A DNA stretch of 34,244 bases from assembly GCA_022340745.1 (NCBI GenBank), contig JAJDNL010000025.1:1-34244 (forward strand). Direction: 5' to 3'. The first letter of the stretch is position 1. The number at the start of each line of letters is the position of its first letter. The DNA comes from Deltaproteobacteria bacterium (GTDB lineage: Bacteria; Desulfobacterota; Syntrophobacteria; BM002). A model generated the notes under the pieces. The model saw only the letters and a program-made list of their open reading frames with translations. It did no database searches and had not been told where the DNA came from. The position numbers were made by a program, and so were the translations under genes. Of this stretch, positions 1 through 34,244 are shown in pieces.

Positions 1-2
1 AG

Positions 3-32
3 CTGGAGCCTGCCGGCATCGATATCTACTAA
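3..32 (+). CDS. C-terminal tail of an upstream gene (partial)
   Basis: The first bases read in frame as LEPAGIDIY followed by TAA at 30-32, which would be the last nine codons of a gene that starts outside the window. It lies 25 bases before the next start. Nine codons are too few to identify a family, and the reading frame is supported only by the stop codon and the lack of other coding signal. Confidence 0.3.
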   Translation: MEPAGIDIY

Positions 33-57
33 TTTTTTACGTTTTAGGGAGAACATT

Positions 58-555
58 ATGGTACCACCCTTTGACTCCGACTCAGATGAAAGAGAAAAGC
101 CAAGCTGGCGTGAGATTGACCGCAAACGCGACCGCAGTCGCCACGTGAGCCGTGATGAACACAGCCGAAGCGCGAAATCGCTCCAATCCACTTGGGCCAA
201 AGAGCAATACCTGAAAGAAGTGGACAAGCTATTCCAGGGGAAAAAAGGCCGCAAGGAGCATAAGGCGGCGCTCAATGCCATCCACAACAACTACGGCACC
301 GGCAAGTTTACCAGTTCAGTGAAGAAGTATCTTGAAAAGTACGGCATCCCTGACGATTGGAGCACCTTGATGCTTCTGCTTGATTACAAGAACGACGAAG
401 TGTTGGTGCAGGTCATCGAGGCCCTCAAAGACATGGCGCCTGAGCGATCCCGGGTGGAAAGGCAGGGTTTCAAAGACAAGTTGGAAATCCTTGCCATAAC
501 CGCTTCAAGTTCCACGATCATTTCTCTGGCGGAAAAGGTGTCCGGGGAGCTATAG
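58..555 (+). CDS. Conserved-looking hypothetical protein upstream of polA
   Basis: A 165-residue soluble protein with no signal peptide or membrane helix. Residues 1-45 are very rich in Arg, Lys, Asp, Glu and Ser and look disordered. Residues 45-160 look helical and resemble a small helical-repeat (HEAT-like) fold, with the segment around YGIPDDWSTLMLLLDYKNDEVLVQ the most ordered in appearance. The ATG follows an AGGGAGA ribosome site at 47-53. The stop at 553-555 is three bases before the GTG of polA, so the two are almost certainly co-transcribed. I do not recognise a named family; a DNA-associated role is only guilt by association with polA and the basic N-terminus. Confidence 0.75.
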   Translation: MVPPFDSDSDEREKPSWREIDRKRDRSRHVSRDEHSRSAKSLQSTWAKEQYLKEVDKLFQGKKGRKEHKAALNAIHNNYGTGKFTSSVKKYLEKYGIPDDWSTLMLLLDYKNDEVLVQVIEALKDMAPERSRVERQGFKDKLEILAITASSSTIISLAEKVSGEL

Positions 556-558
556 AAC

Positions 559-3252
559 GTGGTGGTGGCAAAAAAGGATACACTTTACCTTATCGACGGC
601 AACTCCTACATCTACAGGGCATTTTATGGAGTGCGCCATCTCAGTACCTCCACTGGAATTCCCACCAACGCCATCTATGGTTTCGGCAATATGCTCAACC
701 GGGTCCTTAGGGAAAAAAGTCCTATCTATATGGCTATTGCCTTGGATGCACCAGGTCCTACCTTTCGCCACGATCTCAGCCCTGATTACAAGGCCAATCG
801 CCCTCGAATGCCGGAAGACCTCTCAGAGCAGATTCCATTTATAAAAAGACTGATTACTGCCCTTGGGATACCATATATGGAGATCCCCGGGTATGAAGCC
901 GACGACATCATTGGCACTCTGGCGACGTGGGCCAGCGACCAGGGAGCAGAAGTGGTTATGATCTCTGGAGATAAAGATCTGCTGCAGTTGGTAAGCCCAA
1001 AAGTTCATATGTGGGACAGCATGAAAGATGAGGTTTTTGGTCCTGCGGAAGTAGAAAAGCGCTTTGGAGTTCCCGCTTCCCAGGTGGTGGAAGTAATGGG
1101 GTTGACAGGAGACAGCAGTGACAACATACCCGGCGTCCCCGGAATTGGCCCCAAGACTGCCCAGAGATTGATTAAGGAATTTGGCAGTATTGAAAACCTG
1201 CTGTCAGCTTTGGATAAGGTCAGCAAGGAGAAAGAACGCAAGAGACTGGAAGCGCACTCAGAGCAGGCCATTATGTCGCGGACACTCGCTGAGATAAAAT
1301 GCGACGTGCCGCTGGATAAAGATTGGCAAGAGTTTGAGTTGGGGGAAGCTGACCGGGATGATCTCAGTAACCTATACCGTGAACTGGAATTCAAAAAACT
1401 CCTTCAGGAACTGGAGGGGTCCGAGGCCAGTGTTGCAGCTGAGGAAATCAGGCGTGACCACCAGCTGGTTACAACACCTGATGGACTGGAACAGATACTG
1501 TCCCAGATTCGCAAGTCTCCTAAGATGGCATTCAGTGTGATGATCTCCGATGAGGATTCTTTTAAGTTTGATCTTATGGGTCTCGCTCTGGCCTGGGGGC
1601 CGGAGCAAGGTTGTTACCTCCCACTGAGCCACCAGGCTGAATCCAGCTCCGCCAGCTTGGATCAATCTGAGGTCATGACTTTGCTGGCTCCAATACTGAG
1701 CGATCCTCGTGTCCAGAAGGTTATCCACAACAGTAAACAGGCCTGGATCATTCTGAATAGTTTGGGTGTCGAACTCTCCGGACTACAGTTTGACACCATG
1801 TTGGGTGCGTATGTCTTGGATCCCAGCAAGAGGGTGCAAAATCTTGAGGTTTTGGCCCGAGAACATCTTGATGTTTCCTTACTTGCTTTCGAAGACCTGG
1901 TGGGAACCGGCAAAAAGCGGCGTAGTATAACCAGCGTACCCCTGGAACAGGTATCGAGCTATGCTGGAGATCAGGCGGTTTTTGCCCTGCAGCTCGCTGA
2001 GATTTTAGATGAGCAAATAAAGGCGGCCAATCAAGAGACTCTCTTCAACGACATTGAACTCCCCCTGGTCAAGGTGCTGGCTCGCATGGAAATAAGAGGG
2101 GTGAAGGTGGATGTTAAGCGGTTGGATGTACTTGCGAAAGGTTTCAGCGAACGGCTGGAGGTGAGCACTGAGAAAATCTACGATATGGCAGGGGAGCCCT
2201 TTAATATCAATTCGCCACAGCAACTGGGCCGGATTCTCTTCGACAAATTGGGCTTGCCCATGGGCAAGAAAACCAAAACCGGTTACTCAACCTCCATGGA
2301 AGTGCTCTCTTCACTTACGTCGTACCATCCTTTGCCAGGAGAAGTTCTCAACTATCGTAGCCTTATGAAGATGAAAAACACTTACGTGGATGCTCTGCCG
2401 CGAATGGTAAACCCAGGCACGGGGAGGATACATACGTCTTATAATCAGACCGCTACCGTTACTGGCAGGTTAAGCTCCAGCGAGCCAAATCTTCAGAACA
2501 TCCCTGTACGCACCGAAGAAGGCAAAGAAATACGTCGTGCCTTTGTGGCTGACTCCGGCAATGTACTTGTGTCAGCGGACTATTCCCAAATTGAACTGAG
2601 AATCCTGGCACATTATTCGAAAGATGAGGCGCTGCTCGAGGCTTTCAGTAAGGGCGAAGATATTCACCTTCGCACCGCGGCTGAGATTTTCGGGGTTCAG
2701 CCCGATGAAGTCACCGCGGAAATGAGGCGCCAGGCCAAGGCCATTAACTTTGGAATCATCTATGGAATGAGCTCGTTCAGACTTGCCAAGGATTTAGGCA
2801 TACCACAGAAAACAGGCCAAGAGATCATAGAACGTTACTTTGAGCGGTATCAGGGGGTTCATACATACGTGAAAGAGATGCCACAGACAGGCCGCGAGCA
2901 AGGTTTTGTCGCCACCCTGTTCAATCGCAAGAGATTCCTTCCAGACCTCAACAGTAGAAATCGCAACATTCGGCAGTTTGCCGAGCGCACTGCGATAAAT
3001 ACGCCAATTCAAGGCAGCGCAGCAGATATCATCAAGCTTGCCATGATTCGTATTGATGCAGAGCTGGAGCGGAGAGAGCTGCCGGCACGAATGATCATGC
3101 AAGTTCACGATGAGTTGGTTTTGGAAGTGGAGGGAGGCAGTGCTCAGGAAGTGGCACACCTGGTGCAACATGAAATGGAGTCAGTGGCATCTCTTGCTGT
3201 TCCACTGGTGGTAGAGGCAGGGATTGGCGCCAATTGGGACGAAGCACATTGA
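559..3252 (+). CDS. polA: DNA polymerase I with a degenerate proofreading domain
   Basis: An 897-residue family-A DNA polymerase, which fills gaps and removes RNA primers during replication and repair. The 5'-3' exonuclease (residues about 5-290) is intact, with LIDGNSYIYRAF, YEADDIIGTLA and GDSSDNIPGVPGIGPKTA. The polymerase motifs are complete: motif A DYSQIELR (about 674), motif B RRQAKAINFGIIYG and motif C VHDELVLEV. The central 3'-5' exonuclease domain keeps its fold landmarks but lacks its metal ligands. The positions matching E. coli D355, E357, D424 and D501 are S326, M328, A395 and Q472, so proofreading should be absent. The start is GTG at 559, with GGGGAGC about eight bases upstream. 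A second GTG follows directly. Length compares with 928 in E. coli. Confidence 0.97.
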   Translation: MVVAKKDTLYLIDGNSYIYRAFYGVRHLSTSTGIPTNAIYGFGNMLNRVLREKSPIYMAIALDAPGPTFRHDLSPDYKANRPRMPEDLSEQIPFIKRLITALGIPYMEIPGYEADDIIGTLATWASDQGAEVVMISGDKDLLQLVSPKVHMWDSMKDEVFGPAEVEKRFGVPASQVVEVMGLTGDSSDNIPGVPGIGPKTAQRLIKEFGSIENLLSALDKVSKEKERKRLEAHSEQAIMSRTLAEIKCDVPLDKDWQEFELGEADRDDLSNLYRELEFKKLLQELEGSEASVAAEEIRRDHQLVTTPDGLEQILSQIRKSPKMAFSVMISDEDSFKFDLMGLALAWGPEQGCYLPLSHQAESSSASLDQSEVMTLLAPILSDPRVQKVIHNSKQAWIILNSLGVELSGLQFDTMLGAYVLDPSKRVQNLEVLAREHLDVSLLAFEDLVGTGKKRRSITSVPLEQVSSYAGDQAVFALQLAEILDEQIKAANQETLFNDIELPLVKVLARMEIRGVKVDVKRLDVLAKGFSERLEVSTEKIYDMAGEPFNINSPQQLGRILFDKLGLPMGKKTKTGYSTSMEVLSSLTSYHPLPGEVLNYRSLMKMKNTYVDALPRMVNPGTGRIHTSYNQTATVTGRLSSSEPNLQNIPVRTEEGKEIRRAFVADSGNVLVSADYSQIELRILAHYSKDEALLEAFSKGEDIHLRTAAEIFGVQPDEVTAEMRRQAKAINFGIIYGMSSFRLAKDLGIPQKTGQEIIERYFERYQGVHTYVKEMPQTGREQGFVATLFNRKRFLPDLNSRNRNIRQFAERTAINTPIQGSAADIIKLAMIRIDAELERRELPARMIMQVHDELVLEVEGGSAQEVAHLVQHEMESVASLAVPLVVEAGIGANWDEAH

Positions 3253-3256
3253 AGGG

Positions 3257-3400
3257 AATTTCGGATTGCGGATTGCGGATTTGGGAATTAAAAAATTGAG
3301 GAAGAGTATTGAAGATCTTCTTACTAATCGGGAAGGAAGTTTGTCCTTGAATCTCTAAATTCCTAAATCCCTGAATTCCTAAATTGGATTTGGATTCTAG
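3257..3400. repeat. Degenerate intergenic repeats after polA (GATTGCGGAT and AATTCCTAAAT words)
   Basis: Directly after the polA stop the sequence becomes word-repetitive: GGATTGCGGATTGCGGATTT at 3264-3283, then AATTGAGGAAG, and later AATTCCTAAAT-type words near 3358-3385 that are roughly the reverse complement of the earlier AATT-GAGGAA words. The two halves could pair as an imperfect palindrome about 130 bases long. Related words occur in most other gaps of this window. No coding potential is evident. Confidence 0.7.
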
Positions 3401-3428
3401 GAGAGAGCAAGAATCAAGCTGAGGTGAG

Positions 3429-3457
3429 TTGACAAGTAGGAAGTGAAGGATAATAAT
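3429..3457 (+). promoter_or_regulatory. Consensus sigma-70 promoter in front of a structured RNA
   Basis: A perfect -35 box TTGACA (3429-3434), a spacer of exactly 17 bases, and a -10 box AATAAT (3452-3457) that matches TATAAT at five of six positions. Transcription should begin near 3464-3466, a few bases before the 5' arm of the long-range helix that starts at 3471. There is no open reading frame with a ribosome site just downstream, so the promoter fits a stable RNA better than an mRNA. Confidence 0.7.
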
Positions 3458-3470
3458 AGTCCTACTCAAT

Positions 3471-3804
3471 GGAGCCTGCCAATGGTGGGCACAGAAACTG
3501 CGTCCCCGGAGTGCCGCGCCACGTTACGAAAAGACGGCTAGGCACGCAAAGACGTGCCCAGGAGGCGTTGCCGCTTCCGGATCCTGTCTGGAAGAAGAGC
3601 AACCCCGGTCGCCCCGCGAGCCCTGGCCCTCACGGGTGACCGTAAAGAGGCTGGGTAGCGTTCAGAGTTCACCCGCAGACCTGGGCGCGAGAGTCATGCG
3701 GGTTAGGCCCGACCAGAATAATACAACCAGACTACCTGGCGGGCGACAGCAAGTCTGGTATATTGGACGGCTATCAGTTTCTGTGCCTGCCCCTGGCCGG
3801 CTCC
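3471..3804 (+). ncRNA. Unidentified structured RNA, about 334 nt, with a long-range closing helix
   Basis: The ends pair: GGAGCC (3471-3476) with GGCTCC (3799-3804), and GGCACAGAAACTG (3488-3500) with CAGTTTCTGTGCC (3775-3787), a perfect 13-bp helix closing more than 270 bases. Inside are further hairpins: GGCACG/CGTGCC (3541-3546/3553-3558), GTTGC..CTTCC/GGAAG..GCAAC (3567-3578/3590-3603), ACCCGCA/TGCGGGT (3671-3677/3697-3703) and ACCAGACT/AGTCTGGT (3726-3733/3752-3759). A consensus promoter lies at the right distance upstream. I checked by eye for RNase P (AGGAAAGTCC), tmRNA (TTCGA arm and CCA end), SRP RNA (GGTCCGGAAGGAAGC) and c-di-GMP riboswitch signatures and found none. The strand is assigned from the promoter. 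A non-autonomous mobile element with imperfect inverted ends remains possible. Confidence 0.55.
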
Positions 3805-3808
3805 GGGC

Positions 3809-3834
3809 AAAAAAAACCACCCGATTTCGGGTGG
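3809..3834 (-). terminator. Rho-independent terminator for the leftward gene at 3927-4238
   Basis: Read leftward, the stem CCACCCGA/TCGGGTGG (3817-3834) is followed by eight T residues (3809-3816). This is a textbook intrinsic terminator. It ends the leftward transcript just before the end of the rightward structured RNA, so the two units converge here. Another perfect hairpin, GCTCGCA/TGCGAGC (3899-3915), lies between the gene stop and this terminator. Confidence 0.85.
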
Positions 3835-3926
3835 TGCTCATACCCATCCTCTCGCCTATCCTAAAGGATATAGCAAAACCTTTTTCTGGGTCGAACCGGC
3901 TCGCACCCTGCGAGCAAGGGTCAGAA

Positions 3927-4238
3927 CTACTCTTCCTCTTTGAGTTTATCCAGTTCCGATTTCAGTTGTTCAACTTCAGCCTTGTATTTTTCTGCCTCTT
4001 CCTTGTACTGGGGGGTTTCATCGGTGTCCAGAGTCGACGGAAACCCTTCCTCCTTCTTACTGAAATAGGGAAGCTTTTCTTTCACCTCGTCAAATCCGAG
4101 GTAAGCGGCAATGACACCACCAAACAAAAGCATCACAGGCAGAGCTCCTGCCACCAACTGCAGGAATGGCACCCACCAGATGAGCAAGAGAATGACCCCC
4201 AATACCGCTGCAACAATGCCACCGACAAAAACCGCCAT
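3927..4238 (-). CDS. Small membrane protein with two helices and a C-terminal coiled coil
   Basis: A 103-residue protein. Residues 1-22 and 26-48 form two closely spaced hydrophobic segments (including VAAVLGVILLLIWWVPF and a second one ending in GGVIAAYLGF). A charged cytoplasmic tail follows, and residues 75-103 form a heptad-like coiled coil (YKAEVEQLKSELDKLKEEE). There is no recognised family. The start is ATG at 4236-4238, preceded by AAGGAGGA at a normal distance; a nearer upstream ATG is out of frame. The gene stands alone with its own terminator. A scaffold or envelope-stress role is imaginable but nothing in the sequence proves it. Confidence 0.75.
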   Translation of the reverse strand: MAVFVGGIVAAVLGVILLLIWWVPFLQLVAGALPVMLLFGGVIAAYLGFDEVKEKLPYFSKKEEGFPSTLDTDETPQYKEEAEKYKAEVEQLKSELDKLKEEE

Positions 4239-4561
4239 GCCATTTCCTCCTTCTTATAGATAGAACGTATTTACCCACTCACAGAAAAGGGAACATCGCG
4301 ATCCGCTTTTCCGTACGAAAGGCATGAAAAACGCTACTCGTATACCATGAGGCCCAGGGGATTGCAAGACAATTTTGCACTCTGCTGGAGGACATCGGTA
4401 CTATGGACTCGTAGGCCTTGTCCAATAATTGGAGGAATAGACAGGAAAGGTGATTTGGCCTTGTTCGAGAGTCCACTTTTTTCAGAAAAACCTCTTTACA
4501 AGTACAACTTTTCTTACTACAATTCAGTCCATCTCTAGTCCAAGTTTTATCCATGTTTGGC

Positions 4562-4593
4562 TTAGACACAAATGCAGATAGGTAGTTGTCTAA
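4562..4593. promoter_or_regulatory. Inverted repeat upstream of the helix-turn-helix membrane protein (possible operator)
   Basis: The 392-base gap 4239-4630 separates divergent genes and so should hold both promoters. The clearest element is the inverted repeat TTAGACA (4562-4568) and TGTCTAA (4587-4593), with 18 bases between the arms, ending 37 bases before the ATG at 4631. AT-rich sequence around 4591-4605 could include a -10 or -35 box, but no consensus promoter stands out. The repeat could be an operator, perhaps for the DNA-binding protein encoded directly downstream. The rest of the gap shows no repeat or gene. Confidence 0.3.
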
Positions 4594-4630
4594 AATAATT
4601 GTTTGAACCCCTAGAGTAAGGGTGGTGCTC

Positions 4631-6100
4631 ATGGCTAGACCGACGAAAAAAGGTGCTAAAACTGAGGCAGAAGTCGCGGCAGAGGCCAGAAGGAAAAAAG
4701 AGATTCTTGATAAAGTGGCTCAGTCCAACATGCCTACAAAGACAATTCTGAAAGAGTTGGGTATTTCTAGATCCACGTACTACAGCTGGCTGAAGCGTTA
4801 CGAAGAAGAAGGCGATGAGGGGCTGTTGGACAGTCGTTCCTTGACCCAGGACGTAGAGAAAGTGGAAGAAACTGCCCCTGGAGTTGAGGAGGTCCAACCG
4901 CAGCCCCCGACAACAGTGGCAGCGGAGAAGACTATAGAAGAGAAGCTCCCGGAACCAATCGCCGAAGAGGTGATCGAGGAAGAATCCGTATCTCCGCCAG
5001 CGGAGGAACCGGTTGTTACCTCAGCATCGGTTGAAGAGGACGAAGTGGTGCAACCCGAGGAACCAGCTGCTGCCCCACCACCGGTTGAACCGGAGAAAAC
5101 TGAAGAAGTGACCATACCTGAGCCAATGATGTCGCCTGGAGGAACCCAAGCAAAAAAGGGTTTGGGTGGTTACGGGGTCATCGCGGTAATGCTGCTGGTA
5201 GTCGGGCTGCTGCTGAGTATAAGTATTAGTAACCACAGCAGGTACCAATTAAGGAAAAATAGCAATTCCCTCACGCTCTGGAAAGGGAAATTCGCCCCTC
5301 GTGGTTATGAATTGGTGGAAGAGTTCGAACCGGTCGTGGTGGAAGATGCCGATGTGAGTGCACTGACTGGCAGAACCTTCAGCAGTAAGGACGCTGTTAA
5401 CAAGGCTATCTTCGCTTTCTTCATGGACCAGGTAAAGGGAGAGACGGCTCGAGGTGATGAGGCCGATGTCGGTAAGATGAGTCTGATGATAAATAGGGCA
5501 GAAGCCTTTGCAGAAAGCAATGGAACCGGAGACACTAGTCTAAAAGCTATGCGTTTTCAACTCGCCCAACAACGGGTTGGCATGGCTGAACTGGGATTGC
5601 ACAAGGCGTATGAAAAGGCACTGCCTATTTATCAAGAGGCGCTGAAAGCTGGGCTGGCAGATGCCGCCACCCTGGAGGCCAAAGTAGAAACCATGCAAAA
5701 GGCGTTGGGGCTTGTTCCAGTGGTGGCACCCGAAGCACCGGAGCAACAAACCGAAGTCTCTCCAGCAGGGGAAAAAGCAGGCAAAGAAGCTGCAATCACC
5801 GCTCCAGCTGAAACGGTAGCCAAAGAAGCCGAGGCTCCTGCTGCAGCAGAGGAATCAGCCAAAGAAGCCGAGGCTCCTGCTGCAACAGTGGAATCAGCCA
5901 AAGAAGAGGAGACCACTGTAGCTCCTGGAGCTGGAGCCGAAGAAACTCAGGTACCCGCCAAGGTGGAGTCGTCCATTGAGGAAGGTGAAACCGTTTCAGC
6001 GGATACGAAAACAGATGCAAACGCCGTACAAACAAACCAGGGGAAGGAAACCGAGAAACCTACGAGTTTTATGCAGTGGTTGAAATCAAAACAGCAGTAG
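4631..6100 (+). CDS. Membrane-anchored protein with an N-terminal helix-turn-helix domain
   Basis: A 489-residue protein with an unusual plan. Residues 1-70 hold a transposase-like (IS3/helix-turn-helix) domain, with TKTILKELGISRSTYYSWLKRYEEEGDEGLL typical of the recognition helix. Residues 75-170 are an acidic Pro/Glu-rich linker. One membrane helix lies at about 179-199 (VIAVMLLVVGLLLSI). A presumed periplasmic part follows, with a helical region to about 360 and a low-complexity Ala/Glu tail containing near-repeats of AKEAEAPAA. ATG at 4631 is preferred because of AAGGGTGG upstream; GTG at 4622 in the same frame is an alternative. The topology implies a DNA-binding domain in the cytoplasm tethered to the membrane, as in one-component sensors such as CadC or ToxR, but with an unrelated fold. 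The function is unknown. Confidence 0.8.
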   Translation: MARPTKKGAKTEAEVAAEARRKKEILDKVAQSNMPTKTILKELGISRSTYYSWLKRYEEEGDEGLLDSRSLTQDVEKVEETAPGVEEVQPQPPTTVAAEKTIEEKLPEPIAEEVIEEESVSPPAEEPVVTSASVEEDEVVQPEEPAAAPPPVEPEKTEEVTIPEPMMSPGGTQAKKGLGGYGVIAVMLLVVGLLLSISISNHSRYQLRKNSNSLTLWKGKFAPRGYELVEEFEPVVVEDADVSALTGRTFSSKDAVNKAIFAFFMDQVKGETARGDEADVGKMSLMINRAEAFAESNGTGDTSLKAMRFQLAQQRVGMAELGLHKAYEKALPIYQEALKAGLADAATLEAKVETMQKALGLVPVVAPEAPEQQTEVSPAGEKAGKEAAITAPAETVAKEAEAPAAAEESAKEAEAPAATVESAKEEETTVAPGAGAEETQVPAKVESSIEEGETVSADTKTDANAVQTNQGKETEKPTSFMQWLKSKQQ

Positions 6101-6219
6101 GAGGCCGGTCCTGATTTGTTTGTCTCAATCTTCGATTGTTGAGAAGCTAATTCGGACACTAATTTTGCTTCATTAGTTCTATCTGTCCAATATACTGTCC
6201 AGCATAGCCTTGGACTGGA

Positions 6220-6258
6220 GGGCGCTCACCGGGGGTAAGACACCGGGAGGCGCCCTTT
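6220..6258 (+). terminator. Probable terminator after the membrane helix-turn-helix gene
   Basis: GGGCGC (6220-6225) pairs with GCGCCC (6250-6255). Inside this, CCGG pairs with CCGG around a ten-base loop, with a small symmetric internal loop between the two stems. Only three T residues follow, so termination may be weak. It lies 120 bases after the stop at 6100. Confidence 0.45.
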
Positions 6259-6262
6259 CGCA

Positions 6263-6458
6263 TTTCAGATTTGTCATTCTCCAGTAAAAATCTGCAATCT
6301 ACAATCTGCAATCTGAAATGGAGACCGCTCCAAAGGAGCGGACGATTGAAAGGGTTTTCTTTTTGGGATATTTTGAAAATGCTACAGCTCGCCCTGTTGA
6401 AAATGCTACAGCGAGCGCATTCCCCGTCCGCCGAAGGCGGACTGCAGGGAGTTTCAAA
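6263..6458. repeat. GATTGCAGAT-type palindrome plus a second hairpin element before the radical SAM gene
   Basis: 6263-6321 is an imperfect palindrome with CATTTCAGATTT on the left and AATCTGCAATCTGAAATGG on the right. 6373-6458 is a different element: GAAAATGCTACAG occurs twice (about 6375 and 6398), followed by CGAGCGCATTCCCCG, the hairpin TCCGCC-GAA-GGCGGA and CTGCAGGGAGTTTCAA. Pieces of the same element appear at 22418-22592. Together they fill the 398-base gap 6101-6498 apart from the terminator. An open frame through the repeats joins the gene in phase, but it is not conserved-looking protein. Confidence 0.7.
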
Positions 6459-6498
6459 AGAGATCTTTGGGGAGAAGATTGGTGGGAAGCAAAATCTC

Positions 6499-9003
6499 AT
6501 GATAGAAGATTGCATTTCCTCTGTTCAAAGGCCTAGCCGCTATCTGGGCAATGAGGTCAATGTGCCCCAGAAGGACTGGGCCAGCGCCAGAGTCCGGATG
6601 GCGCTCGCGTTCCCAGACGTCTATGAAGTTGGCATGTCTCATCTGGGACTTCTGTTGCTCTACGACGTTCTCAATCAGCACGATTGGATAGGGGCTGAGC
6701 GAGTTTTTGCCGTTTGGCCTGACATGGAAGCAGCCTTGCGCACGGCGGGCAGACCACTAGTGAGCTTGGAATCGTCCACCCCACTGGCCATGTTTGATGT
6801 GGTGGGTTTCAGTCTTCAATATGAATTGAGCTATACCAACGTCTTAACCATGTTGGAATTGGGTGGAATTGCACCCTATGCGGCGGCCCGAAAACGTGAA
6901 GAACCGTTGGTTATTGGTGGCGGACCAAATGCATTCAACCCTGAGCCAGTGGCGGTTTTCTTTGATGTTTTCGTTTTGGGTGACGGGGAAGAAGTAGTCC
7001 TTGAGATTGCTGAGCTTATTAGCCAGTGGAAAACCCAGGGAAGTACTCGACTGGACCTCCTGGAAGCTCTCTCTGAACTGGAGGGTGTGTATGTGCCCTC
7101 ATTCTTTCAACCGCGCTACGACAACCAGGACCGCATCGTTGAAATCAGGCCTCGTTTTACTGAGAAACCCAAAGCGAGAAAGCGCATCCTCCCAACCCTT
7201 GATTCGAACCGGTCGCGGGGTCGCCCGTTGGTTCCCTGTACCCGCATCATCCACGACAGACTGAGCCTGGAGGCAGCGCGTGGGTGTACGCGCGGCTGTC
7301 GTTTCTGTCAGGCCGGCTACATTTATCGACCGGTTAGAGAACGATCACCGCGGGAGATTCTGGAACTGGCCGAGGCGGGGTTGGCCAGCACCGGTTATGA
7401 TGAATTGTCTCTGCTGGCTCTCAGTGTAGGTGATTACGGTAACATTCAGAGGTTACTACAGACGTTAATGCGACACCACCGCGATGGGCAGGTGGCCATC
7501 TCTTTGCCGAGTCTTCGGGTGGGGACGCTGGATGAGGAGATGATCGAAGCGATCAAGCAGGTGCGCAAGACGGGATTTACCTTGGCCCCGGAGGCAGGAA
7601 GCGAGAGACTGCGGTGCGTGATCAACAAAGGAATTAGCGAAAGCGACCTGTTGGATACGGTAAGAGAGGTCTATTCTGCGGGCTGGCGCCTGATCAAGCT
7701 CTACTTTATGATGGGTTTGCCCACCGAAAGGACTGAAGACCTCGAGGCTTTGGTGGCACTTACCATGAAGGTCTGGGGGGAAGCAGCCATCCACAAATCA
7801 CGTCGTCGGTTGCATGTTAGTGTCTCCACCTTTGTGCCGAAACCTCATACGCCTTTTCAATGGGAGGCCCAACTCTCCTTGGCCGAGATAGAGAAAAATC
7901 TCGTTTTTTTCAAAAAGAGTTTGCGAAAAAAAGGACTGCACTTCAAATGGCACAAACCGTGGCAGAGTGTTCTTGAGGGGGTGTTTTCCAGGGGGGATAG
8001 ACGTTTGGCAGAGGTGCTGCTGAGGGCCCAACAGCTTGGGTGTCGCTTTGACGGCTGGAGTGATCAACTGCGGGTTGACCTCTGGCAGCAGGCCTTTGCC
8101 GAAGCAGGAATTGACCCCCTCATATACGGCCAGCGCTCTCGGGATTTTGGTGAAATTCTCCCTTGGTCTCACTTGGATTGTGGTGTAGCTGAAGACTATC
8201 TCTGGAAGGAATATGAGCGAGCCATAGCTGAGGTTGTTACCTCTGATTGCAGGACAGAGGGCTGCAACAAATGTGGAGTGTGTGACCACAAAACGATAAA
8301 ATTGCAGCTTCACCAGGAAATGACCACAGAAACAGGTGAACCGAGAGGGTTAGAAGATAGCACGGATGGACTCTATCGCTATCATCTGGTGTTTGCGAAA
8401 ATTGACAGCGGCCGTTTTCTCAGCCACTTGGAAATGGCCACCGCTTTTCAGCGTGCCATGCGGCGGGCGAGACTGCCACTGGCGTACAGCCAAGGATACC
8501 ACCCCACGCCTCGCATTTCCTTTGGAGATGCGCTACCCCTCGGCCTTGAAAGCAGGGTTGAGGAGATGGAGGTGGTACTATACCAGCCTTTAGCGGTCTC
8601 AGAGATATGCAGTCGATTGAATGCTGAACTTCCACCTGGCTTGGAGGTACTGGAGGCAGAGGAAAAACACAAGAGTACTCGACAAACAGCCTCAACAGTG
8701 ATTAGATACGAGGCTATCTTGCCAGGAGAGAGTTGGCCAGAGGAAGGTTTTCGCCGTTTTCACAGTCAGTCACTCGCTCCATTGAGGCAGAAATCCAAGA
8801 GGGGTGAAACTATTATCTCGCTGGAAGGCCGGTTGCTTCGTCTCGATTCTTTAGATCCCCGCAGGATTCGGTTCACTCTCACTCAGCAAGCAAAGGGAAA
8901 CATCCGGATCCGAGATCTTTTGACCCATCTCTTCGACTTGCCAAAACAGAGGATTTTGGAGGCTCGTATTATCAAAATATCTTCAGAACTCACGGAAGGA
9001 TGA
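6499..9003 (+). CDS. B12-binding-type radical SAM protein fused to a DUF2344 domain (TIGR03960/TIGR03936)
   Basis: An 834-residue protein. The N-terminal 200 residues resemble a cobalamin-binding domain. The radical SAM core has C263-x3-C267-x2-C270 in RGCTRGCRFCQAGYIYRP and a downstream APEAGSERLR segment. A second Cys cluster (CRTEGCNKCGVCDHK) precedes the C-terminal DUF2344 domain, which begins near YRYHLVFAKIDSGRFLSHLE. Fusion of the two parts is the usual arrangement in this family. The substrate is unknown. The gene is repeatedly found beside RNase E/G and L21/L27, which hints at RNA or ribosome modification, and the next gene here starts four bases after the stop. ATG at 6499 is chosen because similarity to the family begins there; upstream in-frame sequence is repeat-derived. 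Confidence 0.92.
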   Translation: MIEDCISSVQRPSRYLGNEVNVPQKDWASARVRMALAFPDVYEVGMSHLGLLLLYDVLNQHDWIGAERVFAVWPDMEAALRTAGRPLVSLESSTPLAMFDVVGFSLQYELSYTNVLTMLELGGIAPYAAARKREEPLVIGGGPNAFNPEPVAVFFDVFVLGDGEEVVLEIAELISQWKTQGSTRLDLLEALSELEGVYVPSFFQPRYDNQDRIVEIRPRFTEKPKARKRILPTLDSNRSRGRPLVPCTRIIHDRLSLEAARGCTRGCRFCQAGYIYRPVRERSPREILELAEAGLASTGYDELSLLALSVGDYGNIQRLLQTLMRHHRDGQVAISLPSLRVGTLDEEMIEAIKQVRKTGFTLAPEAGSERLRCVINKGISESDLLDTVREVYSAGWRLIKLYFMMGLPTERTEDLEALVALTMKVWGEAAIHKSRRRLHVSVSTFVPKPHTPFQWEAQLSLAEIEKNLVFFKKSLRKKGLHFKWHKPWQSVLEGVFSRGDRRLAEVLLRAQQLGCRFDGWSDQLRVDLWQQAFAEAGIDPLIYGQRSRDFGEILPWSHLDCGVAEDYLWKEYERAIAEVVTSDCRTEGCNKCGVCDHKTIKLQLHQEMTTETGEPRGLEDSTDGLYRYHLVFAKIDSGRFLSHLEMATAFQRAMRRARLPLAYSQGYHPTPRISFGDALPLGLESRVEEMEVVLYQPLAVSEICSRLNAELPPGLEVLEAEEKHKSTRQTASTVIRYEAILPGESWPEEGFRRFHSQSLAPLRQKSKRGETIISLEGRLLRLDSLDPRRIRFTLTQQAKGNIRIRDLLTHLFDLPKQRILEARIIKISSELTEG

Positions 9004-9007
9004 CATC

Positions 9008-10534
9008 GTGTCCACTGATCTGATCATCAATGTTACCCATTATGAAACACGGGTGGCACTCATAGAAAATGGAACAGTGTCAGAGCTCTTCATTGAACGC
9101 TCCGGCGAAAGAAGTATCGCCGGCAATATCTGCAAAGGGAGAGTGGTACGAGTGCTTCCTGGCATGCAAGCGGCTTTTGTTGATATCGGGTTACAGAAGG
9201 CGGCATTTTTGTATGTAAGCGATGTGTACGACAACCTGGAAGAGATAGAAGAAATGATGGTCGGCAATGGGGAGATTGACGAGGACGGCGAATTGCGCCA
9301 AGAGCAGGTTGAGACAACCTGGTCAGGGGAGGTCCACATAGAGGATCGGTTACAGGAAGGGCAGGTGGTCCTGGTTCAGGTAGCCAAAGAACCCTTGGGA
9401 ACCAAAGGAGCGCGTATTACCTCGCACATCTCTATCCCGGGGCGTCACCTTGTGCTCATGCCAACAATGGACCATGTTGGGATTTCACGGCGCATTGAGG
9501 ATGAAACCGAGCGGACTCGATTGCGTGAGTTACTGCTGCAGATAAAACCTAACAATTACGGCTTTATCGTCCGCACAGCGGCAGAGGGGGTGGACAGCGA
9601 CAAGATCAAGGCAGAAATGGATTTCATGCTGAAAGTATGGCAAAACATCCAGAAAAAGAGCGAAAACTGTCAAGTTCCAGGTCTTCTTTATCAAGAGCCG
9701 GACGTCATTTTAAGGGCGGTGCGCGATCTCTTTACCAAAGAAGTGGACAAGCTCATTGTAGATTCCCAAGCAGAGTATGAGAAAATTCTCAAGTTCGTTG
9801 AGACCTTTATGCCTAGTTTGAAAGCGGATGTCAGGCTGTACGAGGAACCCGAGCCCATTTGTGACGCTTACGGCATAGAGATGGAGGTCCAGCGGGCTCT
9901 GGGTAAAAAAGTATGGTTAAAGTCGGGCGGTTACATTGTTATCGAGATGACGGAAGCACTCACTGCCATCGACGTTAACACTGGACGTTATGTGGGCAAG
10001 AGGAATCTGGAAGAGACCATTCTCAAAACCAACCTCGAGGCCGTCAAAGAAATCGTCTATCAGTTGCGCTTGCGCAATATTGGTGGAATCATCATTATCG
10101 ATTTCATCGATATGGAAAAGGAGGTCAATCGAGAGAAAGTATTCAATAGACTGAGGGAGGGACTGAAAAAGGACAAAAGCAAAACCAACATTTTGAAGAT
10201 GTCAGAGCTTGGCCTGATCGAAATGACACGAAAACGCACGAAGGAAAATATAAATCGGGTACTGCGAGAACCTTGTTTTTACTGTGATGGTGAAGGATAC
10301 CTCAAGTCAACGGGTACTATGTGTTACGAGATTTTTCGGGAGATTGAACGAGACCATGAAGTCCTGTTCGGACGGAGTGTAATGGTAACCGCGCATCCGG
10401 AGGTAGTTCATCTTCTCTACGATGAAGAACGCCATGGACTGGAGGAGCTGGAGAAGAAGCTGCAGGCGCGGATAACTGTGAAGGCAGACCAAGGCCTCCA
10501 CCTGGAACAGTATGATATATATGCCTTACCGTAA
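9008..10534 (+). CDS. rng: Ribonuclease G (RNase E/G family)
   Basis: A 508-residue endoribonuclease that cuts single-stranded AU-rich sites in rRNA precursors and mRNA. The S1 RNA-binding domain is at about 35-130 (GRVVRVLPGMQAAFVDIG). The catalytic metal ligands are D322 (AIDVNTG) and D365 (IIIDFID), the same 43-residue spacing as D303/D346 of E. coli RNase E. The zinc-link cysteines are C423 and C426 (CFYC). It ends soon after the catalytic core and lacks the long RNase E scaffold, so it is of RNase G length. The start is GTG with GGAAGGA about seven bases upstream, immediately after the radical SAM gene, so translation is probably coupled. Confidence 0.95.
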   Translation: MSTDLIINVTHYETRVALIENGTVSELFIERSGERSIAGNICKGRVVRVLPGMQAAFVDIGLQKAAFLYVSDVYDNLEEIEEMMVGNGEIDEDGELRQEQVETTWSGEVHIEDRLQEGQVVLVQVAKEPLGTKGARITSHISIPGRHLVLMPTMDHVGISRRIEDETERTRLRELLLQIKPNNYGFIVRTAAEGVDSDKIKAEMDFMLKVWQNIQKKSENCQVPGLLYQEPDVILRAVRDLFTKEVDKLIVDSQAEYEKILKFVETFMPSLKADVRLYEEPEPICDAYGIEMEVQRALGKKVWLKSGGYIVIEMTEALTAIDVNTGRYVGKRNLEETILKTNLEAVKEIVYQLRLRNIGGIIIIDFIDMEKEVNREKVFNRLREGLKKDKSKTNILKMSELGLIEMTRKRTKENINRVLREPCFYCDGEGYLKSTGTMCYEIFREIERDHEVLFGRSVMVTAHPEVVHLLYDEERHGLEELEKKLQARITVKADQGLHLEQYDIYALP

Positions 10535-10603
10535 ATTTCAGATTTCAGATTTTAGATTGTAGAATGCAACTGCAGATTTTGTTTCTTCAATCCGCAATCT
10601 CTA
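10535..10603. repeat. GATTGCAGAT-type repeat between rng and rplU
   Basis: Right after the rng stop come TTTCAGATTTCAGATTTTAG and TTGTAGAATGCAACTGCAGA, then TCAATCCGCAATCTC. This is a short version of the palindromic repeat family seen in other gaps. It ends just before the rplU promoter and so may act in the 3' end of the rng transcript. Confidence 0.65.
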
Positions 10604-10615
10604 TGAGAGTATTAC

Positions 10616-10644
10616 TTGACAAAAAGTATTGATTCATTTATCTT
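10616..10644 (+). promoter_or_regulatory. Sigma-70 promoter for rplU-rpmA
   Basis: A perfect -35 TTGACA (10616-10621), a 17-base spacer and a -10 TATCTT (10639-10644, four of six matches). The predicted start of transcription near 10651 leaves a leader of about 20 bases before the rplU ATG, with GGAGG in place. Confidence 0.7.
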
Positions 10645-10673
10645 ACCCTTTTGTCTTTCTGGAGGATTATTAG

Positions 10674-10985
10674 ATGTACGCGGTGGTTCAATCTGGAGGA
10701 AAGCAGTACAAGGTGAGTGCGGGTGACGTGCTGCGCGTAGAAAAGCTGGACGCCGAGGTAGGCGATACCATAACGCTGAATGATGTTTTACTGGTGCGTG
10801 ATGAAAAAAACATCCAAGTTGAAGCATCCACGTTGGCCAAAGCCAAGGTAACGGCTCGGGTCACAGGGCACGGGCGTCGGCGGAAAATTACCATCTTCAA
10901 GTATAAGCGGCGCAAAGGCTATCGTCGTAAGCAAGGTCATCGGCAGTGGTTTACCGAACTTGCCATAGAGAACATCGAAGCATAG
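10674..10985 (+). CDS. rplU: 50S ribosomal protein L21
   Basis: A 103-residue protein that matches bacterial L21 over its full length: [18 protein letters not shown] at the N-terminus and the basic [18 protein letters not shown] segment near the C-terminus that contacts 23S rRNA. The ATG follows TGGAGGATT. It lies 34 bases before rpmA, the standard rplU-rpmA pair, and has its own promoter, so it can be expressed apart from the upstream rng genes. Confidence 0.98.
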
Positions 10986-11019
10986 CATTTCTTTGCTTTC
11001 AGTGACGAGGTAACTGGCC

Positions 11020-11277
11020 ATGGCACATAAAAAAGCTGGAGGAAGCTCGCGAAACGGTCGTGACAGCGCGTCCCAGCGACGTGGAGTTAAACGATTTGGC
11101 GGGCAGCTTGTTCGGGCCGGAAATATTTTGGTGCGACAGGTAGGCACAAAGTTCCATCCTGGTCAAAACGTGGGTATGGGTAAAGATTACACCTTGTTTG
11201 CGAAGATTGACGGGGTTGTCCATTTCGAACGAAAGGGCAAGAGCCGACAGAAGATAAGCGTTTATGCCCCCAACTAG
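11020..11277 (+). CDS. rpmA: 50S ribosomal protein L27
   Basis: An 85-residue L27, whose flexible N-terminal tail reaches towards the peptidyl transferase centre. It begins [16 protein letters not shown], without the cleaved leader found in Firmicutes, and contains the conserved [17 protein letters not shown] and [24 protein letters not shown] ribosome site lies upstream of the ATG. It follows rplU and precedes obgE, as in most proteobacteria. Confidence 0.98.
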
Positions 11278-11361
11278 TTTCCATCCTTACATGGCCTCTC
11301 TTCGCTGTCCTGCGGAATTGCCCTTTCTTTAGTCCTGGAAAACCTAGTCCTCAGGGCCTGA

Positions 11362-12532
<1,171 letters not shown>

Positions 12533-12570
12533 TATGTAATCAGGGGCAATCTGGTCCGTTGGACCAGTCT

Positions 12571-12774
12571 ATTTATGATTTATGATTGTAGATTGCAGAT
12601 TGAGGTGCATGCCTTCCTTACCATGAGGTTCTGATTTTTTAAATCTGCAATCTGAAACTGGGAACCCACCCGAAGGGTGGGAGTCCGCAGGACAAACTGG
12701 GAACCCACCCGAAGGGTGGGAGTCCGCAGGACAAACTGGGAACCCACCCGAAGGGTGGGAGTCCGCAGGACAAA
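12571..12774. repeat. Palindromic repeat plus three tandem 39-bp two-hairpin units before proB
   Basis: 12571-12657 carries GATTGTAGATTGCAGATTGA on the left and AAATCTGCAATCTGAAAC on the right. It is followed by three identical 39-bp units at 12658-12696, 12697-12735 and 12736-12774. Each unit contains the hairpin CCCACCC-GAA-GGGTGGG and a second hairpin GTCC-GCA-GGAC. Single reverse-oriented copies lie at 18791-18831 and 28641-28682, both flanked by the same GATTGC words, and a diverged copy at 21114-21164. The rest of the 374-base gap 12493-12866 holds no gene; a CCCGGG-rich hairpin is near 12792-12812. Confidence 0.9.
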
Positions 12775-12866
12775 TCTAAAATCGCCAGGGTTCTCGGGTC
12801 GAGCCCCGGGTTCTTTAGTTACAGCTAATCTTAGACCTGCAACCCCAGCCCCTGGATGAGGTATCG

Positions 12867-14033
12867 GTGATTTCTCAGAAACGTAAAAAAGTGACAGACA
12901 GTGCGCGGCGAGTAGTCATAAAGGTGGGGAGTTCTGTGCTCACCAGCAGCAGCGGAGTTGACCTGGGTGTTATCAATCGGCTTTGCGATGACATATCCAT
13001 GTTGAGAGAGCAGGACCGCCAGGTGGTGATTGTTTCCTCTGGGGCCATCGCTTCTGGCATTCGCAAAATTGGTCTGAGCGAGGTGCCGAGGACCATCCCT
13101 CAAAAACAGGCGGCTGCAGCCGTGGGGCAGGGAAGTCTGATTCAGGCATATGAGGCGGCGTTCAGCCACTATGGTCTTAAGGTGGCGCAGATTCTCCTCA
13201 CCAGCGATGATCTGACCAATCGCCGTCGTTACCTAAACGCGCGTCATACATTGCAAACGCTTCTGGACTGGGGGATAATTCCCGTAGTTAATGAGAATGA
13301 CACCGTGGTGGTTGATGAAATTAAGTTTGGTGACAATGATAATCTCTCAGCCCTTATCGCCCAACTCACTGAGGCCGACCTGCTAGTAGCCTTGACCGAC
13401 ATGGATGGACTCTACGACTCTGATCCGCGCAAATATCAGGAGGCACGTATCATTCCGGTGGTTCACCGCATTGATCAGCAGGTGGAGGGTTTTGCAGGAG
13501 ACCAGCCGGGGAGGCTGGGCACTGGTGGTATGGTGAGCAAGCTGCTGGCGGCAAAGAAAGTTACCGCTGCCGGCGTGCCGATGATTATCGGCAACGGCAG
13601 AAATCGCTATGTTCTGAAGCAGATTTTCGATGGCGAGGAGGTGGGTACCCTTTTCCTGCCAAGTGGTCGGCGGCTGTCCAGCAAAAAACAGTGGATTGCT
13701 CATGCCCTCAAACCCCAGGGAGACATTATTCTGGACGGGGGGGCCACAGAAGCATTGAGGTCGCGGGGCAAGAGTCTCCTCTCCACCGGAATCATTGGGC
13801 TCAGAGGGAAGTTCGAAGTGGGAGCCCCGGTCCGCTGCTTGAACAGTGAGGAGGAAGTGATTGGCATCGGTTTGGTGAACTATTCGGCTGATGAAATCGA
13901 TAAGATAAAAGGTGTGCGCAGTCACAGAATAGAGGATATTCTGGGATACAAACATTCAGATGAGGTAATTCATCGAGACAATTTTGTTGGCAGCGAAGCA
14001 AGCAATAAAACGATTGAGGAATTGGGGGATTGA
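12867..14033 (+). CDS. proB: Glutamate 5-kinase
   Basis: A 388-residue enzyme that phosphorylates L-glutamate with ATP, the first step of proline synthesis. The amino-acid kinase domain spans residues 13-270 (VVIKVGSSVLTS, IVSSGAIASG, VVNENDTV, KFGDNDNLSALIA, GTGGMVSK). A PUA domain follows at about 290-365. The start is GTG at 12867 with GGATGAGG upstream. The last ten or so codons (ending in KTIEELGD) are written in TTGAGGAATTG-type repeat sequence that continues past the stop, so the C-terminus looks repeat-derived. proA follows 109 bases later. Confidence 0.96.
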   Translation: MISQKRKKVTDSARRVVIKVGSSVLTSSSGVDLGVINRLCDDISMLREQDRQVVIVSSGAIASGIRKIGLSEVPRTIPQKQAAAAVGQGSLIQAYEAAFSHYGLKVAQILLTSDDLTNRRRYLNARHTLQTLLDWGIIPVVNENDTVVVDEIKFGDNDNLSALIAQLTEADLLVALTDMDGLYDSDPRKYQEARIIPVVHRIDQQVEGFAGDQPGRLGTGGMVSKLLAAKKVTAAGVPMIIGNGRNRYVLKQIFDGEEVGTLFLPSGRRLSSKKQWIAHALKPQGDIILDGGATEALRSRGKSLLSTGIIGLRGKFEVGAPVRCLNSEEEVIGIGLVNYSADEIDKIKGVRSHRIEDILGYKHSDEVIHRDNFVGSEASNKTIEELGD

Positions 14034-14122
14034 GGAATTGAGGAATTACATAAGACTCAGGGGCTTGCCATCTCCACAGTAGTTCAATTCCTAAATTCCC
14101 GAATTCCTCAATGCCTTAATTC
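14012..14122. repeat. TTGAGGAATT/AATTCCTCAA palindrome between proB and proA
   Basis: The left arm (14014-14046) repeats ATTGAGGAATTG and begins inside the proB reading frame. The right arm (14085-14122) reads CAATTCCTAAATTCCCGAAT then TCCTCAATGCC, its approximate reverse complement. The RNA would form a hairpin with a loop of about 40 bases in the proB-proA mRNA, which might set differential stability of the two cistrons. Confidence 0.75.
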
Positions 14123-14142
14123 ATCTGACAAGGAGCTGCAAA

Positions 14143-15396
14143 ATGAGTATCGCGGAGACGATTAAGTCAATGTCTCAAAGGGCCAGGGCAGCATCCAGGC
14201 ACATGGCCCGGGCCCATAGTGAAGCCAAGAATCTGGCACTCAGAGAAATGGCCGCCCTGCTGCGGCAGCACCGCACCGAGATTCAAACAGAGAACAGTAA
14301 AGACCTGGCTGCTGCAGAGGCAGAGCTGGGGGCTGCAAAGCTTGACCGACTCCGTATCACTGATAAAGTGCTGGAGGATATGGCGATTGGACTGGAAGAG
14401 GTTGCACAGCTTTCCGATCCGGTCGGTACAATTGGTAAAATGTGGACTCGTCCTAATGGGATGCAAGTTGGCAGAATGATTATTCCTTTGGGAGTTATTG
14501 GTATTATCTACGAATCGCGGCCCAATGTTACCGTAGACGCAGCTGGCCTCTGTCTCAAGGCTGGTAATGCTGTGATTTTGCGTGGCGGTTCCGAAGCTAT
14601 TAACTCCAACAGCTGTCTGGCGAGCATTCTGCAAGAAGCGTTACAAAAGGGGGGGTTGCCAGGAGAGGCGGTTCAGGTGGTGGCCACCACCGATCGTCAG
14701 GCGGTCACCGAACTGCTGAAGCAAGAGGAAAACATTGATCTTGTCATCCCCAGAGGCGGTGAGAGCCTTATCCGCTTTGTAGTGGAAAACGCTCACATGC
14801 CGGTGCTGAAACACTATAAAGGGGTATGCCATATTTTCGTGGATGCCAGCGCAGATCTTACTATGGCCGAGGCGATCTGCATGAACGCGAAAGTTCAGCG
14901 CCCGGGCGTCTGTAACTCCATGGAGACTCTCCTGGTGCATGAAGCTGTAGCCGAAAGCTTTCTGCCTCGCGTGGCAAAATCGCTCTCCGAGGCCGGGGTT
15001 GAGCTTCGCGGGTGTCAACAAACCCAAACCATCCTCCCGGGGGTAAAAGAAGCCGCCGAGGCGGACTGGTTTGAGGAATACCTGGATCTCATTCTCGCAG
15101 TCCGGGTGGTGCCCAATATGGCTGGTGCCATCGAGCATATTGAAACCTACGGTTCCATGCATACCGAGGCCATCATTACCACTGATTATAAAAGGGCACA
15201 TCAGTTCCTACAGAAAGTCGATTCGTCCGTGGTGCTGGTCAATGCCTCGACGCGTTTCAACGATGGCTACCAGTTAGGGTTGGGGGCAGAGATTGGTATT
15301 AGCACCTCCAAGCTCCATGCCTTCGGCCCTATGGGGGTTGAAGAATTGACCACTAGCAAGTTTGTGGTGCTGGGCGACGGTCAGGTCAGGGAGTAG
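14143..15396 (+). CDS. proA: Gamma-glutamyl phosphate reductase
   Basis: A 417-residue NADPH-dependent enzyme that reduces gamma-glutamyl phosphate to glutamate semialdehyde, the second step of proline synthesis. The aldehyde dehydrogenase fold is clear: [21 protein letters not shown], the catalytic C257 in [13 protein letters not shown], and [15 protein letters not shown] near the end. AAGGAGCTG precedes the ATG at a good distance. It follows proB and its product would be handed directly to pyrroline-5-carboxylate reductase, which is not in this window. Confidence 0.97.
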
Positions 15397-15418
15397 TTAA
15401 AAGACAGAGGAGAGTAAT

Positions 15419-16063
15419 TTGGGCATTGGCATTATGGGCGGCACCTTCAATCCGATTCACTTTGGTCACCTGCGGGCAGCAGAAGAGGTGGCCGAATCGC
15501 TGCAATTGCAGCAGGTGATCTTCATACCTGCTGCAAAGCCGCCACATAAATCCGATGTGGGGTTGGTCTCTTTTGATCATCGCTGGCACATGATGGAGTT
15601 GGCGACCGCAGGGAATCCGCTTTTCGTGTTGTCCGATCTGGAGCACCAGCGTCCGGGCATATCGTACTCGGTGGAAACATTGACGCAACTGGCCAAGGAC
15701 CGTGGTGGCAGTGAAGAGCTCTACTTTGTCTTGGGCCTGGACGCCTTTCTGGAACTGCCGACCTGGAAGAGCTACCGCGAGCTCTTTTCCCTCTGCCACT
15801 TTGTGGTTGTAGCCCGACCTGGATTTTCCCCAGAGTCCCTGGCTACCATGCTGAACACGCAGGTCTCGGATCGTTATTCCTTTGACTTACAGGTGCAGGG
15901 ATACCTCCACCCCAGCCTGAATACCGTCTACTATCGCGAGGTAACACTGCTAGATATTTCCTCCTCCACCATTCGTAAACGTTTGGTCGAAGGGGGCTCA
16001 GTACGTTATTTGCTTCCGAAAAAGGTGGAAGAATACATCCAACAGCAAGGCCTTTACCAGTAA
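15419..16063 (+). CDS. nadD: Nicotinate-nucleotide adenylyltransferase
   Basis: A 214-residue enzyme that joins nicotinate mononucleotide with ATP in NAD synthesis. The nucleotidyltransferase motifs are GIMGGTFNPIHFGHL at the N-terminus and ISSSTIRKRL near the C-terminus, with PPHKSD and LGLDAFLELPTWK between them. The start is the rare codon TTG at 15419, after AGAGGAGAG. The next in-frame ATG (15434) would remove the first beta strand just before the GGTFNP motif, so TTG is preferred. It sits 22 bases after proA and 21 before rsfS. Confidence 0.95.
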   Translation: MGIGIMGGTFNPIHFGHLRAAEEVAESLQLQQVIFIPAAKPPHKSDVGLVSFDHRWHMMELATAGNPLFVLSDLEHQRPGISYSVETLTQLAKDRGGSEELYFVLGLDAFLELPTWKSYRELFSLCHFVVVARPGFSPESLATMLNTQVSDRYSFDLQVQGYLHPSLNTVYYREVTLLDISSSTIRKRLVEGGSVRYLLPKKVEEYIQQQGLYQ

Positions 16064-16084
16064 CTCTAGAGAGACCCGAGCAAC

Positions 16085-16492
16085 ATGAAAAGGAGCCACG
16101 GCAAGCAGGGTGCGATCAGAAAGGTGAAGGAAATCCAGGCTCTCGAAAAGGCCTTGTTGTGTGCTCAGGTGGCGGCTGCTCATAAGGCCGAGGATCCAAC
16201 AATATACCAAGTTAATGAAATTGTTACCTATACCGACTATTTTGTTATCTGTGCCGGACGTTCCACTCGGCATGTTCAGGGGATAGCCGGCTACATCGAG
16301 GAAGCTTTGGTTCAGCGGCGGATCAAACCCATGGGTGTGGAGGGTTTGACTGAAGGTCATTGGGTATTACTTGATTTTAATGACGTGATAGTACATATTT
16401 TCTATCAACCTATGAGAGCTTTTTATGACCTAGAAGGGCTTTGGTTTGAGGCCCGGCAAATAGAATTCCCAGAGGCGGGAGGACCAGATTAA
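16085..16492 (+). CDS. rsfS: Ribosomal silencing factor RsfS (Iojap/YbeB family)
   Basis: A 135-residue protein. Family members bind L14 on the 50S subunit and block joining with the 30S in starvation. The conserved core includes VNEIVTYTDYFVICAGRSTRHVQGIA, GLTEGHWVLLDFNDVIVHIF and the FYDLEGLW segment. The first 20 residues are an unconserved basic extension. It follows nadD closely, the usual pairing in bacteria. Confidence 0.96.
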   Translation: MKRSHGKQGAIRKVKEIQALEKALLCAQVAAAHKAEDPTIYQVNEIVTYTDYFVICAGRSTRHVQGIAGYIEEALVQRRIKPMGVEGLTEGHWVLLDFNDVIVHIFYQPMRAFYDLEGLWFEARQIEFPEAGGPD

Positions 16493-16510
16493 GGTCTCCA
16501 TTGAGCTCGC

Positions 16511-17956
16511 ATGGGGAAAAGAGATGTGCTTATGACAGTAAGAAAGCCATGGAAGCTACTGATTTATTTGGTGGCACTGCTCATTGTAGTGGGACCCCCG
16601 ACCAGATTGGCGCGGGCCGAGCTTTCCATTGAGGAAGAGAAAAAGATGGGGCAAAAGTTTCTGCAAGCGGCTTTGAGCCAACTGAGGTTGATTCAGGATC
16701 CGGAGGTGATTGGTTACGTCAACAAGGTGGGGCAGGAAATTGTGACACATCTCGATTTCCACCACTTTCCCTACCATTTCTACGTAGTGGACAGTGGTGT
16801 CCTGAATGCCTTTGCGGGTCCGGCAGGTTACGTTTTCATAAACCGCGGCCTTATTGAAATCATGGACGATGAAGGAGAGTTGGCCGCCATCCTGGGGCAC
16901 GAAATCGCTCACGTCCAGTCCCGCCATATCGCCCAGCGTATGGCAAGGGCGAGGACATTGAATCTGGCCGCTCTCGGCGGCATGTTGGCCGGAATCTTTT
17001 TGGGAGGTGAGGCCGGTGCGGCGGCTATCGCTGGAAGTCAGGCGGGTGCCTCCTCGGCAATGCTGACCCACAGTCGCCAGGACGAAGAAGAGGCCGACCG
17101 CAAAGGGCTGCGCTACATGGAAGCGGCTCATTATAACGGCAAGGATTTTGTTAGGATCATGAGAAAAATGAGCCAGGATAGTTGGAAAGCAGGTGGCCAC
17201 ATGCCGGGCTGGCTCACCACCCACCCAGGATCATCTGAACGTGTTGTCTATCTTTCCACCACTGTGGGGATACGGAATCCGTCTGCTAAAGTCCGCACTG
17301 AGGATTCCGAGGGCTTCCTATTGATGCAGGTTAAGCTTTACGGCTCCTATGAAAGTCCAAATGAGGCTGAAGCCAAATTTCAGGAGTGGTTTGAGAAGCC
17401 TGAAACCAAAGCAATGGCATACTACGGTACCGGTCTGATGCGGCGCCGACAGAGGCTGATGGATAAGGCGGTCGCAGCTTTTCAAAACGCCATTGCCCTA
17501 CGACCGGATCTGGCACCCATCCTGGTGGATCTGGGTGAGACTTACTTTGAGATGGGCAAATTCGACAAGGCTCAGCAGGTACTGACCTCAGCTCTTACCT
17601 TGGAGCCTGATCAACCAATGGCTCTTTATGCCCTGGGCCGTTGCCAATTGGAGCAAGGTCAGGCAGCTGAGGCCAGTAAACAGTTAGAAAAAGCGATAAG
17701 AATTAATAATAGATTGCCAAAGATCAATTACTATCTTGGCCTCGCTTACGGCAAAATGAACAAACTGGTGGATGCTCACTACCATTTCGGGATTTACTAC
17801 AAGCGCCAGGGCTCCTTGAGCAATGCCCAATTTCATTTCCAGGAAGCGCTGCGGCTCACTAATGATCCCAAGGAAAAGGAGATCCTCAACAGGGAGTTGG
17901 CAGAGATCAAGGGAGCGCTGCGCTCTGCGAAGCAAAGTGGCAGTAGGGCTCGATAA
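16511..17956 (+). CDS. Periplasmic M48 metalloprotease with TPR repeats, BepA-like
   Basis: A 481-residue secreted protein, close to the 487 of E. coli BepA, which repairs or degrades misassembled outer-membrane proteins. The hydrophobic segment LLIYLVALLIVVG followed by RLARAE is a signal peptide. The zinc site is H130-E-I-A-H134, with the third ligand in EEADRKGLRYM. TPR repeats cover about residues 300-470 (FQNAIALRPDLAPILVDLGETYFEMGKFDKA). ATG at 16511 has only a weak GAG site; ATG at 16532 is an equally possible start and gives a shorter n-region. It follows rsfS by 18 bases and may share its transcript. Confidence 0.9.
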   Translation: MGKRDVLMTVRKPWKLLIYLVALLIVVGPPTRLARAELSIEEEKKMGQKFLQAALSQLRLIQDPEVIGYVNKVGQEIVTHLDFHHFPYHFYVVDSGVLNAFAGPAGYVFINRGLIEIMDDEGELAAILGHEIAHVQSRHIAQRMARARTLNLAALGGMLAGIFLGGEAGAAAIAGSQAGASSAMLTHSRQDEEEADRKGLRYMEAAHYNGKDFVRIMRKMSQDSWKAGGHMPGWLTTHPGSSERVVYLSTTVGIRNPSAKVRTEDSEGFLLMQVKLYGSYESPNEAEAKFQEWFEKPETKAMAYYGTGLMRRRQRLMDKAVAAFQNAIALRPDLAPILVDLGETYFEMGKFDKAQQVLTSALTLEPDQPMALYALGRCQLEQGQAAEASKQLEKAIRINNRLPKINYYLGLAYGKMNKLVDAHYHFGIYYKRQGSLSNAQFHFQEALRLTNDPKEKEILNRELAEIKGALRSAKQSGSRAR

Positions 17957-18005
17957 TTGACGCTTTCCAACCACTTGACGGTTAAAGCAAGCAGTAATCC
18001 AGCAG

Positions 18006-18686
18006 ATGGACACCGAAACAATACGCATCCCCGTGATGGGCGGGGAGCAGGTTTCAGCTGTTTTGTCCCTGCCAGAGAGCAACCTGGCCCCAGGGCCGGT
18101 GGGGGTCATCCTGGCCCACGGGGCCGGGAATGATATGAATCATCCCTTGCTTGTTTCGTTATCCCAAGGACTGGCAAGAGCAGGATACCTCAGCCTCCGA
18201 TTCAACTTTCTCTATCGGGAAAAAGGACGGAAAAGACCGGATGGGCAGAACACACTGGAGAAAACCTGGGCAGGCGTCTACCAGTTTTTGCGAGATCATC
18301 CGCGCTATGAACCAGAGACGATTGTGGCCGCTGGAAAATCCATGGGTGGCAGGGTAGCGGCCCAGATGGTTGCAGAGGGGCTCTTGCCTGTTACCCACCT
18401 CATCTTCTTGGGCTATCCCCTTCACCCACCTAGCAGAAGAGAAAAACTTCGAGACTCCCATTTCGACCAGATTGAAACTCCCATGCTCTTTTTCGCTGGA
18501 ACAAGAGATTCTCTGTGCGATTTGGCGACTCTCGAAAAGGTTTTAGAGAGGCTGTCTGCTTCCTGGGAACTGCAGATAATTGAAGGCGGTGATCACTCCT
18601 TTCGCTTGCCCAAGTCTGCCGACCGCAGCCAGGAAGCGGTATATGAGGAGATCCTTCAGAAGACGCTGGCGTGGCTGGAGGCATAG
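18006..18686 (+). CDS. Alpha/beta hydrolase (TEX30/KANL3-like, dienelactone-hydrolase type)
   Basis: A 226-residue cytoplasmic hydrolase. The oxyanion-hole segment is VILAHGAGNDMNHP. The nucleophile elbow is GKS112MGG. The acid is probably Asp in FAGTRDSLC and the histidine lies in GGDHSF. This arrangement matches the small KANL3/Tex30 family of bacterial and eukaryotic hydrolases, whose substrate is unknown. It is the last gene of the rightward block and has no clear ribosome site. It is probably transcribed with the M48 protease gene 49 bases upstream. Confidence 0.85.
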   Translation: MDTETIRIPVMGGEQVSAVLSLPESNLAPGPVGVILAHGAGNDMNHPLLVSLSQGLARAGYLSLRFNFLYREKGRKRPDGQNTLEKTWAGVYQFLRDHPRYEPETIVAAGKSMGGRVAAQMVAEGLLPVTHLIFLGYPLHPPSRREKLRDSHFDQIETPMLFFAGTRDSLCDLATLEKVLERLSASWELQIIEGGDHSFRLPKSADRSQEAVYEEILQKTLAWLEA

Positions 18687-18928
18687 GACAGCGGGCAGGA
18701 GGCAGCTAGCAGCTGACAGCCAGTCGACTTACTAGGGACTGAGAACTAGGTACTTTGGCAATTTCGGATTGCGGATTGATAATTTCGAAATTGTCCTGCG
18801 GACTCCCGCCCTTCGGGCGGGTTCCCAGTTTCGCAATTCGAAATTACTTCTCTTTGCTCCATGCCCCATGCCTTCCCAAATCCGCAATCCGAAATCTCAA
18901 ATCCCACATCTCAGGTCTCACATCCGAA
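18687..18928. repeat. Composite intergenic repeat with a nested two-hairpin unit
   Basis: The gap between convergent genes consists of modules: GCAGCTAGCAGCTGACAGCC-type words (18690-18722), ACTAGG-type words (18731-18751), a GATTGC arm (18762-18790), one reverse copy of the 39-bp two-hairpin unit (18791-18831) with stem CCCGCCC-TTC-GGGCGGG, and the opposite arm with AATCCGCAATCCGAAAT (18879-18897). The same modules in the same order, apart from the ACTAGG words, occur at 28597-28850. It may serve as a two-way transcription terminator between the hydrolase gene and fusA, but there is no T-tract. Confidence 0.85.
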
Positions 18929-18929
18929 A

Positions 18930-20987
18930 CTAAATAAAAAGTTCCTTTTTCTCCACCAGACTGTCGAAATGGGAGAATTGCATGGTGAAGGTTGCTCTCC
19001 CCTGACTGGCGGAGCGCAGTGAGGTTGAATAACCAAACATCTGAGACAGAGCCACGGTAGCGTGGATGATATTTACTGAGCGTTTAGAGTGAACCCCTTC
19101 TATTTTGCCTTTCCGTATATTGAGGTCGTTGATTACATCGCCAGTGAACTCCTCAGGAACAATTATTTCTACTGACATGATGGGCTCGAGCAGCTGTGGT
19201 TGCGCCATTCTGCAACCTTCCTGAAGAGCCGATGCGGCCGCGACTTTAAAAGCCAGTTCACTTGCGGTTTGCTCCTTGAGTGTACCCCCAATGACCGCAA
19301 CTTCTACATCCACCATGGGATAACCAGCGATAACACCACTTTCCAGTGACTCCATCACACCTTCCTCCACCGCGGGAATGAAGGAGGGAGGTATGGAGTC
19401 ATCCCGAAGCAGCTCGCGAAAACGGTTGCCCTTGCCTCTCGGTCTTGGCTCCAGATGCAGTTCCACCTGAGCGTAATGGAGAACTCCAGCGATTTCACGG
19501 TCAAAAGTGGATTCGGCATTAGTGGCAGCAGTAATGGTTTCGCGATAGACTACCTGTGGTTTTCCAATATTAACCTGGACCGAGTATTCTCGCAGCAATC
19601 GATTGACAAGAATCTCCAGGTGAAGTTCACCCATTCCAGAGATTATGGTCTGCCCTGTATCCGGATCTTGCCGGAAGTGGAAGGTGGGGTCTTCCACCGC
19701 TAGCTTCTCAAGGGACTGAAGAGTCTTCTCCTCATCGGCTCGGGTGCGCGGCTCCATGGCAATGGAGATCACCGGTTCATAAACCTCAATATGTTCCAGA
19801 AGAATAGGGTTTTTTGGATCGCAAATGGTGTCCCCGGTGGTAGTAGATTTGAGGCCTACCATGGCCACTATTTCTCCGGCACCGACTCGTACGCGTTTTT
19901 CACGCTTGTTTGCGTGCATTTGGAATATGCGCGCAACCTTTTCTTCCTGCTTCCGGTTGACATTGTAGACTGTGGATCCAGCGGCCACCGTTCCTGAATA
20001 TACCCTTACGTAGGTGAGCTTGCGCCCTTGCTCCATCTGAATCTTAAAAGCAAGAGCAGCAAAAGGTTCCTGGCCGCTACTTGAGCGGATCTCTTTTTCT
20101 CCACTTTTGGGGTGAAGTCCAACTACAGCCGCAACGTCCAAGGGACTGGGCAAATAATCAACAATAGCATCCAGGAGAAGCTGGATGCCCTTATTCTTTA
20201 GAGCACTACCGCACAGCACCGGAACCACTTCCAGGTTGAGAGTGGCTTGGCGAATTACCGGGAGCAGATCTTTCGCTTCAAGTATTTCATCCGCCAGGTA
20301 TTTCTCCATAATGGCATCATCAAACTCGGCGACAAATTCAAGGAGTTCGACCCGTTTTGCCTGAGCATCTTCTACATATTCAGGAGGAATGGGCATGTAC
20401 TCATAGGTGAGGCCTAGATTAGATTCATCCCAACAAACTGCTTGCATCTCAAGTAAATCTATGACGCCGGAGAAATCTGCTTCCGCGCCCATGGGTACCT
20501 GCACTATCAGTGGTCGAGCCCCTAGCTTTTCTCGCATTTGATCCACAGCGCCATGAAAATCGGCGCCAAGGCGGTCCATTTTGTTAATGAAGGCGATCTT
20601 GGGAATCCGGTATTTGTCTGCTTGGTGCCATACTGTCTCGGACTGTGGTTCCACACCCCCAACAGCACAAAAGACCCCAATAGCACCATCCAGAACTCTA
20701 AGAGAACGCTCCACTTCAATGGTGAAATCCACGTGACCAGGCGTGTCTATCAGGTTGATTTCATGGTCTAGCCAACGACAGGTGGTAACAGCTGAGGTAA
20801 TGGTGATACCTCGCTCTTGCTCCTGCTCCATCCAGTCCATGACAGCCTCGCCGTCGTGGACCTCACCCATCTTATGGGATTTACCGGTATAGTAGAGTAT
20901 GCGCTCGGTGACCGTGGTCTTGCCAGCATCAATGTGAGCTATGATGCCTATATTGCGCGTTCTCTTTAGCCGTTTGCTTTCGGACAT
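18930..20987 (-). CDS. fusA: Translation elongation factor G
   Basis: A 685-residue GTPase that drives ribosomal translocation. G1 is AHIDAGKTT, the switch region is [13 protein letters not shown]3 is DTPGHVDF and G4 is NKMD. Domains II-V follow, with the GMGELHLEI motif and a C-terminal [21 protein letters not shown]. It stands alone and is not next to rpsL, rpsG or tuf, so it may be a second EF-G copy and not the str-operon one; a second fusA elsewhere would settle this. There is no clear Shine-Dalgarno sequence before the ATG. Confidence 0.96.
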
Positions 20988-21039
20988 AATGGTTCAACTT
21001 TGTGAGGACTCTATGAAATCGGGTCCATAAAAGACTTTT

Positions 21040-21164
21040 GAAGAGGTTTCAGGTTTCAGTGTTTTTGTTTTTCTTCCCTGACACCCGATATCTGAAACCC
21101 TGAAAGTTGGTATTTGGAAACCGGGGACCCGCCCGCAAGGTGGGGAGTCCGAAGGACCAATTTG
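21040..21164. repeat. TTTCAGGTT-type palindrome plus a diverged two-hairpin unit
   Basis: GAGGTTTCAGGTTTCAGTG (21041-21060) faces GACACCCGATATCTGAAACC (21080-21099) across a T-rich centre. A diverged two-hairpin unit follows (21114-21164) with the inner stem GCCC-GCAA-GGTG/GGGG and GTCC-GAA-GGAC. It fills most of the 240-base gap 20988-21227 upstream of fusA, where the fusA promoter must lie. No consensus promoter is obvious. Confidence 0.75.
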
Positions 21165-21227
21165 ATATTTTGCAATGCTCCACCACTCTATCCTTTCATC
21201 AGTCCACCGGAACGAAGCCCTGTTATG

Positions 21228-21821
21228 TCAACGGACGATTAGGAGATTGGCCGTCCTAGCAAGTCGAATATCCAGGTGGCCAGCGAGAGTGGGTGCCGGT
21301 TTGCCCTCCAGAAGCAATTGCACTCGTTCTACAGAATCAAGGTTCAACACAAGTGAGTTGACGATGGCATAAATAGTGAGCCGTTCAGCAGTGATCCCAC
21401 CAGGATGTAAAAGGGAGAGCTCGGAGTTGAAATCGACATACGCAGTACCGTCATCTGTGATAAAGGTGTGGAGAAGCTTGGAGCCAGCTGGGATGGTGGA
21501 AACAAGATTGGCATCCTCAGGCCCTTCCAAAAGAGCGCTGACGATGGCCTCAATAGCAGAAACGGTGTCGGTTGCTTGTATCTTTCTTTCTTCTGCATGG
21601 AGAAAGCGGCCTTTACGGCTGGCGAAATAAAGATGTACCTTCCGCGTACTGGCAGCTTGCACCGGGGCAGAATTGCGAATTTTGGAATGAGGAGTGGTTG
21701 ATCCCGGTGTGGAAAAAAAATGCTTTCCTAACAAAAAAGCCGCGGCAAAACCGAGCGCAACAGCAGCTACAAGGAACAGCCAGAGTCTCCGTTTCCGTTT
21801 CGTTGTCCGCCATGATCTCAT
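21228..21821 (-). CDS. Membrane-anchored GerMN-domain protein
   Basis: A 197-residue protein with a basic N-terminus (TTKRKRRLW), one membrane helix (LFLVAAVALGFAAAFLLG) and an extracytoplasmic GerMN domain at about 65-190 (VHLYFASRKGRFL, VSALLEGPEDANLVSTIPAGSKLL, TAYVDFNSEL, ERLTIYAIVNSLV). GerMN domains occur in spore germination and cell-envelope proteins and are also common in non-spore-formers. The ATG at 21821 is chosen; a TTG eight codons upstream would also be in frame. The linker HSKIRNSAPV is encoded by a stretch identical in style to the intergenic AATTCGCAATT repeats, so it was probably acquired from one. No partner gene is next to it. Confidence 0.85.
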   Translation of the reverse strand: MRSWRTTKRKRRLWLFLVAAVALGFAAAFLLGKHFFSTPGSTTPHSKIRNSAPVQAASTRKVHLYFASRKGRFLHAEERKIQATDTVSAIEAIVSALLEGPEDANLVSTIPAGSKLLHTFITDDGTAYVDFNSELSLLHPGGITAERLTIYAIVNSLVLNLDSVERVQLLLEGKPAPTLAGHLDIRLARTANLLIVR

Positions 21822-21854
21822 GGTCGTATCACTGTCACAAATCAAAACAAAAAA

Positions 21855-22040
21855 GGTTTCAGTGTTCAGGTTTCAGGTTTCAGTGCTCCCGCCTTCACAT
21901 CAAGGGCTTCGGCGCGGCAAGCAGTGTTCCCCGCTGCCGTTTCGCTTCACACGAAATCTTCGACAGGTTTCAATCTTCTTGTTCTTTCCTGACACCTGAC
22001 ACCCGAAACCTGACACCTCCATAATATCTGACACCTTAAG
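21855..22040. repeat. Long TTTCAGGTT/AACCTGACACC palindrome upstream of the GerMN gene
   Basis: The left side repeats TTTCAGTGTTCAGGTTTCAG (from 21856). The right side repeats CCTGACACCTGACACCCGAA and CCTGACACCTCC (21991-22020). The arms are approximate reverse complements with a GC-rich centre near 21925-21955. It fills the 277-base gap 21846-22122 between the GerMN and HU/IHF genes. No gene or consensus promoter is evident. Confidence 0.7.
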
Positions 22041-22122
22041 ATTTGATATTTTTCAGTGAGCTCGCCGCCGAAGGGTGACGCCAAACAAGCAGTGGTTGAC
22101 AGGGCCGAATCGACCGCACATA

Positions 22123-22401
22123 TTAATTGCCGTCGACCCTCTCTTTCAGTTCTTTTCCCACCTTGAAAAAGGGAAGCTTCTTGTCCTGTACTCGAATGAT
22201 CTCACCGGTCTTAGGGTTGCGCCCCTGATAACTCCGATATGCCTTCACTTTGAAACTACCAAAACCGCGGATCTCGACCCGATTTTCTTTTACAAGTGCC
22301 TGTTCCATACTAGCGAACACGGTCTTGACAGCCAGTTCCGCTTCTTTGATAGTGAGGCCTTCGGCAGCTGCAACTGCGGCGATAAGTTCACGTCTGGTCA
22401 T
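22123..22401 (-). CDS. HU/IHF-family DNA-bending protein
   Basis: A 92-residue nucleoid protein. The dimer-forming helices (MTRRELIAAVAAAEGLTIKEAELAVKTVF) precede the beta-arm with GFGSFKVKAYRSYQGRNPKTGEIIRV and the closing KKLPFFKVGKELKERV. The RxGRNPKTG arm and PFFKVGKELK place it in the HU/IHF group; the family-typical start is the ATG at 22401, with AAGGAGG at a perfect distance. If it acts like IHF it could bend DNA between the sigma-54 promoters and enhancers in this window, but that is only an inference. Just upstream lies a hairpin-rich repeat. Confidence 0.93.
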   Translation of the reverse strand: MTRRELIAAVAAAEGLTIKEAELAVKTVFASMEQALVKENRVEIRGFGSFKVKAYRSYQGRNPKTGEIIRVQDKKLPFFKVGKELKERVDGN

Positions 22402-22417
22402 GCGGTATCCTCCTTGT

Positions 22418-22592
22418 GAAAATGCTCCAGCGAGCGCATTCCCCGCAGCGACACGACTTGAGCTCGTCGACAAGTCTCGTCGACAAGTCTTGCTGCGGGG
22501 TTAGCGAGCGGACTACAATAAAATGGAATCACTTCCTTACATTTCGAAGATTCCCTGTCCCGCTGTAGCGGGACTGCAGGGAGCTTCAATGG
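22418..22592. repeat. Hairpin-rich element upstream of the HU/IHF gene, with tandem 13-bp repeats
   Basis: GAAAATGCTCCAGCGAGCGC then ATTCCCCG repeats the element found at 6373-6458. CCCCGCAGC (22441-22449) pairs with GCTGCGGGG (22492-22500). Between them GACTTG/CAAGTC (22455-22460/22471-22476) form a smaller hairpin, and CGTCGACAAGTCT occurs twice in tandem (22465-22477 and 22478-22490). 22552-22592 holds the element's right end: CCCGCTGTAGCGGG and CTGCAGGGAGCTTCAA. The HU/IHF promoter must lie in or beside this. Confidence 0.8.
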
Positions 22593-22602
22593 TGCAGAAA
22601 TT

Positions 22603-23892
<1,290 letters not shown>

Positions 23893-23943
23893 CTAGCATC
23901 TTCCTCTCAGAATGTGAGATCAATTACCCCAAAAAAACGCCGA

Positions 23944-23972
23944 AACGTACCATGCTAACCTGCTTTTGTCAA
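23944..23972 (-). promoter_or_regulatory. Sigma-70 promoter for serS
   Basis: Read leftward there is a perfect -35 TTGACA (23967-23972), a 17-base spacer and a -10 TACGTT (23944-23949, three of six matches). Transcription would start near 23937 and give a leader of about 53 bases. The strong -35 and exact spacing support it; the -10 is weak. Confidence 0.5.
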
Positions 23973-24002
23973 TGATATTTATTACTTCCGCAGACATTAA
24001 TC

Positions 24003-24180
24003 GCAGGTTTCAGATCAGGGGGGTGAGATGGTAGGTGTGAGGTGTCTGGCATGAGGTGTCAGGTGTCAGGAAAACAAATTAAAGCTGGATGTGAGATATG
24101 AGATATGAGATGTGGGATAATAAACCCCGGGAAACGATAGTGTATCTCACATCCCACATCGCACATCTTACATCTGTAAT
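24003..24180. repeat. Long imperfect palindrome of GTGAGATATGAGAT and ATCTCACATCC words
   Basis: The left side contains GGTGTGAGGTGTCTGG, GAGGTGTCAGGTGTCAGG and then GTGAGATATGAGATATGAGA (24092-24111). The right side reads TATCTCACATCCCACATCGC and ACATCTTACATC (24141-24173), the near reverse complement of the second half of the left side. It lies between the serS promoter and the end of the K+ channel gene, in the 369-base gap 23884-24252, with no gene in it. Confidence 0.75.
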
Positions 24181-24252
24181 TGAGTACTTGTTTGGTGCTT
24201 GGCATTTGATAGTTTGTAGTGCTCCTCTGCTTTGGGATACCTCAATGGACAG

Positions 24253-25266
24253 CTACTCAGCGTTTATATTACCAAGGAGTCGCTCGAGTTTTATGAGGTT
24301 ACTTCTCTGGCCCAAAGCAATAAGGGTATCGCCGATTTGAATGCGGGTGTGGGAGGCTGGATTAAAGATCATTTCACCGGAGGTCTTTTTTATGGCCACA
24401 ATAATGAGATCGAACTGCTGCCTGATACCAGAGTCCACCAGTGAAATGTCAGAAAATTGGCTATTGGCTCTGATCGGAATCTCTTCCATGTTCATGCCAC
24501 TGTCTGGATCGTGGGTGGCGAAGTCGATGAACTCGGCGACATTGGGCCGAAGCAAAGCCTGGGCCATGCGGAAACCGCCGATCTGATGGGGCGATATTAC
24601 CCGGTCGGCACCGGCGCGCTCGAGCTTTATTTCTGAGCCTCTTCTCCCGGCTCGAGCCAGAACAAATAGTTCGGGGTTCAGACCTTTGGCGGTCAAGGTT
24701 ATGTAAACATTGTCGGCCTCGGAATCGAGGGCGGTTGCAAGTCCTTTGGCTGAGAGAATGCCCGCTTTCAAGAGAGTTTCCTCACTCGTGGCGTCTCCGA
24801 GATAATACAGATAGCCATGTTCTTCTATCATAGGGGTCAAAGTGCTGTCACTATCGATGACAACCACGGGAGTGGGCCTAGACTTCTTGATCTCCTCACA
24901 GATAATTCGGCCTACGCGACCATAGCCACAGATGATGTAATGATGTTTAAGTTTTTTAATCTGACGTTCCAATTTTTTCCTCCCCATAACTTCCAGCAAT
25001 TGCCCCTCCACCAAGGTTCGAGTGAGAGTGCCGACTACGTAGGCCAACACCCCTAAGCCGGAAATCAAGACGGCCATAGTGAGTATCCGCCCTTGGTTGC
25101 TGACTGGATTGACTTCGCTGAAGCCCACGGTGGAAATGGTAATGACGGTCATGTAAAGAGAATCTAAAAAATTCCAATGTTCCAGGGTCATGTATCCCAC
25201 GGTGCCCAAGCTAACTACCAAAGCGAGCATAACGGTGGCGAAAATTATGTTGCGGTTTTTTACCAT
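24253..25266 (-). CDS. Two-helix potassium channel with RCK (TrkA-N and TrkA-C) regulatory domain
   Basis: A 337-residue membrane protein. Helix 1 is near residues 7-26 and helix 2 near 60-85, with a pore loop between them. The filter is TISTVGFSE (residues 43-51) where typical K+ channels have TVGYGD. The cytoplasmic RCK part begins with the Rossmann nucleotide site IICGYGRVGR (about 113-122), continues to about 230, and ends in a TrkA-C domain (IQIGDTLIALG). It would open in response to a bound ligand such as NAD(H), a nucleotide or Ca2+. It is the third gene of a leftward group after hpt and the DUF3426 protein, with an 81-base spacer. Confidence 0.92.
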   Translation of the reverse strand: MVKNRNIIFATVMLALVVSLGTVGYMTLEHWNFLDSLYMTVITISTVGFSEVNPVSNQGRILTMAVLISGLGVLAYVVGTLTRTLVEGQLLEVMGRKKLERQIKKLKHHYIICGYGRVGRIICEEIKKSRPTPVVVIDSDSTLTPMIEEHGYLYYLGDATSEETLLKAGILSAKGLATALDSEADNVYITLTAKGLNPELFVLARAGRRGSEIKLERAGADRVISPHQIGGFRMAQALLRPNVAEFIDFATHDPDSGMNMEEIPIRANSQFSDISLVDSGIRQQFDLIIVAIKKTSGEMIFNPASHTRIQIGDTLIALGQRSNLIKLERLLGNINAE

Positions 25267-25347
25267 GCTTCAGTCACTTTGTACCATGAAAATGCAGAGG
25301 GACGCACTGAGGCCAGCCAGCGACACAAGGCCTGGTTGGTCGGAATG

Positions 25348-26046
25348 TCAGGCGGGCTGGGATGCAAGAATTTCCACACTGTAGTCGCTGAGTTCGGTCA
25401 ATTCTGGAAGATCACCAAAAGGCACGGTGAAGGTGACCTCTTCTCGAGCGGCTATTGTTTGCACCCGATCCTGTTTGACAGGGGGACGTTGAATTAACCC
25501 CACGAGCTCTTCGAGCGGCACACTTTGCAGTTGCTGCTCAGAGAGCATGGTGCCAGCGTAGAAATCCAACTGCCTCGCGGTCTGGCCATCGGTTGTGTAA
25601 AGTTTGGCACGCAAATGAATCCAACGCCGAGGCACGGGGAAGTCATTACGGACCCGGCCTTGGATCACGAAGAGCTGTCCTGCCTGCTTGTTATCTATGA
25701 AGAAGCCACGGCTCTTAACCAAATGAAGCTTTTCGATACCGGTGGTTTGCGGGACGGTTTTCGTCGACACGGGCCATGGTACGTAAAGCCACAGGGCGAG
25801 ACCCCCTGCAATCACGAGCAGAGGGATGAGGAGGATAAGCAGTCGTCTGCTGGAGGCTGGGCGGGTGGGAGGTGGACTTTTTACTTCAGGGGAGGTAAGC
25901 GCCGTTTCCACTACGCCAGCCGGTTCTGGTCGAGAAACACTGAAGACATTTTGGCAGTTGGAACAACGAACTTTGACCGTGGGACGCTTTATATTTTCCG
26001 GATTCAGCTTGAATTGCTTCTGGCACTGATCACACTGAACAATCAT
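25348..26046 (-). CDS. Zinc-ribbon (MJ0042-type) and DUF3426 membrane protein
   Basis: A 232-residue protein. Residues 1-40 form a zinc ribbon with CDQC (5-8) and CSNC (28-31), followed by QNVFSV, typical of the MJ0042 domain. A Pro/Ser linker leads to a membrane helix at about 70-90 (LLILLIPLLVIAGGLALWLY). The extracytoplasmic DUF3426-like domain follows (FVIQGRVRNDFPVPRRWIHLRAKLYTTDG). This architecture is very common in deltaproteobacteria and has no established function. It lies between hpt and the K+ channel gene, probably in one transcript. Confidence 0.88.
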   Translation of the reverse strand: MIVQCDQCQKQFKLNPENIKRPTVKVRCSNCQNVFSVSRPEPAGVVETALTSPEVKSPPPTRPASSRRLLILLIPLLVIAGGLALWLYVPWPVSTKTVPQTTGIEKLHLVKSRGFFIDNKQAGQLFVIQGRVRNDFPVPRRWIHLRAKLYTTDGQTARQLDFYAGTMLSEQQLQSVPLEELVGLIQRPPVKQDRVQTIAAREEVTFTVPFGDLPELTELSDYSVEILASQPA

Positions 26047-26097
26047 TGCTTAACCTCGTTACCCCAGTTGCACCCAGTGCGCCTGGCCACAGGATAG

Positions 26098-26622
26098 CTA
26101 CACAATCAATTCATAAATGCCAGGTAACTGACGGTGGGCTTCATTGCAATCTAAGCCATAGCCTATTACAAATCCCTTGTCCAGGTGCAAGCCCACATAA
26201 TCCAGTGGGATGGAGACGCTGCGCCGTTCTCTTTTGTCCAGCAGAACGCACATTTTTAGAGAACGTGGATTCTTGGCCAATAGATGTTCGCGCAAGAATA
26301 CTGTGGTTAAGCCGGAATCGACAATATCTTCCACTATGAGAACATCACGACCTTTCAAATTCAACTCGACATCGGTGGTAATTCTAATTGTGCCGCTGGA
26401 CTCGGTTGCCGTACCATAGCTTGCCAACCGGACAAAATCCATCTGCGCGGGTATGCTGAGCTGGCGCACTAGATCAGCAAGAAAGATGAAAGCACCTTTA
26501 AGAACCCCTATGAGTACGACCTCTTTGCCTTCATAGTCGGCAGAGATCTCGCTTGCCATCCGCTGAACTTGGCGAGCAATATCTTCGGCACTAAAAATAA
26601 GACGCTTTTCGGACTGATCCAT
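26098..26622 (-). CDS. hpt: Hypoxanthine phosphoribosyltransferase
   Basis: A 174-residue purine-salvage enzyme that makes IMP (and usually GMP) from the base and PRPP. The PRPP-binding loop is VLIVEDIVDSGLT. The N-terminal LKGAFIFLADLVRQL and the C-terminal FVIGYGLDCNEAHRQLPGIYEL are conserved family features. It begins the leftward group hpt, DUF3426 gene, K+ channel gene. The gene pair hpt and the zinc-ribbon gene is 51 bases apart. Confidence 0.96.
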   Translation of the reverse strand: MDQSEKRLIFSAEDIARQVQRMASEISADYEGKEVVLIGVLKGAFIFLADLVRQLSIPAQMDFVRLASYGTATESSGTIRITTDVELNLKGRDVLIVEDIVDSGLTTVFLREHLLAKNPRSLKMCVLLDKRERRSVSIPLDYVGLHLDKGFVIGYGLDCNEAHRQLPGIYELIV

Positions 26623-26670
26623 CTTTCGTCCTAAGACCGATCACACCACAACTCCTCAATCCCGCACCTA

Positions 26671-26700
26671 TAACTAGCCCAGATATAGCAATCTTGTCAA
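26671..26700 (-). promoter_or_regulatory. Possible promoter for hpt
   Basis: Read leftward there is a perfect -35 TTGACA (26695-26700). The best -10 candidates 16-18 bases on (near 26671-26678, for example GCTAGT or TAGTTA) match the consensus poorly, at two or three of six positions. Position about 70-80 bases upstream of the hpt ATG is suitable. Confidence 0.35.
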
Positions 26701-26731
26701 CTATTTTGAAAACTTAGCAGATTCTCTATAC

Positions 26732-26870
26732 TAGTCCCTCGATACGAGATGCTTGATACTATATTCTCGCTCATCTATTTGCGATGAACATCTTCAAACT
26801 TGAAAAGTGCGTGTTGCTGAGTCACGCTCAAACGAACCAGGATCGAGTATCGATGAAACACGATCTTTTC
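26732..26870. repeat. Decayed CTCGATAC/GTATCGAT inverted repeat between hpt and the sigma-54 regulator
   Basis: CTCGATACGAGATGCTTGAT (26737-26756) faces GATCGAGTATCGATGAAACA (26841-26860). The words are approximate reverse complements and each half is itself repetitive. Apart from this, the promoter region near 26671-26700 and the nested palindrome at 26991-27125, I see nothing else in the 548-base gap 26623-27170. Confidence 0.5.
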
Positions 26871-26990
26871 GCGTTGACACATCAGTGCCAGAGTTGCTAC
26901 TTTCAGAACGGATAGCCAAAGGACAGTTTCGATAACGATTATCTCCCTTGCCTCGAATTACGGCGGCCTAGGGAGGCTTGATAGCGGATT

Positions 26991-27125
26991 CACCACAGAG
27001 GCACAGAGTATATTTTAGATTTAAGATTGTAGAATTAAAGAAATCCGATCCTGAAAATTTTCCCAATCTGCAATCGACAATCAACAATCTGAAATTACCT
27101 CTCTCCGTGTCTCCGTGGTTAGTAA
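26991..27125. repeat. Nested palindrome: CACAGAG arms around GATTG arms, before the sigma-54 regulator
   Basis: The outer arms are ACCACAGAGGCACAGAG (26992-27008) and CTCTCCGTGTCTCCGTGGT (27102-27120). Inside them lie TTTTAGATTTAAGATTGTAG (27013-27032) and the opposite words AATCTGCAATCGACAATCAA and CAATCTGAAATT (27064-27096). Two different repeat families are thus nested one within the other, about 135 bases in total, ending 45 bases before the regulator ATG. Confidence 0.8.
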
Positions 27126-27170
27126 ATAAAAGTGAATATCGAAATCTAGTATCGACGGTATGTGGAGCTT

Positions 27171-28574
27171 ATGAGTAAGGAAAAGTCCATCAAAGCCAAG
27201 GTCCTTGTCGTTGATGACGAGCAGGGTGCGCGAGATGCTCTTCAGGTCATCCTTGAGGATGACTACGAAGTGACTACTGCAGCAAGTGGCCACGAGGCAA
27301 TTACCTATTGCCAAGATTCTCATTACGACCTTGTCTTTTTGGATGTTGCCATGCCTGAGATTGATGGCATCAAGACCCTCAAGAGGCTTCGCACCTTGGA
27401 TGAGCCCATGGACGTGGTTATGATTTCAGCTTCCGATAAAGCTGAACAAGCTGTGCAATCGATCAAACTCGGTGCCTATGACTACATCACCAAACCTTTC
27501 GAACCTGACGACATTCTCTCAGCTGTGGCTCGGGTTCTGGAAAAGCAGATTTTGCAAAGAGAAGTGCGTTATCTTCGCTCGGAAATAGCACACAGGTATG
27601 GAGAACTTGAGATCGTAAGCAAGGATCCAAGAATGTTGGATATCTTGCAACTTGTAAACAAGGTGGCAAGTACAAGCAGTTCGGTGCTGATTACCGGCGA
27701 GAGTGGTACCGGCAAAGAACTTATCGCCAGATCCCTTCACCAACACGGCAACCGCAATAAGGCCCCATTCGTGGCCATCAACTGTGCAGCTATTCCCAGC
27801 GAACTCATGGAGAGTGAGCTTTTCGGCCACGAAAAAGGCTCTTTCACAGGTGCCCACACCCGTAGCATCGGGAAGTTCGAACACGCCCACGGGGGCACTA
27901 TTTTTCTAGACGAGATTTCAGCGCTTCGTTCCGAGCTGCAAGCTAAACTCTTACGCGTTCTCCAAGACAAGGAGATTGTACGATTGGGCAGCAACCGGAC
28001 CATTAAAGTGGACGTCAGAATCGTGGCAGCCACCAATACAAATCTCGAAGAACTCATCGAAGCGGGAAGTTTTCGGAGCGATCTTTATTTTCGCCTTAAT
28101 GTAATTCCTGTCAAACTCCCCCCTCTGCGTGAGCGACACGGGGATGTAAAACTGTTGGCCCAACATTTCCTCAATAGATTTAATGTGTTGTTGACACGCG
28201 ACATCAAGGGGTTTACCGATAAAAGTTTGGACACCCTGGAGCGCTATCCCTGGCCTGGCAATATCCGCGAGTTAGAGAATTTGATTGAAAGGCTCGTCGT
28301 ACTTGGCTCCGACAGCGAACCGATCTCCTTTGCAGACCTGCCGCTGGATATTCTCCTGGATTCCAGCTTGACTCTAGAGACTCCCCCCCTGGGGGATGGA
28401 TTGCTTCAGGCGCGGGAGAATTTTGAAAGACAGTATATCCTGAAAGCATTGAAGAAAGCAGGGTGGAATCAGAGTGAGGCCGCCCGCATTCTGAACATTC
28501 ACCGCAATACCCTCATTCAGAAGATGAAATCCTTGGCAATCAAAGAAACACCCCCATCCAGCTCTCCCAAGTAA
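27171..28574 (+). CDS. NtrC-type sigma-54-dependent response regulator
   Basis: A 467-residue transcription activator. The receiver domain has the acidic pair VVDDE and the phosphorylation site D58 (FLDVAMPE), with the switch lysine in ITKPFEP. The AAA+ domain has Walker A GESGTGKE, the sigma-54 contact loop GSFTGAH (most members have GAFTGA), Walker B GGTIFLDEIS and the arginine-finger segment FRSDLYFRLNV. A Fis-type helix-turn-helix (NQSEAARILNIHRNTLIQKM) ends the protein. ATG at 27171 is preceded by GGAG, rather close; GTG at 27162 is also in frame. The sigma-54 promoters at 29135 and 33120 are natural targets. The cognate kinase may be the one at 31157-32980. Confidence 0.94.
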   Translation: MSKEKSIKAKVLVVDDEQGARDALQVILEDDYEVTTAASGHEAITYCQDSHYDLVFLDVAMPEIDGIKTLKRLRTLDEPMDVVMISASDKAEQAVQSIKLGAYDYITKPFEPDDILSAVARVLEKQILQREVRYLRSEIAHRYGELEIVSKDPRMLDILQLVNKVASTSSSVLITGESGTGKELIARSLHQHGNRNKAPFVAINCAAIPSELMESELFGHEKGSFTGAHTRSIGKFEHAHGGTIFLDEISALRSELQAKLLRVLQDKEIVRLGSNRTIKVDVRIVAATNTNLEELIEAGSFRSDLYFRLNVIPVKLPPLRERHGDVKLLAQHFLNRFNVLLTRDIKGFTDKSLDTLERYPWPGNIRELENLIERLVVLGSDSEPISFADLPLDILLDSSLTLETPPLGDGLLQARENFERQYILKALKKAGWNQSEAARILNIHRNTLIQKMKSLAIKETPPSSSPK

Positions 28575-28596
28575 TTCCCTACCTAGACACTATCCA

Positions 28597-28850
28597 GCTG
28601 GCAGCCGGCAGCGGACAGCAGGCAATTTGGTGATTTCGGATTTGTCCTGCGGACTCCCACCCTTCGGGCGGGTTCCCAGTTTCGAATTGCGGATTGCGAA
28701 TTTGAGAAGGCATGGAGTTAATTGTCTTCCGTCTTCTTTCCTCCGTCTTCCGTCGTCTGACCTCTGATCTCTCATCCCCGTCTCGCCGTTTCTCCGTGTC
28801 CTCGTGTCGTCCTCCTGTGCCTAGTTCCTAGTGCTTAGTTCCTAGTCTTC
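28597..28850. repeat. Composite intergenic repeat with a two-hairpin unit, after the regulator
   Basis: The order is CAGCTGGCAGCCGGCAGCGG words (28598-28617), a GATTTCGGA arm, one reverse two-hairpin unit (28641-28682; stem CCCACCC-TTC-GGGCGGG with one wobble pair), the opposite arm GAATTGCGGATTGCGAATTT, then CTTCCGTC words (28724-28758), TCTCCGTGTCCTCGTGTC words and CCTAGTTCCTAGTGC words (28821-28850). It resembles the composite at 18687-18928 module by module. It takes up the first 280 bases of the 647-base gap 28575-29221; the remainder holds the regulatory elements listed separately. Confidence 0.85.
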
Positions 28851-28903
28851 TTTCAATTGTGAGCTATGCGCTCCGCGCTTATAGCTCTGCGTCCTACCTC
28901 CAC

Positions 28904-28940
28904 TGCACATCTATCTGGGCAGTGCACATAATCATGTGCA
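28904..28940 (+). promoter_or_regulatory. Tandem candidate enhancer sites for the sigma-54 activator
   Basis: TGCACAT-AATC-ATGTGCA (28923-28940) is a perfect 18-bp palindrome. It resembles NtrC-type sites (TGCAC with a seven- or eight-base gap to GTGCA). A second, imperfect copy, TGCACATCTATCTGGGCA (28904-28921, 12 of 18 matches), lies just before it with a 19-base period. They are centred about 205 bases upstream of the sigma-54 promoter at 29135-29150. The element at 33004-33021 matches the palindrome at 14 of 18 positions. Other hairpins near here include GAGCTAT/ATAGCTC (28861-28887). Confidence 0.5.
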
Positions 28941-29134
28941 GAAGAGATGAGTTGTTGATATCTCAACACTATTTATGGGGTAGGGGTTGCCATTTGAAAG
29001 GAACGACTATCTTGGACACTGTGCAAACCTACTTGAGAGATAGGGATTTAACGTCCTTTTGTCTGAAAATAATTAAGTAATTATCTTAACAGCTTAGATG
29101 CAAATTTCCGCATGTTTCTCCGCTTTGCCCACTC

Positions 29135-29150
29135 TGGTACCGACCTTGCT
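29135..29150 (+). promoter_or_regulatory. Sigma-54 promoter upstream of the micropeptide gene
   Basis: TGGTAC-N5-TTGCT, with GG (-24) and GC (-12) exactly ten bases apart, fits the sigma-54 consensus TGGYRC-N5-TTGCW. Transcription would start near 29161 and leave a leader of about 61 bases before the ATG at 29222. A weaker sigma-70 possibility, TTGTCT-N17-TATCTT, lies further upstream at 29059-29087. Confidence 0.65.
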
Positions 29151-29221
29151 CTATATCGCCTCTATTCAATTCCAGAAAGGCGCACAAAATTTATGGGACG
29201 ATATGAGAGGAGGGAGGAGTT

Positions 29222-29323
29222 ATGAAAAAGGCAAAGAGGATTTTGATTCAACTTCTCGTCACGGGTAGCATTATTGCTATGTATGCACTACCGGCGCTAG
29301 CTCAAGGGGGCGGGGGGGCCTAA
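29222..29323 (+). CDS. Secreted 33-residue micropeptide (signal peptide plus QGGGGA)
   Basis: The reading frame is 33 codons. It starts MKKAKRILIQLL, runs through a hydrophobic core (VTGSIIAMYALP) to a standard signal-peptidase site ALA, and leaves only QGGGGA as the mature part before TAA. The ribosome site is very strong (GGGAGGAG at 29212-29219). A sigma-54 promoter lies 70 bases upstream and a strong terminator 33 bases downstream, so this is a complete single-gene unit. I know no family. Possible roles are a secreted signal that the neighbouring peptide-binding lipoprotein could sense, a small membrane peptide, or a translated leader. The tight framing by promoter, ribosome site and terminator makes chance unlikely. 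Confidence 0.7.
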   Translation: MKKAKRILIQLLVTGSIIAMYALPALAQGGGGA

Positions 29324-29355
29324 TTACGACCAACGTGTGGTTGGTTGGTGTGAGA

Positions 29356-29387
29356 AGCATAGTCCTGTTGGGCTATGCTTTTTTTTT
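29356..29387 (+). terminator. Strong rho-independent terminator after the micropeptide gene
   Basis: AGCATAGTCC (29356-29365) pairs with GGGCTATGCT (29370-29379) with a TGTT loop and one G-T pair, followed by a run of nine T residues up to 29387. It closes the micropeptide transcript before the promoter of the next gene. Confidence 0.93.
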
Positions 29388-29413
29388 GCAAACGCTCCGA
29401 AAGCTGGTATAGT
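29386..29413 (+). promoter_or_regulatory. Sigma-70 promoter for the peptide-binding lipoprotein gene
   Basis: TTGCAA (29386-29391), a 16-base spacer and TATAGT (29408-29413; five of six matches to TATAAT). Transcription would start near 29420, about 60 bases before the ATG at 29480. It overlaps the last bases of the terminator T-run, so the lipoprotein gene is insulated from the micropeptide transcript. Confidence 0.55.
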
Positions 29414-29479
29414 AGTCATCTCACAGAGCTAAGATAAAGCGTGGCTTGTCAAGAACAAATCAGAAGCGGATGAAAGCTC

Positions 29480-31084
29480 ATGAGAAGACTGCTCGTGTCA
29501 CTTATTGTCATACTAAGCTTTACCATCAGTTGTCAGCAAGAGCCTACCGGACCCCCCGAAAAAGTCCAGCCTGAAGTCAGGACAGGAGGCGTCTATCGAG
29601 CTCCCCTTCCCTGGAGTCCGAGAACCCTAGACCCTGCTTTTTCCACCGATATCTACGCTGTAACGCTTATTCAACAAATCTTTGACGGTTTGGTTCAATT
29701 TGACCAGAACCTCAATGTGGTACCGGCCCTGGCGACCAATTGGAAGGTCTCGTCTGATGGCCTGGTCTATACCTTTAACCTGAGGGACGATGCGAGCTTC
29801 CACAATGGCAGGGAAGTTACTGCCGAGGACTTTGTCTATTCATTCACTCGCATCCTGGATCCTAAAGAAGAGTCCAGTGCTCTTAGCTTTTTTCAAAGAG
29901 TCAAAGGGGCTGCTGCCTACCGCAATGGTGAGAGTAACGCAGTTGTGGGCCTGAGAGCGATAGACGCCCATACTTTGCAGATCACCATTAACGAACCCTT
30001 TGCACCATTTCTCTCCGTTTTGGCAATGATCAGTTCCAAGGTGGTTCCCAGAGAAGAGATCGAGCGACTGGGCAAGAAATTTGGCTCTCATCCAGTAGGC
30101 ACGGGACCTTTTCGCTTGGAGTCCTTTGAGGAGGACAAGATCATTCTCGGAGCCAATGAGGATTACTTCGGGGGTCGCCCCTATATAGATCGAGTCGTCT
30201 ACACCATTTATGCCGGAGCGCAACGTCAGAAGATCTTACAGGATTTTTTGGCAGATCGCCTGGAGGAAGCAGCTGTATTCGGAGCAGATCGAGAAAAAAT
30301 GGCCCAGACAACCGTCTATCAATTCGTCAGGAAGCCTAGTTTGAGCCTGCAGTTTTATGGAATGAATTGCACCGCTGCCGCTTTGAAAGATAAACGGGTA
30401 CGGCAAGCTCTTGGTTGGGCCATCAACAAAGAAGAAATCATTCGTGAGGTGTTCAAAAATCAGTTCATTCCAGCGGAAACAATCCTGCCGCCCGGCATGA
30501 CCGGGTATACTCCGGAAAACGCCGCCTACGGTTATGACCGAGAAAGGGCCAAAGAACTCCTGGCGGAGGCCGGGTATGGCCCAGCGCAAAAAAAGCTGTC
30601 ATTGACTCTCCTGTCTGCTTCGAAATCAAACGTGGCCCAGAAGGAATTGGCCATGGTGGCAGCGGACTTAGCCGCGGTGGGGGTTGAACTACAAATCAAG
30701 TATGAAACTGATTGGCCTACTTTTGAAGCGGCCCTAAACTCCGGCAGGTTTCAGTTGTATCGTTACTTCTGGTCTGCCGACATTCCAGATCCTGACGATT
30801 TCCTCAATGCAATTTGCGGATCCGACTCTCCCTACAACTTCATGCACTACAGCAACCCCAAAGTGGATCGCCTCCTCGCCCAGGCTCTGGAGGAAACCGA
30901 TATTATCAAACGGGTGAGGCTGTATCGGGAGGCAGAGGGCATGATTTTGGAAGATGCTCCGATGATTCCTTTTATGTATTGGGTCTTCGAGTCCGTGTTT
31001 CAACCTTATGTGAAGGGCTTGGAAATTAGCGCTCTTGGAAGCCCGTACATTCCTTTGAAAAAAATCTGGCTGGACAAACAGTAG
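29480..31084 (+). CDS. Peptide-binding lipoprotein, ABC transporter substrate-binding family 5 (OppA/DppA-like)
   Basis: A 534-residue lipoprotein. The signal peptide MRRLLVSLIVILSFTISC ends in a lipobox with the lipidated C18 (Thr at -3 is unusual). The family-5 fold is clear: IFDGLVQFDQNLNVVPALATNWKVSSDG, GREVTAEDFVYSFTRILDP, HPVGTGPFRLESF and KDKRVRQALGWAINKEEI. Members bind oligopeptides or nickel/dipeptides and usually work with permease and ATPase genes, but none is present here, so it may act as a sensor. It lies between the micropeptide gene and a sensor kinase. No strong ribosome site precedes the ATG. Confidence 0.93.
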   Translation: MRRLLVSLIVILSFTISCQQEPTGPPEKVQPEVRTGGVYRAPLPWSPRTLDPAFSTDIYAVTLIQQIFDGLVQFDQNLNVVPALATNWKVSSDGLVYTFNLRDDASFHNGREVTAEDFVYSFTRILDPKEESSALSFFQRVKGAAAYRNGESNAVVGLRAIDAHTLQITINEPFAPFLSVLAMISSKVVPREEIERLGKKFGSHPVGTGPFRLESFEEDKIILGANEDYFGGRPYIDRVVYTIYAGAQRQKILQDFLADRLEEAAVFGADREKMAQTTVYQFVRKPSLSLQFYGMNCTAAALKDKRVRQALGWAINKEEIIREVFKNQFIPAETILPPGMTGYTPENAAYGYDRERAKELLAEAGYGPAQKKLSLTLLSASKSNVAQKELAMVAADLAAVGVELQIKYETDWPTFEAALNSGRFQLYRYFWSADIPDPDDFLNAICGSDSPYNFMHYSNPKVDRLLAQALEETDIIKRVRLYREAEGMILEDAPMIPFMYWVFESVFQPYVKGLEISALGSPYIPLKKIWLDKQ

Positions 31085-31156
31085 CCTTTCAACTTCTCCT
31101 TTTGATGGCTCACGTCAGTTGTCCGCAATCTAACAAACAAAAACGGACAGCGCTGA

Positions 31157-32980
31157 ATGTCCTGGTTCCCCCGCAAAATAAGCCTCAAAACCCGGTTCAT
31201 GGTTGCCACCGGCGCGGTTGTCTTAGCACTGATGGTCAGTATCATTGTGCTTGTTGGGCACCGTTCCAGCCGGAGCATTAAACAGGAGGTAGAGGTACGC
31301 GGCTTCGCTGTGGCCCACAGTATCGCTGCTGTTTCCACTCATGCGCTCGTTACCTACGATTACATCACTTTAGAGCAGAATGCCGAGCAGGCCAGCCAGG
31401 GTGCTGACATCGCTTATGTCATCATACTTGATAAAGAGGAAAAGGTGGCAGCGTTTAGCGGTCACAGTGGCTGGCAAGGAAAATACTTGGATGATGCTGT
31501 GAACCGAAAAGCACTGGCTGCTAACACTGCGGTTATCCAGTCTGTTTTGTGGGAAGAAACTGGTGAGCGTGTAATGGACATCGCTGTGCCGGTTTTCATC
31601 CCCGGGTCCGAGATGAAGTGGGGCACGGTGCGAGTGGGGCTTTCACTTGAACGGATGTACTGGCAAATTCGACAGACCCAGCTGGTCCTGTTGGCAATAG
31701 GCACGGTGGCCCTTATTCTTGGACTGATTGGGGCCCGGGTCATGGCCGGGCGCATCACCAAGCCTTTGGGGCAAGTAGTTGAGGCAACCATCGCCGCTGC
31801 TGGGGGCGATCTGGGACAGCAACTAGATATTCACACCAGGGACGAGGTGGAGGATCTGGCAAACAATTTCAATACCATGATCAATGAGATCTTGGCACAG
31901 CGCCAGCAACTGGAGCAGCAGCTGGATGAGATCCTCGAGTTAAAAAGCTACAACGATATGATCTTGGCCTCCATGACCAATGGCCTCATAACCCTGGATC
32001 TGGAGGAACGGGTTGTTAGTGCCAATGGAACAGCTGCGTCCATACTGGGGCTGGAGGGTAGGCACTGGCAGGGTACAAGCTTCCGCAACCTATGGCCCGA
32101 GGGCAATCCATTTGTCCGAATGCTGGAAAAATGTTTGCACACACAGACCCCTTGCCGCAACCAGGAAATATCGTTGGAGAAAGGAGAAGGAGAGCAACGC
32201 ACTCTCATGATAAATACCTCATTTCTAGAGAATGGACGCAATGAAAAGATGGGGGTCCTGGTGGTGATCAACGACATTACCGAACTTAAGGTCTTGGAGG
32301 CGCGCATGCGGCAAAGTGATAGACTGGCAGCCCTTGGGACACTTTCAGCCGGACTCGCCCACGAAATCCGCAATCCGCTCTCTGCCATTAAAACCTTTGT
32401 CCAACTCTTGCCGAGAAAGCTCTCCAACCCGGCTTTTTTCGATAAATTCCAAATTACCGTTCCCCGCGAGCTCAACCGGATAAATGATCTGATAGAGGAC
32501 CTACTGGAACTGGCAAGGCCACCCAAGCTGAAGTTCAAAATGACCAATCTGGGTGATTGCCTGAAACAGGCGGTGGATCTTTATCGCGATAAACTCGAGG
32601 AGGCTGGCATCACATTCGAGATACACGAGGAAGGGGTTCTACCGGAGATTTGGGCTGATCAGGAACATTTGGTGCGAGCTTTTTCAAATCTTATCATGAA
32701 CGCCCAGCAGGCAATGATTGACGGTGGTACATTGATTATCGAGGTGGGACCACTCGAAGGTGATGTGGTAGTTCAGTTCAAAGACACCGGAGTTGGTATG
32801 GAGCAAACCACGAAAGACAATATATTCAATCCTTTCTTTACCACCAAAGACAGCGGTACGGGTCTTGGTCTGGCTATGACGCACAAAATTATCGAGGAGC
32901 ACGGCGGCGAAATCCAGGTTGAAAGTTCGGTTGGGCAGGGGACCACCTTTATCCTGACGTTGCCTGGTGTCCAAGGTTAA
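31157..32980 (+). CDS. Membrane sensor histidine kinase (extracytoplasmic region, HAMP, PAS, HisKA, HATPase)
   Basis: A 607-residue kinase. Membrane helix 1 is at about 14-34 and helix 2 at about 175-197. The 140-residue extracytoplasmic part between them carries an sCache-like signature (ADIAYVIILDKEEKVAAFSGHSGWQG). Then come HAMP (about 197-250), a coiled coil, a PAS domain (about 268-385), HisKA with the phosphorylated H402 (HEIRNPLSAIKTFVQLL) and a HATPase with N box (NLIMNAQQAM), G1 DTGVGM, F box FFTTK and G2 GTGLGLA. The HEIRNPL motif is of the NtrB type, which pairs with sigma-54 activators, so the regulator at 27171-28574 or the CheY-like protein at 33409 are the likely partners. It starts 73 bases after the lipoprotein stop. 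Confidence 0.94.
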   Translation: MSWFPRKISLKTRFMVATGAVVLALMVSIIVLVGHRSSRSIKQEVEVRGFAVAHSIAAVSTHALVTYDYITLEQNAEQASQGADIAYVIILDKEEKVAAFSGHSGWQGKYLDDAVNRKALAANTAVIQSVLWEETGERVMDIAVPVFIPGSEMKWGTVRVGLSLERMYWQIRQTQLVLLAIGTVALILGLIGARVMAGRITKPLGQVVEATIAAAGGDLGQQLDIHTRDEVEDLANNFNTMINEILAQRQQLEQQLDEILELKSYNDMILASMTNGLITLDLEERVVSANGTAASILGLEGRHWQGTSFRNLWPEGNPFVRMLEKCLHTQTPCRNQEISLEKGEGEQRTLMINTSFLENGRNEKMGVLVVINDITELKVLEARMRQSDRLAALGTLSAGLAHEIRNPLSAIKTFVQLLPRKLSNPAFFDKFQITVPRELNRINDLIEDLLELARPPKLKFKMTNLGDCLKQAVDLYRDKLEEAGITFEIHEEGVLPEIWADQEHLVRAFSNLIMNAQQAMIDGGTLIIEVGPLEGDVVVQFKDTGVGMEQTTKDNIFNPFFTTKDSGTGLGLAMTHKIIEEHGGEIQVESSVGQGTTFILTLPGVQG

Positions 32981-33003
32981 CTCTGCCCATATTTGTGGTC
33001 CAT

Positions 33004-33021
33004 TGTACATGATCATAGGCA
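33004..33021 (+). promoter_or_regulatory. Candidate enhancer site for the second sigma-54 promoter
   Basis: TGTACATGATCATAGGCA agrees with the palindrome at 28923-28940 at 14 of 18 positions. Its centre is about 108 bases upstream of the sigma-54 promoter at 33120-33135. A half site TGCAC occurs at 33048-33052. Together with 28904-28940 this suggests one shared enhancer-binding protein. Confidence 0.45.
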
Positions 33022-33119
33022 TATCCACCCAAATCCTCCTACTTCTGTGCACTGGGTGATGACGTTTTTCCCCTTATTTACTGCCTTGTTGCCGTCCATC
33101 AATGAAAATCATTTAATTC

Positions 33120-33135
33120 TGGCACCATATTTGCT
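33120..33135 (+). promoter_or_regulatory. Sigma-54 promoter upstream of the CheY-like gene
   Basis: TGGCAC-N5-TTGCT is a perfect consensus match: GG at 33121-33122 and GC at 33133-33134, ten bases apart. Transcription would start near 33146. The next gene begins at 33409, so its mRNA would carry a leader of about 263 bases with strong secondary structure. Confidence 0.75.
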
Positions 33136-33150
33136 CCAAGATTGAAAAAA

Positions 33151-33390
33151 GCCCGGCTAGTGCACGAATCATCTTCTGCGACCGCGGCTATGACCGTTCT
33201 TCCGGGCCAGCCCGGATATTTCATGAATTGCTGTCGCGAGACCACGAAGATGGGTGTGCCACCTGGCAATCGCAGGGTGTTGGTTCCGAGGCGTACCTGA
33301 ACGGTACGTCGCAGGGGCCGACAGCCGAGGACGCCAGGAAGGACGGCCATATCAGTGGTCGCAGCAAGTCATTCATGAAATATCCGGGCT
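33151..33390 (+). repeat. Structured leader or MITE-like element with a perfect 20-bp inverted repeat
   Basis: The arms AGCCCGGATATTTCATGAAT (33209-33228) and its exact reverse complement (33371-33390) enclose 142 bases. The helix continues inward with TGCTG/CAGCA and GACCAC/GTGGTC (33240-33245/33355-33360). Inside are CGTACC-TGAAC-GGTACG (33292-33308) and CCTGGC/GCCAGG. In front, GCCCGG (33151-33156) can pair with CCGGGC (33202-33207) or, alternatively, with CCGGGC at 33384-33389. The ribosome site GAGGAGG of the next gene begins five bases after the right arm. The perfect ends would also fit a 182-bp non-autonomous transposon (MITE); no target-site duplication is visible. With the promoter and enhancer site upstream, this accounts for the 428-base gap 32981-33408. 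Confidence 0.7.
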
Positions 33391-33408
33391 AGGAGAGGAG
33401 GCTAAATT

Positions 33409-33774
33409 ATGGCTTGGCTGGATGGAGAAATAATGGTGGTGGACGATGATCAGGGGATTCTGGAGTCATTCGATGCCATGCTTGGAGACGATTATACCTT
33501 GGTGACCCTGGATAATGGATTTGAGGCTATTGAGTACATGAAATCTCACAAGCCGAAACTTATTTTTTTAGACATCAAGATGCCGGGCATGAATGGTATA
33601 GAGGTGCTCAAGAGACTGCGGCAAAGCAAGGTCGATGCGGCAGTAGTGATCGTCACTGCCACGACAAAAGCGCACTATGAGGAAGAGGCAGAAGAGTTGG
33701 GCATAACCGGCTATCTGCACAAACCGTTCGAAGTTGATGATGTGGAAGATATTACGAGACGAGTCCTCCATTGA
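33409..33774 (+). CDS. Single-domain CheY-like response regulator
   Basis: A 121-residue receiver domain with no output domain. The acidic cluster is VVDDD (10-14), the phosphorylation site D55 (FLDIKMPGMNG), the switch Thr is in IVTAT and the Lys in LHKPFEV. It most likely accepts phosphate from the kinase at 31157-32980 and passes it on, drains it, or acts by protein contact. GAGGAGG lies 6-8 bases before the ATG. A sigma-54 promoter and a long folded leader precede it, suggesting that both transcription and translation are controlled. Confidence 0.93.
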   Translation: MAWLDGEIMVVDDDQGILESFDAMLGDDYTLVTLDNGFEAIEYMKSHKPKLIFLDIKMPGMNGIEVLKRLRQSKVDAAVVIVTATTKAHYEEEAEELGITGYLHKPFEVDDVEDITRRVLH

Positions 33775-33775
33775 T

Positions 33776-33850
33776 GATCGAAGATTGAAGATTGTGGATT
33801 TTGACTTCAGATTTTGATCTTGAAATCTCAAATCTGCAATCTAAAATCTA
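33776..33850. repeat. GATTGCAGAT-type palindrome between the CheY-like gene and the hydrolase gene
   Basis: GAAGATTGAAGATTGTGGAT (33780-33799) faces AATCTCAAATCTGCAATCTA (33824-33843), with AAATC words repeated between them. It covers the whole gap between two convergent genes and overlaps the last bases of the leftward hydrolase gene. It is the last example of this repeat family in the window. Confidence 0.75.
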
Positions 33851-34244
33851 TTCCTTCTTCTTCAAGCATTCCTGCAGAAAATCCTGCCACTGTTGGAAGT
33901 ACTCAAAACCGCCAACCACATAGGTATCATTGTGTCCTGATCCTATGACGAGGTGAAATCGCTTAGGGGACTGAGCGGCCTGATAGAGCCGTTGGGCCAT
34001 CTCAGCCGGTATGGCTTCGTCGTATTGGCCATGGATAAAGAGGAGTGGTGCGCGAACAAGGTGGATCTTTCCCAGGTTATCGTAAGCACTTTGGAGGAGT
34101 TCAGCAGGAATAGCTCCAAAGAAATAGCGTTCGAGCATCTCGTGCGACGAAGTAAAGGCAGCCTCCAGCACCGCTCCAAGGCAGGGCTCCTTGCTGGCCA
34201 GATCCACGGCCAGTGCTGTGCCCAGAGAACGGCCGAAGAGCAGG
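33848..34244 (-). CDS. Alpha/beta hydrolase (BEM46/ABHD13-like), N-terminus outside the window
   Basis: The C-terminal 131 residues of a hydrolase that starts beyond the right edge. The nucleophile elbow is at the very edge (FGRSLGTALAVDLA). The acid is Asp in FIHGQYDEAIP and the histidine is in GSGHNDTYVVGG, a pattern typical of the BEM46/ABHD13 family. Members are often membrane-anchored by an N-terminal helix, which cannot be seen here. An internal GTG at 34207 is not the true start, because the reading frame remains open and conserved through the elbow to the window end. The substrate is unknown. Confidence 0.88.
   Translation of the reverse strand, partial: LLFGRSLGTALAVDLASKEPCLGAVLEAAFTSSHEMLERYFFGAIPAELLQSAYDNLGKIHLVRAPLLFIHGQYDEAIPAEMAQRLYQAAQSPKRFHLVIGSGHNDTYVVGGFEYFQQWQDFLQECLKKKE

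Follow-up and report, generated by a model that had tools for sequence, protein, structure and literature searches.

Does a reading frame of only 33 codons, lying between a gene for a response regulator and a gene for a peptide-binding lipoprotein, encode a functional product, and what would that product act on? The frame is located in a 34,244-nucleotide stretch of DNA from a Deltaproteobacteria bacterium (contig JAJDNL010000025.1), which is called the window here. Its translation is MKKAKRILIQLLVTGSIIAMYALPALAQGGGGA, followed by the stop codon. A preliminary description had proposed a gene for a secreted peptide with a strong ribosome site, a sigma-54 promoter and a terminator of its own. 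Those gene-level claims held, and the ribosome-binding site is as described. The neighboring genes and their linkage to the peptide gene, the palindrome, the tandem copies and a second sigma-54 promoter had been overlooked. The features of the locus are shown in Table 1.

Table 1. Features of the peptide locus, in positions of the window.
Feature	Position	Strand	Evidence and remarks
NtrC-family response regulator	27162..28574	+	Pfam Response_reg 1.6e-31, Sigma54_activat 7.1e-72, HTH_8 1.3e-14
Predicted activator-binding array, TGCACATCTATCTGGGCA and TGCACATAATCATGTGCA	28904..28940	.	About 200 bp upstream of the sigma-54 promoter
Extra half-site TGTGCA	29020..29025	+	Conserved in the family alignment
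Sigma-54 promoter TGGTACCGACCTTGCT	29135..29150	+	Upstream of the peptide gene
Ribosome-binding site AGGAGG	29208..29213	+	8 nt 5' of the ATG; sequence inspection
Peptide gene	29222..29323	+	27-residue Sec-type leader ending in LPALA; predicted mature QGGGGA
3' untranslated hairpin (GACCAACG...GGTTGGTT) and intrinsic terminator with nine T	29324..29390	+	Ten-pair stem; fold and conservation
Sigma-70-type promoter TTGCAA-N16-TATAGT	29386..29413	+	Distinct from the peptide promoter, serves the binding-protein gene; scan, conserved
Orphan OppA/DppA-type peptide-binding lipoprotein	29480..31084	+	Pfam SBP_bac_5 9.3e-96; predicted peptide receptor
Membrane histidine kinase with periplasmic sCache, HAMP and PAS	31157..32980	+	Pfam sCache_3_2 2.4e-11, HisKA, HATPase_c
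Variant activator site TGTACATGATCATAGGCA	33004..33021	+	Before the receiver gene; conserved in the family; putative, assigned by eye
Second sigma-54 promoter TGGCACCATATTTGCT	33120..33135	+	Before the receiver gene
Single-domain response-regulator receiver protein	33409..33774	+	Pfam Response_reg 4.2e-27

Homologues of the frame were found by search in 18 of the 56 genomes of the same class. The homologous loci contain ORFs of 30-33 codons with a single architecture, namely a basic start, a hydrophobic stretch, YxLPVLA, xGGGGx and the stop codon, and most of them have a G-rich SD sequence. The scan of a one-genome-per-species collection returned peptide matches in Desulfobacterota only, including the cultured Desulfoferrobacter suflitae DRH4 (Syntrophobacteria) and Desulfobacteraceae, and a profile search added a third group from a different class, whose ends have five residues, EGGGY being one example. 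Most of the compared genomes are metagenome assemblies. When the peptide was searched against Pfam and NCBIfam at their curated cut-offs and against PHROGs by E-value, no convincing match was obtained, in keeping with the earlier expectation that annotation would miss such a short gene. There was also no match in the Rfam scan of the window or in the plasmid collection.

The orthologues were checked for frameshifts and for loss of the frame, and the frame was conserved. The reading frame, the start, the cleavage-site motif, the promoter and the terminator are kept across genera, families and classes, and the 33-codon ORF is therefore beyond chance and is a real gene. The comparison of synonymous and nonsynonymous differences (NG86), as suggested in the preliminary description, was run on nine genomes of the window's family and gave a pS of 0.51, a pN of 0.16 and a pN/pS of 0.315, which means that the peptide gene is under purifying selection. 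Moreover, the glycine codons vary across lineages, and selection therefore acts on the protein.

The conditional expression expected from a sigma-54 promoter is supported by the conservation of the site, which was found within 150 nt upstream of 27 of the 33 first-copy peptide genes, against a scan background of 0.055 hits per kb per strand. The promoter has the GG-N10-GC core in the TGGCAC-N5-TTGCW context, and an NtrC-type activator is linked to it. From the promoter geometry, the transcript would start near 29161 and end at ~29390, with a length of about 230 nt. The proposed terminator was not picked up by a simple terminator scan; it is supported by its conservation in the family and by the fold of the 3' stretch 29324-29395 at -32.1 kcal/mol (z = -6.0, with no shuffle equally good). 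Within this 3' UTR, GTGGTTGGTTGGTG (29334-29350) has hardly changed in the family, in contrast to the drifting 5' leader, and it may be an RNA element or a seed. A sigma-70-type promoter that belongs to the binding-protein gene follows the terminator and is likewise conserved, so that production of the receptor would precede that of the signal.

Every aligned genome of the window's family has kept the activator array, as have several genomes from a second family. The palindrome TGCACA-N6-TGTGCA is also present in five genomes of the family of Desulfoferrobacter (f5), where it is almost confined to the peptide locus. In the 3.9 Mb genome of the window itself, the 14-base form occurs just once when no mismatch is allowed; when the 12-base form was searched with up to one mismatch, only the peptide locus had a sigma-54 site in the right arrangement, and no further target was found. 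The linked NtrC-type protein, which combines a receiver, a sigma-54 AAA+ domain and a Fis-type HTH, is the predicted activator of the peptide promoter and probably binds this palindrome. The receiver gene has its sigma-54 promoter in every listed genome of the window's family and also in the f13 family, and two f13 genomes have an exact copy of that group's palindrome there. Beyond the peptide and receiver genes, no output of the regulator was found in the window's own genome.

In one genome (G284), two dispersed loci (L175:1501-1798 and L180:1150-1520) have the f13 palindrome and a sigma-54 site, followed by a short GGA-rich sequence that is apparently non-coding, and L180 ends in a clear terminator. 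These loci are candidate small RNAs of the same regulon, recalling Qrr, and leave room for an RNA output in this one genome.

The peptide transcript itself might act mainly as a sigma-54-dependent small RNA like Qrr or GlmY, with the peptide being secondary or the transcript having a dual function. Its length of about 230 nt, the strong terminator with a long T run and the conservation of GTGGTTGGTTGGTG in the family fit this explanation, as do the short, apparently non-coding transcripts expected from the two extra loci in G284 and a locus in G090, described below, with a sigma-54 site and a terminator but without a peptide ORF. We consider it rather unlikely, given a pN/pS of 0.315, a protein that is conserved across classes when the RNA is not, and an ORF that is tandem-duplicated inside a single transcript.

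The anatomy of the precursor was derived from an alignment of 38 distinct precursors, which gives the conservation of each position. P-4, A-1 and G+4 are invariant, and Y-7, G+2 and G+3 are nearly so. The signal peptidase I motif (P-4, V/A-3, A-1) is thus invariant or near-invariant, and Y at -7, Q/E at -18 and L at -2 are well conserved in the leader. The most variable position is +1 (3.0 bits), and the final residue also varies. The predicted mature pieces, QGGGGA here and CGGGGP, EGGGY and others elsewhere, have variable ends around invariant glycines, with masses of 434-606 Da across the homologues (445 Da for QGGGGA). Such a piece is too short for an enzyme, as had been pointed out before. 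The reading as a secreted-peptide gene is consistent with the conserved family, the pN/pS and the Sec-type leader, for which cleavage is predicted by the motif. A lipoprotein precursor with a lipobox was rejected as a general explanation: position +1 is variable, being Gln here and Cys in part of the family only, and a lipobox does not typically have Pro at -4. A second, degenerate-looking precursor (MKKIAIELLIIAATVVASVAPVLACYGDW...) was seen in G436 (L156:1788-1868), and no kinase, binding protein or sigma-54 site was found beside it.

In several lineages, two to four tandem copies of the peptide gene stand behind a single promoter. One genome (G026) has three identical precursors in tandem. 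In three others (G027, G028 and G029), the leaders of the tandem copies share 13, 15 and 12 of 24 residues, respectively, with no difference in the mature parts; within each genome the mature peptide is the same. Between genomes, pairs with comparably divergent leaders share the mature part in 4 of 127 cases, a comparison of phylogenetically non-independent pairs that is used as an argument and not as a probability. Because the tandem copies keep identical mature parts despite their diverged leaders, the simplest cause would be selection that holds each genome to a single mature peptide fitting a single receptor. The conservation of the leader beside the cut would then mostly reflect processing. 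The preliminary description had left the choice between the released signal peptide and the Gly-rich hexapeptide as the active species; the tandem copies disfavor the former, and the evidence favors the mature peptide as the active part.

The ligand could still be a released fragment of the leader around YALPVLA, in the way that enterococcal pheromones derive from lipoprotein signal sequences. The strong conservation from Y-7 to A-1 fits this idea, and the binding protein of the locus resembles PrgZ, which binds such a peptide. But the leader is near-identical in all species and so carries no species-specific information, and in the tandem copies it is the mature part that holds the identity. 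We therefore regard a leader-derived ligand as very unlikely.

The relatives of the binding protein by sequence and fold are MppA, OppA, DppA, the glutathione-binding protein, PrgZ and the B. subtilis OppA with a Phr pentapeptide. Judged from its sequence and a structure model with a mean pLDDT of 86, it groups with the peptide binders. There is no transporter or permease gene in the cluster. The cluster of the NtrC-type activator, the OppA-like binder, the sCache kinase and the lone receiver recurs beside the peptide in three groups. The linkage was seen in the 18 loci of the class, in further named loci and in another class, with the NtrC regulator linked and the receiver protein following the kinase in most loci. 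In three loci of Desulfobacterales (L071, L072 and L075), the regulator is encoded on the opposite strand, past the kinase gene, and thus the linkage survives rearrangement. The distance from the peptide gene to the binding-protein gene is usually 150-400 bp, and about 780 bp in L074:5673-6540. As in pheromone systems, a ribosomal precursor with an export signal and a short predicted mature peptide is linked to genes for a predicted receptor and a regulator.

A different explanation is that the locus is an envelope or nutrient sensor. The binder would then detect peptides from outside or some other solute, with the small peptide serving as an effector, such as a decoy ligand or an envelope peptide, and not as a signal. 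The binding-protein family has many ligands, and pairs of NtrC-type regulators and kinases are usually nutrient sensors. Against this, the cluster has no transporter, the peptide and the receiver are the only evident targets of the regulator, and the peptides linked to the peptide binder are receptor-sized and variable at their ends. We found this explanation fairly improbable.

The peptide is bound to its neighbors in distribution as well. The kinase was found in 21 of the 56 genomes of the class, including all 18 with the peptide, and 35 genomes had neither. The apparent absence of the peptide in G004, G005 and G010 was judged not to be real, since contig ends or an N gap account for it; in G005 the promoter, the ribosome site and MKKAKR are visible before the N run. 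G005 is assembled as a single contig, and its kinase is located over 1 Mb from the N-ended peptide region (L147:4193-6523, L060:9560-9760), which suggests a scaffolding error. In a phylum sample of 395 genomes, the kinase was present in 13 and the peptide in 11; in G379, one of the two kinase-only genomes, the peptide is cut at a contig end. The linkage of the peptide gene to the binder and the kinase is fixed. G090 (L166:2242-2752) has a kinase and a regulator that are 36 and 50% identical to those of the window, separated by a stretch with a sigma-54 site (2469) and a hairpin resembling a terminator, and neither a binding protein nor a recognizable peptide ORF was found at this locus. The pair without the binding protein is also without the peptide, and therefore the peptide goes with the binding protein.

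This bears on a further possibility, that the peptide is not cleaved and stays in the inner membrane as a feedback regulator of the kinase, like MgrB for PhoQ. A small membrane peptide under the control of a response regulator and beside a kinase would fit, and so would the conserved Y at -7, Q/E at -18 and L at -2. But G090 keeps the kinase and regulator and lacks both the binding protein and the peptide, the signal peptidase I motif is near-invariant with the most variable residue directly after it, and the mature parts are identical within a genome while the leaders diverge. We consider a membrane-bound regulator unlikely.

We propose, with a probability of roughly 0.63, that the peptide gene encodes an autoregulated peptide signal that is sensed in the periplasm. 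The 33-residue precursor would be exported by Sec, and signal peptidase is predicted to cut after LPALA and to free QGGGGA into the periplasm. The peptide would be small enough to exit through porins; the predicted mature peptides have masses around their classical limit of about 600 Da and fall within the size range of the ligands of such peptide binders. The OppA-type lipoprotein would bind the peptide in the periplasm and present it to the sCache histidine kinase, which would in turn control the NtrC-type regulator. This regulator would bind TGCACA-N6-TGTGCA and, together with sigma-54, switch on the peptide gene as feedback and the gene of the receiver protein. A positive sign of the feedback is favored. 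We infer the cleavage site, the binding of the peptide, the control of the kinase and the passage between cells. Several points count against the signal model: binding proteins of family 5 also bind nickel complexes, opines and sugars, the search of the window's own genome gave no output regulon apart from the receiver gene, and the leader is conserved at -7 and -2 beyond the needs of a plain signal peptide. The action of the peptide could also be confined to the periplasm of the producing cell.

A broader reading is peptide quorum sensing in Gram-negative bacteria that has no dedicated exporter, processing enzyme or importer. In this reading a Gly-rich peptide, Sec-cleaved, porin-sized and with species-specific ends, would be recognized in the periplasm by the OppA-type receptor together with the kinase. 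Via sigma-54 it would control its own synthesis and also, in certain lineages, small RNAs. We hold this reading tentatively, at slightly less than even odds.

Peptide signaling is textbook knowledge in Gram-positive bacteria and poorly documented in Gram-negatives. A search of the open-access literature returned no description of this circuit in Gram-negatives and no characterized signal peptide for sulfate-reducing and syntrophic Desulfobacterota. The locus provides a complete candidate circuit, the exact sequences of its peptides and a cultured host, D. suflitae DRH4, for which the predicted mature peptide is CGGGGR. It also suggests that genes of about 30 codons, hidden among annotated genes, can be central to a signaling system.

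Several known systems share parts of this arrangement. As in Agr and ComD/E of Gram-positive bacteria, the genes of a peptide, a kinase and a regulator are clustered and feedback is likely; the locus differs in having no dedicated exporter or processing gene, an added periplasmic binder, sigma-54/NtrC control and a Gram-negative host. The cCF10/PrgZ system of Enterococcus and the Phr/OppA system also combine a short secreted peptide with an SBP_bac_5 binder, and PrgZ and OppA-Phr are structural matches of the binding protein. However, cCF10 and the Phr peptides are taken up by the cell and have their receptors in the cytoplasm, whereas here the cluster has no permease and a histidine kinase is linked. 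Peptides of the MgrB/SafA type are likewise encoded by very short genes controlled by a response regulator beside a two-component system, but the peptide described here is predicted to be cut to 5-7 residues and has a peptide binder in its cluster.

In the LuxPQ-LuxU-LuxO-Qrr system of Vibrio, a periplasmic solute-binding protein, a membrane kinase and an NtrC-type sigma-54 regulator lead to a short transcript. The locus has the same kinds of parts, with a binder, a membrane kinase and an NtrC-type regulator that would drive a short transcript from a sigma-54 promoter. However, LuxP belongs to another binding-protein family and binds AI-2, a small sugar-derived molecule, whereas the binder here is of the SBP_bac_5 type and its predicted ligand is a ribosomal peptide. 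LuxQ is a hybrid kinase with a LuxU relay and the kinase here is a non-hybrid sCache kinase. The sigma-54 output in Vibrio consists of small RNAs, and here it would be a secreted peptide and a receiver. On the sequence evidence, the locus is analogous to LuxPQ-LuxO and not a member of its family.
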